Positions 1-64,000 of a DNA stretch of 64,000 nt are shown here, one piece after another (the first letter of the stretch is position 1; each line of letters begins with the position of its first letter). The position numbers and the translations under genes were made by a program. The notes under the pieces are model-generated. The model was not told the DNA's origin. It made no database searches and worked only from the letters and a program-made list of their open reading frames with translations. The stretch is from Sulfurovum sp. (lineage in GTDB: Bacteria; Campylobacterota; Campylobacteria; Campylobacterales; Sulfurovaceae): positions 1 through 64,000 of the forward strand of contig JAMORY010000013.1 of assembly GCA_027063305.1 (NCBI GenBank), in the 5' to 3' direction.

Positions 1-5
1 TTTTA

Positions 6-236
6 GTGATATTGACTGTTTTTGCCTATCTGCTTGGCTATTTGAAACTTATAGATACCGCACTTGTCGGGGCTTTACTCTTTACAACTTTTGTTAAAGG
101 TGCACTTGTAAGTGACTACTTTATGGGACTGAAAACAATCCAGTTGAAATACAGGCTGATACCGATTCTCTGGCTGGGTATTGTTATATCACTCATTGCA
201 GCGGCATACTATCTGCCGATTGCAGCTGTACATTGA
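6..236 (+). CDS. small membrane protein, cytochrome c oxidase subunit IV-like / NorF-like (possibly 5'-truncated by window edge)
   Basis: 76-aa hydrophobic ORF with three TM-like stretches and a COX4_pro-like pattern. Confidence 0.45.
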   Translation: MILTVFAYLLGYLKLIDTALVGALLFTTFVKGALVSDYFMGLKTIQLKYRLIPILWLGIVISLIAAAYYLPIAAVH

Positions 237-598
237 GGGGGAGGATTACGGAGTCTCCCGTTCTCACTCTTAAACTCTAAAAAATAATCTCTCTCCTAAA
301 TTAAAAGCAAGATCAAAGTATCCAATCCAAATATATCGTATGGAAGACAAATCGTACGGAAAATTTAATAATTTACACTCTCTTCTTCTTTTTTTATTTG
401 GTTTTAATGATTTCAGAGTATTGCTGTCATCTACGATAACAACAAGTGATTCATCCGCATATTTTCTCAATGCTTCTTTCAGTTCAATATGTTGCATGAA
501 AATGTAAAAGAGTATCAGCCTTTGGAAAAAAGGCGTTTTATAGTTAGGTTTGGCTATCTATTTTAAACATTTAATCTTCATTTAGCTACTTATGCTAT

Positions 599-633
599 CA
601 TATGACTATCATTATCAAAAAGGTAGTCATATG
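599..633. promoter_or_regulatory. Perfect 10-bp inverted repeat CATATGACTA...TAGTCATATG overlapping the fur start codon, with a Fur-box-like half site ATCATTATC between the arms
   Basis: Arms 599-608 and 624-633 are exact reverse complements; ATCATTATC lies between them. Confidence 0.6.
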
Positions 634-1095
634 AAAAAGAACTTTGAAGAGATGAGTTATGATGAATTGTTAGCAGAGTTTAAAAATATTATTAAAGCCA
701 ATAAACTCAAATTCACTTCACAAAGAGAAGCGATACTTCAAACACTTTATGACAATCCGCAACACTTTACCTCTGAAAACCTTTATCTGCTTGTAAAGCA
801 AAAACATCCGGATCTAAATATTGGTATTGCAACTGTCTATCGTACCCTAGCGCTACTTGAAGAGAATGGTCTTGTTAGTTCTATCTCTCTGGGTATACAA
901 GGTAAAAAATTTGAAATAGCCAATAAACCGCATCACGATCATCTCATCTGCGAAAAGTGTGGGAAAATCGTAGAATTTGAAAATGAAATGATAGAAAAAT
1001 TGCAACATGCTATAGCCAAAGAAAACGGTTTTGAGCTAACTGATCACTTGATGCAACTGTATGGTATTTGTTCGGAGTGCCAAAGTATTAATTAA
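631..1095 (+). CDS. fur: Ferric uptake regulator family protein
   Basis: [51 protein letters not shown] and CSEC metal-binding motifs; the ORF opens at 592 but MKKNFEEM at 631 is the likely start. Confidence 0.88.
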
Positions 1096-1138
1096 TACTT
1101 GATTCTCATAAGGTATTTTGTAATTCAATTTAAATTTA

Positions 1139-1404
1139 GGGCACCTCTAAAAACCCTACATGCCAATAATGGGTTTTGCAAATGTGAGGTTGTGCAAGAG
1201 GCTTTTGAGTCATAGCCGTAGCTACGATGAAGGAAGCATCTTGTGCAAGATCGCGTTTACAAAGCCCACCCCGCGGGCAATACAAGCTTCCGCCCATACG
1301 GCGTTACTCACTTTTGAATTAGCTACGGCTAGTCCTGCAAGTGAGTGCCTTGCCTGAACGAAAGCTTGTAATGTTATGGGTATGCAGGGTTATTAGATGT
1401 GCCC
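1139..1404. mobile_element. MITE-like non-coding element with ~23-bp terminal inverted repeats
   Basis: Left end GGGCACCTCTAAAAACCCTACAT versus reverse complement of right end GGGCACATCTAATAACCCTGCAT; flanked by TTTA on both sides (possible 4-bp TSD); internal inverted TAGCCGTAGCTA/TAGCTACGGCTA; no transposase. Confidence 0.65.
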
Positions 1405-1405
1405 T

Positions 1406-1670
1406 TTAAGTATTTAGACTTTGCCATAACTCCTCTTTAAGATCCGTCCAAGGCTTAGCCACCTCTTTCATATGTGTTGCAGCAGCTTGGTAGTCGATAG
1501 CTTCAAGGTCTTTGCGTTTAACCTTGTAGCCATACTTGAACAAACCTGTTTCTGTTCGCTTCAAACTGTTTTGTATTGATGCCGTATTTAATTTCCAGTC
1601 TTGTGAGTGCCGCCATAGCCGAGCTGTAAATCTCTCTTAGTACATCATATTCCATAGGTGTTGCCATCAT
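1406..1670 (-). pseudogene. Frameshifted small protein gene, translationally coupled to the upstream RHH gene
   Basis: MMATPMEYDVLREIYSSAMAALTRLEIKY... then a +1 frame continuing ...SLKRTETGLFKYGYKVKRKDLEAIDYQAAATHMKEVAKPWTDLKEELWQSLNT*; start ATG overlaps the RHH gene stop (ATGATG). Confidence 0.5.
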
Positions 1671-2071
1671 TGCTCCTTGTGTTGAAATTGATCTAAAAGC
1701 AAACTCACCGTTTGCGACAAGTTCAGTCCCAGAACTTTGGCTTGAGCTGAAAGACATTCATACACCTCTTTATCTAAGGTTACTTGGGTGCGTTTGTGCC
1801 GGTTGCGTGATTTACCTACCCGCATAGCTACTCGGAGTTTTTTGAGCTGTTCAGCACCCAAATAGGTGGAGATCCACTCATTGAGTCCGTCAAAATACGA
1901 TTCATCCACTGGCAGGGTATCATCGAAGTTTTGTAACGCTTCACGGGCTTGCTCTTTGTTTTTGGAGTCTTGCCAAAAAGAGGGGCTTTTGTCAAAGCTG
2001 CGGCGTAGATATGCCAGGGCGATGGAGTACTCCTCCTCATCTCTGATCCGCCATTGGTTAGCTCGCTGCAT
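1667..2071 (-). CDS. RHH-like hypothetical protein (C-terminal ribbon-helix-helix-like segment)
   Basis: MQRANQWRIRDEEEYSIALAYL...RTQVTLDKEVYECLSAQAKVLGLNLSQTVSLLLDQF. Confidence 0.5.
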   Translation of the reverse strand: MQRANQWRIRDEEEYSIALAYLRRSFDKSPSFWQDSKNKEQAREALQNFDDTLPVDESYFDGLNEWISTYLGAEQLKKLRVAMRVGKSRNRHKRTQVTLDKEVYECLSAQAKVLGLNLSQTVSLLLDQFQHKEQ

Positions 2072-2181
2072 TGACTGCTCCTTTTCACAATTGTTACATT
2101 GTAACATATTTAAAGTAAAGGTGTCATTTTGGTATATTTGACAAACGGGACACTTTAGGGTAATATAATAACAAAAAAGGA

Positions 2182-2709
2182 TTGACCTTGAGCGTTGCAC
2201 AACAGATCAGATCACAACTGGATCACCTTGATTTTAATCGTGAATATGACGCATCTGTCTTTGACGGTATAGCCTCTAAAGAAACCATTAAAAAGACTTT
2301 GCAGCGCAGCCGTGAGAGGGTCGGCAAAACAACCACCAAATATTTTTATGTCAAATATACGCCCCAAAGCAAAAGAAAAGCACCGTATGAAGTCTATGAT
2401 GATCAAGAAGAGGTCATGTTTGACCCAACCGAGTTTAGCTTCAATGCTTTTTGGCAAAGTGGTAAACCAACCATGCAAAAGGTCTCTTCCATCATCCGTA
2501 ATTATCTGACAGCTATGGATCAAAATGATATTTGTCTACTCTGCCGAAAATTTGGCAAAAACAGGGTCAAGGCAGAACTCATTGCAACCTACAGAGCACT
2601 TTACAAACAAGGCTTCATCGATGTAAAAGGGCATAGAGTGCCACTTGAAGGCAGGTATGATCGCAATCCTGTTTTTAAAGAGATCCTGAAGATGATCCAT
2701 GACTGCTAA
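2182..2709 (+). CDS. AbiEi-like / DUF6088-type antitoxin-like transcriptional regulator
   Basis: Overlaps the start of an AbiEii-type nucleotidyltransferase; winged-helix-like N-terminus (SKETIKKTLQRSRERVG). Confidence 0.6.
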   Translation: MTLSVAQQIRSQLDHLDFNREYDASVFDGIASKETIKKTLQRSRERVGKTTTKYFYVKYTPQSKRKAPYEVYDDQEEVMFDPTEFSFNAFWQSGKPTMQKVSSIIRNYLTAMDQNDICLLCRKFGKNRVKAELIATYRALYKQGFIDVKGHRVPLEGRYDRNPVFKEILKMIHDC

Positions 2710-3388
2710 TGTCATCACACTTCTTGAGCAGATCAAAGAGCTTGATATCTTTGAATCACACCCGCTCTACTTTGTCGGTGGTACGGCTTTGGCATACCAT
2801 CTTGGACACAGGATCTCTGAAGATATTGACATCATCTCTGCCGCACCCTTGCCTCATCACCAGATCACAAATACAATCATGGCTCTCGGTGGTACCAAAC
2901 TCAAAGATGCCAATGCCCTGGCACTAAGGCTTGCCGGACTCTTTCCCGATGAATATATGCTGAAATTCAATCTTCATGGTATTAAGCTGGAGTTCTTTGC
3001 AGCATCTACACCACTACAAAAAGAGATCGTAAAAACAGCTTCACCCCAACCCTACCAAAAAGGAAAACTACAGATCATAGATCTGCCATCTATTGCAAAA
3101 CTTAAACTCATAGCCCTCCTCAATCGAAAAAAATCAAGAGACCTGTTTGACTTTAAAACAGTGCTTGAAGAAAACACACTCACCAAAGAGCAGATCTTGG
3201 ATACAGCATCAAAATCGATCAAGAAGATAGACTCATTTTTGTCATTCTGTGATTTTATTGAAAAGATGCAGGTAGCTGAAGATGATGAGATCGTCTATCT
3301 TGATGAAAAAGACCCCAAACCATTAAACTGGGATGAAATTCATAAAGAAGTACTTTCACTTCTTTCATCAAAAATGAAATACGATTAA
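2699..3388 (+). CDS. AbiEii-type nucleotidyltransferase toxin
   Basis: YFVGGTALAYHLGHRISEDIDIIS and IADLPSIAKLKLIALLNRKKSRDLFDF-like AbiEii pattern. Confidence 0.75.
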   Translation: MTANVITLLEQIKELDIFESHPLYFVGGTALAYHLGHRISEDIDIISAAPLPHHQITNTIMALGGTKLKDANALALRLAGLFPDEYMLKFNLHGIKLEFFAASTPLQKEIVKTASPQPYQKGKLQIIDLPSIAKLKLIALLNRKKSRDLFDFKTVLEENTLTKEQILDTASKSIKKIDSFLSFCDFIEKMQVAEDDEIVYLDEKDPKPLNWDEIHKEVLSLLSSKMKYD

Positions 3389-3459
3389 CTGTCAGTGAAA
3401 TTGGAAGTCAAGAAGTGCCCATTATCTACTGACATTTTAATTTTTTAGATTTTTCAAAA

Positions 3460-3496
3460 AGCCTTCAAAGCACGATGATACCGTACTTTGAAGGCT
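3460..3496. terminator. Long hairpin downstream of the AbiEii gene (terminator-like)
   Basis: AGCCTTCAAAGcACG-atgatac-CGTaCTTTGAAGGCT, 15-bp stem with one mismatch, followed by AAAA and preceded by TTTTT. Confidence 0.55.
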
Positions 3497-3512
3497 AAAA
3501 CACACTGTTGCC

Positions 3513-3543
3513 TGCTGCGGCTCGAGTCCCCGAGAACCCACCA
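3513..3543 (+). other. tRNA 3'-end-like fragment (T-arm plus acceptor strand plus CCA)
   Basis: CTGCTGCGGCTCGAGTCCCCGAGAACCCACCA: GGCTCGAGTCC T-loop-like motif and terminal CCA; no 5' half found upstream. Confidence 0.45.
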
Positions 3544-3545
3544 TT

Positions 3546-4433
3546 TTATTTTCCCCCGTTAAACCTCTTCTTATACGCACACTTCTGACAAAGCTCTTCA
3601 ACCGCTTTACCCTCTTTAAACCCATTGATGATATTGAGAGTACGTTTACTTTTTAAAATGGCTTCAAGTGAATTTTCATGCAAATTCCCAAGAGTAATGA
3701 CACCCTCTCCATCCAGACAGCAAGGAACGACACGTCCGTCTGCAAGAATACCTATATGAGACTGTAATCCCTGACAGGTTCCGTCTCCGTAAACAGGATT
3801 GCTCAGAGAAGGCCATTCAAAGTAAGTATCAAAATGGACAAGCAGTTTGGGAGCAAGACGGATGGAGCGGGGTTTCTCTTTGTAAATGGTATCAATAGAC
3901 AGCGGCGTTTGGAATGCTTCAGAGAGTGTCGAAAAGAGTATTTCGTTAAAGCTGTGTTCACTCATCATCTCATCGAGATTCCAGACACGCAGGTTGATGA
4001 AACAGGGTGCTTCCCTTCTTTGGTGTTCATGACAAAGTACCAGTACAGGGGTAATATACTGCTCGAAGGTCAATGCCGTATCGTTCTTGTTGTAGCTGTT
4101 AAGCGAGATATTGATCTGTTTGACACAGGGGTGGAACAGGGTATCGTATGTCTGTTTTTTCAAAAAGTATCCACTGGTTGTCAGTATTGCTTTTAGCCCA
4201 TGTCGATGAATGATATCAAGGTAATCGTGCAGGTCACTCTGGGTAAGCGGGTCCCCCATGACATGACAGGCGATCTCTTTGGTATAGCGACTTGCCTGAG
4301 CAATAACATCTTCAAAAAAAGGAAGCGTCATCTGCGTAGAGGGAAGGCTTTTGGTCGGGCAGAAGGTACATGCCAAACCGCAAACGTTTGTTAGTTCGAT
4401 GTAGATACGGTAGAACTTCACTGTTGCAAACAC
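3546..4433 (-). CDS. Radical SAM/SPASM domain protein
   Basis: IELTNVCGLACTFCPT (CxxxCxxC) and C-terminal CQGLQSHIGILADGRVVPCCLDGEG...CQKCAYKKRF SPASM cysteines. Confidence 0.85.
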   Translation of the reverse strand: MFATVKFYRIYIELTNVCGLACTFCPTKSLPSTQMTLPFFEDVIAQASRYTKEIACHVMGDPLTQSDLHDYLDIIHRHGLKAILTTSGYFLKKQTYDTLFHPCVKQINISLNSYNKNDTALTFEQYITPVLVLCHEHQRREAPCFINLRVWNLDEMMSEHSFNEILFSTLSEAFQTPLSIDTIYKEKPRSIRLAPKLLVHFDTYFEWPSLSNPVYGDGTCQGLQSHIGILADGRVVPCCLDGEGVITLGNLHENSLEAILKSKRTLNIINGFKEGKAVEELCQKCAYKKRFNGGK

Positions 4434-5488
4434 ATATTGATATCATGTAACTGTTTTGCACGTTTGATACATGGCATTTTGGCACGTAGTGATGCGATAC
4501 TCTTTTCAAAATGTTCACTCACACTATCTTTCTCCTCCTGCCAATCAACGATCACTTGACGACGTTTATCATCTCCAAGATACTTGACCTCCAAAGCATG
4601 AAGATCACTCAAACAGACATTGGCATCGATCGTATTCTCTGCTTTTTGGAAACACATACGACTCTTTTCCAGCGTCTTAAGAAGATTTTCTAAAAAACGC
4701 TGTTGCATATGGAATATCTCTTGTTGCAGTTGATCATGGAACTTTTTATCTGTATCAGCAGAAAAAGGATCTTTCGTAACTTTCTCAAGCTCTTCTAATA
4801 TCCTCTCTCCGATCATACGATCATTTTGTTGTGGGATCTGTATATTTGCTCGTTTATAAAGTGCAAAAGTCTGTATTAACGGAAATTCCGGCATCTTTTC
4901 ACACTCTTTCAAAGTGTTCTGAGCAGGATCGAAGGTCGCATCTACAGCCTCTTCTCTGTAGTGAAAACCCAGTGCCTGATAATCTTTTAAGATAGGAACA
5001 CCCTTATAAAAGCAGAGCTTTTCTACAGGATCTTCCCAAAGATCACACACTACATTACCTACCATCTGCTGCCCTACATAATGCATTGATGACGGTATCT
5101 CCTCTTTTAGAGGAAGATGCTGTTTGATAATACGTTTAGTACGGTAATCGGCAACATATGAGATCTCCCCCTCTTGTACCGTCATAAAATCAGCTTTTGC
5201 ATGATATCGAAAAGAACCGTTCAAATATTCATCGATATGTTTTCGAAATGTCAAAGAAGCACCATAGTCATGAAAACATCGTGTGGCATCACCTTTGAGC
5301 GTCCAGTTAAGGTCTCGGTCTATCATACCTGAAGCATCTATCTTATAGTGGACGATCCCTTTTTCGATACTATAACAGTCACTCTTGTTTTCAGTCTTTG
5401 CACACAAAGGTGTATTAAGAAGAAGTGTCCCCACTATAGTTGCCCATACTATCCCCTCTCGTCGTACCATCACTGCCCCACTTGACAA
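4418..5488 (-). CDS. Hypothetical secreted protein
   Basis: 356-aa ORF with N-terminal signal-like segment and conserved-looking cysteines. Confidence 0.55.
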   Translation of the reverse strand: MSSGAVMVRREGIVWATIVGTLLLNTPLCAKTENKSDCYSIEKGIVHYKIDASGMIDRDLNWTLKGDATRCFHDYGASLTFRKHIDEYLNGSFRYHAKADFMTVQEGEISYVADYRTKRIIKQHLPLKEEIPSSMHYVGQQMVGNVVCDLWEDPVEKLCFYKGVPILKDYQALGFHYREEAVDATFDPAQNTLKECEKMPEFPLIQTFALYKRANIQIPQQNDRMIGERILEELEKVTKDPFSADTDKKFHDQLQQEIFHMQQRFLENLLKTLEKSRMCFQKAENTIDANVCLSDLHALEVKYLGDDKRRQVIVDWQEEKDSVSEHFEKSIASLRAKMPCIKRAKQLHDINMCLQQ

Positions 5489-7278
5489 AAACGCTTGATA
5501 AGCGTCTCAATTACCTTGATATCCAATGGTTTTGTTGCATAGCCATCCATTCCTTCTGCCATATATTTCTCTTTATCTCCACTTAAAGCATTAGCTGTCA
5601 ATGCAATTATAGGAATATGAGGCAACTGTTTCTCTTTCTCGTATGCCAATATCTCATGTGTCGCTTCCACTCCACCCATTTCCGGCATTTGAATATCCAT
5701 AAAGATCATATCATAGTTACCGCTTTTTCGTGCATTGACCGCTTCTACTCCATTGTCTACAAGTGTCACATTCAGACCGAAGTTCTCAAGAACCACCTTA
5801 ATGAGCTTTTGGTTGATCGGATTATCTTCCGCTACCAAGATGTGGAGTTCATCAAACCCTTTAGGTTTACGTTTCTCTACAGCAGGACTCTTTTTAGCAG
5901 GTTTGAGACGATCTTCATCTTTACTTTTACTATCAAGAAGTTTCCCCACTTTCTCAAATGTCACAGGCATATAGACGATCTCATCAAAGACTTTACGTGC
6001 ATCATCCAACTGGTTCTGAAGTAATGAAGAGGTCAGTAGTACCCGTTTCCCCGGTGTGCCTTTAAAACGATCCAAACCATATGCATCAAGCGCGGTTTGA
6101 TCGACCAGGAGCATCTGTGTATCGGCAGGGACTTGCGATATTTCATCATAGGTATCGTATGTTGCCCCGTAATACTCTACATATTTCTTTAAAATATATT
6201 TCCATTGGCTGTTCGGATTGAACTCAGAAAGTAGTGCCGAGACATGGAACGAAGGATCTTTTTTAATTTCTTTTTCCGTAGAGGGTGCGATCTCCAATGC
6301 CAACGTAAAGTAGAACATCGCCCCCTTACCTTTCTGGCTCTTAACCTGAAGCTTTCCACCCATCGACTGGATAATACGACTGGAGATCGTAAGCCCAAGC
6401 CCCGTACCCCCTGCTTTTCTTGTGGTGCTCGCCTCCGCTTGAGAATAGGCTTCAAATATCTTCTTTTGCTGTTCAGGGGTCAGGCCGATACCCGAATCTT
6501 TAACCGAGATCTTAAAGATGACCTTATTGTCCTTCTTAGAGATATACTCGGCAAAGACATCGATCTTTCCACCCTTTTCGGTAAACTTAACCGCATTACT
6601 GACCAAGTTGATAATAACCTGAGAAAGACGGGTCGGATCGCCCACCACCTCTCTTGGGATCTGAGGATCGGTAAAGAGGTTGAGCATGATCCCTTTCTCT
6701 TCGATCTTGGAGGTAAATACTCCTGCTGAGGCTTCGATCTTTTGGAAGAGGTTGAAAGGGATATACTCAAGTTCCATTTTACCGGCATTAATCTTGGAAA
6801 TATCAAGGATGTCATTGACGATCACACGCAAATTCTCCGAACTCTCACGGATCATGGAGGTGAACTCTTTTTGCTCTTCGGTCAGCTCCGTTCCGTCAAG
6901 CAGCTCGGTCAGACCGACAATACCGTTAAGCGGCGTTCTTAACTCATGTGACATACTCGCCAAGAAAAGCTCTGTGGTCTTGTTCTCTTTTTCGAACTTC
7001 TCCGCTTTGGCTAACGCCTCTTGATACTTTGCTTCAAGCGCTTCATACTGCTCAAATGTTACTTGAGGCTCTTCCTCAAAATCCTCGGTCGATGCTTCTT
7101 CCACAGCAGTGAGTGTTTTTCTTCTCCACATAAGTACAAGCGGTATCAACACTGCCCATAAAAGTGTCAAAATGGCTGTTTGTTCTTGCGTTAGATGAAG
7201 TAAACCTATACCTACTCCAGCACCCGATAATGCCAAAATGATCCCTATTACGATCTCTTTTATTCCTTGACTACCCAT
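5470..7278 (-). CDS. Hybrid sensor histidine kinase/response regulator
   Basis: Two N-terminal TMs; HisKA (FLASMSHELRTPLNGIVGL), HATPase (GGTGLGLTISSRI), REC (MIFMDIQMPEMGG). Confidence 0.9.
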   Translation of the reverse strand: MGSQGIKEIVIGIILALSGAGVGIGLLHLTQEQTAILTLLWAVLIPLVLMWRRKTLTAVEEASTEDFEEEPQVTFEQYEALEAKYQEALAKAEKFEKENKTTELFLASMSHELRTPLNGIVGLTELLDGTELTEEQKEFTSMIRESSENLRVIVNDILDISKINAGKMELEYIPFNLFQKIEASAGVFTSKIEEKGIMLNLFTDPQIPREVVGDPTRLSQVIINLVSNAVKFTEKGGKIDVFAEYISKKDNKVIFKISVKDSGIGLTPEQQKKIFEAYSQAEASTTRKAGGTGLGLTISSRIIQSMGGKLQVKSQKGKGAMFYFTLALEIAPSTEKEIKKDPSFHVSALLSEFNPNSQWKYILKKYVEYYGATYDTYDEISQVPADTQMLLVDQTALDAYGLDRFKGTPGKRVLLTSSLLQNQLDDARKVFDEIVYMPVTFEKVGKLLDSKSKDEDRLKPAKKSPAVEKRKPKGFDELHILVAEDNPINQKLIKVVLENFGLNVTLVDNGVEAVNARKSGNYDMIFMDIQMPEMGGVEATHEILAYEKEKQLPHIPIIALTANALSGDKEKYMAEGMDGYATKPLDIKVIETLIKRFCQVGQ

Positions 7279-7476
7279 AGCATCTTCCTATTCTAATATA
7301 AACTCTTTAGATCATTTTACCCAAAAATAAGATGATATTAAAGAAAAAATAAGTTTTATTATCCTTTATTAACCTATTATGCCCTGTAATGATACGTTTT
7401 ATTTACTTCATCGTTATCAATCATCTATTTAGCCCTTAATTGGTATGATTGTAAAAATTTAATATGAGGAATATGC

Positions 7477-8154
7477 ATGGAATACATACAACCGATGCTT
7501 CAACTCCAACAACAGCTCAATGATGCGACAAACGGTGAAGGCTGGGAATATGGAATGACAAAGAACCAGAAGCGTATCGACTGGAGACGCTGTAGCTATC
7601 TTGAGTGTGCCGAACTGATCGAAAGCTATCCATGGAAACACTGGAAGAACATTGATGCTCAGCCCGACTATGAAAACATTAAAATTGAAGCAGTCGATAT
7701 TTGGCACTTCATTATGTCTCAGGCACTAAGCGACTATAAGAGACAAGATCTGGGTACTATCGAGGACCTTGCAAGAAGTATCACAAAACTCCCGAACTTT
7801 CAACAGTTCCAAGAAGATGTCGTTCCAACGACCAAGGACTATTATGCACAAATAGAGGTCGTAGAGAATTTGATGCGTACACTTTTTTGTAATAACGATA
7901 CCCAAAAGCTCATGGCAGCCTTTATTGATGTTGCCATGCAGTCAGGACTGAATCTCAAAAGCCTCTATAAACTCTATGTCGGCAAGAATATCCTCAACCA
8001 GTTCAGGCAGGATCACGGATATAAGGACGGAAGTTATATAAAGATATGGAATGGAGAAGAGGATAACGTCATTATGCAACGTATCCTTGATAAAATACCG
8101 GAAATCACACCCGAAGCACTCTACCAAAAACTTGAAGAGGCATACCCTGCATAA
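7477..8154 (+). CDS. dut: Dimeric dUTPase family protein
   Basis: IDWRRCSYLECAELIESYPWKHWK and KIEAVDIWHFIMS motifs of dimeric dUTPases. Confidence 0.75.
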   Translation: MEYIQPMLQLQQQLNDATNGEGWEYGMTKNQKRIDWRRCSYLECAELIESYPWKHWKNIDAQPDYENIKIEAVDIWHFIMSQALSDYKRQDLGTIEDLARSITKLPNFQQFQEDVVPTTKDYYAQIEVVENLMRTLFCNNDTQKLMAAFIDVAMQSGLNLKSLYKLYVGKNILNQFRQDHGYKDGSYIKIWNGEEDNVIMQRILDKIPEITPEALYQKLEEAYPA

Positions 8155-8209
8155 ATAGCAGGGAATGGCAGGCGTAGTTTTGTTTACTCCCTCTTAACGG
8201 CTTCTATCT

Positions 8210-8860
8210 TTAGTACATCGGACCTACAAGATCCTTCTCTACAACTTGGTTCCCGCGAACTGTGACCTTGGTTGCAATACGGATACTCTTAGGTGATTCA
8301 TACCCACACTCCTCACCACACTTGACCATACCGATAAGATAGTACTCTCCGGAAGGCACCCCATAGAAAGCAAAGTTCCCTTGATCATCCGAAGAGGTAA
8401 AGCGAAGATAGTTAAAGAGCCTATCGTCCGCTTTTGCCATTTTCCGCCCTCCGATATAGCTCTCTCGATACCACTGATCCGAGTAGCTTGTCTTTGGATT
8501 GAGATAAAGACGTGTCGATTTCCCATAAACCTTTCTATCATAACCGTCCGTAACGTAAATACGTCCCTTAACGGTTCCTTTTCCACTCTTTGCCAAACGT
8601 GCATACTCATTTGCAGGGAAAGGAATACGCGCGACCTTTCCATCTTCCGGTCTGATCACCGCTGCACTCTCACTAAGGTTCTGGTCAATATCGGAAATGT
8701 CAATATTCTCGGCATCCTCTTCACTACTGCTCCAGCCTGCAGATTGTGCTGCAGAAGAAATACGATCACCCGGCAGAGTAGGTAGTCCCCTCTCTACACA
8801 TCCAGTCATGAACCATAGGGTCAATAGTGGTACGATCACACTTAAAATTCTTCTTTTCAT
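8210..8860 (-). CDS. Lipoprotein with carboxypeptidase-regulatory-like domain
   Basis: Lipobox LTLWFMTGC; C-terminal beta-rich segment. Confidence 0.5.
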   Translation of the reverse strand: MKRRILSVIVPLLTLWFMTGCVERGLPTLPGDRISSAAQSAGWSSSEEDAENIDISDIDQNLSESAAVIRPEDGKVARIPFPANEYARLAKSGKGTVKGRIYVTDGYDRKVYGKSTRLYLNPKTSYSDQWYRESYIGGRKMAKADDRLFNYLRFTSSDDQGNFAFYGVPSGEYYLIGMVKCGEECGYESPKSIRIATKVTVRGNQVVEKDLVGPMY

Positions 8861-8908
8861 CTCACTTCCTTCTTCAATAATGTTGTATTGTACTATAGTA
8901 AATTTAGT

Positions 8909-9208
8909 TCAACACTTCTTTCTGTGGTTCTCAAAATATTTTTCCAAAAACCCTTTTGCCTCTTCATCGCCACTAAAGGCAACTTTTTGATACCAGAAGG
9001 CTGCTCGTGCACAACTCTTCTTTACCATATCACCTTTTTTATAACTACGTGCAAGATACTGCTGTGCATCGATATCACCCTCTTTTGCAAAACGTTGCAT
9101 ATGCCTGAACATACGTTTTTTTGCATAATAATAGTTTATTGTATGACGAATAAACCATATGGTAAAGAGTGCCAATGCACCGAAAAGATAGATCTCTAAA
9201 TCTTGCAT
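8909..9208 (-). CDS. Sel1-repeat-like small membrane protein
   Basis: GDIDAQQYLARSYKKGDMVKKSCARAAFWYQKVAFSGDEEAKGFL. Confidence 0.6.
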   Translation of the reverse strand: MQDLEIYLFGALALFTIWFIRHTINYYYAKKRMFRHMQRFAKEGDIDAQQYLARSYKKGDMVKKSCARAAFWYQKVAFSGDEEAKGFLEKYFENHRKKC

Positions 9209-9209
9209 G

Positions 9210-10571
9210 TTACTTCCCTAAACAGAACTCACCGAACATCTTATCGAGAATCTCTTCACTGTCATAGGGCTTCGAGATGGAGGAAATAGCCTTGACCGCC
9301 TCTTGCAAATGATATGAGAAGAACTCCAACTCTCCATGCAAAAGCGGCTCTTTAGCTTCGTAGATCGCCTTCTTGGCAAGTTCTACCGCTTCTATCTGCC
9401 GTGCAGAGATTAGCATCAACTCTTCACCTTCACCAATACTGTCCAGCAGTGCTTCAAGACGTTGAGTCAATACTTTGAACCCATGCTTCACACTAACCTC
9501 GACAGGATCAAAATCCTCAAAATGTTCACGTACCAATACTTGCGGCAGGTCCGATTTGTTAATAGCTACTATAACCTCTTTTTCTCTGTGATTTCTTACA
9601 AGAGAGAGGATCTTCTCATCTTCTGTATCGAACGGACGGGAACCGTCAAAAAGTGCGATCACGATATCAGCATCCTCTACTGAGCTGAGTGAACGCTCTA
9701 TCCCGATCTTCTCTATCGTATCGTCCGACTCTCTGATCCCTGCCGTATCGACAAGGCGGATTATATGCGACCCGATACGTACTTGCTCTTCTATCGTATC
9801 ACGTGTAGTTCCTGCAATATCACTGACGATCGCGCGATCATAGGAGAGAAGCGCGTTCAAAAGAGAGCTCTTCCCCACATTGGGTTTCCCGATGATCGCT
9901 ACTTTAAAGCCCTCTATTAGACCACGTCTTCGATGACTTGCATCGACAATCCGTTCTATCTTCTCTTCCAAAGCATTCAACTGCAAAAGGATACTGGAGA
10001 GGATATCATCCGGAATATCCTCTTCGGCATAGTCGATCATCACTTCCGAGTAGGCAAGGGAGCGCAAGAGCGCTTCACGGCTCTCATCGACAAAGGCTTT
10101 AAGCTCCCCTTTCATCTGCTTGGCAAGGATCTTGGCTGCATCGACACTTTTGGCTTCGATCAATTTGGAGATCGCTTCAGCCTCCGTCAGGTCGATCTTC
10201 CCGTTAAGGAACGCCCGTTTGGAGAACTCTCCGGGTAAGGCAAGTCTTACCCCCAAAGAGAGTATCGTATCAAGGATCTCCTGTGCGACGATCATTCCGC
10301 CATGACACTGAAACTCTACGATCTCTTCACCCGTAAAGCTGTTGGGTGCGGCAAAATAGATCATAATAGCCTGATCGATCAGGTCATCCGTTTTGTTATA
10401 AAGAGAGACAAGATGTGCATAGCGTGGTGTGATCTGCTCTTTTTTAGAGAGACTTTTTGCAACCTCAAGCGCACGTGAACCGCTTACACGTACGATCGAG
10501 ATAGAGGAGACACCATGTGCCGTAGCGATCGCTGTAATCGTATCAGACATGGAGTTTTTTATGGAATTCAT
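9210..10571 (-). CDS. mnmE: tRNA modification GTPase MnmE
   Basis: GKPNVGKSSLLNAL, AGTTRDTIEE, C-terminal FGEFCLGK. Confidence 0.97.
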   Translation of the reverse strand: MNSIKNSMSDTITAIATAHGVSSISIVRVSGSRALEVAKSLSKKEQITPRYAHLVSLYNKTDDLIDQAIMIYFAAPNSFTGEEIVEFQCHGGMIVAQEILDTILSLGVRLALPGEFSKRAFLNGKIDLTEAEAISKLIEAKSVDAAKILAKQMKGELKAFVDESREALLRSLAYSEVMIDYAEEDIPDDILSSILLQLNALEEKIERIVDASHRRRGLIEGFKVAIIGKPNVGKSSLLNALLSYDRAIVSDIAGTTRDTIEEQVRIGSHIIRLVDTAGIRESDDTIEKIGIERSLSSVEDADIVIALFDGSRPFDTEDEKILSLVRNHREKEVIVAINKSDLPQVLVREHFEDFDPVEVSVKHGFKVLTQRLEALLDSIGEGEELMLISARQIEAVELAKKAIYEAKEPLLHGELEFFSYHLQEAVKAISSISKPYDSEEILDKMFGEFCLGK

Positions 10572-11403
10572 TGATCACGACAAAGCGTTTACCCGACTTT
10601 GCCGTCTTGATCGCAACATACTTATCGGGAAATCTCTCTCTTAACTGCTCGAGTGCGATCTGTACCAAGATACCGTCAAGAAAGCGTGTCTTTCCTTTGC
10701 CGTACTTCTCGACATTCTCAATGACCGGCTGGATATAGTTTCGGATCATCTCTTGTTGAGAGGTCAGGAACTCTGCGATCTCAAGCTTGATATAGAGCTG
10801 ATACTTCGAGTGAAGCCAGTTAAAGAGCATATAGGAGAGTGCATTATAGCGATAGCCCTCTTTCCCGATAAGCAGTGCCGCATCCTCACCGTCGATAAAG
10901 ATCAAAGCGGTGTTATCCACCACATCCACTTCCACGACATCGATATCGAAACAGGAGAGATCGAAAAGATGTTTAAGGCTCTCTTCAACACTCTGGGCAA
11001 GTTCAACATCCACTTCCGGTTCATTAACAACATTACTCTTTTGATCCGATTCGAAAAAACTGTCTATGATATCATCTGTCTGCGGTTTAGAAACCTCCGA
11101 AAGTTCACCCATCGAAGTATTTTCTTCATAGTCGTCTTCCTTGAGAGATGAAATGATCTCATGTGCGACTTCCTCTTCAAGGGTTGCTGTCGTAGTAGTC
11201 GTATTCTTTTGAATATTGGGTTGTACAGGGATAGATGGTGTCTTATGTGTTGCGACGATGATCGCATTTTTTTTAAAGAGTCCCAAGACCCCTTTTGTGG
11301 GGTATTGGATAACCGTATATTGCAGTTCCGTTACAGAGCAGGAGAGTTCGTTTGCAGCAAGCTCATACGCCTCTTCAAGGGTAGGTGCTTCCACTTTTTT
11401 CAT
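10543..11403 (-). CDS. jag: Jag/KhpB-like RNA-binding protein (Jag-N, KH, R3H)
   Basis: N-terminal VEAPTLEEAYELAANEL; LIGKEGYRYNALSYML KH motif; synteny with yidC and mnmE. Confidence 0.88.
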   Translation of the reverse strand: MKKVEAPTLEEAYELAANELSCSVTELQYTVIQYPTKGVLGLFKKNAIIVATHKTPSIPVQPNIQKNTTTTTATLEEEVAHEIISSLKEDDYEENTSMGELSEVSKPQTDDIIDSFFESDQKSNVVNEPEVDVELAQSVEESLKHLFDLSCFDIDVVEVDVVDNTALIFIDGEDAALLIGKEGYRYNALSYMLFNWLHSKYQLYIKLEIAEFLTSQQEMIRNYIQPVIENVEKYGKGKTRFLDGILVQIALEQLRERFPDKYVAIKTAKSGKRFVVINEFHKKLHV

Positions 11404-13017
11404 TTACTTTCCTTTCTTTGCTGCTTTGTATTGCTCATACTTCTTATTGATATAGTACTGCTGTCCGATCGTAAAGATGTTGTTGACCACCCAGTAGAGT
11501 ACCAATCCTGACGGGAACGGCATAATGATGAACATCAATGCCATCAAGATAGGGAAGAACTGGAAGATCTTCTCTTGCAACGGATCGGTAAAGTTGTTCG
11601 GTGTGATCTTCTGCTGGAACCACATAGAAGCCCCCATCAAGATAGGGAGAATATAGTATGGATCCGCTGCTGCAAGGTTATCGATCCATCCCGGGATCCA
11701 TACGGCACCTTGAAGTTCATCCGCATTCAAAAGCACACGGTAGAGCGCAAAGAATACAGGGATCTGAAGGAGCATCGGCAAACATCCGCCCATCGGGTTG
11801 GCACCGTGTTTCTTATAGAGCTCCATCATCTTCATATTGAGCTTCGCCGGATCATCTTTATACTTCTCTTTAAGCTCTTTCATCTTCGGAGCGAGGTCTT
11901 TGAGCTTCTGCATAGACATCATTCCCTTGAAGGAGAGAGGGAAAAGTACAAGTTTGACCAAGAGAGTAAAGAGAATGATCGCCCATCCCCAGTTACCGAT
12001 CACACTATGGATCCAAAGAAGTACTTTAAAGAACGGTTTGGAAAGGAACGTGAACCATCCGAACTCAATCGCATCCGTCAATTCGGGATTGATCGATTCT
12101 AGGATCTTATACTCTTTAGGTCCGATATATCCGCCAAGATGCATCGACGGTTTACCCGTTACGAAGATCAGAGGATCCCCTTCTCCTACTTTAAGGATAG
12201 AGACATCCATACCACCTTTGAAGTCATAGAACATTGTAGCGACATAACGGTCAAAAGCAGATGCGATAATCGCATTTTTAAAGACTTCGTCCCCCTTTGC
12301 TTCTCCATCTTCGATCGTTGTGATCACACCGTCAGGTGTTTTGATCAATGCACCGCGAACAAGCATATACATGGAGTTATCAGCCATAGGACGATGTCCC
12401 GGAGTGACAAAGTATGCTTCCGGTTTGGATGTTTTGATCTCTACATCATATGCTCCGTTCGGTTGAACAGTCAATACTTTTGTTACGGTAACACGTGAAA
12501 GCTGCTGTGTCAATATCAATGTGACCGCTTTATCTTTTGCATCTACTGTACCGCTTAGTGATGCCGTATATGGCGTATTGAACGCCTCTTGGTTCAGTGC
12601 TGCATCCGCAAAACGTATCTCAAGCGGTTTTGCTACGTTCTTACCGAGGATCTGAGGCTTATGCCCCTCTGCATTCTGATACTTCTTCTCCAAAAGTTCG
12701 AACTGTGAGATACGACCGAGTTTATCAATGGTCATATTGAAGGTGTTGGAGACGACATTTACAAGTGGTGCATACGCGTGTTCCGCCTGTGGTGCGGCCG
12801 ATGCCTGTTTCCTTACACTGTTATCCGCCGATATGGGAGAAGGGGTCGTCTTATTGCTAAGAGCCGGTGTTGCCGGTGCCTGTTGTGCAGCCGTTGCTTG
12901 TTGCGCTTGCGGGTTCTGTACTTGCTGTGGTGGGAAAAGATAGCTGTAACCTACAAAAACAAGAAATGAGAGTGCCAATGCAATAAGTAATCGTTTATTT
13001 AAATCCTGTTGTTCCAA
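11404..13017 (-). CDS. yidC: Membrane protein insertase YidC
   Basis: N-terminal TM plus periplasmic domain; GGCLPMLLQIPVFFALYRVL; synteny. Confidence 0.97.
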   Translation of the reverse strand: MEQQDLNKRLLIALALSFLVFVGYSYLFPPQQVQNPQAQQATAAQQAPATPALSNKTTPSPISADNSVRKQASAAPQAEHAYAPLVNVVSNTFNMTIDKLGRISQFELLEKKYQNAEGHKPQILGKNVAKPLEIRFADAALNQEAFNTPYTASLSGTVDAKDKAVTLILTQQLSRVTVTKVLTVQPNGAYDVEIKTSKPEAYFVTPGHRPMADNSMYMLVRGALIKTPDGVITTIEDGEAKGDEVFKNAIIASAFDRYVATMFYDFKGGMDVSILKVGEGDPLIFVTGKPSMHLGGYIGPKEYKILESINPELTDAIEFGWFTFLSKPFFKVLLWIHSVIGNWGWAIILFTLLVKLVLFPLSFKGMMSMQKLKDLAPKMKELKEKYKDDPAKLNMKMMELYKKHGANPMGGCLPMLLQIPVFFALYRVLLNADELQGAVWIPGWIDNLAAADPYYILPILMGASMWFQQKITPNNFTDPLQEKIFQFFPILMALMFIIMPFPSGLVLYWVVNNIFTIGQQYYINKKYEQYKAAKKGK

Positions 13018-13079
13018 AATAGTACCTTTAATAGTAGATAGTGAACGATAGTATAGTCTTTAGTGTGTTAAAAACCGTT

Positions 13080-13472
13080 TTAATTTTGAAGAAATGCAGT
13101 ACACTTTTTCAGTGCGTGAAGATAGGCTTTGCGAGTTACTGAGTAGCTTTCATTTAAAAGAGCGGGTTTTGCCACCAATACATATGATCCACGCTTAAGC
13201 TGATCGATATTCTCAATGAAATGTGCCCTAAGCAAACGCTTTGCTCTGTTTCGGTGAACTGCATTCCCTATTTTTTTACTGGCGACAAAACCTACTTTAT
13301 ACTCATTTGAACGTTGATAGAAAAGTACAAAATAGGGAGTGTGCCAAGTCTTGGTGGAGCGGTTATAGACTCCGTTAAACTCTTTACTGGTCTTTATGCG
13401 AGTAAAATGTTTAATCTTTCCGATGGGATTATACCGCCAATCTTTTTCTACCTTTTGCTCTTCTAGCAGCAA
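13080..13472 (-). CDS. rnpA: Ribonuclease P protein component (start uncertain; TTG at 13472 overlaps rpmH)
   Basis: [27 protein letters not shown] signature. Confidence 0.92.
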
Positions 13473-13563
13473 TTACTTTTCTTCCGTTCTTCGTTTTCAT
13501 TCTTGTTCTAAAACCGTGTGTTCTTTTTCTTGGTGTGTTGTGTGGTTGGTATGTTCTTTTCAT
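13429..13563 (-). CDS. rpmH: 50S ribosomal protein L34
   Basis: Manually translated [44 protein letters not shown]; too short for the ORF track. Confidence 0.97.
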
Positions 13564-13680
13564 CTTAATAGATCCTTCATCTGAATTCCCGCAATATACT
13601 TACGGGTATAGTTTGGACGCGATTTTACCTAAAAACGACTTAATCTATTCTAAGGTTTTGCCCAAATCACGCCGCCTTTC

Positions 13681-14172
13681 CTAGTAAAGGGTCTTAAAGA
13701 TGATCTCTCCACTGCTTTTTTGCTGCTGTGCCGCGATATATGTTTCGATCAGTCTAAAGATAATGTACTTGATATCGTGTGTCGTTGCACGTACTTCCAG
13801 TTCGATACAGTAAGGCTCTTTTGCATTATTATGCTTCAAATAACGCATCACCCTGTCACCAAAATGGAAACCGCCATCGATCTTAGTATCTTGACAGATG
13901 ATCGCATAGATCGACTTCTCCTTATCTATCTCAAATAGTATATCGGTATTACGTTTCTGACTCTCCAATATCTCCTTCACTTCACACTCTTGCGCTGAGA
14001 CAAGCATCACTACGAATGAACGCTCTTCTCCTCTATTCATAAGGTAGTAAACGATCTCGATCGTTGTTGAAATAGCATCCAACATCTTTGCCGCAAGTGC
14101 AATATCCTCTCCACCGAAGCGGATATTACCGCGACGTAATTCATTTTCTCTTGTAATCATCCTATACTCCAA
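13681..14172 (-). CDS. Hypothetical protein
   Basis: 163-aa ORF with plausible codon usage, no overlap with other calls. Confidence 0.55.
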   Translation of the reverse strand: MEYRMITRENELRRGNIRFGGEDIALAAKMLDAISTTIEIVYYLMNRGEERSFVVMLVSAQECEVKEILESQKRNTDILFEIDKEKSIYAIICQDTKIDGGFHFGDRVMRYLKHNNAKEPYCIELEVRATTHDIKYIIFRLIETYIAAQQQKSSGEIIFKTLY

Positions 14173-14238
14173 ATTCTTTCATTATATGCCTGTGATTTAT
14201 TATATCATATTTTAGTTTCTACTGATATAATTCGCCCT

Positions 14239-15381
14239 ATGATGTATGTAAAAAATAGGAATAACCTCCCCTCCCCATGCTGGCTTCTTGATGAGGCGAA
14301 ATTGATCGAAAATGCAAAGTGCCTTTTTGATATCAAAGAAAAAAGCGGTGCGAAAATACTGCTTGCGCTTAAAGGGTATGCCCTCTGGAAGAGCTTTGAT
14401 ACCATCCGCCCCTATCTTGACGGCTGTTGTGCCAGCGGTCTGCATGAAGCGAAATTAGCGGACGAGATATTTCAAAAAGAGGTGCATACCTACTCTCCCG
14501 CATTCAAAGAAGAGGAGATCGAACAGATCGCTGCTATCTCCCATCATCTGGTATTCAATACTCCCGCTCAGTTCAAACGATTTGCCGCAAAAGCCAAAAG
14601 CATCAACCCTGAACTCTCACTGGGGTTACGGGTCAATCCGGAGTACTCCGCATCACCCAAAGAGATATACAATCCCTGCGGTACCTACTCCAGACTCGGA
14701 ACGACATCTGCCAACTTTGATGAATACCTACTTGGAGAGCTTGATGGACTGCACTTCCATGCACTCTGCGAGCAGGGAAGTGATGCGCTTGAATCGGTAC
14801 TGGAAGCATTCGAAGCAAAGTTCGGTGAGTATATCGGGCAAATGAAATGGATCAACTTCGGTGGCGGACACCATATTACCAAAAAGGGGTACGATAGACA
14901 AAAGCTCATCGATCTCATTCGGTCCTTTAAAGAGAAATACGATGTAGAGGTCTATCTTGAACCCGGAGAAGCAGTCGGTTGGGAGACGGGCGTATTGATC
15001 GCTACGGTGCTCGATATTGTGCATAACGGCATCGATATCGCCATCTTGGATACCTCCGCAGAGGCACACATGCCAGATACCATCATCATGCCTTACCGTG
15101 CGGAGGTCAGAGGTGCGGAGGCAGCAGGAGAGAAAGCCTACACATACCGTCTGGGAGGCAATACATGTCTTGCAGGGGATATCATGGGAGATTACAGCTT
15201 TGACGAACCGCTTCAAATAGGCGATAAGATCATCTTTGAAGATCAAATGCACTATACCATGGTCAAAGCAACCACCTTCAACGGTATCGAACTACCCGGC
15301 ATCGCCATCGAAAGAACGGACGGCACGATCGAAGTGCTCCGTGAATTCGGGTATGAGGATTTTAAAAATAGGCTTTCATAG
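14239..15381 (+). CDS. nspC: Carboxynorspermidine decarboxylase
   Basis: LALKGYALWKSF, NFGGGHHITKKGYD, LEPGEAVGWETG PLP decarboxylase motifs. Confidence 0.92.
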   Translation: MMYVKNRNNLPSPCWLLDEAKLIENAKCLFDIKEKSGAKILLALKGYALWKSFDTIRPYLDGCCASGLHEAKLADEIFQKEVHTYSPAFKEEEIEQIAAISHHLVFNTPAQFKRFAAKAKSINPELSLGLRVNPEYSASPKEIYNPCGTYSRLGTTSANFDEYLLGELDGLHFHALCEQGSDALESVLEAFEAKFGEYIGQMKWINFGGGHHITKKGYDRQKLIDLIRSFKEKYDVEVYLEPGEAVGWETGVLIATVLDIVHNGIDIAILDTSAEAHMPDTIIMPYRAEVRGAEAAGEKAYTYRLGGNTCLAGDIMGDYSFDEPLQIGDKIIFEDQMHYTMVKATTFNGIELPGIAIERTDGTIEVLREFGYEDFKNRLS

Positions 15382-15425
15382 ATAGCAGGTAGCAAACGTT
15401 ATCTGCTTCTTACTCCCTTTGCTCT

Positions 15426-18400
15426 CTATCTCCCCTTGATCACGATATCGCTATCTTGACGCATATTGAAATCTTTGCGGTAGACCACATCGAGCGACTC
15501 GGAGCGTTCACTTGCCCCTACTACGATCTCGACATGGGGTGAGTAGTCATACTTTACTTCTACCTTCGGGATCTCTCCGTTAATGTAGATCACCGTTGTC
15601 TTGTCGGTCAATTTCTTTCCAACCTCAACACTATTACCCTCACCAAAGACCAAGTGATCGATCTGCACACCAAGGTCGTTCAAGGCGGATTTTGCCATTG
15701 CACCACCCATCATCTTCATCATATCGTTCGCATCATTCGTTCCCGCACCCTCTTCGGAATCAAAGAGAATAATCGAAAGTATCTGCTCCTTTTTCAAACT
15801 CGGTACGGAGGAGAAGAGTATGGTCGGTGTTGCCGGGGTACCACTGACATGAATAGAGATAAGATGGCGTAACGAACGGTATTTAACGGTAAGATCAAGG
15901 ATCGGTTTACTCGGATCACCCGTCAGATAGATATGGCTCTTTTTAAGCACAAAACGTTTCCCTTCGAAGATATAACTTCCCCCATCAAGAAGGTCGATCG
16001 AACCTATCACCATAAAATCGGCAAAAGGTGCTTTATGTATCCCCAGTGATACGTTGGCCTTTACATCTACAGGACCTTGCTTATAGACAAGCGGTTTTTG
16101 ACTGTCGACATTGATCTGCAAGCTCAAGTGGTCCATAAAAGGATTGGGCTCTTTCTTTTTCATCTCCTGCACAATAAGAATATCGCTGTCACTAGGGAAA
16201 TTTTTTGTACCCAGATCATAATAGATATTTCCACCAAGGATAGTCACTTTTCCCTTCACATCGGTACGGTTACCGTCAAGAACAGCATGGATATTGATCT
16301 TTGCATCAAGGTCGATCATCTCTTGGGAGAAGTGGAAACGATCCGCAACCGCATCCACACTTCCTTGCATACGCTTCAAATCCACATCGGCAGAGATCTT
16401 CAATGCATCATTGACCCAAAGTTCCGGTACTTGTACTTGGGTTCCTTTCAAGATGACACGTGAAGGTCTGTTCGCAAAGAAGTGCATGGTATTATAGGTT
16501 ACGTCATAACGGCTCAACTCCAGCGTATCCTTACGTTTTTTAAGCGATAAAGTAAGGTTGTCCAGACGTTGTACCGTATTTCTATCGGTATGGATACTCA
16601 CCTTTGGAGAGTGAAGGCTGACCGATAGTGCATCTCCTTTGGCAAGATGTACGGAGAGTGAAAGCGCTCCTTCGACCTTAGGCAGGTTCTTCAGTGCATA
16701 GAACTGTGTTACGGTATCTCTAAGGTGTGAGAACGAGTCGATATCACTCTCGATAAGGAGTTCACCGTTCATATTTCCCGTAACACTGCTCTGAAGTCCG
16801 GCAAGACGCAACTGTCCCTCCAGCCGACCGCTTTTTAGATCACTCTTTGCTTGTGCAGAGAGCTTTTGTGCATTGAGTGTTACATCGACCCTTTCACCCA
16901 TCTGGCGTAAGTGCAGATTCATAGGCATTAACGCTTTCCACTCCACCTTCTCATCCAATCCGTAAAGTAGCGAATTCTTCACCATCGAAACGGTCGCATC
17001 AAGTGTGGTATCTTCACCGTAGGTAAACGTAGTAGCGATATTGACGACATTTGAGGTCACACCAGCTTTGGCACGGATAGGCAGTGGCTTTTTTAAATTG
17101 ATCGGAACATCTATCTTTACACTCGCTTCTGCGTCTACTAAAGCTTCAGGCAGTGTGACAAAAGAAGCAAGTTGCACAGGTTTACGCGTCTGAAGTGAAC
17201 ATTGAAGCGATGCTTTTAGGTCTTTAGAGACGATCTTCCCCTTTAGCCCTTTTGTCTCAATACTACTCTCAAACATCTTCTTGTTTCCATGATAGGGCAT
17301 CTTCAAGCCCGAAAGAAGCGGGACTTCAGTACCGTTTACATCATATACTTTTGCAATTTGAATACTTCCTTCATAGCCAAGTGTCTCCCCCTTCATAACA
17401 AAACGGTTCACCAAAGAGGCATCTTGTGTATAAGGAGTAGTAAGTGCGATCGTACTGTTCCCCTCCAGCTCTCCCGTAGCGATCGTATAGTGTAGCTTTG
17501 TAGAGAGATTATCAAGATTGACATTGAACGGTGTTTTTGTTCGGTTCGTATCCTGCACCACTTTCAAAAGCGCTTTGGCATTAGTTCGAAGAGAGAGGTT
17601 CACCTCTTTGGGCGTAGCACTGATATCAACCGGAATACTACTGAATGCATCATGGCGTAACGGAATATTATAGCGGCTATAGAGCATATCGTGAGGGAAA
17701 AGGGTCAACCTTCCTTTAAAACGGTTCTTCTCTACATTACCTTTCTCTTCTATATTCGCCATATCACTTCGTAGATGCAGTGCGATCTCTCCTTTTTGTA
17801 CCATTTGCTCTTTTAGGTCATACACCACATCTGAGAGTGAGACTTCCGCCTTCTCCAATGTGATCCCAAGATCGTCACGTTGACGAATATCCAGATGAAA
17901 CCGATCGAGCACCAGACGTTGCGGTACTAAACCGTTCTCAAAGATACTCTCTCCCTCCTGTGCACTATTGGTCGTATTGCTCTCATTCTCATCGGCACTA
18001 TCCGTTGAACTGAACATTGCCGTAAGTGCTGCCGTATCAAGCGATCCTACACGCAATTCACGGACATGCACCACCCCTTCTTTCTCCAGCGTTGCCTCGA
18101 TCCTTGTTTTTGCGATACTGCTTAAAAGATCCAACTGAAGCGAGGAGAGAGTCAGTGCATTACGCTTCCGAGCCATAGCCTCTGCAACATCAACCCAAAG
18201 ATCATTCAGCACAAGCTGGCACTTTGTGACGCTCATCTCTTGATAGCTAAATGGTTGCAGTGATAGCCTAAAATCATCAAGATGTACCTCTTTTGGAAGG
18301 AAGGGGGAGGTCTCTGTTTTGTTAGGATCTTTCGTACCCTCTTGCTCCTCTTCCCCTTTTTGAGAAGTCACAAGTGCCAATATAGCATCGGGGTCATGTA

Positions 18401-19019
18401 CATCGATCTTGATACTTTGTAACTGTAGATCTCCCTGCTTAAACGATGCATCCAGAGTGAAATCGGTAATATCTGTATCGCATACAGCATGGAGTGATGC
18501 AACATCGATACCATCGGCGCTATACGCCACACCATCAATATCCAGACTGCTTTTCAAAAATGAGATCCCCTCTTTTTCAAAGGGGAGCAGATCGATATGA
18601 AAATGCGAAAGCGATACGCTCACAGGCGGCAGTTCATCCTTTCCTCCCTCTTCCTTCTCTATAGGGGTATGTTCCTTTTTCTCATCGGAAAATGAAGCGA
18701 TCAACAACTCAACGACCGAATAGTCAAGATTGGTGATTTCCAGATCATTGATCGCTAGATCCAAATAGAGAAGTTTAGAGGGATTCCATGAGAATCGGAG
18801 GCTTTGTGCAAGCATGTTGTGCTGATATTCGATCTTCTCAACTGTGATACCTGTTAGGATATTCCCCGATATCCGCTTATAGGTAATACCATATTTCGGT
18901 GCGACCGCATCAAGCCCCTTGCCTATGACATAAGAAGAGTTCGCTGCGATCACTACAGCAACGATCAACAGTAGTATGAGCGAAAGAAATACCATTACTA
19001 TTTTTTTTAAGATCGACAC
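15426..19019 (-). CDS. tamB: Translocation/assembly module TamB family protein
   Basis: ~1200 aa with N-terminal TM and C-terminal DUF490-like region; next to a tamA-like gene. Confidence 0.85.
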   Translation of the reverse strand: MSILKKIVMVFLSLILLLIVAVVIAANSSYVIGKGLDAVAPKYGITYKRISGNILTGITVEKIEYQHNMLAQSLRFSWNPSKLLYLDLAINDLEITNLDYSVVELLIASFSDEKKEHTPIEKEEGGKDELPPVSVSLSHFHIDLLPFEKEGISFLKSSLDIDGVAYSADGIDVASLHAVCDTDITDFTLDASFKQGDLQLQSIKIDVHDPDAILALVTSQKGEEEQEGTKDPNKTETSPFLPKEVHLDDFRLSLQPFSYQEMSVTKCQLVLNDLWVDVAEAMARKRNALTLSSLQLDLLSSIAKTRIEATLEKEGVVHVRELRVGSLDTAALTAMFSSTDSADENESNTTNSAQEGESIFENGLVPQRLVLDRFHLDIRQRDDLGITLEKAEVSLSDVVYDLKEQMVQKGEIALHLRSDMANIEEKGNVEKNRFKGRLTLFPHDMLYSRYNIPLRHDAFSSIPVDISATPKEVNLSLRTNAKALLKVVQDTNRTKTPFNVNLDNLSTKLHYTIATGELEGNSTIALTTPYTQDASLVNRFVMKGETLGYEGSIQIAKVYDVNGTEVPLLSGLKMPYHGNKKMFESSIETKGLKGKIVSKDLKASLQCSLQTRKPVQLASFVTLPEALVDAEASVKIDVPINLKKPLPIRAKAGVTSNVVNIATTFTYGEDTTLDATVSMVKNSLLYGLDEKVEWKALMPMNLHLRQMGERVDVTLNAQKLSAQAKSDLKSGRLEGQLRLAGLQSSVTGNMNGELLIESDIDSFSHLRDTVTQFYALKNLPKVEGALSLSVHLAKGDALSVSLHSPKVSIHTDRNTVQRLDNLTLSLKKRKDTLELSRYDVTYNTMHFFANRPSRVILKGTQVQVPELWVNDALKISADVDLKRMQGSVDAVADRFHFSQEMIDLDAKINIHAVLDGNRTDVKGKVTILGGNIYYDLGTKNFPSDSDILIVQEMKKKEPNPFMDHLSLQINVDSQKPLVYKQGPVDVKANVSLGIHKAPFADFMVIGSIDLLDGGSYIFEGKRFVLKKSHIYLTGDPSKPILDLTVKYRSLRHLISIHVSGTPATPTILFSSVPSLKKEQILSIILFDSEEGAGTNDANDMMKMMGGAMAKSALNDLGVQIDHLVFGEGNSVEVGKKLTDKTTVIYINGEIPKVEVKYDYSPHVEIVVGASERSESLDVVYRKDFNMRQDSDIVIKGR

Positions 19020-19050
19020 ACTATACCTCCCTCTTGGTTACTATCCCTCA

Positions 19051-20844
19051 TTAAAACGACTGTCCGATCTGGAACGAGATACCATATTGTGAGGGATCAT
19101 GTACATTGAACCCCACATCAAGCTTGAACGGCCCTACCGGTGTTACATACCTCACCCCTGCTCCTGCGGAGGTAATGATCTCACCGCTAAAGTCATAACT
19201 GTCTGGTGTTAAGAGTGTATTGTCCGTAAATATCGCACCATAGAGAGCCCCAGCGATAGGATAATCCATCTCTAGAGAGAGGTTAGCCATGCTCAATGCA
19301 CCATTGACAAGATCCTCTGTAGGAGAGACGATCACTCCCAATTCACGATAACCATAGGCACGGTTGGAGTAGGCACCGCCCCCGAAGAACTTCTTCGACT
19401 CCGGAATACCGTTACTTGAATCATCGGCGATCTCTATCGCACCCAGTTTTCCGACCACTGCCATCGTAAGATTGGACCATGTATAGATCCCCCTTGCCTC
19501 AAGCTCGGTCTTCATGTAGAGGCTTGCATCAGGATCGGAGGGAATACCATACTCGAAATAGGCAGAGAGGTAGTACCCATATTTGGCATTAAGTTTCGAG
19601 TCTCTTGCATCATAACGCAGATCGACATAGGGATAGGCAAGAAAGAATGTATCGTAGGCATACTCGGGCAGCAAGATCTCGTCACTCTCAAGCTTACTGA
19701 TATCGATGTTCTCCAAAGAGAATCCCCCAATGACACGCAGCTTCTCATCTTCATACTTCAAAAAGGCTTTGGCAAAAGTCTTCTTCTCTTTGAAACCGTC
19801 GAACTCCAGATTGGAATACCCCATACTTGTCCCAAGATCCAGATCCTGACCGTACATATGCACGACCACAGGCTTATAGAAATCTACGATAGCCAACTGT
19901 TCAAGCTGTGACCACATCGTACGGATACGAAGCTGCTGTGCATTCCCCATAAAATTGTGTTTGGTAAAGGAGAGATGTACACGCGGTCCGACATAGGTAT
20001 CGTAACCGCCACCCATCTCAATATGGTACGGGTCTTGCATCTCCTGAACGGTAATATCGACGGGCACGACATTATAGAACTTACGGTTCACATCGATCAA
20101 GACCGAATCAAACGACTGTAAGCCGTAGATCGCAGCAGAAGTGTTCTTGATCGCCTCAAGGCTGAATCGGCTTCCTTTGACTGCACGAACACGTGACTTG
20201 ACGATCTGGGGATCGATCGTTCTAACACCCGTTACCGTAACGTTCCCAAAGCGGCATACCCCGCCTTTATGAAGAATGAAACGAATATCGACCGTATACT
20301 TCTCCAGATCGACATAGGCTTTGGAGTCGAGTTCATAACTACAGTACCCCTCCCCCATCAACTTCTCGATGATCGCACTCTTGACCTCAATAAAGTGCTT
20401 GGCACGGAACACCTCACCCTTCTCAAAGTCAACGACATCGGATATATCGAAATCACTGCTGATATTGATGTCGTTCACACGAACGGGTTTTCCTTCGTTC
20501 ACTTCGATCAGAAGACATGAAGGCTTCTCTTCGACCTTAAAGGTCGCATCATAGTAGCCCTCAGCATCAAAAAAACTGCGTAGAGCCTGCGGTACGGTAG
20601 GAATAAGCTTCTCTTCGATCGTAACACGGTCCTCTTTCCAGAATGCAAAACGACTTGGGTATTTCGCACTGATCGCATCATAGATCTCCGCAGGGTCGAA
20701 TGTTCTGACCCCTTTTAAGCAGACCTCTTTGGTCGGATGTTCCAATGGTGTGTGTTTAGGTGTAGTAGTATTGGTTTCCTGTGTCGATACTGCCGAGACT
20801 TGAACTGTGGCGATCAACAGGATCGCCCATAGTAGACCTTTCAC
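19051..20844 (-). CDS. tamA: BamA/TamA family outer membrane protein
   Basis: POTRA-like N-terminus; FFGGGAYSNRAYGYRELG and GPFKLDVGFN beta-barrel motifs; upstream of tamB. Confidence 0.88.
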   Translation of the reverse strand: MKGLLWAILLIATVQVSAVSTQETNTTTPKHTPLEHPTKEVCLKGVRTFDPAEIYDAISAKYPSRFAFWKEDRVTIEEKLIPTVPQALRSFFDAEGYYDATFKVEEKPSCLLIEVNEGKPVRVNDINISSDFDISDVVDFEKGEVFRAKHFIEVKSAIIEKLMGEGYCSYELDSKAYVDLEKYTVDIRFILHKGGVCRFGNVTVTGVRTIDPQIVKSRVRAVKGSRFSLEAIKNTSAAIYGLQSFDSVLIDVNRKFYNVVPVDITVQEMQDPYHIEMGGGYDTYVGPRVHLSFTKHNFMGNAQQLRIRTMWSQLEQLAIVDFYKPVVVHMYGQDLDLGTSMGYSNLEFDGFKEKKTFAKAFLKYEDEKLRVIGGFSLENIDISKLESDEILLPEYAYDTFFLAYPYVDLRYDARDSKLNAKYGYYLSAYFEYGIPSDPDASLYMKTELEARGIYTWSNLTMAVVGKLGAIEIADDSSNGIPESKKFFGGGAYSNRAYGYRELGVIVSPTEDLVNGALSMANLSLEMDYPIAGALYGAIFTDNTLLTPDSYDFSGEIITSAGAGVRYVTPVGPFKLDVGFNVHDPSQYGISFQIGQSF

Positions 20845-20866
20845 TCTGCTCCCCCCTTATGTTGCA

Positions 20867-21766
20867 TTATGCAACACTGTCAGCTAAAAGATCCCGCACG
20901 CTCTGATGCGGGTCCTTCCCCTTCTCTACCATCATATAGACCTCTTCCGCGATCGGCAGATAGATCGTTCGTTTCTCTGCAATTTCATGAAGCGCCCGTG
21001 CTGTAGGCACACCTTCGGCTACTTCCCCCAGCTCTTCAAGGATCTGCGGCATTTTCTTCCCCTCTGCCAATCCCAGTCCCACACGATAGTTACGCGAGAG
21101 TTTCGAACTTGCGGTCAAAAAGAGATCCCCCGCACCACCAAGCGAGAGGAATGTCTCCGCCCTCGCACCAAAAGCTTCCCCAAAACGGGTCATCTCCACC
21201 AAACCTCTGGAGATAAGCGCAGCACGGGCATTGTTACCAAGCCCCAGCCCGTCACATACCCCGCCGGCAATGGCGATCACGTTCTTGTAAGCACCCGATA
21301 CCTCCGCACCGACCACATCATCACTCACATACCCTTTGATAAAATCGGGAAGCGCTTCGGCAAAACATTGTGCCAATGTCAGATTCGTTGCACTGATCAT
21401 CAGTGCCGTAGGAAGCGATTGCATCACCTCTGCTGCGAATGATGGGCCGGAGATATATGCTAAACGCTCTTCAGAGAGGTAGCTTCCGTATATCTCATTC
21501 AAAAAAGCACCCGTACTTGTCTCAATACCCTTTGCCGCTACAAGCAGTTTCTGTCCGTAATCTTGAAAGTTCGCATCCATCCAGCCACGTACCGACTGTG
21601 CAGGTATCGCCATAACTAGATACTCACACTTAAGCGCCTCTTCCAATGAAACGAAGTTCTCTATCTCTCGTGGTGTCCGAGAGTGGATCACCACCTCATT
21701 CTTCTGTGAGAAGGCATGGTAGAGTGCCTGTCCCCACTTCCCTGCTCCGATGACTGCCATTTTCAT
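20867..21766 (-). CDS. gpsA: Glycerol-3-phosphate dehydrogenase [NAD(P)+]
   Basis: GAGKWGQALYHAF, AAKGIE, SGPSFAAEV, GLGLGNNARAALI. Confidence 0.95.
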   Translation of the reverse strand: MKMAVIGAGKWGQALYHAFSQKNEVVIHSRTPREIENFVSLEEALKCEYLVMAIPAQSVRGWMDANFQDYGQKLLVAAKGIETSTGAFLNEIYGSYLSEERLAYISGPSFAAEVMQSLPTALMISATNLTLAQCFAEALPDFIKGYVSDDVVGAEVSGAYKNVIAIAGGVCDGLGLGNNARAALISRGLVEMTRFGEAFGARAETFLSLGGAGDLFLTASSKLSRNYRVGLGLAEGKKMPQILEELGEVAEGVPTARALHEIAEKRTIYLPIAEEVYMMVEKGKDPHQSVRDLLADSVA

Positions 21767-22536
21767 GTTTTTGCTTCCTTTTTCGCCTCTTTCATCTCAA
21801 GCTCCGTACGGGCGATCATCTTTTTAAAGATACGAAGATCCGCCACTTCTCCCATGCAGACGATCACATCCCCAGCATCGAGCTTATGATTGTAACCTGA
21901 AGTAATGAATTCAAATCCACTACCGCGTTCATAATCGACCAGACCGACTAAAATAACATTATAGGCATTGAAGTTAAACGTATCGGTCATACATCCATGA
22001 AGGAACGAACCTTCGGGGATCTCCATCTCCATAAAGCTGATCCCCTCACGGCTCATGACAAAATCTTCCAAAAGGCGTGTTGCGACCGGACGCTCCAAAA
22101 TACTGTGGATACGGTTGGCACTCACTTCATAAAGGTCAATGACCTTCTTCGCCCCTGCCATATAGAGCTTCTTAGTCGTATGGATGGAGTCGGATATCGC
22201 TACGATGTGGCTATCGGGGAAGAGTGCGTTAAGCGAAAGGGTCAAAAATACATTGTAGTGTTCATCGTCCATCACACAGACAAGCTGGTCGTACTGCATC
22301 GGATCAAGTGCTTCAAGCTCCTCATCCTTGCTCATATCGATAAGGGTTACGAAATCAAAACCATCCTCTTTTGCCGATTGAAAGAACACTTCATTCTCTT
22401 CGACGATATCGACACGATAGCCGTCATCGACCAGACCTTGGGCGATATGTTTACCGTGGTTCCCGTAACCAAAGAGTAAAACCCATCTATTTGCCACCAC
22501 GTACCTCCCCGTTATTCTCTTTGAAGTAGTCCACAC
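21763..22536 (-). CDS. TrkA-N/RCK domain protein (start probably the GTG overlapping the upstream stop, VANRWVLLFGYGN)
   Basis: VLLFGYGNHGKHIAQGL Rossmann motif and TrkA-C-like C-terminus. Confidence 0.8.
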   Translation of the reverse strand: MWTTSKRITGRYVVANRWVLLFGYGNHGKHIAQGLVDDGYRVDIVEENEVFFQSAKEDGFDFVTLIDMSKDEELEALDPMQYDQLVCVMDDEHYNVFLTLSLNALFPDSHIVAISDSIHTTKKLYMAGAKKVIDLYEVSANRIHSILERPVATRLLEDFVMSREGISFMEMEIPEGSFLHGCMTDTFNFNAYNVILVGLVDYERGSGFEFITSGYNHKLDAGDVIVCMGEVADLRIFKKMIARTELEMKEAKKEAKT

Positions 22537-24049
22537 TGATCTTTCTTCCGATCACAAGCAGAACATCATGCGCTTGTACGATCTCCTTGGGTGAAGGGTT
22601 GAAAAGAAATTTCTTGCCACGCTGTATCCCCAAGAAGAGTAGTTTGTAGTCATGGAAACGGAGTGATTCGATGTTCTCACCCTCCAGTGTATCGTAACGG
22701 TCAACATATATCTCATAGATACGTGCCACATCCTCACCGATCAGTACCGCATGGAGCGCTTTATACATCGTCGGCTGCGTAATAGCGATATGGATCATGT
22801 TGTTGACCACTTCATGTGGCAGCAGAATGTGGTCCGCACCTGCATGCTCATACTTCTTGACCATACTTCGGCTACTTGCACGTACGATCACACGGATATT
22901 GCGTGAAAGACTCTTGGCACTGAGCGTAATATAGATATTCTCGATATCATCGGCGATCAGACACAAAATGGTAATGCGTGCATGTTCGGTATTGAAGCGT
23001 TTGAGCACTTCGTTACGACTGGCATCTTCAACAATGGCATTGTAGCCGTCCTTTCGCGCCGCCTCCACACGCTCAGGATCTTTTTCCAAGATAATATAGC
23101 TGTCTTGATCGATATGCCCTTGACGGAAGAACATCTTGGTCATCTGTCCGTATCCACAGATGATCAGGAACGACTCACTCTTATTGATACGCTCGACAAT
23201 TCGGTTCTCTTTGAGCTCATCGAGCTTTTCGGAGAATGCAGAGACGATGACCGATGTAGCAAAGGAGATCATCGCGATCCCGATAATGATCATAATGATC
23301 GAAATACTTCTACCTTCCGGCGTGACCGGAGAGATGTCTCCGTAACCAACCGTCGAAATGGTAACAAGCGCCCAGTACATCGCATCGAAAAGCGAGTCTA
23401 TATTGGGGTTGAGCTTCTCTTCTAGCACATAGATGGCGATTCCCGCTGTTGCAACGATGAATGCCAACAAGAAAAGAAGTGTAAAGAGTTCGAACTTCTT
23501 ATTCTTTAGAACTTCAATGAACTGGTTGATACTTTTTGCATAGCGTAACAGCTTCAAGACCCTAAAGAGTACGAAGATACGCAATACCCTCAATGGACGG
23601 TACGCAGGGAAGATCGCCAAAAGGTCAATGATCGCCGATGGGGTAAGCATATATTTGAGCTTCTCCAAAAGCGCTTTTTTCAACGGCTTGGAAGGGTTGA
23701 AGGGGCGCTCAAGGAACTTGGCGTTTCGGTACTCCTCGATGATCAGTTCGGTCATATCATTATGGACCCATATCCGTAAAATATACTCAACGGCAAAGAT
23801 AACCGAAACAAAATAGATATCGTAGATATCAAGCCATGCAGGTACGGAGTGTTTGACCTCATAGACCAGAATAAAGACCGATGTGACGATCAGAAAGATG
23901 ATCGCAATATCGAAGTAGCGTTTGTAGGGATTGTGCGGATTGGTCAGAAGATCACGTACGTGTGTCTTGATCGAACGGTAGCGCTTTGAGTTGTGAAGAA
24001 AACGGGCAAAGCGTAGCACCCAACTGTTCATACCCGTCTCCTTATGCAC
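22487..24049 (-). CDS. Voltage-sensor-type potassium channel with RCK domain
   Basis: TISTVGYGDISP selectivity filter; S4-like LRVLRIFVLFRVLKLLRYAK; FLIICGYGQMTKMFF TrkA-N. Confidence 0.88.
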   Translation of the reverse strand: MHKETGMNSWVLRFARFLHNSKRYRSIKTHVRDLLTNPHNPYKRYFDIAIIFLIVTSVFILVYEVKHSVPAWLDIYDIYFVSVIFAVEYILRIWVHNDMTELIIEEYRNAKFLERPFNPSKPLKKALLEKLKYMLTPSAIIDLLAIFPAYRPLRVLRIFVLFRVLKLLRYAKSINQFIEVLKNKKFELFTLLFLLAFIVATAGIAIYVLEEKLNPNIDSLFDAMYWALVTISTVGYGDISPVTPEGRSISIIMIIIGIAMISFATSVIVSAFSEKLDELKENRIVERINKSESFLIICGYGQMTKMFFRQGHIDQDSYIILEKDPERVEAARKDGYNAIVEDASRNEVLKRFNTEHARITILCLIADDIENIYITLSAKSLSRNIRVIVRASSRSMVKKYEHAGADHILLPHEVVNNMIHIAITQPTMYKALHAVLIGEDVARIYEIYVDRYDTLEGENIESLRFHDYKLLFLGIQRGKKFLFNPSPKEIVQAHDVLLVIGRKISVDYFKENNGEVRGGK

Positions 24050-24051
24050 GT

Positions 24052-25482
24052 TTATGACAACCTCTGTTTAAGAAGTTCGTTCACTTTTGCAGGGTTTGCC
24101 GCCCCTTTACTCGCTTTCATCGTCTGTCCGACAAAAAAACCGAAGAGCTTCTCTTTTCCACCCTTGTACTCGGCTACTTTATCTTCATTGTTCGCAAGGA
24201 TCTCATCGATGATCGCCAAGATCGCACCGTCATCGCTTACCTGTACCAGACCGAGTTCATCGATGATCGCATCGACATCACGGCTCTCATGCTCCATCAT
24301 GAAATCCAGTACCTCTTTGGCACCTTTTCCTGAAACCGTACTGTCATCTATCTTGGAGACCAACGTTCCGAGTGTTTTGGCATCTACAGGAGAGTTCTCG
24401 ATGCTCATACCGCTTTTGTTCAAGCGCCCTTGAAGCTCCGAAGTCAGCCATGTTACCGCCGTTTTTGCTTTGGCACCCGACTCAAGCATCTGCTCGAAAT
24501 AAGCAGCCGTCTCTTTTTGTGCAGTGATCACCAACGCATCATAACGCTTAATGCCTAGCTCTTCAACATAGCGCTTAACCTTCTCATCAGGCAGTTCGGG
24601 AATGTGGCGTGCCGCTTCGATCATCTCTTCGGTTACGATCAACGGGCGTAGATCCGGATCTGGGAAATAGCGGTAGTCCGCTGCTTCCTCTTTGCCTCTC
24701 ATAGAGCGCGTTTCACACTTGTCCACGTCAAAAAGTCTAGTCTCTTGTACTACCTCTTGTTCATAGACACCATCTTCATAGGCTTCTATTTGACGCTGTA
24801 CCTCATAAGCGATCGCCTGAGAGACGAAACGGAACGAGTTGATATTCTTGATCTCCACTCTCGTACCAAACGCTTCTTGCCCTTTAGGACGGATAGAGAC
24901 GTTCACATCACAACGGAACGATCCCTCTTGCATATTTGCATCACTGATATCAAGGTAACGTACCGTTGCATGCAACTTCTTCAAATAAGCAACCGCCTCA
25001 TCCGCACTGCGCATATCAGGGCCTGAGACGATCTCAAGAAGCGGAGTCCCCGCACGGTTCAGGTCAACTTTTGAAATAGCACCTTCATGCATGTTCTTTC
25101 CTGCATCGGCTTCAAGGTGCGCTTGTGTGATGGTCACACGCTTTTGAGTACCGTCTTCAAGGTCGATAAAAAGCTCACCGTTCTGCACGATCGCTTTGGT
25201 AAACTGTGTGATCTGGTATGCCGAGGGACTGTCCGGATAGAAATAGGACTTTCTATCAAAGAGTGAGTGGTGGTTCACCGTTGCATTCAGTGCATTCCCC
25301 AAACGCATTGCTTTGATAGCCGCTTCTTTGTTGACCACAGGAAGCGCTCCTGGCAATGCAAGACATGTCGGGCAGGTATTTTTGTTCTGATGTTCGGCGA
25401 ACGAGGTCGGACAAGAACAGAAGAGTTTGGTTTTCGTATTGAGCTGTACGTGTACTTCAAGACCGATAACGGTTTCAAACAT
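24052..25482 (-). CDS. gatB: Aspartyl/glutamyl-tRNA amidotransferase subunit B
   Basis: [50 protein letters not shown]. Confidence 0.97.
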
Positions 25483-25578
25483 AGTGATTTTCCTTCAAAA
25501 ATGATAGGTTTATAAATGGTAGATATTATAGCGTTTTGGTTATTTGAGGGAGATTAGGTGCCGCATAGCGGAAAATGA

Positions 25579-25657
25579 GGAGTTAGGAGTTAGGAGTTAG
25601 GAGTTAGGAGTTAGGAGTTAGGAGTTAGGAGTTAGGAGTTAGGAGTTAGGAGTTAGG
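25579..25657. repeat. Tandem heptamer array (GGAGTTA), ~11 copies
   Basis: Perfect 7-bp periodicity; preceded by hairpin-forming CCGCATAGCGGAAAA. Confidence 0.97.
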
Positions 25658-25742
25658 AAATTTTACATGTGTCACCTAAGGTTGGGCTGAAGATCGATAC
25701 TACATTGCAATTTTTAATTTTATCGTAGTCAAATTTGGAGAA

Positions 25743-26012
25743 TCAACACTCTTTTTCGTTTGCCAGCTTTTCCAAAAGTATAGTCTGTTTTTTAAGCTCT
25801 GCAAGCTTCTCTTTATTGGTAATGATGTGTTCAAGCAGAAGTACTGCTACCAATCCGGGTATCGCTCCGATACATGCAGAGATAAGCGCATAAAGAATAC
25901 TTTCATGATAAAAAGTGAGAAAAGAAGTCAGTGCTCCGAGCAGGGTTACCGCCCAGGAGACACCAAGAAGAAAATTGACCACAAAACCGAGTGGTTTGGT
26001 CTCAAGTCTCAT
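25743..26012 (-). CDS. Small membrane protein (function unknown), adjacent to atpB
   Basis: 89 aa, two TM-like segments plus a charged helix. Confidence 0.55.
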   Translation of the reverse strand: MRLETKPLGFVVNFLLGVSWAVTLLGALTSFLTFYHESILYALISACIGAIPGLVAVLLLEHIITNKEKLAELKKQTILLEKLANEKEC

Positions 26013-26018
26013 AGAGGA

Positions 26019-26738
26019 TTACACAGCACCCATCGTATCAACAACAGGATCCGGTGCTTTCTCATGCTCTTCATCGATCGCCACTGCACCTGCAAGGTAT
26101 ACGTAGATCAGGATCATAAATACGAATGTCTGAAGCAACGCAGAGAACGTTAGCAACAGATATGCCGGAAGCGGCGCGATGAAAGGTACGAGCATCAAAA
26201 GTACCCATAGGAAAAGGTCGTCCCCTTTGATGTTACCCATAAGTCTGAATGAAAGTGAAACAATTCTTGAAATATGAGAAACGATCTCAATGGGGAACAT
26301 TAACGGTGCCAATGCTTTTACTGGTCCGGCAAAGTGTGCAAAATAATGACCTACACCATGCTTTTTGATCCCCTCATAGTTATAGTAGAAGAATACCATC
26401 AAAGCCAAAGGCAATGTTACGTTGATATTTGATGTCGGAGACTCGAACCCCGGAATAATACCGATCACGTTAGAGACAAAAATGAAAAGCCCTACCGCTG
26501 CAACCAACGGCAAGTATTTTCTCGCCAACTCTTCACCGATAACATCTTTTCCCATTGCGATCACACCACCAAGGTAAGCTTCCATCACATTCTGCGCACC
26601 GGTCGGTACCGCTCTAAGACTCTTAGTCGCTGATTTTGCAATAAAGATGATGATCGCAGCCACCAATAGCAAGTGAGCGACGAAAAGCATCTGTCCGTGT
26701 CCGAAAATCGCACCTAGGTAAGTAAATACACCTTCCAT
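26019..26738 (-). CDS. atpB: ATP synthase F0 subunit A
   Basis: [21 protein letters not shown] and [22 protein letters not shown]. Confidence 0.95.
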
Positions 26739-26841
26739 AAAACATCCTCTTTGTAATAATTTGCTGTATTTTACATAAAAAGGACTAAATTACGGGTTAA
26801 TTCACACAAATATATCGATTATTTTATCGGGGAGGCGGGGC

Positions 26842-27564
26842 TTAGAAAGTAAAGTGCTCTCCAAGGTAGTATTTGCGTACATTCTCATCGTTGGCGATCT
26901 CCTCGGCACTTCCGGTAGCAAGCATCTCTCCGCTTCGCATCACATAGGCACGGTCACAGATACCAAGTGTCTCGCGTACATTGTGGTCGGTGATCAAGAT
27001 ACCCATATCAAGATCAGTTAACTGTTTGATGATATTTTGAATATCGAGTACGGCGATGGGATCGACACCGGCAAAAGGTTCGTCAAGCAAAAGGAACTTG
27101 GGTTCTCCCACCAATGCCCTTGCGATCTCGACACGCCGACGCTCTCCACCACTGAGGCGTATCCCTGTTCTAGCACGGATCGGCTCGATATTAAATATCT
27201 CCAACAGCTTCTCGATACGCGGTTGCCGCTTCTCCTTGGGAAGGTCTATCGCCTCTGCTGCAAGGATCAGGTTCTCCTCGACCGTCAGGTCTTTGAAGAT
27301 ACTCGACTCTTGCGGCAGATACCCGATACCCATTTGTGCCCTTCTGCTCAAAGGCAGCTTGGTGATCTCCTCCCCGTCAAGAAAAACCTCACCGCTGGTC
27401 GCACCCGTCAAACCACATACCATATAGAAAGAGGTTGTCTTTCCTGCACCGTTGGGACCTAACAGCCCTACGATCTCTTTGCTTTTGACCACAAGGGAGA
27501 TATCGTGTACGATCTTTGTCTTTTTGATGGTTTTGGAGAGGTGTCTGGCTTCAAGTGTATGCAT
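26842..27564 (-). CDS. lptB: LPS export ABC transporter ATP-binding protein
   Basis: GLLGPNGAGKTTSFYMVCGL, RLSGGERRRVEIARAL, FLLLDEPFAGVDPIAV. Confidence 0.95.
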   Translation of the reverse strand: MHTLEARHLSKTIKKTKIVHDISLVVKSKEIVGLLGPNGAGKTTSFYMVCGLTGATSGEVFLDGEEITKLPLSRRAQMGIGYLPQESSIFKDLTVEENLILAAEAIDLPKEKRQPRIEKLLEIFNIEPIRARTGIRLSGGERRRVEIARALVGEPKFLLLDEPFAGVDPIAVLDIQNIIKQLTDLDMGILITDHNVRETLGICDRAYVMRSGEMLATGSAEEIANDENVRKYYLGEHFTF

Positions 27565-27998
27565 TAGGCTTCTATCCTGTAAATTCGTTTGCTGTTTTGT
27601 GGTTGGATCTCTATCATAAAGACATTATAACCAACCCCTTCTAAAAACGATTTAAGTGTATCACTCCCCCACTCGACCAAATGCCAGCCCGGCTTCTCGA
27701 ACTCTTCAAAAAGCCCCATCTGCATGAACTCCTCATGCTCAAGCCTGTAGAGATCGTAGTGGTAGAGGTTCTCTCCCTTTTCAGAGAGATAACACTGCTG
27801 AAGGGAGAAGGTTGGAGAAGTCACTTCAGAAGTGATCCCTTTTGCTTTGGCGATCGCTTGAGTAAGTGTGGTTTTCCCCGCAGCAAGATCTCCACGGAGG
27901 AATATAATGGCATTTTGCGGTAGCACATCGTTCAAGTATGAAACTACCTGATCGAGTTCATTAAGTGATGCGACAATCTCTTTCATCTTCTTCCTCAC
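27564..27998 (-). CDS. tsaE: tRNA threonylcarbamoyladenosine biosynthesis protein TsaE
   Basis: FLRGDLAAGKTTLTQAI, VTSPTFSLQQCY, HYDLYRL. Confidence 0.93.
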   Translation of the reverse strand: MRKKMKEIVASLNELDQVVSYLNDVLPQNAIIFLRGDLAAGKTTLTQAIAKAKGITSEVTSPTFSLQQCYLSEKGENLYHYDLYRLEHEEFMQMGLFEEFEKPGWHLVEWGSDTLKSFLEGVGYNVFMIEIQPQNSKRIYRIEA

Positions 27999-28004
27999 GA
28001 AAAA

Positions 28005-28051
28005 GGAACCGCGACCTCAGTCACGCTCAACGGGACTGAGATCCCGACTCC
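28005..28051. repeat. Inverted pair of GGAAYCGSGACYTCAGTCMCG-type hairpin repeats
   Basis: GGAACCGCGACCTCAGTCACGC followed by CGGGACTGAGATCCCGACTCC; related copy at 33670-33691. Confidence 0.7.
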
Positions 28052-28106
28052 TTTTCTCATTTCAATTCATTTATTTTTTACCTAATGGTCGGAACAAGAG
28101 CGACAC

Positions 28107-29090
28107 CTACAGCACAACCAACTGTTGACTGACCTCTGCAATTTTCTTCAGGTGCGCTTCGGCTTTTTTGCTCTCAATAGCCTCTTTTACCTTCTCTACC
28201 GCTTCCTGAATATCTCTGACATTACCATTGGCAAAGAGTGCATAAGCGGCATTGAGCAGTACAATGTCACGTTTTGCCCCCTGCTCTTTACCTGAGAGGA
28301 TATCTCTGGTGATCTGCGCATTGAACTGCGCATCACCACCGAGGATCGCCTCTTTGGGTGCTTTTTTGAAGCCAAATGTTTCAGGGTTGATCTCACCTTC
28401 TAGAATACGCCCATCCTCCACATAGGCGAACGAACTGTTACACGCTAGCGATATCTCATCCATCCCGTCATGGCTGCTGACGACAAAAGCACGTTTGGTA
28501 TCAAGTTGCAACAGCGCTTCCGCCATACGTTTGATAAAGGCAGGGTCAAAGACACCGAGCAGGTACTTCCGTGCCCCCGCAGGGTTGGTCAAAGGTCCTA
28601 GGATATTGAAGATCGTACGGTGATCGATCGATTTACGGATCGGCATGATATACTTCATCGCAGGGTGATGGTTCATCGCAAAGATAAAGGCAAAGCCTGT
28701 CTCTTCAAGCATCTTAAGCTGTGCATCTACCGGCAGGTTCAGATTGATGCCCAGTGCTTCAAGCACATCGGCAGAGCCGGAGTTGGATGTGATAGAACGG
28801 TTCCCGTGCTTTGCCACCACACACCCCATTGAAGCCAATAGCAACGAGACTGTCGTAGAGATGTTGAACGAGCCGCTCTTATCCCCGCCCGTACCGACCA
28901 CATCGATCGCCTTTTCTCTCAGTTCGTCAGAAAGCGGCAGTTTGACAGAGTATGCACGCATTACCGATGCCGCCGCTGCAATATCATCCCCATTTTCACC
29001 TTTTTCATAAAGATCGATGAGGAATTGCCGTGCCTCGGACGCTTCCATTTCGTTATTAAACAGTTTTTCGAATTGTTCTTTAATGTTCAT
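28107..29090 (-). CDS. trpD: Anthranilate phosphoribosyltransferase
   Basis: DVVGTGGDKSGSFNIST, KHGNRSITSNSGSADVLEALG. Confidence 0.95.
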   Translation of the reverse strand: MNIKEQFEKLFNNEMEASEARQFLIDLYEKGENGDDIAAAASVMRAYSVKLPLSDELREKAIDVVGTGGDKSGSFNISTTVSLLLASMGCVVAKHGNRSITSNSGSADVLEALGINLNLPVDAQLKMLEETGFAFIFAMNHHPAMKYIMPIRKSIDHRTIFNILGPLTNPAGARKYLLGVFDPAFIKRMAEALLQLDTKRAFVVSSHDGMDEISLACNSSFAYVEDGRILEGEINPETFGFKKAPKEAILGGDAQFNAQITRDILSGKEQGAKRDIVLLNAAYALFANGNVRDIQEAVEKVKEAIESKKAEAHLKKIAEVSQQLVVL

Positions 29091-29101
29091 TTTGATCTCC
29101 T

Positions 29102-29161
29102 GCAGGGGTCAACCTGTGTGTTGACCTTATATTAAGGGTAGACACATGGGTCTACCCCTAC
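29102..29161. repeat. Inverted pair of REP-like hairpins (GYAG foot)
   Basis: GCAGGGGTCAACCTGTGTGTTGACCTT (29102-29128) and AAGGGTAGACACATGGGTCTACCCCTAC (29134-29161). Confidence 0.75.
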
Positions 29162-29240
29162 AGTTCCCTCCCAGCCTTCATGGCTCCGCTTCGCTACGAC
29201 CATTCCGGTTTCGAAGCTATAAAGGCAAAGCAGTTTGCCT

Positions 29241-29492
29241 TTATTCAACACTTCTCACAAATTCTTCTTTTTGACTCTTCGGGATCGTCTTGGTCGTCGG
29301 TATCTGCAACACCTCGTACGATTTTGGCCCTTTAAGGTACTCTATCGTAATGGTATCTCCCACCTTCACATCTTTGGAAGCCTTTGCCTTCATACCGTTA
29401 ACGAACACCACACCCGATTTTAACATATCGGTCGCGATGGTACGGCGTTTGACCACATTGACGGCACTGAGCCATTTATCTACACGCATCAC
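29241..29492 (-). CDS. S4-domain RNA-binding protein (Hsp15-like)
   Basis: MRVDKWLSAVNVVKRRTIATDMLKSGVVFVNG. Confidence 0.85.
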   Translation of the reverse strand: MMRVDKWLSAVNVVKRRTIATDMLKSGVVFVNGMKAKASKDVKVGDTITIEYLKGPKSYEVLQIPTTKTIPKSQKEEFVRSVE

Positions 29493-29570
29493 ATCACCCT
29501 TTTAAACAAAAGCTTTTCATCAGAAAAGCATACCAACACTATTCTCTATTCACTCTTAACTATTCACTTG

Positions 29571-29601
29571 TTCAAACAGTAACCGATAGTTACTGTTTGA
29601 A
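29571..29601. terminator. 13-bp perfect hairpin overlapping the paralog A stop codon
   Basis: TTCAAACAGTAAC-cgata-GTTACTGTTTGAA. Confidence 0.6.
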
Positions 29602-29832
29602 CATCGATTCCGCTTCTTTGGCGAACTTCTGCCCCTTCATGGTCAAGTTTCCCATTGAATTGATAAGTCCGTCACGTTTGAGCTCTTTGATCAATTTTTT
29701 CGCTTCAGCAGGAGTGTAACTGCCTGTTGAAACCAGAGAATCGATCACCTCTTCGAGTGATTCACCCCGACTCTTTTTTAAGATACCAAGCAGAGTAACA
29801 CGTTTGAGCAGTTTTTTATCCTCTTGTGTCAC
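29590..29832 (-). CDS. Small winged-helix-like protein, paralog A
   Basis: MTQEDKKLLKRVTLLGILKK...AKEAESMFKQ; tandem paralog of 29860-30099. Confidence 0.7.
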   Translation of the reverse strand: MTQEDKKLLKRVTLLGILKKSRGESLEEVIDSLVSTGSYTPAEAKKLIKELKRDGLINSMGNLTMKGQKFAKEAESMFKQ

Positions 29833-29859
29833 TATACCCTCCTCTTCTCAAGCCTCATG

Positions 29860-30099
29860 CTACTGCTTGAACATTTGCTCCGCTTCTTTGGCTGCTGTGA
29901 TCCCTTTAAGGGTCAATGCCCCATCATTTAAGTAGGCTTCATCTTTAAGCTCTTTAAAGATCTGCTTCGCCTCTTTCATATTGAACATTCCCGTATCGAC
30001 AAGCATCACACGTACATCGTTCAGTGTCTCATCAGGCTTTTTTTTGTAGATACCCAGCAGGCTGACCTGTTTAAGTATCTCTTTGTCTTCTGCGTTCAC
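29860..30099 (-). CDS. Small winged-helix-like protein, paralog B
   Basis: MNAEDKEILKQVSLLGIYKK...AKEAEQMFKQ. Confidence 0.7.
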   Translation of the reverse strand: MNAEDKEILKQVSLLGIYKKKPDETLNDVRVMLVDTGMFNMKEAKQIFKELKDEAYLNDGALTLKGITAAKEAEQMFKQ

Positions 30100-30123
30100 T
30101 ACCTGTTTCCTCGTTATTTTTTC

Positions 30124-30151
30124 AAGGAGTGACCCACAAGGGTACCCCTAC
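30124..30151. repeat. Degenerate REP-like element
   Basis: AAGGAGTGACCCACAAGGGTACCCCTAC, sharing AAGG...CACAAGGG...CCCCTAC with the other copies. Confidence 0.5.
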
Positions 30152-30160
30152 AAATATATC

Positions 30161-31354
30161 TTAGTGAAGGTCCTCGTTGAGTTTCACTTCTCTTGTACTT
30201 CTGCGTGCGATGATCTCACCGGTCGTAGAGTTCTGGCGGTAGTGGATACCGTTGAGCCCTTGAAGCTCCTCACCTTTGAAGGTCGTCTTGTTCTCAAGCT
30301 TTGCATCCGGGTTTGCCGCTTTGATCTTCTCAAGCTCTTCAGGAGCGATCTTAATTTTGGTTCCCGCCAAGATGGTCACACCCGCATCAACGATACATCC
30401 ATCACCAAGTGGGAGTCCTGTGACTGAGTTGGCACCAAGAAGGGTGTTCTCGCCGATACTGATAGGATTCCCGTCCGTTCCGCTAAGTACACCGAGGATA
30501 CTCGCACCGCCACCGACATCCGAACCGCTTCCGACGATCGCAGAAGAGGAGATACGCCCTTCGACCATCACAGGTCCGAGTGTTCCGGCGTTGAAGTTGA
30601 TGTAGGAAGCTCCAGGCATCACCGTTGTTCCTGCTGCAAGCTGCGCACCCATACGTACTTTGGACGCATCAAGGATACGTGTATTGTCATCTGGGATGAT
30701 GTGCTGGAGGAATCTTGGGAACTTATCTACACTGTCAACTGCAGGGTATGTCCCGTTCATCTTCATCTCGATCTCGTTCTCTCTGAGGTAGTCAAGCTCA
30801 TACGGTGTATTTCCTACCCATGCGACGTTACTGAGAATTCCAAATGCACCATTGAGGTTCACTTTTCTCAGCTCCGCTTTTCTTTGAGAGAGTGCATAGA
30901 GTTTGATGTAGACTGCTTCCACGCTTTGAGGTGCCGCATCTTCAAAGAGGAATACGATACGGTAGTTCTTCCCGATATCTTCCATATTCGCCAATGTTTT
31001 GATCACCTGTACGTTCTTGTGTGCATCACCTGTCGCTTCTGCCGCATACGGTGCAAATGCCGCCATTGCATTTTGAACGAAGTTATCATTGATCGTTGCG
31101 ACAAACTCACTTCCTGAGAAGTCCACGTTGACCTTCGCTTCCTGCAACGCTCTAATGAAGACTGCCGCAGAACCGAAGTTCTCTTTCCAGTTAATGAGCC
31201 CGAAGCTTGCCTGAAGTACCTTCTCCGCATTCTTCTGTCCTCTGTCGACTCTTGCGATACCAAATGCCAAAGGTTCTCTGTAACCCTCTTGTGAAGTCGT
31301 CTGGGCGACCAGTTTTTTGAACTCTTCTGTTGATGTAAGCGTTTCAATTGCCAT
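30161..31354 (-). CDS. dapD: 2,3,4,5-tetrahydropyridine-2,6-dicarboxylate N-succinyltransferase (long form)
   Basis: Left-handed beta-helix region VRMGAQLAAGTTVMPGASYINFNAGTLGPVMVEGRIS. Confidence 0.9.
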   Translation of the reverse strand: MAIETLTSTEEFKKLVAQTTSQEGYREPLAFGIARVDRGQKNAEKVLQASFGLINWKENFGSAAVFIRALQEAKVNVDFSGSEFVATINDNFVQNAMAAFAPYAAEATGDAHKNVQVIKTLANMEDIGKNYRIVFLFEDAAPQSVEAVYIKLYALSQRKAELRKVNLNGAFGILSNVAWVGNTPYELDYLRENEIEMKMNGTYPAVDSVDKFPRFLQHIIPDDNTRILDASKVRMGAQLAAGTTVMPGASYINFNAGTLGPVMVEGRISSSAIVGSGSDVGGGASILGVLSGTDGNPISIGENTLLGANSVTGLPLGDGCIVDAGVTILAGTKIKIAPEELEKIKAANPDAKLENKTTFKGEELQGLNGIHYRQNSTTGEIIARRSTREVKLNEDLH

Positions 31355-31375
31355 AAAAACTCCTGTGTTTATTTA

Positions 31376-31457
31376 CGTCATGCTGAACTCGATTCAGCAT
31401 CCCCAAAAGGTTCACTGAACAAATTATAAGATCCTGAATCGAGTTTCAGGATGACGG
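31376..31457. repeat. Inverted pair of CGTCATSCTGAAACTCGATTCAGSATC palindromic repeats
   Basis: CGTCATGCTGAACTCGATTCAGCATC and, inverted, GATCCTGAATCGAGTTTCAGGATGACG. Confidence 0.8.
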
Positions 31458-31519
31458 TTCTTAATTTTTAATAACGAGGATTATACTCGGATTTATTTAA
31501 ATTAGTGTAAAATCCGCGC

Positions 31520-31678
31520 ATGAAACACTTACGAGGTCATACCAAGCGGTATTTTTCACTGGCGGTCATTGCAATGTACTCCACACTGCACAAACTCTGC
31601 CGTCTTGACAGCAACTACCAGTACCATAAACTTGCCTACTCTCCGCTGCCTCGTAAAACCGCACCCCCTTCCATATAA
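31520..31678 (+). CDS. Unannotated 52-aa micropeptide, copy 1 (upstream of btuB)
   Basis: MKHLRGHTKRYFSLAVIAMYSTLHKLCRLDSNYQYHKLAYSPLPRKTAPPSI*; paralog at 36212; divergence mostly synonymous or conservative. Confidence 0.72.
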   Translation: MKHLRGHTKRYFSLAVIAMYSTLHKLCRLDSNYQYHKLAYSPLPRKTAPPSI

Positions 31679-31782
31679 CCCGATACCCTAATTCTCGTTT
31701 CCTCGTACAACATAGGAACAAAAACATTCATTTGTCAGAGGATACTCGACCAACACATTTATATATTAAAGGAACTATATCT

Positions 31783-33645
31783 ATGAATAAAACGACTCTC
31801 AGCATTATTACGGCATCACTGCTGTTGGGACAGAGCGCATTTGCACAAGAAGATCTTGGAGAGATCACTGTTACCACAGCCTCACAGACAACACAGACAC
31901 TTGATGAAGTCACATCCAATGTCGATGTGATCACCGCACAGGATATTCAGGACAGAGGCTACACTACCGTAGCACAGGCGCTCAGTTCAGTTACGGGTAT
32001 CTCTTTTGTCAGTAACGGCGGCATTGGAAAAAGCACTTCAGTATTCGTTCGCGGGATGGACAGCAAACATGTGCTTGTACTCATTGACGGAGTACGCTAC
32101 AATGACCCGACCTCTTTGGGTGGCGCACCGTTTGCAGACCTGATGGTAGATGATATCGCACAGATCGAGATCGTCAAGGGGGCGCAGTCGGGCATTTGGG
32201 GAGCAGATGCCAGTGCCGGTGTGATCAATATCATTACCAAAAAAGCACAAAAAGGTACCCATGCCTCTGCACATCTTGAAGGAGGAAGTTTCGGTACATG
32301 GAAGTACGGTGCAACGGTTTCTACGGCAACAGAGAGCTACTATGCAAAGCTCAGCTACAACGTGGTCGATACGGACGGATTTACAACCGTTGCTCCTTAC
32401 GGTGAGGATATCGACAACTTCGAAGATGATGAGTATAAGAATGAAACACTGAACATTCAGGCAGGATACCACTTCAACGCAACCAACAAACTGGAACTCT
32501 TCTATACGCAGATCGATGGTGAAGGCGATGCTGATCCTTACGATATGAGCACATACTCCTTCAACCCCAACGGAGACTACAGACTGGAGAGTACCTACAA
32601 GTTCATGAAAGCCAACTTCAACCATATCGACAGCTTCAATGAACTCAATATCTATGCACAGCGTTCGGACTTCAGCCGTACCTACCCTGATGCGACATTC
32701 GGTCAACACTTTGACGGTACGGTCGATGAGTATGGTATCAACTCCAAGATCGGCTACAGAGAGAAAGATTTTGTACTTATCGGGATTGACCATAAGAACT
32801 ATGAGCATGAGAACAGCATTGACAAAGAGTATGACTCTACCGGCATTTTTGCAACCAACACCAACACATTTGAAGGTATTTTGGGTGGTACGACCATTCT
32901 TACCGAGTCTCTGCGCTTTGACAACTACAGTGATTTCGACAACAAAACTACCGGAAAGATCGGGCTGAAACACATTCATTCACACATCGAAGGGTTGACC
33001 ACCTCGTTCAACTACGGCACAGCCTACAATGTACCGACCATGTATAACCTTTACGATCCGTTTAGCGGTAACCCCGACCTCGATCCTGAAACAGTGGACA
33101 GTTTCGACATCACCATCGACTACAAAGGTTTTAAAGCAACCTACTTCAGCAACCGTATTGACGACATGATCGACTACGTCAGCAAATTCGATGCGGACGG
33201 AAACTGGGTCGGCGGAGGGTATGAGAATGTCTCCGGTACATCCAAGATCAACGGTTTGGAGCTGGCATATACGCAGGAGGTGTATGAGGGCGTGGTACTC
33301 AACACCAACTATACCCACCTTTTCAAAGCCGAAGATAATGACGGAAAAACACTTGCCAGACGTGCCAAAGACACTTTTAACATCGCCCTTGACTACTACG
33401 GCATTGAGAACCTGCACCTTGGTATGGATGCACAGTATATCGGGGAGCGTTACGACAGAGCAGACAAGCAGGGAGAGCAGACCGGAAAGTACACTGTCTT
33501 TAACATGACTGCCGACTATCAGATCACCGATAACGTTCAGGTTTATGGTAAAATCGAGAATCTCGGTGACAAATACTACCAGAGTGTTTATGGCTATGCA
33601 ACCAGTCCAAGAGCATTCTACATCGGTGTAAGAGGGAAAATCTAA
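31783..33645 (+). CDS. btuB: TonB-dependent receptor, BtuB-like
   Basis: Signal peptide MNKTTLSIITASLLLGQSAFA; plug domain GIGKSTSVFVRGMDSKHVLVLIDGVRYND; C-terminal beta-barrel; followed by B12 ABC transporter genes. Confidence 0.88.
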   Translation: MNKTTLSIITASLLLGQSAFAQEDLGEITVTTASQTTQTLDEVTSNVDVITAQDIQDRGYTTVAQALSSVTGISFVSNGGIGKSTSVFVRGMDSKHVLVLIDGVRYNDPTSLGGAPFADLMVDDIAQIEIVKGAQSGIWGADASAGVINIITKKAQKGTHASAHLEGGSFGTWKYGATVSTATESYYAKLSYNVVDTDGFTTVAPYGEDIDNFEDDEYKNETLNIQAGYHFNATNKLELFYTQIDGEGDADPYDMSTYSFNPNGDYRLESTYKFMKANFNHIDSFNELNIYAQRSDFSRTYPDATFGQHFDGTVDEYGINSKIGYREKDFVLIGIDHKNYEHENSIDKEYDSTGIFATNTNTFEGILGGTTILTESLRFDNYSDFDNKTTGKIGLKHIHSHIEGLTTSFNYGTAYNVPTMYNLYDPFSGNPDLDPETVDSFDITIDYKGFKATYFSNRIDDMIDYVSKFDADGNWVGGGYENVSGTSKINGLELAYTQEVYEGVVLNTNYTHLFKAEDNDGKTLARRAKDTFNIALDYYGIENLHLGMDAQYIGERYDRADKQGEQTGKYTVFNMTADYQITDNVQVYGKIENLGDKYYQSVYGYATSPRAFYIGVRGKI

Positions 33646-33669
33646 AAAGTGTTCAGCGTTTAGAAAACA

Positions 33670-33691
33670 GGAATCGGGACTTCAGTCCCGC
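33670..33691. repeat. Hairpin repeat GGAATCGGGACTTCAGTCCCGC between btuB and btuF
   Basis: Perfect CGGGAC-TTCA-GTCCCG hairpin; same family as 28005-28051. Confidence 0.65.
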
Positions 33692-33711
33692 TTTAACCAA
33701 GAGAGAAATAT

Positions 33712-34536
33712 ATGAAACAATTACTCCATTTTATTGTACTGTTTGTTTTTCTCAATGCTTCCGAACGCATCGTCACCCTCTCCCCTGCCATCAATGAAAT
33801 AGTCTATGCCCTTGGTGCGGGTGATCAAGTGGTAGGGAACACCACCTACTCTCTCTACCCTGAAGCTTCCAAAAAAGTCACCAAAGTAGGCGGCTACTTC
33901 TCTCCGAACTTGGAGAAAATACTCTCATTAAACCCTACCCTTATCATCATGCAACCTAATAACCGTAAACTGGCAAGACAACTTGAAAAACTGCATATCA
34001 AAACAGAGATCGTCGCCATCGACAGGCTTGAACATATTGAACACGCCATTGTGAAACTAGGAAAGGTATTGCATCAAGAGCCAAAAGCACAAGAGATCGT
34101 CAGCCAAATTGAAAAGGCGCTTCAAGACCTTAAAGGCATTGTCTCCAACAAAAAGATCCTCATTGTCTTTGGACATAACACCAAGATAGCAAGTAACATC
34201 TTTGTCGCAGGGCAGAACCTCTACTTTGATGACATCATCAACGCTTCGGGCAATACCAATGCCCTGCACTCTACCCGCAAAGGGCAGCCGGTACTCAACC
34301 GTGAGAACATCATTGCGCTCAACCCTGACATTGTCATTCTTTTGGCACACTCCATGAAAGAGCGAGGGCTAACCAAGCAAGACCTCATCGACCCGTGGCT
34401 GGAGCTGCCCATTAACGCAGCCAAACAGAAAAACATCTACATCATTGACAAAGTGTACTCCGGCATCCCAAGTGACCGGCTGGTACTCTTTTTGAATGAC
34501 ATGAAAGCGATCCTCCATGCCGTTAACGATAAATAA
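33712..34536 (+). CDS. btuF: Cobalamin ABC transporter substrate-binding protein
   Basis: RIVTLSPAINEIVYALGAGDQVVGNTTYSLYPEA. Confidence 0.85.
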   Translation: MKQLLHFIVLFVFLNASERIVTLSPAINEIVYALGAGDQVVGNTTYSLYPEASKKVTKVGGYFSPNLEKILSLNPTLIIMQPNNRKLARQLEKLHIKTEIVAIDRLEHIEHAIVKLGKVLHQEPKAQEIVSQIEKALQDLKGIVSNKKILIVFGHNTKIASNIFVAGQNLYFDDIINASGNTNALHSTRKGQPVLNRENIIALNPDIVILLAHSMKERGLTKQDLIDPWLELPINAAKQKNIYIIDKVYSGIPSDRLVLFLNDMKAILHAVNDK

Positions 34537-35215
34537 CTACGCTGACGGCATCCTGCACGGTGTCAGTTTTGAAGTACAAAGAGGAGAGAACCTCATCATC
34601 CTCGGTGCCAACGGTGTGGGCAAGACCACACTGGCAAAGGTACTTTGCGGACTTCTGCCAAGCGATGCGGTGAACATTGGTGGCATGATCCCTTCCCAAA
34701 CCTACTCAGAGGAGCGAGCCAAACGCATCAACTATATCCCTGCCAAGATGGAAGTCTTTGATAGCTATTTGAGCGTAGCGGAGTTTTTGTCACTGAGTCA
34801 TTTCAACCAAACAATAAGCATCGACGAAGCACTCTCGAAGCTAAATATTTTACACCTTAAGACACATTCCTGTCAAACACTCAGCTCGGGAGAATCACAA
34901 CTGGTATTGACGGCTTCAGCATTACTTCACAGTGCTGTCTATACCCTCTTTGACGAGCCCACCGCAAACCTCGACCCCACCCGCATGAAGATGCTTTTTG
35001 AATTGCTCAAGAACGATACCACACTACCAAGCAAGATCATCATTACCCACAATCTCGATCTTGCCTACCGCCTGGGGTTTGATGTGCTTTACCTCAAAGA
35101 GGGACGGGTAGCCTTTCATGGCAGCAGCGAAGCGTTTTTTGATCAGACACATCTGGATGCGCTCTATGGCAGCAGCGTACAGAAGGTCAATAACCATGTG
35201 GTGGTGGCATTATGA
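34517..35215 (+). CDS. btuD: ABC transporter ATP-binding protein (B12 uptake)
   Basis: ILGANGVGKTTLAKVLCG; LSSGESQLVLTASAL; TLFDEPTANLDP. Confidence 0.85.
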   Translation: MPLTINNYADGILHGVSFEVQRGENLIILGANGVGKTTLAKVLCGLLPSDAVNIGGMIPSQTYSEERAKRINYIPAKMEVFDSYLSVAEFLSLSHFNQTISIDEALSKLNILHLKTHSCQTLSSGESQLVLTASALLHSAVYTLFDEPTANLDPTRMKMLFELLKNDTTLPSKIIITHNLDLAYRLGFDVLYLKEGRVAFHGSSEAFFDQTHLDALYGSSVQKVNNHVVVAL

Positions 35216-36150
35216 AAAAGCTGCTCCTGCTTACTTCCCTCCTGCTTTTGGCAGCCGCCCCCTTCTTCGGACAGATCGACCTGCCTTTGGACAAACTCCT
35301 GCAAAGCGGAACGATGGAGCATCAGGTCTTTTTTGAACTCCGGCTGCCCCGTGTGCTGTTGGCATTTTTGGTCGGTGGCATCCTCTCTCTGGGCGGGCTG
35401 GTCTTTCAAGTGGTGTTCCGAAATCCTATGAGCACCCCGTTTACCCTCGGTGTGGCAAGCGGGGCTACCCTCTTTACCGCCATTGCCATCATCGCAGGGT
35501 TCAGTACTTTTAGTCCTCTCTTTGCATTCCTTGGGGCTATGCTCACAGTCATTGTACTCTTTGCCATTGCCGCACGTTTTCAAAATTATGATCCTACGGC
35601 ACTCTTGCTGGTAGGGATCGCCCTGAGCTTCTTCTACTCCGCCGCCCTTATGGTGGCGTTCTACCTCTCCACCCTTCAAGAGAGCTATGAGATCATGCGA
35701 TTTACCATGGGGAGTCTCGATGTGGTTGGCTTTAACAACATCTGGCTGCTGGGCATGGTCTCTGGGCTGCTGCTTGGACTTGTTTACCACTACCGCAAAG
35801 CCTTTCAAGCCCTGCTTACATCCTACGAGTTCGCCTTTTTGCAAGGTATCCACGTCAAAAAGCTCAGTTACACCCTGCTTTTTGGCGTCTCGGTAGCCGT
35901 AGGGGTGGCTGTGAGCATGACTGGCCCCATCGGCTTTGTAGGACTCATCATCCCCCACATCCTCAAAACCCTCTACCGTGTCAGTGCGGACAAACTGCTG
36001 TGGCAGAGCTTTTTTTACGGCGGCATATTCCTCGTACTTAGCGACCTCATCGCTCGTAATCTCGGGGAGAGTGATCTGCCCATAGGTGTGGTCACTTCTT
36101 TTGTGGGTGCGCCGTTTTTTATCTATCTGTTATTGCAAAGAAAATCATAA
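35212..36150 (+). CDS. btuC: FecCD-family permease (B12 uptake)
   Basis: LRLPRVLLAFLVGGILSLGGLVFQVVFRNPMSTPFTLGVASGA. Confidence 0.9.
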   Translation: MKKLLLLTSLLLLAAAPFFGQIDLPLDKLLQSGTMEHQVFFELRLPRVLLAFLVGGILSLGGLVFQVVFRNPMSTPFTLGVASGATLFTAIAIIAGFSTFSPLFAFLGAMLTVIVLFAIAARFQNYDPTALLLVGIALSFFYSAALMVAFYLSTLQESYEIMRFTMGSLDVVGFNNIWLLGMVSGLLLGLVYHYRKAFQALLTSYEFAFLQGIHVKKLSYTLLFGVSVAVGVAVSMTGPIGFVGLIIPHILKTLYRVSADKLLWQSFFYGGIFLVLSDLIARNLGESDLPIGVVTSFVGAPFFIYLLLQRKS

Positions 36151-36211
36151 TTTATAATAAGAATTCTTCTACATCAGGGCTGTTTGAGCTTTCCTTGGGT
36201 AAAATCCGCGC

Positions 36212-36373
36212 ATGAAACACTTACGAGGTCATACCAAGCGGTATTTTTCACTGGCGATCATTGCAATGTACTCCACGCTACACAAACTCTGCCGTCTTGA
36301 TATCAACTACAAATACCATAAGCTTCCCTACTCACCTCTCCCACAGAAGACAGCACCCCCTCTTTGTGACTAA
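36212..36373 (+). CDS. Unannotated 53-aa micropeptide, copy 2 (upstream of cbiM)
   Basis: MKHLRGHTKRYFSLAIIAMYSTLHKLCRLDINYKYHKLPYSPLPQKTAPPLCD*; 5' flank TAAAATCCGCGC identical to copy 1. Confidence 0.72.
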   Translation: MKHLRGHTKRYFSLAIIAMYSTLHKLCRLDINYKYHKLPYSPLPQKTAPPLCD

Positions 36374-36398
36374 TATCAATAAAATCTAAGTATAGTAT

Positions 36399-36454
36399 GG
36401 TTATATAGTCTCATATAACCTTTGAAAACCGGTGTGTATTTTTAAATAAACACA
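36399..36454. promoter_or_regulatory. Two palindromes upstream of cbiM
   Basis: GGTTATAT-AGTCTC-ATATAACC (36399-36420) and imperfect TGTGTATTTTTAAATAAACACA (36433-36454). Confidence 0.5.
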
Positions 36455-36497
36455 AATCATAAACATAATTAGAACTTATGACTTAAGGAGTCACAAA

Positions 36498-37178
36498 ATG
36501 CATATTGAAGCGGGTGTGGTACAAGGTGCCAAAATGATATTAGGATACGCAACGGCGGCAGGAACCGTTGCTATGGGTGCCAAGTTGGCATGGGAGAACA
36601 TTAAAGAGTACGGACTTGTCTCTTTTCTTTTAAAGACACTGATCGCTACGGTTATTGTCTTTAGCTGTTTTGAAGTACTGCCGCACTACCCTGTCGGGGT
36701 GAGTGAAGTGCATCTTATTTTGGGGACGACCATCTTCTTGATGTTCGGTGCGGGGCCTGCAATGGTCGCTTTGGCACTGGGGCTTCTTATTCAAGGGGTC
36801 TTCTTCGCACCATTCGACCTTCCGCAGTACGGGATCAACGTTACAACACTTCTTGCCAGTATGCTCCTGTTGAACATGGCGGCAAAACGTATCATCCCTC
36901 AGAATATCGCCTACAAGGACATCACCTATACACAGATGCTCAAAATGTCCGTGATCTGGGAAGGAAGCATCGTAACATGGGTTGCTTTCTGGGCGTTCTA
37001 CGGGCAAGGGTTCAGTGCAGAGAACATTCAGAACGTCTTGAGCTTTGGCGGGTCATATATGCTTGTGATCATTATCGAGCCGCTTATCGACCTTGCCGTA
37101 CTCGCAGCGGTCAAAGCGTTCAACTCGGGTAAATGCAACCTCTTGCTTGACAAGCGTGTGAACAACTGTAAAGCCTAA
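36498..37178 (+). CDS. cbiM: CbiM-like energy-coupling-factor cobalt transporter component
   Basis: MHIEAGVVQGAK start; multi-TM; first gene of the cbi operon. Confidence 0.75.
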   Translation: MHIEAGVVQGAKMILGYATAAGTVAMGAKLAWENIKEYGLVSFLLKTLIATVIVFSCFEVLPHYPVGVSEVHLILGTTIFLMFGAGPAMVALALGLLIQGVFFAPFDLPQYGINVTTLLASMLLLNMAAKRIIPQNIAYKDITYTQMLKMSVIWEGSIVTWVAFWAFYGQGFSAENIQNVLSFGGSYMLVIIIEPLIDLAVLAAVKAFNSGKCNLLLDKRVNNCKA

Positions 37179-37181
37179 CAG

Positions 37182-38000
37182 ATGAAACGCTACCGTCACC
37201 ACAACAAAGACAAAGCGATCGTTCTTGCCTGTTTCGGCTCGGTAATCGAACAGCAAATGTACCTCGACCTCAAAGCCGAGGTCGAATCGCGTTTCGAGGG
37301 GATCGATGTATTTCTCTCCTTCTCCTCAAGAATGGTACTCAAAGACCTGCATCGACGCGGCATGGCATACAAGAACCTGACACAGACCCTTGCCGATGTC
37401 GATATGCTCGGATACCGTCATATCGTCGTCGCTTCAATCAACCTCTTCCCGACCGATGAGCATGAGCTTCTCATACGTACGGTCAAAGGGTTCAAGATGT
37501 TCTCGCTTGCCAATCTCCGCTACACCAAAGCGATCATCAACAAGACCAAAGAGAGCTCGCTTGCGCTCAAAGCACTCGATGAGGCTATCACACAACCCAA
37601 TCAGGCGAACCTCTATGTCATCCACGGTGTGCCGGTACTTGACCTTCCGGGACTTCACTCAGTCAGCTACACAGAGCAGTTCTTGCGTATGATAGGCAAA
37701 TACAACTATACCTGTTCTTTAGAGGGGGCATTCCCCTACTATTCCATCAAAGAATCCCTTATCACACAGATGAAGGCTGACGGTATCACTGCGGTGCAGA
37801 TCGTTCCGATGCTGCTGGTAAGCGGGAACCACTACCGTAAAGATATGGTTGAGATCACAGAGGAGCTCTCAGAACACTTTGAGGCGAAGATCGTCCCTTC
37901 ACAAAGCCGCTCCGAACGCTTTAACCTCATTGAGCTTGAAGATATCAGAGCGATCATCATGCAGAATATTCAAGAAGAGATCACCAAACTTGGATGCTAA
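37182..38000 (+). CDS. cbiK: Sirohydrochlorin cobaltochelatase CbiK
   Basis: AIVLACFGSVIEQQ..., two-domain CbiK-like chelatase in a cbi operon. Confidence 0.82.
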   Translation: MKRYRHHNKDKAIVLACFGSVIEQQMYLDLKAEVESRFEGIDVFLSFSSRMVLKDLHRRGMAYKNLTQTLADVDMLGYRHIVVASINLFPTDEHELLIRTVKGFKMFSLANLRYTKAIINKTKESSLALKALDEAITQPNQANLYVIHGVPVLDLPGLHSVSYTEQFLRMIGKYNYTCSLEGAFPYYSIKESLITQMKADGITAVQIVPMLLVSGNHYRKDMVEITEELSEHFEAKIVPSQSRSERFNLIELEDIRAIIMQNIQEEITKLGC

Positions 38001-38670
38001 ACGACTCTATATGGTCTCACTCGGTCCAGGAGACAGTGAGCTTGTAACCATCAAAGCACTAAAAGCACTCCAAGGGTGTGATGCGATCTGCATACCGACA
38101 AAGAGCGAGGATAGAAGTTTCCACCGTTCTTTAACGCACAAGATCGTTCAAGAGCTGATGAAGGCACACAATTTTAACAAGCCGCTTATTCCAGTCTATA
38201 CACCGATGCACTTTAAAAAAGAGGATTGGCAGTCACAGGTCGATGTGATCTATAGCAACTTTGAGCGTTATAACACTCTCTGCTTCGTAACACTGGGAGA
38301 CAGTGCCGTCTATAGTACCGTCTACTATCTGCTGGAGCTGATCAAGAGCCAACATCCCAAGCTCTACGAACGCTCGGAAGTCATTGCGGGAGTCACCTCT
38401 TTTTCACAAGCTTCCGCACTGGTTAAGAAGCCCCTTTGTATCGGGGACAGCCGCTTCGAGATCGTACCGCTTCTGGACAAGGAAGTACCTACCACCACGG
38501 TCTATATGCGTCCGAAGATCGGGCTTGATACACAGCACATCACCCAACATGGTGAGCTTTACAGCTTTGAGAACATCAACTATGCGGGAGAGACCATCAC
38601 CCCGCACAAGATCCCGCGGGTCAAACGATACATGACCCTCTTTATCGATTTTTTCAAACAGGAGTCCTAA
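37990..38670 (+). CDS. cbiL: Precorrin-2 / cobalt-factor II C20-methyltransferase
   Basis: RLYMVSLGPGDSELVTIKALKAL; TTG 37990 or ATG 38011 start. Confidence 0.9.
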   Translation: MDAKRLYMVSLGPGDSELVTIKALKALQGCDAICIPTKSEDRSFHRSLTHKIVQELMKAHNFNKPLIPVYTPMHFKKEDWQSQVDVIYSNFERYNTLCFVTLGDSAVYSTVYYLLELIKSQHPKLYERSEVIAGVTSFSQASALVKKPLCIGDSRFEIVPLLDKEVPTTTVYMRPKIGLDTQHITQHGELYSFENINYAGETITPHKIPRVKRYMTLFIDFFKQES

Positions 38671-39384
38671 ATGGCATTTATCCAAGAGCAACCGCCCATC
38701 AACATCGGTGCCGATATCTCCGTACGTTCATTTGAGATGATCGAAGAGGAGCTTCAGCACTACCCACAGGCAAAGAACTTCAACCAAGAGGAGCTCGCTG
38801 TCATCTCACGGCTCATCCATACCACCACCTGCTTCAAGGAGATACTTGACAATATCTACTTCTCTCCCAATGCCTTACAACGCATTAAGGGACTTTTGGA
38901 GCAAAAAGCCAAGATCATTGTCGATGTCAATATGATCAAGGTTGGGCTGAGCCAGTTCTACCTCGATACCTACGGCAATGAGGTCATCTGCTACATCAAT
39001 GAACCCTTTACCTATGAACATGCCGCCAAGAACAAGACAACACGCAGTTACGCCGCCGTGGTCGAGGCGATCAAACGCCACAAGGATGAACCGATGGTAC
39101 TGGTATGCGGGAATGCCCCTACCTTCATCTATGCCGCCATCAATACCCTGCTCGATGAGGGGGTCGACCTGAGTCGTGTCGCACTTCTGCTCTTTCCTGT
39201 CGGATTCGTCAACGTACTCGAATCCAAAGAGTACGGCAAGCGTTTTAGCGAACACTTCGATGTACCCGCTGTCATCATGCAAGGGCGCTTCGGAAGCTCG
39301 ACCATGGGCGTTGCCACGCTTCATGCGACATACAAGCTCATCAAAGATTACGATGGCACCACACACTACAACGGGAAGAAGTAA
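38671..39384 (+). CDS. cbiC: Precorrin-8X methylmutase
   Basis: SRLIHTTTCFKEILDNIYFS, IVDVNMIKVGLS, FPVGFVNVLESKE. Confidence 0.93.
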   Translation: MAFIQEQPPINIGADISVRSFEMIEEELQHYPQAKNFNQEELAVISRLIHTTTCFKEILDNIYFSPNALQRIKGLLEQKAKIIVDVNMIKVGLSQFYLDTYGNEVICYINEPFTYEHAAKNKTTRSYAAVVEAIKRHKDEPMVLVCGNAPTFIYAAINTLLDEGVDLSRVALLLFPVGFVNVLESKEYGKRFSEHFDVPAVIMQGRFGSSTMGVATLHATYKLIKDYDGTTHYNGKK

Positions 39385-39386
39385 CG

Positions 39387-40049
39387 ATGTGCGCATACTA
39401 TGAAGATGGTCAAGAGAAGATCAGACAAGGAGATATCGCCAACTATCTGACCAATCAGATAGAGATACTCGAAGCCAAACATCTCAAAGAGAGCAAGACC
39501 ATGCGCATCCGTTACCGCAGTAACGACAAGGAGATATCGCTTGAAGTCCCCTACAAGACGGTCATGAACGCCATGACGCTCATTTCGCGAGCGCCAAAAA
39601 AAGAGCCCAAGATCAATGAGATGGGACAAGAGGTGGTCGAGGGCTACGCCTGCAAACCCAAAGACTTCGACCCCGACCGTCCCATCATGCACTTTAAGTA
39701 CCAGATATTCATCTGTGACGATGAGCGGTGTACCAAGGCGGCAAAGACCGATAAGGCGGCATGGCTGAGGGAGATACTCAAAGATATGGGGCTCAATCAA
39801 GGAAAAGACCGTATCAAGATCTCCCGAACGGGCTGTTTCGGTGCCTGCCGTTTTCGTCAGGTCGCCGAGTGTGTCGCCAATACGCAAGCCAACGGAAAAG
39901 CGGAGAACAATGCACTCTGGTTCAGACACACCCACAGATGGGACGAAAAGCAGTGGCGTGCACTCTTTGCTGCACTCAGAGATGATAAAGCGCTCTCTTC
40001 ATGCATCGATGCATCGGCTTATATCCCGATGAAGGTCTACGGAGAGTAG
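39387..40049 (+). CDS. Thioredoxin-like [2Fe-2S] ferredoxin-domain protein within the B12 operon
   Basis: FICDDERCTKAAK...KISRTGCFGACRFRQVAECVAN cysteine pattern. Confidence 0.75.
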   Translation: MCAYYEDGQEKIRQGDIANYLTNQIEILEAKHLKESKTMRIRYRSNDKEISLEVPYKTVMNAMTLISRAPKKEPKINEMGQEVVEGYACKPKDFDPDRPIMHFKYQIFICDDERCTKAAKTDKAAWLREILKDMGLNQGKDRIKISRTGCFGACRFRQVAECVANTQANGKAENNALWFRHTHRWDEKQWRALFAALRDDKALSSCIDASAYIPMKVYGE

Positions 40050-40050
40050 C

Positions 40051-41037
40051 ATGAAAGAGCAAAGTGCTCCGCTGCGTAGAGGCTATACCACAGGCGTTCA
40101 CGCTGCGGTAGCCTTCGGTGCGGCACTTGAAGGGCTCTTGGCATCGGGAGAGACCACGCAGAGCCGAACAGAGAAGATGGACAATGACGACCTCGATGTC
40201 ACCAAAGGGTGCGAGATCGTCGTTACCTGTAGCTATTATCGTGATGTGCTGGTATGTAACCCCATTGCGCATACGCCCTACACCATCGGAAAGATCGAAC
40301 TCTATGCCGGAGAGGGGGTCGGGGTGGTGACCAAAGCGGGGCTCAAGCCGCCCAAGGGCTACCCCGCCATCAACCCCGCTCCGCTAAAAGCCATGGAAGC
40401 GAGGGTCGCACACCATGCCCACAAGATCACAAGGCACATCTATGCGACCATCTCCGTTACCGACGGACAAGCACTTGCCAAAAAGACGGCAAATGCCAAA
40501 GTGGGCGTGCTTGGAGGCATCTCCATTCTAGGCAGTACCGGTATTGTCAAACCCGTCTCCAGCGATGCCTATCTCGACTCCATCGCGACCGAGATCGGTT
40601 TTGCCAGGGAGAACGGCTACGAAAAACTTGTGCTGACACTGGGCAACAGTGCCTTGGCATATGCCAAAACGAACTACGACGAAGCGCAGATCGTCGAGAT
40701 AGGCAACTTCGTCCACGATGCGCTAGAGATCGCACAAGAGAAAGGGATGTACGATATCACATTCATCTGCGGTATCGCCAAAGCGGTCAAAGTGATGCAA
40801 GGGTGCAAAAATACCCACAACCGATTCGGCAGCATCGACTTTGAAGCGCTCTGTATGCAGATCAAAGAGGATCTCAATATCGAGATAGCCCATCAGAAGC
40901 TCAATACCGTCAAAGGGTTGACCAAAGAGCTGGGCGCTTATGCGGATGCCTTTTACCATATGGTCAAGGCTGGAACAGACGAACAGATCAAACATTGGTT
41001 CCCGAACCTCAAGGTCGGAACCGTCATAGTGAGGTAA
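40051..41037 (+). CDS. cbiD: Cobalt-precorrin-5B C1-methyltransferase
   Basis: RRGYTTGVHAAVAFGAAL; GEGVGVVTKAGL; LGGISILGSTGIVKPVS. Confidence 0.95.
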   Translation: MKEQSAPLRRGYTTGVHAAVAFGAALEGLLASGETTQSRTEKMDNDDLDVTKGCEIVVTCSYYRDVLVCNPIAHTPYTIGKIELYAGEGVGVVTKAGLKPPKGYPAINPAPLKAMEARVAHHAHKITRHIYATISVTDGQALAKKTANAKVGVLGGISILGSTGIVKPVSSDAYLDSIATEIGFARENGYEKLVLTLGNSALAYAKTNYDEAQIVEIGNFVHDALEIAQEKGMYDITFICGIAKAVKVMQGCKNTHNRFGSIDFEALCMQIKEDLNIEIAHQKLNTVKGLTKELGAYADAFYHMVKAGTDEQIKHWFPNLKVGTVIVR

Positions 41038-41040
41038 ACA

Positions 41041-42210
41041 ATGCTAACGATTACAGGAAACGGTATGGGCGGATATACGTTCAATAACCTAACCGTCGAT
41101 ACCGATGCGTACGATGTCATTATTTGTGACAAGAACTTCGAGGTCGACGCACCGAATGTTAAAAAGCTCTCCTACTCAGAGGCGCGATCGTATATTCTGG
41201 AACACTACGAGCATATGCAGATCCTCTATGTGGTCACAGGCAGTCCTTTCTTCTACTCGGCGGGAATACTCCTTGCCAAACAGTTGCCCAAAGATGCCGT
41301 AAAGATCATCGATAACACCTCCTCCCTGCGCTATATGCAGGCAACTTGCCACTTTGCAGATGCGCAGACGGCACACCTCTCCATCCACGGGCGTGCGCAC
41401 ATCGACCTTGAAGCGTTCCTGACAAAGCCCTACACCTTCATTCTTTGTGATGAGAAGAGCATTGAGAAGGTACGCCGCGCGACAGCCTATCTGCCCAAAG
41501 ATGCCCTCAAGGTGACCATCGGCTACAAGCTTGGCTACCCCGATGAGCAGATAGCCCCCATCGATCTGGCGCAAGTACCAGATACGTATGACCTGTGTGC
41601 CCCCTATGTGCTGCTCATAGAGCGCTGCTTCACCCCCATACCCTCCGTATGCAGTGACGATCTCTTTGCTACCGAGCGCGGGATGATCACCAAACAGTAC
41701 AAACGCCACCTCTCCTTGCAGCACTTGGACCTTTCTGGCAATCAACTGCTCTGGGATGTAGGTGCGGGCAGCGGAAGTTGTGCCATTGAGGCGTACAAAC
41801 GCTACCGTGTCCGTACGGTTCTTTTCGAAAAACAGCCCCAGCGCTGCGACTTCATCCGTCAGAACCTCCGTACGCACTATGTGTGTGACACACAGCTGAT
41901 CGAAGGTGATGCCCAAACACACTTTGACTCACTCACACAAGACCCCGACCGCATCTTTGTAGGCGGCGGTGGCGAGAAGGTCATCGCACGCCTTCCTTAC
42001 CTCTATGAGAGACTGACTAATGAAGGGGTGATGCTCATCAATGCCATTACCCTCAAGAACCTGACCCAGATGATACAGGTGCTCAATGAAGCGAAGATCG
42101 CCTACAAGGTCATCTCGCTCTCACTCACCACCTACAAAGGAAGCCTTGACCTTATCGAGCCCGAAAGACAGCTGTTTCAAATCAAAGTATGCAAAGGAGC
42201 ATCCCAATGA
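41041..42210 (+). CDS. cbiET: Fused cobalt-precorrin-7 C5-methyltransferase / decarboxylating C15-methyltransferase
   Basis: N-terminal CbiE (MLTITGNGMGGYT), C-terminal CbiT (LLWDVGAGSGSCAIEAYK). Confidence 0.92.
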   Translation: MLTITGNGMGGYTFNNLTVDTDAYDVIICDKNFEVDAPNVKKLSYSEARSYILEHYEHMQILYVVTGSPFFYSAGILLAKQLPKDAVKIIDNTSSLRYMQATCHFADAQTAHLSIHGRAHIDLEAFLTKPYTFILCDEKSIEKVRRATAYLPKDALKVTIGYKLGYPDEQIAPIDLAQVPDTYDLCAPYVLLIERCFTPIPSVCSDDLFATERGMITKQYKRHLSLQHLDLSGNQLLWDVGAGSGSCAIEAYKRYRVRTVLFEKQPQRCDFIRQNLRTHYVCDTQLIEGDAQTHFDSLTQDPDRIFVGGGGEKVIARLPYLYERLTNEGVMLINAITLKNLTQMIQVLNEAKIAYKVISLSLTTYKGSLDLIEPERQLFQIKVCKGASQ

Positions 42211-42941
42211 TCTACTTTATCGGTGCAGGGCCCGGAGACCCTGACTTGGTGACCATCAAGGCACAAAAGATACTCCAACAAGCAGATGCCGTACTCTACA
42301 CCGGTTCGCTCGTACCCCGCGAGGTGCTGGGCTGGTGCAAGGAGGATGCGCTTATCGTCGATTCTCAAGGGATGAAATACCCTGAGATATTCGACTTTCT
42401 CAAGACCCATAAAGAAAAAGTGGTCGCCCGTGTCCATACGGGTGATCCTTCGCTCTACTCCACCATTGCCAAGCAGATCGCCTTTTTGCAAGAGGAGAAG
42501 ATAGCCTACGAAGTGATACCGGGCATTACCGCAGCCTTTGGTGTGGCAGCATCGCTTGGCATTGAATACACCGTTCCGGGTGTCTCACAGACCATCATTC
42601 TTACCCGCGTCGAGGGGCGCACCCCCAACCCCGAGCCGCTGGAGAACATCTTGGCGTGCAAGCACTCCTCTTTAATCTTCTACCTCTCCATCCTCCTGCT
42701 CAAAAAGCTCAAAAGTAAAGCGCTGGAGATGGGCTATGACCCGAAAACCCCCTGCTGGGTGGTCGAAAAAGCAACATGGGAAGAGGAGGCCATCTACAAA
42801 GGTACCCTTACCGACATTGAAGAGAAGGTTTTCCATATTCGCGGTGTGGCGCTTATCTTGCTGGGGGATTTCCTCCATCAAGAAGAGAGTGAGCCCTCTC
42901 GCCTCTATGTCAAACCCCTACGCAAGGAGCAGAAAGCATGA
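42207..42941 (+). CDS. cbiF: Cobalt-precorrin-4 C11-methyltransferase
   Basis: MIYFIGAGPGDPDLVTIKAQKIL; VARVHTGDPSLYSTIAKQI. Confidence 0.95.
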   Translation: MIYFIGAGPGDPDLVTIKAQKILQQADAVLYTGSLVPREVLGWCKEDALIVDSQGMKYPEIFDFLKTHKEKVVARVHTGDPSLYSTIAKQIAFLQEEKIAYEVIPGITAAFGVAASLGIEYTVPGVSQTIILTRVEGRTPNPEPLENILACKHSSLIFYLSILLLKKLKSKALEMGYDPKTPCWVVEKATWEEEAIYKGTLTDIEEKVFHIRGVALILLGDFLHQEESEPSRLYVKPLRKEQKA

Positions 42942-43951
42942 AGATAGCCGTTATCACCATCAACCAGCCTAGCCTCGATGCTGCGGGGCGACTCCTTGGT
43001 GTTCTAGGTGAGCATGACGTGGACGTTTACGGCAAAGCGGGACTGGCACATAGCCTTGAGCGTTTGCACACCTACAAAAAGCTCGATGACATTCTCCCCG
43101 ATGCATGGAAGCATTACGATGCCATCATCGCCATCTTGGCAATGGGTGCGGTGGTTCGCAAGATCGCTCCGCTACTTGAAGACAAAGCGACCGATCCTGC
43201 CGTGATCGTCATCAACCTTGCGCTGGACAAGATAGTTCCGCTGCTTAGCGGACATCTCGGCGGTGCCAACGCACTGGCAGACACCCTTGCTCAGCGTCTA
43301 CCAAACTGCATCAACTTCATCTCTACCGCGACCGACCAGACAAAAACACTGGCGTTTGAAATGCTGGCACAAGAGCGAGGCTGGCAGATAGCAAACCTCA
43401 AAGCTCTTGCACGCATCTCCAACCGCCTCATCAACAAACAGCCCGTCAAGGTAGCCACCTACCCCACACTCTTTAAGAGCATCCCCGACAAAACACACCT
43501 TACCCATGTAGGGTTTGAGCATATCGATGAAGATACCGTGGTCATCGCCCCGCACATCCAAAGCGATGCCCTTACGCTCAAACCTCCTGTTACACTGGGT
43601 ATGGGATGCAACAGAGATACCCCTTTTGCGCTACTTAAAGAGGCGTTTGAAGCCTTTTTGACCAAACATCACCTAACCAAAGCCTCCATTGCAGGCATCG
43701 CCTCTTTTGAAGCGAAAAAAGATGAGGCAGGACTCTTGGCACTTGCCAAAGCGTATGACCTGCCCATCCACTTTTACGACAAAGCCAAGATCAACGCACT
43801 GGAAGCGACCTTCAGCCCCTCTGCCTCTACCAAGTTCTTCGGGCTCAAAGGGGTGGCTGAACCAAGTGCGGTTCTAGGCTCTGTCTATAAGGAGCTTGTG
43901 ATCAAAAAAGAGGTATATAACAAAGCAATTACCATAGCAGGAGCGATCTAA
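42938..43951 (+). CDS. cbiG: Cobalt-precorrin-5A hydrolase
   Basis: LAMGAVVRKIAPLLEDKATDPAVIVINLALDKIVPLLSGHLGGANALA; GMGCNRDTP. Confidence 0.95.
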   Translation: MKIAVITINQPSLDAAGRLLGVLGEHDVDVYGKAGLAHSLERLHTYKKLDDILPDAWKHYDAIIAILAMGAVVRKIAPLLEDKATDPAVIVINLALDKIVPLLSGHLGGANALADTLAQRLPNCINFISTATDQTKTLAFEMLAQERGWQIANLKALARISNRLINKQPVKVATYPTLFKSIPDKTHLTHVGFEHIDEDTVVIAPHIQSDALTLKPPVTLGMGCNRDTPFALLKEAFEAFLTKHHLTKASIAGIASFEAKKDEAGLLALAKAYDLPIHFYDKAKINALEATFSPSASTKFFGLKGVAEPSAVLGSVYKELVIKKEVYNKAITIAGAI

Positions 43952-44736
43952 TGGCACATAAACTCTACATCTTAAGCAGCGGTGCAGGCGGCACCAAATA
44001 TATGACGACCGAGGCGCTTGCCGCACTGGATGAGTGTGAAGTAGTGGTAGGCTACCGCAACTATGTCAAAGAGCTCTCCGAGCTTATTGGCGACAAGCCG
44101 GTATTCATGTCGGGAATGACAAAAGAGATCGCACGGTGTCAAGAGGCGATCAACTACGCCAAAGAGGGTAAGACCACCTGCATCATCTCCAACGGTGATG
44201 TCAATGTCTTTGGTATGGCAACACTGGTCGTGGAACTGATGGACGAACAGAACCTTTGGGATGAGATAGAGGTTGAATCCATTGCAGGAGTCACTTCGTT
44301 TTTGGCAACGGCAAGCCGTGTGGGTGCGCCCATCAGCCAAGACTTTGCCGTTATCTCCCTCTCGGACAAGCTTACCGACATCGACCTCATTGACAAACGT
44401 GTGCAGTTGGGCTTGGAGGGTGATTTTGTTCTGGGCATCTACAATCCCAAGTCCAAAAAGCGCATTCAGCCCTACCTCAACTTTTTAGAAAGGCTCAAAG
44501 CGATTGATGAGCGCATTGCCATCATCGCCTCTCATGTGGGGCGCAACAAAGAGAAGGTCACCATCACCACCACGACCGAGCTTATTAAAGAGGGGCTGGA
44601 GCATCCTGAGATCACGATGTCGACACTCATTATCGTCTGTAACACCAACGCCAGACTGACCAAAAACGGGCTGGTACTCACCCCACGCGGCTACCTCAAC
44701 AAGTATGAACTTAACGGGGAGCTCAAAGCCAAGTGA
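43951..44736 (+). CDS. cbiH: Precorrin-3B / cobalt-factor III C17-methyltransferase
   Basis: CEVVVGYRNYVKEL; SNGDVNVFGMATLV; ESIAGVTSFLATASRVGAPISQDFAVISLSD. Confidence 0.95.
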   Translation: MAHKLYILSSGAGGTKYMTTEALAALDECEVVVGYRNYVKELSELIGDKPVFMSGMTKEIARCQEAINYAKEGKTTCIISNGDVNVFGMATLVVELMDEQNLWDEIEVESIAGVTSFLATASRVGAPISQDFAVISLSDKLTDIDLIDKRVQLGLEGDFVLGIYNPKSKKRIQPYLNFLERLKAIDERIAIIASHVGRNKEKVTITTTTELIKEGLEHPEITMSTLIIVCNTNARLTKNGLVLTPRGYLNKYELNGELKAK

Positions 44737-45995
44737 AAGCCTACTGCATCTCCGCCATCGCTTCCAATCAGGGGAAGACCATCTTGACCACCGCACTTCT
44801 GTGGCACTTTCGCCACCGTGTGCGCCCCTTCAAGATAGGCCCCGACTTCATCGACCCGCAGTTTCACACCCGTGTCTGCGGTACACCTTCGGTCAACCTT
44901 GACAGCTTCATCATGAACGAAGATCAGATAGCGTGGATGTTCGCACACTATGCCACCCAAGAGGTCGCCGTCATCGAGGGGGTCATGGGCTTTTACGATG
45001 GTCAGAACAAAGGGTGCTCGGCTTATTCGGTAAGTAAACGTCTGGGGGTTCCTACCATCTTGGTGCTTGACGGCAGCGGCAGCTACATCACCGTCTCTGC
45101 GGTGCTTAAAGGGCTGCTTAGCTACAGAGATGACAACACCATTCAAGCAGTGGTACTCAACAAACTCTCCTCCCCCATGCACTATGCGCTCATCAAAAAA
45201 CAGTTAGAAGCAGACCATCCGCACATCAAGGTGTTAGGCTGGATCGCCAAGAACCTCCCCTCTTTAAGCGACACCCACTTAGGGCTTGACCTCAGATCGC
45301 TTGATGCCATAGCCAACATCAGCCAGGAGGTGCTTACGCACATCGACCTTGAAGCGCTCGAAAGCCTAAACCCCTGCACCCCGAACACCCCTAGCCACTA
45401 CCCTTTCCCCAAAGTACAAAAGCAGCCAAAGAGCATCGCCGTAGTGCATGATGAGAACTTCTCGTTCCTCTACCACGACAACTTCATGTTTTTGCAAGCA
45501 CATTTCCAAGAGGTCATCACCCTCAACGCAACCCGCAACGAGCCCATTCCACCCCATGCGGACATAGTCTACATCCCTGGCGGTTACGTAGAGAGCGACG
45601 AAACCTATGCTCGCATCAAAGATGCTGACATATTCAAAGCTTCACTCATAGCCCATGCCAAGAGCAAACCCGTCTATGCCGAGTGCGCAGGACTGCTCTA
45701 CCTTGGCAAAAGTGTCGATGACAAACCTATGAGCAACATTTTAGACATCACCTTTACGCTGGAAAAACGCTTTGTCAGACTAGGCTACTACTACAACCAA
45801 GCAGACATCAAAGGACACGCATTCCACTACACCCGCCCCACCCCCTCAACACTGCAAAAAGGGTTTGATATACTCAGCAAGACCCCGCAGGGCAAAGGAG
45901 AGATCGGTAGCTGGCAAGAGGGAAAGGTCTTTGGTACCTACCTGCATACGATGTTCAGGGCGTATCCAGAAGTGATAATGGAGAAAATAAGATGA
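44733..45995 (+). CDS. cbiA: Cobyrinate a,c-diamide synthase
   Basis: SAIASNQGKTILTTALLWHF; VIEGVMGFYDG; IPGGYVE. Confidence 0.94.
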   Translation: MKAYCISAIASNQGKTILTTALLWHFRHRVRPFKIGPDFIDPQFHTRVCGTPSVNLDSFIMNEDQIAWMFAHYATQEVAVIEGVMGFYDGQNKGCSAYSVSKRLGVPTILVLDGSGSYITVSAVLKGLLSYRDDNTIQAVVLNKLSSPMHYALIKKQLEADHPHIKVLGWIAKNLPSLSDTHLGLDLRSLDAIANISQEVLTHIDLEALESLNPCTPNTPSHYPFPKVQKQPKSIAVVHDENFSFLYHDNFMFLQAHFQEVITLNATRNEPIPPHADIVYIPGGYVESDETYARIKDADIFKASLIAHAKSKPVYAECAGLLYLGKSVDDKPMSNILDITFTLEKRFVRLGYYYNQADIKGHAFHYTRPTPSTLQKGFDILSKTPQGKGEIGSWQEGKVFGTYLHTMFRAYPEVIMEKIR

Positions 45996-47704
45996 AACAC
46001 TTCACCCCCAAAGATGCCGAAACACTCATGAAGATCATTGTCAATCGGCGGGATGTTCGCGGGCATCACTTTAGTAGTGCCCCTATCAATGAGCAAGAGC
46101 TGCAAATGCTGCTTGAAGCCGCGCACCATGCCCCGTCAGTAGGCTACTCTCAGCCGTGGAAGTTCGTGGTAGTGAAGGATGAAACACTGCAAGAAGCCAT
46201 CTACCGAAACTTCAAAGAGAGCTTTAAGAAGAGCAAAAAGAAGTTCAAGCACCGCCCCGAGTATGCCAAGCTCAAACTCGAAGCGCTCAAAGAGACCAAG
46301 CTTCATATTGCCGTTTTCTATCACCATCAAGGAGGGTACATTTTGGGGCAGACAAGCCAAGCGGATGTAGGGCGCTACTCTGTGGCAACTGCCATTGAGA
46401 ATATGTGGCTGATGGCACGAGCACTAAATATCGGTATGGGGTGGGTAAGCATCCTTAAGCCTAAGAAGGTGCGTAAATTGCTGGGGCTTGGCGAAGCGTA
46501 CGAGATGGTCGGCTACCTCTGTGTGGGCAAACTCAAGAGCCTCCCCGATGAACCCGAGCTCAAAATCCTTGGCTGGGAGACGCAAAAAGAGCGAAGCCGT
46601 ACCGTAACGGTGCTTGATGGCACCACACCATACGGATCAACCAGGCACATCCGCCCCATTTGCGGTACCAAAGCCCCGTTAGAGCGACTCATAGACAAAA
46701 AGGCGACATTTCTGATTGCTCTTAGCCACACAAAAACCGCCAACATCAAAGGCATTACCCAGGCAGGTCTTCCGGGCTTGATGCACCTTACCCCCACACT
46801 CGATGCGGAGTTTGTCAAGCTCGGCAGGCTCAAAAGCCTTAAAAAACTTCCCAAGACCGCCAAAGGCATCCCTACCCCTGCGCTCATCACCCGTGCCGTG
46901 CATCTGCTTACCCCCTACGGGCACATCGAAGCGCTCGATCTGGGGCTCAAAACACCTCCCAAGCTCAAACAAAAACATCTGCACCGTTTTGGCATAGTAC
47001 CTAGCGGGAACATCGCCAAAGATGCCAAGATAGACGCACGCGAACTCTTTGAAAAGGGGTACCACTTCGGAGAGAGTTACCAACTCAAAGACAACTACCT
47101 CATCTTGGGTGAGTCTGTCCCCTCAGGTACGACCACGGCAACGGCAACGGCTTTGGCACTAGGCTATGAAGCGGAGGGGCTCTTCTCTTCAAGCTTCAAA
47201 GATGTCCCCAATGACATCCGCCAACGCACCATTACCAAAGCCCTGAAAAAAGCAGAGAACAAAACCGACCTTTTTGACATTCTTGGTACAGTTTCGGACA
47301 ACATGCTCATCTTCAATGCAGGCTTCATCCTCGGTGTCAACGGACGCTTCCCTGTTGTCCTTGCAGGCGGCACGCAGATGGCAGCGGTACTTCTGGTAGC
47401 CAACCGCATCATCGACTACATGGGTACGGCATTTGAAGTACGCAACCTTGCACTCTGCACCACAAAATGGGTCGCCAAAGACAAACACTCTAACATCAAA
47501 GCCCTCTTACAGATGCTCGACTTCCCCATCAACGCCTACTACACCGACTTTGATTTCTCCTGCGCACACACCCCTGCACTCAAACGCTACGACAAAGGCG
47601 AAGCCAAAGAGGGTGCAGGAGCCGGCGCAGCCATCATGTACGGCTACCTCAACGGACTTGGCAAAGAGGAGATCAGCAGGCAGGTAGAGGGATTTTTAGG
47701 CTAA
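45992..47704 (+). CDS. Fusion: BluB-type 5,6-dimethylbenzimidazole synthase + CobT-like phosphoribosyltransferase
   Basis: N-term RRDVRGHHFSSAPINEQELQMLLEAAHHAPSVGYSQPWKFVVVKD (BluB); C-term ESVPSGTTTATATALALG...AGGTQMAAVLLVA (CobT-like). Confidence 0.85.
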   Translation: MKHFTPKDAETLMKIIVNRRDVRGHHFSSAPINEQELQMLLEAAHHAPSVGYSQPWKFVVVKDETLQEAIYRNFKESFKKSKKKFKHRPEYAKLKLEALKETKLHIAVFYHHQGGYILGQTSQADVGRYSVATAIENMWLMARALNIGMGWVSILKPKKVRKLLGLGEAYEMVGYLCVGKLKSLPDEPELKILGWETQKERSRTVTVLDGTTPYGSTRHIRPICGTKAPLERLIDKKATFLIALSHTKTANIKGITQAGLPGLMHLTPTLDAEFVKLGRLKSLKKLPKTAKGIPTPALITRAVHLLTPYGHIEALDLGLKTPPKLKQKHLHRFGIVPSGNIAKDAKIDARELFEKGYHFGESYQLKDNYLILGESVPSGTTTATATALALGYEAEGLFSSSFKDVPNDIRQRTITKALKKAENKTDLFDILGTVSDNMLIFNAGFILGVNGRFPVVLAGGTQMAAVLLVANRIIDYMGTAFEVRNLALCTTKWVAKDKHSNIKALLQMLDFPINAYYTDFDFSCAHTPALKRYDKGEAKEGAGAGAAIMYGYLNGLGKEEISRQVEGFLG

Positions 47705-47749
47705 ATGATACAAATATGTTATAATCATTCTCAAAAAAGGAGAGGATAA

Positions 47750-48034
47750 ATGAACCGTCAAGATATACTTACATTGCTTAAAAACAACAAATCATTTTTA
47801 CAACAACGGTTCAATATTCAATCTATCGCCTTAGCAGGCAGTTTTGCCAGAGATGAGGCTACTTCACAAAGTGATATCGATATTATCGTCAATATGCCCT
47901 CCTCTTTTCAAAATTTTTTTGATCTCAAATATTTTTTAGAAGAGAAGTTAGGCAGAACCGTTGATCTCGGATTGGAAAAAAATCTCCGTGCATTCATCAA
48001 AAAACAGATGCAAGATGAGATGATATATGTCTAG
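47750..48034 (+). CDS. mntA: MNT-type minimal nucleotidyltransferase antitoxin
   Basis: AGSFARDEATSQSDIDIIV (GSX10DXD). Confidence 0.88.
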   Translation: MNRQDILTLLKNNKSFLQQRFNIQSIALAGSFARDEATSQSDIDIIVNMPSSFQNFFDLKYFLEEKLGRTVDLGLEKNLRAFIKKQMQDEMIYV

Positions 48035-48446
48035 GAAGATAGAATTTTATCTCGTAGATATTTTCATCGCAGCCGATAAGATATCACGCTATATTGAAAA
48101 ATTTGAAAATGCAGAAGTTTTTTTGCATAGTGAATTGGAGTGGGATGCAACTATCCGTGAGCTAGAAATTATCGGTGAAGCGACCAATAAATTATTGCAA
48201 GAGAATATACTAGCACCACAATTTCGTATGATCGTCGACTTTAGAAACCAGATCGCTCATGGATATTTCGGAATAGATGAAGAGATCGTATGGGAAGTTG
48301 CAACCATACTCTTAGAAGATTTTATTTGTACACTTCATGATATTGTACAAGAACATAAGATCGATCTTAATGAAGCTATTGAAGCAGCCAAAGAAGATCA
48401 TCACTACAACTTAGCTACACTGTCACTTCTTGAGAGACTTTCATGA
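48027..48446 (+). CDS. hepT: HEPN (DUF86) RNase toxin
   Basis: FRNQIAHGYFGID (RX4HXY). Confidence 0.9.
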   Translation: MSRKIEFYLVDIFIAADKISRYIEKFENAEVFLHSELEWDATIRELEIIGEATNKLLQENILAPQFRMIVDFRNQIAHGYFGIDEEIVWEVATILLEDFICTLHDIVQEHKIDLNEAIEAAKEDHHYNLATLSLLERLS

Positions 48447-48937
48447 AAATACTCTACTACGGCGGACAAAAATCGGGCAAGAGCCTACTAGCGGAACAAA
48501 AGACACTCAGCCTTGCCAAAGAACAGAAGCCCTACTACATCGCCACATACGACAACAGCTACGAAGATGCGGAGATGGCCAAGCGTATTGCCAAGCATCA
48601 GTCACAACGACAAGAATCGTTCCATACTATCGAAGAGACACATCATCTTGCCAAAGTCATTGAATCAGGGCAAACCTACCTCATCGACTGTATGAGTATG
48701 TGGCTTCTCAATACCCTTACATGGGAAGAGGAAAAACTCTTTGCAGAGCTTGAAGCACTTTCTACAAAAGAAACGAACATTGTCTTTGTCCTTAATGATG
48801 TTAGTTCAGGTGTTATCCCCATAGATAGTATAAGCCGAAAGTATGTCGATCGTTCAGGGGTCATCGGGCAAAAGTTAGCAGCAATGTGTAATGAAGTGTA
48901 TGAGGTGAAGCTGGGGTTGGAGATAAGGCTGAAATGA
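48443..48937 (+). CDS. cobU: Adenosylcobinamide kinase / guanylyltransferase
   Basis: YYGGQKSGKSLLAEQ; YLIDCMSMWLLNTL; NDVSSGVIP. Confidence 0.92.
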   Translation: MKILYYGGQKSGKSLLAEQKTLSLAKEQKPYYIATYDNSYEDAEMAKRIAKHQSQRQESFHTIEETHHLAKVIESGQTYLIDCMSMWLLNTLTWEEEKLFAELEALSTKETNIVFVLNDVSSGVIPIDSISRKYVDRSGVIGQKLAAMCNEVYEVKLGLEIRLK

Positions 48938-49962
48938 TACAAACATTCCAACACGGCGGCGACATCACCGCATTTGCCAAAACCTGCGGATGCAGTATAA
49001 ATGAAGTGATCGACCTCTCTTCCAACATCAATTTTGTCAAGCCGCATATCGATGTGGACTTCAATGCCATCGATATTGCACCCTATCCCAACTACGACAG
49101 ACTCCATGAGAGCATTGCCGACCATTATGGTGTTGCAACAAAACAGATGGAACTTTTCAATGGTGGGAGTAGTGCTATATTCTCACTTTTCCCACATATC
49201 AAGGGCAACCACAAGGGATTGCCCCTACGGTGTGCAGTTTATTCTCCGGCATATTTGGAGTATAAAAAAGCGGTGGAGCGGTTCGGGTATGCACTGCATC
49301 TCATCGACCGTTTTCAGGCTATTGATATGGAAGTACTGCAAGGGAGTCTGGTGGTCTTCGTCAATCCTGCGACACCCGATGGAAAGTTTTACGACATCCA
49401 CCCCCTGCTTGAGAAGTGGCACAGCCGTGAGTGTACGGTACTCATCGATGAGTCGTTCATCGAGTTTACGCCACACGCTTCGGCTACAAAGCACCTTGCA
49501 CAGTACCCTAACCTCTTCATTTTAAAGTCACTCACCAAATACTGGGGAGCGGCGGGGATTCGTATGGGAGCGTTGCTCTCTTCAGCGCAAAACATAGCCG
49601 CACTCAAACAGAGGGAACCACTCTGGAAACTCTCGGCATTCGATGCTGCCTATATTCAATCCGCCTTACACGATAAAACGTTTGCCAATCGTTCAGAGGC
49701 AGCAAATCAAGAGAGCCATGCCTACCTGCTTGCACTGCTGCAAAAAAGTCCGTTGGTCAAACGCATCTACCCCTCCGAAGCGAACTTCATACTGGTCGAA
49801 CTTCAGGGTATTACGGCAGAGGAGCTACAAAAGAGGCTGATTCCCTACAGAGTGATGGTACGCAACTGTGAGAATTTCAATGGTCTAAACAAGTACCATG
49901 TGCGCATCGCACTTAAAGAGATAGAAAAACTGCAACGACTCCAAGAGGTATTCCATGCATAA
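48934..49962 (+). CDS. cobD: L-threonine-O-3-phosphate decarboxylase-like aminotransferase
   Basis: HGGDITAFAKTCGCSINEVIDLSSNINF; LKSLTKYWGAAGIRMGAL PLP site. Confidence 0.88.
   Translation: MIQTFQHGGDITAFAKTCGCSINEVIDLSSNINFVKPHIDVDFNAIDIAPYPNYDRLHESIADHYGVATKQMELFNGGSSAIFSLFPHIKGNHKGLPLRCAVYSPAYLEYKKAVERFGYALHLIDRFQAIDMEVLQGSLVVFVNPATPDGKFYDIHPLLEKWHSRECTVLIDESFIEFTPHASATKHLAQYPNLFILKSLTKYWGAAGIRMGALLSSAQNIAALKQREPLWKLSAFDAAYIQSALHDKTFANRSEAANQESHAYLLALLQKSPLVKRIYPSEANFILVELQGITAEELQKRLIPYRVMVRNCENFNGLNKYHVRIALKEIEKLQRLQEVFHA
49201..49228. repeat. REP-like hairpin inside the cobD reading frame
   Basis: AAGGGCAACCACAAGGGATTGCCCCTAC, same AAGGG...CCCCTAC architecture as the intergenic copies. 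Confidence 0.75.
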
Positions 49963-51280
49963 TATCAGCATTTTCGGTACCAGCTCCGATGCGGGGAAAA
50001 GCACTGTTACATGGCTCATTGGGCGTATGCTCCAAGAAAAGGGCTACCGTGTTGCACCATTTAAAGCACAGAATGTCTCAAACAATGCCCATGTGGCAGA
50101 TGACGGCAGCGAAATCGCTATTGCCCAGCATTTTCAAGCCAAGGCTCTAGGTGTACCGACAAGCTGGCATAACAACCCCGTACTGCTCAAATCGGGGCGC
50201 GAGTCAATGGCATCGCTCATTGTCGGAGGAAAGAGTATTGCCGACAAGGATGTCTGGGCATACTACCGTGACCTTGACGGACTCAAACCTATCGTCACCG
50301 ATGCATTCCAAACACTTCAAGAGCGCTACAACATTGTTATTGCCGAGGGAGCGGGCAGTCCTGTCGAGCTGAATCTCATGGACAAAGACCTCTCCAATAT
50401 CTTCATCGCCACCAAGTTCAACACCAAGATCATCCTAGTTGCCGACATTGAAAAAGGAGGAGTCTTCGCCTCTATCTACGGGGTCTACCACCTACTTCCC
50501 CAACAGCTTAGAAACAATGTCATCGGAGTCATCGTCAACAAGTTCAGAGGCGATATGCGGCTCTTTGACGAGGGGGTGCGCATTATCGAGAAAGAGTTTG
50601 GCATTCCGGTACTTGGCGTACTGCCTTACGAGCCTTTCAACCTTGGGTTCGAGGATTCGCAGAGTCTGGAGAACTACCATCAGGACTGTACCCGCGCTAC
50701 CAAGCGCATTGCCGTGATCGCCTACCCCACTATGAGCAACTACAACGATTTCGAACCGCTGCTTGCCACCCCTGAGATCTGCCTTGAGTTCGTTCGCTCC
50801 AATATCGACCTGAACCGATTTGACCAGATCATACTTCCCGGTTCCAAACGGGTCATCGATGATCTCAGATGGCTTAAAAGTACCGGTCTCTTCACTCAAC
50901 TACAACACATCCGCACAGAGCAGACAAGTGAACTCCTCGGTATCTGCGGCGGATACCAGATGATGTTCGAGCGTATCATCGATGAAAACTGCATTGAGAC
51001 AACCGAGCCTACTATCGAAACGGGGCTTGGGTTCATCGACGATGAGATTGTCTTTCAAAAAGAAAAGAGCCTTAGTAAGTACGGGTCACGCTACGAGATA
51101 CACCACGGTACCAGCGCAAAATACCCCCATAGCTACCGAGACAAAGGGCTTTACGGTACATTCGAACACGGGCTTTTTATCGATGAACGGTTCATAGCCT
51201 ATGAAAAAGTCCAAATAGCAGCCTTTGTCGAGAAGATGCGTCCCCATTTCAAGCTGGATAGACTCTTGGAGGAATTATAG
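49955..51280 (+). CDS. cobQ: Cobyric acid synthase
   Basis: FGTSSDAGKSTVTWLIGRML; APFKAQNVSNNA; LGICGGYQMM. Confidence 0.95.
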   Translation: MHNISIFGTSSDAGKSTVTWLIGRMLQEKGYRVAPFKAQNVSNNAHVADDGSEIAIAQHFQAKALGVPTSWHNNPVLLKSGRESMASLIVGGKSIADKDVWAYYRDLDGLKPIVTDAFQTLQERYNIVIAEGAGSPVELNLMDKDLSNIFIATKFNTKIILVADIEKGGVFASIYGVYHLLPQQLRNNVIGVIVNKFRGDMRLFDEGVRIIEKEFGIPVLGVLPYEPFNLGFEDSQSLENYHQDCTRATKRIAVIAYPTMSNYNDFEPLLATPEICLEFVRSNIDLNRFDQIILPGSKRVIDDLRWLKSTGLFTQLQHIRTEQTSELLGICGGYQMMFERIIDENCIETTEPTIETGLGFIDDEIVFQKEKSLSKYGSRYEIHHGTSAKYPHSYRDKGLYGTFEHGLFIDERFIAYEKVQIAAFVEKMRPHFKLDRLLEEL

Positions 51281-51337
51281 TAGTTTTAAGCGCTATTTGC
51301 CTACCATATCATAATTACATTGCAAGGAACAGTACCG

Positions 51338-51754
51338 ATGAAACAGTTAAAGATCACCCTATTACTCCCCCTTTTTCTTACCGTAGCGAACGCCTCCGTT
51401 CTTCCTGACGGTGTCATGGCGTATATCGATGCGATCTTGGCGGCATTGAGCCTCTTGCTGATCATCCTTTTTATAAACAACACTTCAACAAAGCAGAAGC
51501 TCAAAGAGGCGCAAGAGACCATTGAAGAGAAAGACGAGAAGATCAACTGGCTTCGCCGTATCGGGGCGGAGAACGAACATAGACACACCACCAAGATCCA
51601 AGAGCTGGAGAAGCAGATCGTAGAGCTTAACCATACTATCGAGAAGCTTGAACAGCGTGTCAAGGAGGGAACGAAAAACCAGGTGGTTGCAAAACTCGAA
51701 GCCCTACAGCATAAACGTGCCAAGGCGATGGAAGAAGCCGGTCTGGAGGCTTAA
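51338..51754 (+). CDS. Coiled-coil protein with N-terminal signal/TM region, unknown function
   Basis: MKQLKITLLLPLFLTVANASV...LSLLLIILFI then a charged helix. Confidence 0.65.
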   Translation: MKQLKITLLLPLFLTVANASVLPDGVMAYIDAILAALSLLLIILFINNTSTKQKLKEAQETIEEKDEKINWLRRIGAENEHRHTTKIQELEKQIVELNHTIEKLEQRVKEGTKNQVVAKLEALQHKRAKAMEEAGLEA

Positions 51755-51755
51755 T

Positions 51756-52409
51756 ATGGCAAAAGAGCAAACACAACACGCCCTCACTACCGCCCAAGAG
51801 AACGCGCAGTATGAAAAAGAGATCACCCAACATGTCACGATGGCACTGGGAAAGATGGAGCATGCCTACCAAGCGCGCATCAGTGCCTTTGCCGATGAGT
51901 TGCATCACCTCAATGCCTTCATCGACAAGCTCACCCAAGAGATCCAACTCCTGGAAGAGGCAAAACAAGATAAAGAACAGGCTGTCGATATTCTGACACG
52001 AGAGATAGACTCGGAGATGAAGTTCCTTGAACGTATGACACAGCAGTTCTTGAAAAAAGCGGAGGTGACCGCAGAGCTTAAAAGCGAGCTTTCCGCCATT
52101 GACAACCATGAGAGCACCCATCTTCTCCGTTCCCGTCATCTCATCTTAAAAGAGTTCACCAAAGAGATAGAAGAGACAGAGATCACCCTTTTACAAAAAG
52201 AGCTTGAGAAACAGAACCGAGAACTTGAACTCGAACCGCAAAGACAGCAGATACGCGCACTCAAACACCAGATCAACGAGCTTCAGGCACAAAAACGCTA
52301 CATCGAATCTTCGGGTATGCATAAACTCTCAAGCCACTCCGCCCTCCCTGCACAAACTACACAGAACCCTGAGAACGGGGAGAGTGTGATCGACACCGAT
52401 GTAGACTGA
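51756..52409 (+). CDS. Coiled-coil protein, unknown function
   Basis: MAKEQTQHALTTAQENAQYEKEITQHV...; start immediately follows the previous stop. Confidence 0.65.
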   Translation: MAKEQTQHALTTAQENAQYEKEITQHVTMALGKMEHAYQARISAFADELHHLNAFIDKLTQEIQLLEEAKQDKEQAVDILTREIDSEMKFLERMTQQFLKKAEVTAELKSELSAIDNHESTHLLRSRHLILKEFTKEIEETEITLLQKELEKQNRELELEPQRQQIRALKHQINELQAQKRYIESSGMHKLSSHSALPAQTTQNPENGESVIDTDVD

Positions 52410-52417
52410 TCGGAGCG

Positions 52418-53383
52418 ATGTATCCTCTTCTTGGGCTCATTGCCTACATTATAGACCACATATTCGGAGAATTCCGCTTCATTCGCCATCCTGTCATCAT
52501 GATGGGCGACTATATCAAATGGTTTGAACAAAAGTTCTATGCCAACAGCATCTTAAGAGGTGTTCTTTTAACGCTCTCTCTTCTTGCTTTGGTCTATGCT
52601 CTCTCTTATGGTTTCATGGTATTCTTATCAGAATTGACACCCCCTGACCTACAGGTATGGATAGCAAGTATCATCGCTTCAACGACCATCGCTTCAAAAA
52701 TGCTCTTTGATTCGGTCAAAGAGATCATCACAGAGCCAAAGAAGATAGCCTACCTTGTCAGCCGTGATACGCAGTCACTTAGTCCCTCTGACATCAACAA
52801 AGCTGCTATCGAAACCTATGCCGAAAACCTTAGTGACGGTGTTATCGCCCCACTCTTCTACCTGCTTCTCTTTGGACTTCCGGGTGCCTTTGTCTATAAA
52901 GCCATCAATACACTTGACTCGATGGTCGGGTATAGAAATAAGCGGTATGAGAAATTTGGGAAGTTTTCCGCAAGGCTGGATGATGTGGCAAACTTCATAC
53001 CCGCACGGATCACGGCGGTATTAATCGTGTTATTGACACCCAAAAGGGCAGATGTAGAATCTACCCCTACAAATAACAAAAGCATTACAAAGCAACACAT
53101 ACATTCACACCTCACTCCTCACTCCTCACTCCTCACTAAAGTTTTCCGCAATGGAAAACTACATAAAAGTCCCAACGCCGGCTATCCCATCTCCGCTGCG
53201 GCATATGCCCTTGGTATTAGACTCGGCGGTCCCACTTCCTATTTCGGAAAGATCGTTCCTAAGACATACTTCGGAGAAGGCAGAGAGAATATTACCACTC
53301 AAGATATTGAAAATGCACTCAAATTACAGCCAAGATTGGCTATAGTCATCATCCTACTTTTGATCACAGGAGCATTGATATGA
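52418..53383 (+). CDS. cbiB: Adenosylcobinamide-phosphate synthase
   Basis: LIAYIIDHIFGEFRFIRHPVIMMG; ETYAENLSDGVIAPLFYLLLFG; SPNAGYPISAAAYALGIRLGG. Confidence 0.93.
   Translation: MYPLLGLIAYIIDHIFGEFRFIRHPVIMMGDYIKWFEQKFYANSILRGVLLTLSLLALVYALSYGFMVFLSELTPPDLQVWIASIIASTTIASKMLFDSVKEIITEPKKIAYLVSRDTQSLSPSDINKAAIETYAENLSDGVIAPLFYLLLFGLPGAFVYKAINTLDSMVGYRNKRYEKFGKFSARLDDVANFIPARITAVLIVLLTPKRADVESTPTNNKSITKQHIHSHLTPHSSLLTKVFRNGKLHKSPNAGYPISAAAYALGIRLGGPTSYFGKIVPKTYFGEGRENITTQDIENALKLQPRLAIVIILLLITGALI
53044..53070. repeat. REP-like hairpin inside cbiB
   Basis: AAGGGCAGATGTAGAATCTACCCCTAC. Confidence 0.72.
53110..53137. repeat. Tandem heptamer array (CCTCACT)x4 inside cbiB
   Basis: CCTCACTCCTCACTCCTCACTCCTCACT. 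Confidence 0.97.
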
Positions 53384-54126
53384 GAGATTACTGGCTGGGT
53401 TTGAAGTTCATGCTCTCCTACTTTACCATCCTTCCCGTTCGATTTGACAAAAACGATGACCTCTCCAAACCACGCGTTCTTTCGTCCATGCTTCTGTTTT
53501 TCCCGCTTGGCGGGCTTCTTATCGGGAGTATGGCAGTAGGTCTTCTGCTGCTTCTCTCCCCACTCTCATGGTTAGCATGTATCGTAGCGGCAGTAGGCTA
53601 CATGATGCTCTATGGCTTTTTGCATACAGAGGCGATCATGGATGTTGCAGATGCACTTTACGCTTCTCATTCTGGTAAAGACCCCTACGCTGTTATTAAA
53701 GAACCGACCGTAGGTGCCATGGGGGTACTATGGGCTGGCGGGCTTAGCCTGCTTAAGATCACAGCGATCGTTTACCTCTTTGCGCATCAAGCCTACACAC
53801 TCTTTCTTGGCATACTCCTCATAAGCCGTTTGGGACTTCTAATGCTCTTTTACACACAAACCTTCCGTTCAACGTTCCTTACGACACTCAAACATGCATT
53901 TAGCCGTGAACATATGATCGCATCACTCATACTCTTTAGCATACTTGGCATCATATTGAACGGTTCAGGGTTTCTATTACTTCTTTTTTTGGGCTTGCTA
54001 TCAAGCTATCTTGTTACCCAATGGCTACGATATAGGCTATCATTCATCAATGGTGATGTACTCGGTACCATATTAGAGGTTACGGAGATACTTCTTCTGC
54101 TCATAGGGGCACTGATATGGCTATAA
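53380..54126 (+). CDS. cobS: Adenosylcobinamide-GDP ribazoletransferase
   Basis: MLSYFTILPVRF; FLHTEAIMDVADALYASHSGKDPYAVIKEPTVGAMGV. Confidence 0.94.
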   Translation: MRDYWLGLKFMLSYFTILPVRFDKNDDLSKPRVLSSMLLFFPLGGLLIGSMAVGLLLLLSPLSWLACIVAAVGYMMLYGFLHTEAIMDVADALYASHSGKDPYAVIKEPTVGAMGVLWAGGLSLLKITAIVYLFAHQAYTLFLGILLISRLGLLMLFYTQTFRSTFLTTLKHAFSREHMIASLILFSILGIILNGSGFLLLLFLGLLSSYLVTQWLRYRLSFINGDVLGTILEVTEILLLLIGALIWL

Positions 54127-54638
54127 CCCTACTTAGGCATGCTCCATTGCATCCGCAATATCAAGGACGCTACAACGGCTGGACAGACCTTTCTATCGAC
54201 TATACACAGTTAAGTAGCACCTCTGTCGATATCCTGACCCAACACCCCTTTACCCATGTCTACAGTTCCGACCTCAAACGGTGTACCCAGACATTGACCT
54301 ATATGGGCATTACGCACTTCACGACCGATCCACACCTTCGTGAAGTACGCTTTAAAGCCCACATTGAAGGAAAGTCGTTCGATGATATCACAAAGTTAAA
54401 CAGCTATGACCCAACCTTACTTAATGATGCCGATGCATGGCACAGCTTTGTCTGCGCAGAGTCAAAAGAAGCATTTGAAAGGCGCATCTACCACTTTTTA
54501 AATACACTGCCTACCGAAGGAGAGATACTCATCTGCTCTCATGCCGGTACACTCCAAAAGATACTTGCCATTCTAGGACTTGCCAGACCCAATATCGCTT
54601 ATCTTGAAGCTATAAGGATCGAACATGGGATATCGTGA
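54117..54638 (+). CDS. cobC: Alpha-ribazole phosphatase-like histidine phosphatase
   Basis: LLRHAPLHPQYQGRYNGWTDL; VYSSDLKRCTQT; ICSHAGTL. Confidence 0.88.
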   Translation: MAITLLRHAPLHPQYQGRYNGWTDLSIDYTQLSSTSVDILTQHPFTHVYSSDLKRCTQTLTYMGITHFTTDPHLREVRFKAHIEGKSFDDITKLNSYDPTLLNDADAWHSFVCAESKEAFERRIYHFLNTLPTEGEILICSHAGTLQKILAILGLARPNIAYLEAIRIEHGIS

Positions 54639-55056
54639 ATGGTTTGAACAACATGGTAAAAAACATGCGGCGATCATGGCAAAACTCACACACTTAAATG
54701 ATGAAGAGGTGATCGCGTACTTTTCTTATGATAATATGAAAGAGAAAGAGCCCGACTTCTGTCCACTCTATAAAAAAGAGAGAAAATGCCACGACATGGA
54801 AGATCTCAACTGCTATCTCTGTGCCTGCCCCCACTTCAGATTCGATGACGAAGGGTTTGAGATAAGAGAGGGTAAACCGCTAAAGAGCTACTGTAGCATC
54901 GATGCAAAGGAGGGAAAGTTCAGCGAAGGCAAAGATGCCATCCACCAAAACTGCTCATCCTGCCATATCCCTCACAAAAAAAGCTACATCAAAAAGCACT
55001 TCGACCGAGACTGGTTCCATATCATGAAAGATATCTATGACATCAAAAAGGATTAA
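54625..55056 (+). CDS. Cys-rich putative metal-binding protein at the end of the B12 operon
   Basis: DFCPLYKKERKCHDMEDLNCYLCACPHFRF...YCSIDAKEGKF...QNCSSCHIPHKKS. Confidence 0.75.
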   Translation: MGYREWFEQHGKKHAAIMAKLTHLNDEEVIAYFSYDNMKEKEPDFCPLYKKERKCHDMEDLNCYLCACPHFRFDDEGFEIREGKPLKSYCSIDAKEGKFSEGKDAIHQNCSSCHIPHKKSYIKKHFDRDWFHIMKDIYDIKKD

Positions 55057-56057
55057 CAATCCCTCTTTTGTCGGCGGATCATTTCAGCCAATACCAAATA
55101 GAGCATGATAACATTTAGAATGAAGAGTATCAGTATCCACCCTTCATCTGTCTGTTTATCCAACTGTAATGCCGTCATTGAATAGATCGCTTGAAGAATG
55201 ATCAAGTAGAAAACCGTTCTTTTGGTATTGAATTCAAAGAATTGGTGCAAAATATGATGTAAATGACATTTATCTGCACAAAAAACAGGTCGTCCATGCA
55301 ATTTACGTCTAAAGAGTACGATCAATACATCCATATTCGGTACAGCTGCTAAAAAGAGAATACTGACCGCAGGAAGGTACGCTAGTGCCTTAATTGAGAG
55401 GATCGCGATCACAAACCCTAAGACCAAAGAACCGCTATCGCCCATAAAGATCGATGCAGGGTTCCAGTTAAAGAAAAGGAATGCTAAAAGTACAGAGATA
55501 AAGAATGAAGAGAGGGTCATAATGAACGTGTCATGGTGAAGATAGCCGACACTAAAGAGCGATGCGAATATCACAACCGATACACCTCCAGCCAGCCCAT
55601 CCAGACCATCGATCAAGTTCAGTGCGTTACTGAAACCAACGACTGCCAACATCGTAAAAGGTACTGCAAGCCACCCCAATGATACTTTACAACCAAAATA
55701 GGTTCCTATATCATTGATCACAATACCATCAAAATAGACCAAGAGTGTTGCAAATATGATCACCTTAAACTTCGTATTTGGAGAGGTGTCCTTATGATCA
55801 TCCAAAAATCCGACGATCAGAACCAAAACGATCGCTGTGAAGGTCCAAGAGTAATCATGTACAAGTAAAGGTGCGAAGAGTACTAAAGAGAGAAGCACCG
55901 CAGTAACGAACCCAAGACCAGCACCACGAGGAACTATACGGGTATGGCTACTACGATCATTGGGGATATCAAGAAGACCGACCTTTGGTGCGATCCTTCG
56001 CACCAAACAGATGAAAACTACACTTAATGCAAATGTAGCTAAAAATTCAAAAAACAT
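55053..56057 (-). CDS. MraY/WecA-family undecaprenyl-phosphate glycosylphosphotransferase
   Basis: VPRGAGLGFV; FLDDHKD; NALNLIDGLDGLAGG; FMGDSGSLVLGF. Confidence 0.92.
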   Translation of the reverse strand: MFFEFLATFALSVVFICLVRRIAPKVGLLDIPNDRSSHTRIVPRGAGLGFVTAVLLSLVLFAPLLVHDYSWTFTAIVLVLIVGFLDDHKDTSPNTKFKVIIFATLLVYFDGIVINDIGTYFGCKVSLGWLAVPFTMLAVVGFSNALNLIDGLDGLAGGVSVVIFASLFSVGYLHHDTFIMTLSSFFISVLLAFLFFNWNPASIFMGDSGSLVLGFVIAILSIKALAYLPAVSILFLAAVPNMDVLIVLFRRKLHGRPVFCADKCHLHHILHQFFEFNTKRTVFYLIILQAIYSMTALQLDKQTDEGWILILFILNVIMLYLVLAEMIRRQKRDC

Positions 56058-56066
56058 TATCTACGA

Positions 56067-56819
56067 TCAATCGTTAAGATACTTCAATGTTACGAAAGGT
56101 GCTGCAATCTTTGTAATGGTCTCAAACGGTGTAGTGAAATTCGTTGATGAGATCTTAAACTCTTTCCAGTCATCCGGTTGCACATATACAATATCATTAG
56201 GACGAAGCATCAAACTTGCATAGTTCATTGTATCAAAATGTGTTAAATCCACTCGTCTTATTTGAAGTCCGTGCGAAGTATTTGACAAAATAATAATATT
56301 ATTTCTTACAGCAGAATCTGTAAGGTCCCCTGCATGTGCGATCGCTTCAAAGAGTGTCATTTTCTCTTTATCTAGGGTAATAGGACCTGGCTTATTTACT
56401 TCTCCTAAGACAAATATACGCTTATTCAATACTTCCAAATAAACAGAAGGTGTATTCAAATACTTTTTATACATTTGTGTAATCTTGTCAGCAGCCTGTG
56501 TCTGTGTTAACCCAGCAACCTTTACTTTACCGATAAGAGGTAGTGTAATATACCCTTTAGCATTGACAAGTATACCATTCTTACTCATACTTTGTCCAAG
56601 TTCACCACTACTCCCCATACTTTCTTGATTCGGATCTTTATAAAGCACTACTTCCAATCTGTCCTGTGGAAGAATACGGTACTCTATGCTTCTATCCGTT
56701 ACTTTCTGTGTTTCTATACTGTGATCTGTCTGTAGTAACTTATAGTCCTCGTTCGTACTACAACCTGAGATAAATAATCCAATTAATAACAGCCCGATCC
56801 AATAACCCAATCTCATCAT
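56067..56819 (-). CDS. Wza-like polysaccharide export lipoprotein
   Basis: Lipobox GLFISGC; YRILPQDRLEVVLYKDP; VFVLGEVNKPGPI. Confidence 0.9.
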   Translation of the reverse strand: MMRLGYWIGLLLIGLFISGCSTNEDYKLLQTDHSIETQKVTDRSIEYRILPQDRLEVVLYKDPNQESMGSSGELGQSMSKNGILVNAKGYITLPLIGKVKVAGLTQTQAADKITQMYKKYLNTPSVYLEVLNKRIFVLGEVNKPGPITLDKEKMTLFEAIAHAGDLTDSAVRNNIIILSNTSHGLQIRRVDLTHFDTMNYASLMLRPNDIVYVQPDDWKEFKISSTNFTTPFETITKIAAPFVTLKYLND

Positions 56820-56871
56820 ATTCTCCTCACTTTTCCTATAATTTTGTATCTTACCATAAGTTCGTTAAAAC

Positions 56872-57615
56872 CTATTCCATTAAAGTATCATTCAATATTG
56901 TGTTATATTGCAATAACTGATGACACTCTCGAGACGACAATAGCCTTGCAAAGCTCTCAAGGTGTTTTTTATGATGGGTATCCGATCCAATAAAATCAAC
57001 TAGTCCCGCTTCAACAAGATATGTAGCCAATATTTTTGCCTGCTTCCCATAGTGACCGCCTAGTGAATTCAAATTTAGCTGAAACATTACACCAAGTTCT
57101 TTTAAACGTCCATACTCTTTTTCCGGCTCTCTAATATACCTGTATCTTTCCGGATGAGCCAATAATGGTGTAAAGCCTGCTTCACCTATAGCGAATATCA
57201 TCTCTTCAAGTTGCAGGGGTTTTGACATATACGAGGTTTCAAAAAGAATATATTTTCCATTTATGGAAAGTATATTCTCTTTTTTCATCTCATCATAGAA
57301 TTTTTCATCCAGATAGTACTCAGCCGCTGCATCTATTTCGATCTCTATACCCTCTTTTTTCACAGTATCTCTTAAAAGGTCTCGACCTTTCATAATAATC
57401 TCATAATCATTCTTATAGTAATCCGACATAATATGCGGAGTGGTTATCACCTTTTTGTATCCAAGCTCAACTAACATCTTCAGAAGAAGCATACTCTCTT
57501 CCAAAGACTTTGATCCATCATCAATTCTAGGGATCAGATGTGAATGGATATCTACACTAAATTGACATGTTGCTACTTCTTTGATCTTCTCTTTCTTTTT
57601 AAAAAAAGAGAACAT
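56872..57615 (-). CDS. CpsB/CapC-type PHP-family tyrosine phosphatase
   Basis: VDIHSHLIPRIDDGSKSLEESMLLLK; LLAHPERY; FIGSDTHHK. Confidence 0.92.
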   Translation of the reverse strand: MFSFFKKKEKIKEVATCQFSVDIHSHLIPRIDDGSKSLEESMLLLKMLVELGYKKVITTPHIMSDYYKNDYEIIMKGRDLLRDTVKKEGIEIEIDAAAEYYLDEKFYDEMKKENILSINGKYILFETSYMSKPLQLEEMIFAIGEAGFTPLLAHPERYRYIREPEKEYGRLKELGVMFQLNLNSLGGHYGKQAKILATYLVEAGLVDFIGSDTHHKKHLESFARLLSSRECHQLLQYNTILNDTLME

Positions 57616-59918
57616 TATTTTTTATCCTCATCGTAATAGCCATAGCCATAACCGTAGCCATAACCGTAGCCATAGCCATAACCGTGTTTTTCCAAGTTAA
57701 CATCATTTAAAATAATCCCCAATCCTTCTATTTCCTGAAGCTTGGAAAGCTCATTAATATTTCGGACAAAGGCTTTTTTAGAGTATCCTGAACGCAATAC
57801 ATAGATACTTGTATCTGACATATGTATTAATGTTCTAGCATCTGTTACCAAACCAATTGGTGGTGTATCAAGAATAATAACATCATAGACCTCTTGAAGC
57901 TTCTCTATCACTTTTTCCATCAGTTCACTCTGTATAAGTTCACTTGGATTTGGAGGAACAGGTCCGGAAGTAATGACATCAAGATTTTCATACTGTGTAT
58001 ACTGAATCACTTCTTTCAAACTCGCACTTCCTGATAATAGTGTACTCATTCCCTGCTGGTTGGACAAACCAAACTTTTCATGCAGTGTCGGTTTTCTCAT
58101 ATCAAGGTTGATAACGATCGTTTTTTTATCTGCAATACTCATAATAGCTGCCAAATTAATACAGATTGTAGTTTTACCTTCTCCACCGATCGTTGAAGTT
58201 ACAGAGATAACATGAGACTTATCTTTTCGTATCATAAACTGTAAGTTTGTTCTTAGATTTCTAAAAGACTCAGCTACCGCAGATTTTGGAGAGAGTAGTA
58301 CTTTTAGCTTATTATGATCATCTTTCATATGAGGGATACTTCCTAATACAGGAATTTTTGTCATATGTTTAATATCTTCCTCAACTTTAATTGTGTCATC
58401 TAAGTAATTTCTTAGAAATGCTAATATTATTCCTGCAATAAGCCCCAATATAAGTCCTACTGCAATAATAAGACCTCGTTTAGGTTTAATAGGTGTTTTA
58501 GGTAAAAGAGCCATATCGATAATTCTATTTCTACTTACAGTTGAAGCTTTAATAATTGCTGTTTCGGAACGTTTTTCAAGTAGATATGAATATATTTTCT
58601 CATTTACAAGAAATTTTCGTTGAAGCTGCCCGAACATACGCTCATCAGCAGGAAGCGTATTAAGACTTTTTTGATATTTTGCAATCGATCTTTCAAGGAG
58701 GCGTTTTTTCTCATCCATACTTGCTTTTAAGTTCTTGATCGTATCAATGATCGTACGCTTCAAATAACGTATTTGCTTAGTTAGTTTTACAACGCTAGGA
58801 TAAAGCTCCGTATAATCCTCGCGCAATATTTTCTTTTGCATGATTGCATCTTGCAATGCCTTTATCTGATCACTTAGAACATCTGCACCTGTACCTAGAC
58901 CTGCAATTGAGATGGACTCTAAATGTTTACCTTTCTTTATTTGTTTATAAAGTGTATTTAGAAGTTCACTCTCAATAGATATCTCTTCCAATTTTGTTTC
59001 GGCATCACTCATTTTTGCAATGATAGACTCTGCTTTTGAACTTAAGTTTACAGTATTGGCACCTCTTTTAAACTCTTCTATCTTTACTGCCGAACTTCTT
59101 AAGTTTTGTGTGATACTTTTTAATTGTTTATCAATAAAGTCTAATTTGCGGGTTGCTTCTTTCGTTTTCTTTTCAATATTTTGCTGAATATAGGCTTCTG
59201 CCAACGCATTAGTATACTCTTGAGCACGAAGCGGTACATTATCCTCATAAGATATCTTTAAAATAGATGAATATTTAGAGGTTTGCGATGCAAGAACTTT
59301 TCCTTTTGGTCGATTATGCTTATCTACAACAAATGTATATGTACCATCCTTAAGTGGTGCTTTTCTCACAACATTTAAATGAAAATGTGCAGTAATTATA
59401 TCTTCACCATAAGGAAGGACTTTATTGTAGCTCCACTCTCTTCCTTTTTTGTCAAATGCCTTTTCAACAATAAGTCTATAGTGTTTTTTATCCACTTTTT
59501 CAATAGTAAAAGGTATACCGAATCCTTTAAGCATACCTACTTTAAACGGTGAATCTTTATAAAGTTCAATCTTTCTAAACTTTTTGGTTGTATAGTAGTG
59601 ATGACTAAAATCGACTTTATCCAAAGCTTTTTGTGCAAGAAATCGAGATTTAATGATCTCTATCTCTGTACTGGGGTTCACTACACCCGGATCCATTGCC
59701 ATACTTAGAACATCGTTACTGCTATACCCTCTTTTTTTCAAACCAACCTCAACTGTAGATGACGCCTGATAAATATTTGGTTTAAAATAAGCAATATATG
59801 CACTTACAATACCAAACATTATTATTAACAAAAGAATCATATAGCGATAACGATGTACTACCTGGAATACCTCCTTAATATCAATTTCATCATTATGATC
59901 TATTTTAGATGTATCCAT
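57615..59918 (-). CDS. Wzc-like polysaccharide co-polymerase/tyrosine autokinase
   Basis: Wzz domain plus Walker motifs (STIGGEGKTTICINLAAIM; DVIILDTPPIGLVTDA) and Tyr-rich C-terminal tail. Confidence 0.93.
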   Translation of the reverse strand: MDTSKIDHNDEIDIKEVFQVVHRYRYMILLLIIMFGIVSAYIAYFKPNIYQASSTVEVGLKKRGYSSNDVLSMAMDPGVVNPSTEIEIIKSRFLAQKALDKVDFSHHYYTTKKFRKIELYKDSPFKVGMLKGFGIPFTIEKVDKKHYRLIVEKAFDKKGREWSYNKVLPYGEDIITAHFHLNVVRKAPLKDGTYTFVVDKHNRPKGKVLASQTSKYSSILKISYEDNVPLRAQEYTNALAEAYIQQNIEKKTKEATRKLDFIDKQLKSITQNLRSSAVKIEEFKRGANTVNLSSKAESIIAKMSDAETKLEEISIESELLNTLYKQIKKGKHLESISIAGLGTGADVLSDQIKALQDAIMQKKILREDYTELYPSVVKLTKQIRYLKRTIIDTIKNLKASMDEKKRLLERSIAKYQKSLNTLPADERMFGQLQRKFLVNEKIYSYLLEKRSETAIIKASTVSRNRIIDMALLPKTPIKPKRGLIIAVGLILGLIAGIILAFLRNYLDDTIKVEEDIKHMTKIPVLGSIPHMKDDHNKLKVLLSPKSAVAESFRNLRTNLQFMIRKDKSHVISVTSTIGGEGKTTICINLAAIMSIADKKTIVINLDMRKPTLHEKFGLSNQQGMSTLLSGSASLKEVIQYTQYENLDVITSGPVPPNPSELIQSELMEKVIEKLQEVYDVIILDTPPIGLVTDARTLIHMSDTSIYVLRSGYSKKAFVRNINELSKLQEIEGLGIILNDVNLEKHGYGYGYGYGYGYGYGYYDEDKK
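57633..57683. repeat. Coding (GY)8Y repeat at the Wzc C-terminus
   Basis: Alternating Gly/Tyr codons reading HGYGYGYGYGYGYGYGYYDEDKK. Confidence 0.95.
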
Positions 59919-59996
59919 TGTTATCCTTAGTAAAATATAATAGGGGAGAATTTATTTGTAGAAATTGTTGAGTGGTAATTTCTTACCACTCTTTTT

Positions 59997-60695
59997 TTAG
60001 AAGTGATAAGAAACACCTACACTTAATCCATTCATACTAAGTTCATCATAAGCGTTAAGATTATAATCATATAGCCTTTTCGGATTCATTGATTGGCTGT
60101 CCATATACATTGTATATTCTGCAAATATACTCCAGTCACCAGAATCATTTTCCGGATGATCTTTATCTGTAAATGTATAACTTATACCAATTCCGTACTG
60201 AAACTGCCAGTCATCTACAATAGTCTTACCAATGATCTCCGGTGCTCCAGGTGTATTACCATCCGTACCTTCAACATTTACATATCCAAACCCTAAAAGT
60301 GCATATACACTAATATAGTCTTCTTGATATGCATCATCTCTAAATTTATATTGCGGTTTTAGGAAAAAACTAAAATGGTATTCGTCCGCATAGTCCTCTT
60401 GAAAGAAACTTTTTGATGCTCTAGCTTCAAAAGCAAGATACTCATTATATTCATAACCGGCAATAAGCGTTACACCTGCCAACTCATCCTGTGTATCCTG
60501 TGCATCGTCAAACCAACTGTAATTATCTGAGTAAACATTGTTATAGTATATTGCACCAGATACATATACCCCAGAAGAGTCATGCTTTACAAGTGGAATT
60601 ACGGGAGCCACCGCAGGAACCACTACTTTTCCTCCAGCCATTGCCATACTATTAAAAGCTAAGATCACACTACCTACTGCTATGATACGCTTCAT
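59997..60695 (-). CDS. Outer-membrane beta-barrel protein
   Basis: Signal peptide; alternating strands; terminal GLSVGVSYHF. Confidence 0.75.
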   Translation of the reverse strand: MKRIIAVGSVILAFNSMAMAGGKVVVPAVAPVIPLVKHDSSGVYVSGAIYYNNVYSDNYSWFDDAQDTQDELAGVTLIAGYEYNEYLAFEARASKSFFQEDYADEYHFSFFLKPQYKFRDDAYQEDYISVYALLGFGYVNVEGTDGNTPGAPEIIGKTIVDDWQFQYGIGISYTFTDKDHPENDSGDWSIFAEYTMYMDSQSMNPKRLYDYNLNAYDELSMNGLSVGVSYHF

Positions 60696-60823
60696 TCATC
60701 ATCCTTTTCAATCAAAATATGGATTAATTATATCTTTTATTTCTTAAATAATTGTATAAACATAACTCATGAAAGCTATAGTATAAGTAGGGATTCAAAT
60801 TTTTCTAAAATGCTAAATATCTC

Positions 60824-61873
60824 CTATCGGCATATATTTTCTAATAGGGTGTCATCTACATATCTACCATAAAAATAATTTGGCTCTATAGGAGAATGGT
60901 AATTACCAAAAAGATAGATTTTACTTGTATTGGATAATTTATGAAAGAAAACTATATTTTTTTTATATGTTTTATACGGAACAACAACATATTCAATATT
61001 CAAACTTTTTAAAAACCGTTTGGGATATGTAAGCTTTCTAAGCACTGTATTCCAAGAAGGCATTGGTGTAATCCCAAGATCAATAGCTTTAATAACAGCT
61101 TCTACACTAAAAAGCTCCATCCTGACTCTTTTTTTATCAATAAACTCTCGATATATAGCTTTTGGAGAATTTATCTTGTCTGTAATTAAAATAGCATCAG
61201 GATGACTATTAAACCATTTATTGATCTTTTCCATATCTAATGGGGTAAACTCACCTTTAATTCTATATGAATTAAATTCTTTCAATGTCGGTTTTCCTTT
61301 TTTCATAAAACCTACATTTTCTTTCCATTTCTCCCAGTCATGTACTGCGACGATCTTCCCATCTTTTGTTTTTTGAAGATCTAACTCCATAAGTCTTATA
61401 CCATTATGATATGCATTTTCCAATGCTTCTAAAGAGTCTGTATAAGTATATCCATTGACCTCTCCACCAGCATGTGCAATGATCTGATCTCCTAAACAAG
61501 AAAATCTCTCCATAACATATCGATTTTCCTCCTTATCGTTATCTTTCAAATAGTGCAAAAGATATACATGATAATAATTAATTAACGCTTTTTTATTAAA
61601 ATGTAGCATTGGTGTTGATACAAATACAATAAAGGTTCCTATCAAAAATATCCAGACATACCTATCAGTATATATTAGGAAAAACCACAATATTAAAGTT
61701 ATGAATATGGTGATCCATAACAGTATATTATGTACATTTAGTTTTTCCAAAAAATAAAAATTAAAAAATCCACCATTTTGATAAAGGCTTAACAAATTCA
61801 ATGTCACAATTATTGATAATAGTAATAATAAAAGTTTTTTTAAAAAATCAATATATTTTTTCATCACACCCAA
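60824..61873 (-). CDS. Membrane-anchored glycerophosphodiester phosphodiesterase-like protein
   Basis: IIAHAGGEVNGYTYTDSLEALENAYHNGIRLMELDLQKTKDGKIVAVHDWE. Confidence 0.8.
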   Translation of the reverse strand: MGVMKKYIDFLKKLLLLLLSIIVTLNLLSLYQNGGFFNFYFLEKLNVHNILLWITIFITLILWFFLIYTDRYVWIFLIGTFIVFVSTPMLHFNKKALINYYHVYLLHYLKDNDKEENRYVMERFSCLGDQIIAHAGGEVNGYTYTDSLEALENAYHNGIRLMELDLQKTKDGKIVAVHDWEKWKENVGFMKKGKPTLKEFNSYRIKGEFTPLDMEKINKWFNSHPDAILITDKINSPKAIYREFIDKKRVRMELFSVEAVIKAIDLGITPMPSWNTVLRKLTYPKRFLKSLNIEYVVVPYKTYKKNIVFFHKLSNTSKIYLFGNYHSPIEPNYFYGRYVDDTLLENICR

Positions 61874-63371
61874 TACGTTTTAATTTAGTATAATCAATAA
61901 CATTGTCCGGCGTTAAAGATATCACATTTGATCGATTAGATATATTAATGTCATCTCTCATATATGAAAGATATTCCACATAGTTTTTAAAATTCTCCAA
62001 ATTTAAAGGAACATTACTATAATGATCCTTGATCTTTTGAAGCCGTTTATTGGGAATAGAGCTATATATGATAAATGGCACCTCATACTCATTTTTATAA
62101 CTTGGAGCAAAACCATGCCCATGTTTTTGTTCGGATACAACTTCACCATGATCTGAAAGATATATGATCAAAACTTTTTTATTCCGTACCATAAAATATT
62201 TAAAAATACGTTCTAATACTTGGTCTGTATAATAAATACTATTTTCATACTCTTCTGCAATACCTTCGGCATTTGGATTCAAAGCTATATTCTTAGTATA
62301 ACGCTTTTTATAATCAAAATGGCTTCCAATTAAATGTAAAAAATAGACACTCCTTATATCTGATAAAGGATGCGTTTGAAAATAGTTTAAAAATACGTTA
62401 TCTGTCTTTGCAGCATAATACTCCTTACCTTCATTAAAAAAAGTAGTACTATTAGATTCTTGTGCAATTGCTCTGATCTTATCATCATGTTTTCCTGCAC
62501 TTCCCTGATTAGAAAGCCATAATGTTCTATACCCTGCATCATTATATGTTTTGATCAAGGAAGGATTATATACATAATCTTTGTCAAAATGATCCAATCT
62601 TGCATTTACTAAATAAATAGGTATACTTAATTCTGTTTGATTTGTTGGCGCAATCGCATTCAAATAATTTAGATTTTCTCTAATAGCATTCATAAAGGGA
62701 GTAGTTTCTTTATGATATCCATATAAAGAGAGAAATCCTCTATTAACAGATTCACCGAATATAATTACAATATCATCATAGACTTTCTTTTTTCCCCTGC
62801 CCACTATCGGTACATCATACTGTTTCTCTTGTTGTTCGACACGGTCTATTGTTAATTGATTTCGATGAATTACATTTATGAGTTCATCAATAATTTTAAC
62901 CGGTTCTCTATGTTTTATTTTTCCGATAATTAAAATTGCAAGTACTATCGCCATACCTTTGACCACTAAAGGTATTTTGATGTGAAACCGAAATATAAAT
63001 AATGTAATGACAAATGAAACGAAAAGGTATACTAATATACTCAGGTCATATATATTGATATAAGTTTGTAGATATTCGAACGTCTCATAGGAAGGAGAGA
63101 TATACGCTACAGCAAGCCTTGGTTCTATATTACCATCATATCCACCCCAGTGAAGATATGTATGAACGATGAATATACTTGTAATATCCAGCAAAAAAAT
63201 AGCGATAACAAAAATAACTCTTCCGATCAAACCGAATATAACAAGTAATAGTAAGAGTAGTAAAAGAAACTTTGATTGCTTAATTGAATAAGAGACATAT
63301 AGTTGGGGAAGTATGGCTAAAAAAGCTGTTAAGCATAAAAAAATAAAATAACTGAATTTCTTTTTTATCAT
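61848..63371 (-). CDS. Phosphoethanolamine transferase / sulfatase-family membrane protein
   Basis: Five-TM N-terminus; IVIIFGESVNRGFLSLYGYHKETTPFMN; YLSDHGEVV. Confidence 0.88.
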   Translation of the reverse strand: MIKKKFSYFIFLCLTAFLAILPQLYVSYSIKQSKFLLLLLLLLVIFGLIGRVIFVIAIFLLDITSIFIVHTYLHWGGYDGNIEPRLAVAYISPSYETFEYLQTYINIYDLSILVYLFVSFVITLFIFRFHIKIPLVVKGMAIVLAILIIGKIKHREPVKIIDELINVIHRNQLTIDRVEQQEKQYDVPIVGRGKKKVYDDIVIIFGESVNRGFLSLYGYHKETTPFMNAIRENLNYLNAIAPTNQTELSIPIYLVNARLDHFDKDYVYNPSLIKTYNDAGYRTLWLSNQGSAGKHDDKIRAIAQESNSTTFFNEGKEYYAAKTDNVFLNYFQTHPLSDIRSVYFLHLIGSHFDYKKRYTKNIALNPNAEGIAEEYENSIYYTDQVLERIFKYFMVRNKKVLIIYLSDHGEVVSEQKHGHGFAPSYKNEYEVPFIIYSSIPNKRLQKIKDHYSNVPLNLENFKNYVEYLSYMRDDINISNRSNVISLTPDNVIDYTKLKRIGCDEKIY

Positions 63372-63481
63372 TTGACCACTATCTCTTTTTTTGTATTATC
63401 TTCTTTAATATCAGTAAAGGCAATATTATATCTTTTTATCTTTTAAAAATGAGTTAAAAAAATAACGATATAATTCCTCCT

Positions 63482-64000
63482 ATGACCAATAAAACATCTA
63501 CTCAGTTGGATTTTTTAATCCTATGTACTCGTTACCATCATACTAAGACCGAAAAAGAGAGGATCATCACATATTTTGATGAAAATATCCTTGAAATCGA
63601 TACCTTCATTCAATTTGCAAGGCAGCATGGTGTAGTACCTATTCTCTATCATTCTCTAAAAAAAATTGAGCATATTCCTTCTCATATTCTGAAAAAACTT
63701 AAAGTTCATTATCATATTTTTGTTCAAAAAAATATTCTTATGAGTGCAGAAGTGATCAAGTTGATCAAACTTTTTCAAGAAAACGATATTAAAGCTCTTG
63801 CGATCAAAGGTCCTGTACTAGCCCAAATACTTCACAATGATATTACCCTACGTCAATATGGTGACCTTGATATTCTCGTTCACCCCGATCATGTCTATCA
63901 GGCGGCTATGCTATTAGGAACACACCACTATAAACTTTACGGATCGATCGATCTCCTTCAAAACCCTACATGGATCAAACTTGCAAAAGATATGACATTG
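63482..64000 (+). CDS. Nucleotidyltransferase family protein (NTP_transf_5-like), truncated at window end
   Basis: Open frame to window end; KALAIKGPVLAQILHNDITLRQYGDLDILVHP. Confidence 0.82.
   Translation, partial: MTNKTSTQLDFLILCTRYHHTKTEKERIITYFDENILEIDTFIQFARQHGVVPILYHSLKKIEHIPSHILKKLKVHYHIFVQKNILMSAEVIKLIKLFQENDIKALAIKGPVLAQILHNDITLRQYGDLDILVHPDHVYQAAMLLGTHHYKLYGSIDLLQNPTWIKLAKDMTL

Follow-up and report, generated by a model that had tools for sequence, protein, structure and literature searches.

Genomic context of the two short ORFs

The analysed window (64,000 nt of Sulfurovum sp. contig JAMORY010000013.1) contains two related short ORFs, one heading btuB and the genes of a putative B12 transporter, the other heading cbiM and a cobalamin-synthesis operon (Table 1). 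The coordinates given for both ORFs in the initial annotation proved exact, both ORFs lie on the plus strand, and a whole-genome search found these two copies and no further ones. The btuB product matches model TIGR01779 over its full length (E 1.8e-95, under the model's curated cut-off). The ORFs end 104 nt before the btuB ATG (31783) and 124 nt before the cbiM ATG (36498), in line with the 105–125 nt noted previously. In both copies the sequence TAAAAT lies 6 nt 5′ of the ATG, and a Shine–Dalgarno sequence (SD) is absent.

Table 1. Features of the btuB and cbiM loci, in window coordinates
Feature	Position	Strand	Evidence
-10 element TAAAAT, leaderless promoter, copy 1	31508..31513	+	Sequence; TANWWT pattern among homologs
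Leader peptide ORF 1, 52 aa, upstream of btuB	31520..31678	+	Homolog, conservation and dN/dS analyses
Conserved Pro49-Pro50 codons of copy 1, putative site of ribosome pausing	31664..31669	+	PP in 115/115 homologs
5′ arm CCTTCCATATA of proposed SD-blocking helix, copy 1	31667..31677	+	Pairing analysis; family-wide test
3′ arm TATATTAAAGG, copy 1, overlapping btuB SD (AAGGA, 31769-31773)	31762..31772	+	Pairing analysis
btuB, TonB-dependent B12 receptor	31783..33645	+	TIGR01779 best model; best PDB match BtuB
btuF-like substrate-binding protein	33712..34536	+	Profile match
btuD-like ATPase	34517..35215	+	Profile match
btuC-like permease	35212..36150	+	Profile match
-10 element TAAAAT, leaderless promoter, copy 2	36200..36205	+	Sequence
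Leader peptide ORF 2, 53 aa, upstream of cbiM and cobalamin-synthesis operon	36212..36373	+	Homology, dN/dS
Conserved Pro49-Pro50 codons, copy 2	36356..36361	+	Conservation among homologs
5′ arm TTTGTGACT of proposed SD-blocking helix, copy 2, in the tail codons and running into the stop codon	36363..36371	+	Perfect 9-bp complement
3′ arm AGTCACAAA, copy 2, reaching from cbiM SD (AAGGAG, 36485-36490) up to the last base ahead of the ATG	36489..36497	+	Pairing analysis
cbiM, cobalt transporter	36498..37178	+	Best NCBIfam match, but weak
Sirohydrochlorin cobaltochelatase-like (CbiK/X)	37182..38000	+	Profile match
cbiC-like	38671..39384	+	Profile match
cbiD	40051..41037	+	Profile match above cut-off
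cbiE-cbiT fusion	41041..42210	+	Profile match

A family of leader peptides preceding B12 genes

The analysis confirms that both short ORFs are real genes and members of an extensive, previously undescribed family of Campylobacterota leader peptides located before B12 genes. A tblastn search revealed matches in 87 of 150 relatives, most with E <1e-17 and far above chance; family statistics were computed on 115 distinct homologs (51–66 aa), in 109 of which the downstream gene was testable. This gene is BtuB-like in 84 cases, CbiM in 21 and a porin followed by cbiM in two, and 107 of the 109 homologs head a btuB or cbiM operon, on the same strand and at a median distance of 108 nt. Lack of homologs, or homologs with frameshifts or stops, had been named as grounds for abandoning the idea of a leader peptide; the homologs are many and intact, except for one truncated copy (L057). 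Leaderless transcription, suggested by the initial annotation, is borne out by the family: a TANWWT sequence ends 6–7 nt 5′ of the ATG in 98 of the 115 homologs, and an SD precedes the leader ORF in just two.

Comparison of the two window copies over 47 codons gave 11.5 synonymous and 5.5 non-synonymous changes (dS 0.44, dN 0.054, dN/dS ~0.12), and dN/dS for the leader peptide ranges from 0.11 to 0.17, indicating clear purifying selection and not the value near 1 expected of an unselected reading frame. Among the 115 homologs, codon entropy at conserved residues is 0.30, 0.05 and 1.52 for positions 1, 2 and 3, respectively, and Leu and Pro draw on their full sets of six and four codons, so the earlier reading of mostly synonymous differences as selection on the peptide holds.

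The signal-peptide-like N-terminal motif [R/K]GFxKxYFSLAxIxA, then ...KL, is followed at constant spacing by a Pro-Pro pair, present in 115/115 homologs with the second Pro invariant; the tail after it is variable and comprises 1–13 aa in 114 homologs and 16 aa in one. The context of the pair is KTSPP in 73 homologs, KTAPP in 28 and RAPP in only two. A single internal Met is conserved, without a Met run. A small metal-binding His/Cys protein, the alternative offered by the initial annotation, was rejected, since the 115 leaders contain no invariant Cys or His ligands (H3 63%, H24 55%, C27 59% and H36, the most conserved, 90%; position 7 is mostly Y). AlphaFold modelling predicted a single helix at residues 14–39 (mean pLDDT 81) with no apparent binding site. 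Pfam and NCBIfam profile searches with this family and with the metE leaders described below returned zero matches, as did the DUF2946 Pfam profile in sets of 30 and 27 members, even at E as high as 1; a search of open-licence papers found none on B12 leader peptides in Campylobacterota.

The N-terminal module in metE leaders and BtuB signal peptides

In other lineages, the same motif opens ~112-aa leaders of metE and also forms the signal peptide of BtuB-like receptors. The metE leaders are mostly 106–121 aa long, bear CHC[ND] and have tails of 1–11 aa after PP, with two longer than 30; the AlphaFold model is of low confidence (pLDDT 66). Counting these leaders with the 107 of 109 homologs above, the next gene serves B12 uptake, B12 synthesis or a B12-independent isozyme. 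In one family only (f10), both motif-bearing genomes encode MetH and the 29 other tested genomes do not; the metE leaders examined from g20 and g43, two of its MetH-less genera, retain the C-terminal part and are devoid of the N-terminal module. Genomes G078 and G098 possess MetH, yet their metE leaders are motif-less. In fused BtuB-like receptors the module occupies the signal-peptide position, while in separate leaders the hydrophobic stretch is short.

Predicted RNA structure and pairing with the downstream ribosome-binding site

Control of bacterial B12 genes is textbook riboswitch territory, and Campylobacterota both take up and make B12. A covariance-model search for the cobalamin riboswitch (RF00174) found none in the window and none in 298 Campylobacterota genomes, with hits in 8 of 14 control genomes; Rfam searches of the window at the gathering threshold and of positions 31300-37200 at a permissive threshold revealed nothing relevant.

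The leader segments covering PP and the tail are complementary to their own downstream SD region both in the 52-aa family (z -6.0, n=70; z -3.5, n=66) and in the metE leaders (z -4.7, n=42; z -5.2, n=39), and only these segments are, |z| being <=1.6 elsewhere in the leader. Compared with synonymous shuffles, the leader mRNA region carries more structure (p 3e-8). Plain SD occlusion did not differ significantly from dinucleotide shuffles (p 0.29); it is the specific pairing partner, the leader 3′ end, that is significant. Modelling of a ribosome parked at Pro-Pro raised predicted SD accessibility from 0.36 to 0.52, and parking it 20 codons earlier did not raise it. In window copy 1 the predicted helix is of modest stability (-6.5 kcal/mol), and the parked ribosome left predicted accessibility unchanged. 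No intrinsic terminators were found on the plus strand between leader and gene in either window region.

Proposed mechanism and alternatives

The leader peptides probably act on the downstream B12 genes through the ribosome. Peptide selection, the leaderless start, linkage to B12 genes, the fixed Pro-Pro and an RNA arm co-varying with the SD are computed results, and they strongly support the cobalamin-regulon leader peptide proposed initially. We consider it fairly probable that both ORFs are cis-acting regulatory leader peptides heading B12-regulon mRNAs, in which ribosome dwell at Pro-Pro opens an SD-blocking helix and the N-terminal module reports B12. Transcription would begin at or beside the leader ATG; the Pro-Pro codons and the non-conserved tail codons would form one helix arm, the other covering the btuB or cbiM ribosome-binding site. 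A ribosome slowed at Pro-Pro would keep the first arm single-stranded and allow translation of the downstream gene, and without this dwell the helix would form and the gene would be off. The module [R/K]GFxKxYFSLAxIxA...KL may report B12 status via the nascent chain; when B12 suffices, the module would either halt elongation early or relieve the Pro-Pro pause, and uptake and synthesis genes would therefore be off. Three elements of this model are inferred: stalling, a ligand that is either B12 or a factor dependent on it, and the direction of the response. The context KT(A/S)PP differs from the strong RAPP arrest motif, a point against this model, as are the modest copy 1 helix with its unchanged accessibility, the lone AlphaFold helix, the motif-less metE leaders of the two MetH genomes and the restriction of the MetH association to f10.

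The copies fused to BtuB have no downstream SD that could be unmasked and thus cannot be explained by pause relief alone. Perhaps, as a more tentative extension, a modular nascent-peptide sensor, with a ~20-residue N-terminal module through which the ribosome responds to cobalamin, controls the B12 regulon of the phylum, both as separate btuB, cbiM and metE leaders and fused as the BtuB signal peptide.

The same leader mechanism might answer to another signal, namely methionine/SAM, cobalt or, in a SecM/CutF-like manner, the state of protein export sensed by the signal-peptide-like N-terminus. All the targets (btuB, the cbi operon and metE) contribute to methionine synthesis, cobalt is imported through CbiM, the module sits at the signal-peptide site of BtuB-like receptors, and CutF is described as operating by co-translational export (PMC9973294); we nevertheless regard this as unlikely, given that f10 metE leaders without MetH lose precisely the N-terminal module though metE still makes methionine, and the presence of the module on metE leaders makes cobalt or a pure export signal unlikely. 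Rather unlikely, too, is an output by CruR-like Rho-dependent polarity in place of SD masking: the leaders (23% C, 14% G; 32-33% C and 14-15% G in the window copies) resemble the C-rich, G-poor rut region of cruR (PMC9426467), but this excess of C over G is mostly explained by amino-acid composition, since third codon positions are used much as in the downstream genes, and the co-varying helix speaks for control at the level of translation.

An ordinary membrane or metal-binding small protein that serves the uptake of B12 or cobalt in trans would fit the strong amino-acid conservation and the hydrophobic, predicted helical middle part; it is improbable in view of the absent invariant metal ligands, a tail that varies as protein yet co-varies as RNA with the downstream SD, the invariable position directly upstream in cis, with two copies for two operons instead of one shared copy, and the occurrence of the module before metE, which is not a transporter gene. 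A novel B12 riboswitch with coding capacity as a by-product, with which the structured leader mRNA agrees, is very improbable, as a leaderless mRNA has no 5′ UTR, conserved residues show free variation at their third codon positions, a relevant Rfam match was not found, and frame and peptide are common to metE leaders and BtuB signal peptides.

As a candidate for the missing B12 regulator of Campylobacterota, the leader family predicts that btuB, the cbi operon and metE form a coherent regulon, and it may exemplify a nascent chain that reports on a large cofactor. Many small genes without a name are defined by it, and it supplies concrete parts that are easily mutated: the start codon, Pro-Pro, both helix arms and the N-terminal motif.

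Comparison with known systems

The attenuation leaders MetL, LeuL and TrpL of C. jejuni, from the same phylum, are likewise short cis leader ORFs before biosynthesis genes, but they carry the regulatory amino acid (PMC11955535, PMC3847290), whereas the B12 leaders lack a run of regulatory codons and show conservation over most of the peptide. Cobalamin riboswitches, including the M. tuberculosis metE riboswitch with a uORF, have similar targets (btuB, cbi, metE) and likewise an expected shut-off of downstream genes at plentiful B12; there the RNA senses B12 (PMC11260477), whereas here the conserved element is the peptide. RAPP arrest peptides and SecM share the regulatory nascent chain, the C-terminal proline-containing arrest site and control of the next gene, but monitor protein export (PMC10951233, PMC10951299); the leaders have the motif KT(S/A)PP or TGVHPP, where the stall is putative, and R-A-P-P or R-G-P-P is not characteristic of the 52-aa family.

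CruR, a DUF2946 uORF that precedes bfrG, a TonB transporter gene of Bordetella pertussis, resembles the leaders as a short uORF before a TonB-dependent transporter gene, with a C-terminal xPP (RAPP in CruR), a proposed ribosome stall and the nascent peptide as sensor; copper, the CXXC motif, 145 aa, DUF2946 and Rho termination are its own (PMC9426467), and the 52-aa family has neither CXXC nor a Pfam match and serves B12 genes. CutF is a leader protein of Rhodobacter capsulatus, and its class is described as having <150 aa, PP nearly always in the last 15 residues, a signal-peptide-like N-terminus and a same-strand downstream gene with a stem-loop over its ribosome-binding site (PMC9973294). 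The leaders share several of these traits: size and PP position agree in 114 of the 115 52-aa leaders and in most metE leaders (two have tails >30), the same-strand gene lies within 1000 nt (median gap 108 nt), and the stem-loop is predicted by computation. CutF binds copper by a conserved motif; the 115 52-aa leaders lack such a Cys/His motif, metE leaders carry CHC[ND], and the CutF-like targets named in that paper's text include neither B12 genes nor metE (PMC9973294). The best reading is that the leaders follow a CutF/CruR-like logic but constitute a different family.

Leader ORFs of the cobalamin regulon

The leader peptide family of the B12 regulon, two members of which lie in the window, is real and widespread, probably regulatory, and apparently undescribed; no prior description of B12 leader peptides in Campylobacterota was found in the open-access literature searched. 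Both ORFs lie on the + strand, at the positions proposed in the initial annotation, with TAAAAT 6 nt 5' of each ATG and no Shine-Dalgarno (SD) sequence, as was noted there; the gap of about 105–125 nt to a B12/cobalt gene also holds, being 104 nt (btuB) and 124 nt (cbiM) from the stop codon. The host genome contains exactly two copies. NCBIfam and PDB comparisons indicated a BtuB that matches TIGR01779 over its full length, yet below the curated cut-off, followed by BtuF-, BtuD- and BtuC-like proteins, and, in the second operon, CbiM, cobaltochelatase, CbiC, CbiD and CbiET, in that order; these neighbour identities assign copies 1 and 2 to an uptake and a synthesis operon, respectively. A 220-aa ORF within the synthesis operon has a ferredoxin-like Cys pattern and no NCBIfam match. 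An imperfect palindrome between leader 1 and a minus-strand gene starting at 31354 matched a miRNA family weakly, by chance, and resembles a REP-type repeat.

Table. Coordinates of leader-associated and neighbouring features in the window
Feature	Position	Strand	Remark
Leader ORF copy 1, 52 aa	31520-31678	+	heads B12 uptake operon
Leader ORF copy 2, 53 aa	36212-36373	+	heads cobalamin synthesis operon
Copy 1 helix	31667-31677 with 31762-31772	+	computed pairing
Copy 2 helix, perfect 9 bp	36363-36371 with 36489-36497	+	3' arm ends at base before cbiM ATG
Imperfect palindrome	31378-31456		
220-aa ORF	39387-40049		

The homolog search suggested earlier returned matches in 87 of 150 related genomes, and the best 80 loci of a contig scan were nearly all in records named Sulfurovum, Arcobacteraceae or other Campylobacterota. 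The family set comprises 115 distinct leaders with ATG, 51–66 aa long, in which Y11, F12, I17, L26 and P50 (copy 1 numbering) are invariant. The Pro-Pro pair is present in all 115 (KTSPP in 73, KTAPP in 28, minor forms in the rest), and the tail following it (1–16 aa) shows no protein conservation. In 98 of the 115 leaders a TANWWT hexamer stops 6 or 7 nt short of the ATG, and two leaders have an SD-like tetramer, consistent with the leaderless transcription supposed initially; C. jejuni is known to have leaderless mRNAs with TAnAaT (PMC3847290).

Among the 109 leaders with enough contig downstream, the next gene encodes a BtuB-like protein in 84, CbiM in 21 and a porin-like protein followed by cbiM in two, with other neighbours in two. 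The porin-like gene (~353 aa; loci L045 and L171) may encode an outer-membrane cobalt or corrinoid channel, and the SsuA-type substrate-binding protein gene downstream of the L052 leader is a candidate for a new B12- or cobamide-related transporter. A truncated leader (L057:4011-4092), whose frame stops after YSTLILL, precedes genes that on inspection resemble cobT-cobU-cobD-cobQ and is possibly a decaying copy.

Selection on the peptide, suspected from the synonymous differences between the window copies, is borne out by their dS of 0.44 and dN of 0.054 over 47 codons, and the median dN/dS across 105 close leader pairs is 0.11. In columns at least 95% conserved in the protein, the entropies of codon positions 1, 2 and 3 are 0.30, 0.05 and 1.52 bits, and across the 115 leaders all six codons are used at the invariant Leu and all four at both prolines. 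The low dN/dS, the third-position entropy and the free codon choice are strong evidence against the idea that the coding part is conserved as an RNA element.

The N-terminal module in other settings

A search of 397 genomes of the phylum, with inspection of the matches, showed that the module [R/K]GFxKxYFSLAxIxA recurs in three settings beyond the 52-aa leaders. The first comprises ~112-aa leaders directly upstream of metE (B12-independent methionine synthase), which contain a second conserved part, KPCHC[ND]C...RRTGVHPP, and a short tail; profile-profile comparison aligned them with the 52-aa leaders (97% probability) across the module and also at a Pro-Pro close to residue 50. ORFs with CHC[ND]C...IPRCPYYxxxFAFRRTGVHPP occur across the phylum (L056, L059-L062, L099-L128 and others). 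Unlike the 52-aa leaders, most metE leaders are preceded by an SD, and leaderless initiation is therefore not required for the mechanism. The second setting, in family f16 (L238-L242), is leaders of ~50–90 aa that belong to TonB receptors. The third is the signal-peptide position of BtuB-like receptors, in the form [R/K]GFxxxYFSLAAIxA, at 14 loci (L211, L214, L215, L217, L219, L220, L222-L227, L243, L247) in families f4, f9, f10, f13, f18 and f20; TIGR01779 was the best model for all three receptors tested, and these lineages use a fused leader in place of a separate one. Nearly all matches were either short frames or frames of 627–690 aa, and all the long ones that were inspected encoded TonB receptors, which suggests that the module is confined to these leader and signal-peptide settings.

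The distribution of methionine synthase MetH links the module to B12, in a count dominated by one family of small genomes (f10) and uncorrected for phylogeny: the 29 tested f10 genomes in which the search showed no N-terminal motif all lack MetH, both f10 genomes with the module (G434 and G452) have it, and outside f10 MetH is present in all tested genomes with the module. Exceptions are G078 and G098, with MetH and a metE leader without the motif. In the metE leaders read from the MetH-less genera g20 and g43, the C-terminal part up to Pro-Pro is retained and the module is absent; the G434 leader has both, and no metE-type leader was found in two g34 genomes. Since the C-terminal part persists without the module where MetH is missing, it may respond to another signal (methionine or zinc). 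Cobalamin riboswitches were found in 0 of 298 genomes of the phylum versus 8 of 14 controls, with filters whose strictness may lose weak matches.

A proposed helix over the downstream SD

Between the starts of the leader and of the downstream gene, the RNA folds more stably than dinucleotide shuffles (−64 versus −51 kcal/mol, p = 4e-14) and synonymous shuffles (p = 3e-8). Predicted pairing between the leader and the downstream SD also exceeds that in shuffled sequences, with its maximum over the second Pro codon and those that follow. Because CC-rich Pro codons can pair with the GG that every SD contains, the test was tightened by comparing the duplex energies of cognate pairs with those of swapped pairs as a window slid along the leader, in a set filtered at 75% identity. 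The Pro-Pro/tail windows were cognate-specific in both the 52-aa leaders (z −6.0, n = 70, and −3.5, n = 66) and the metE leaders (z −4.7, n = 42, and −5.2, n = 39), and no other window was (|z| ≤ 1.6); the tail, free in protein, is therefore constrained as RNA. In a simple model, a ribosome placed at Pro-Pro raised SD accessibility from 0.36 to 0.52 in the 52-aa leaders (p = 3e-7), one placed 20 codons earlier left it unaffected, and the metE leaders showed a weaker, similar trend (0.26 to 0.37, p = 0.013); copy 1 by itself showed no change.

Proposed mechanism and known systems

The leader would act as a ribosome-operated switch, in which the downstream SD stays free for as long as a ribosome lingers at Pro-Pro and the N-terminal module couples the switch to B12, both the stall and the ligand being putative. 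With B12 present, the Pro-Pro pause might be relieved, which fits CruR, but not the BtuB-fused copies. Alternatively, the module would halt the ribosome early, so that the helix is never opened; this directly accounts for the fused copies too, and such an early halt, with its putative stall and ligand, is preferred on parsimony.

The B12 leaders share their logic with CruR (PMC9426467) and with the CutF-like proteins (PMC9973294). The 52-aa leaders lack the DUF2946 profile, CXXC and the RAPP motif; they stand outside both families and would work in a CutF/CruR-like manner.
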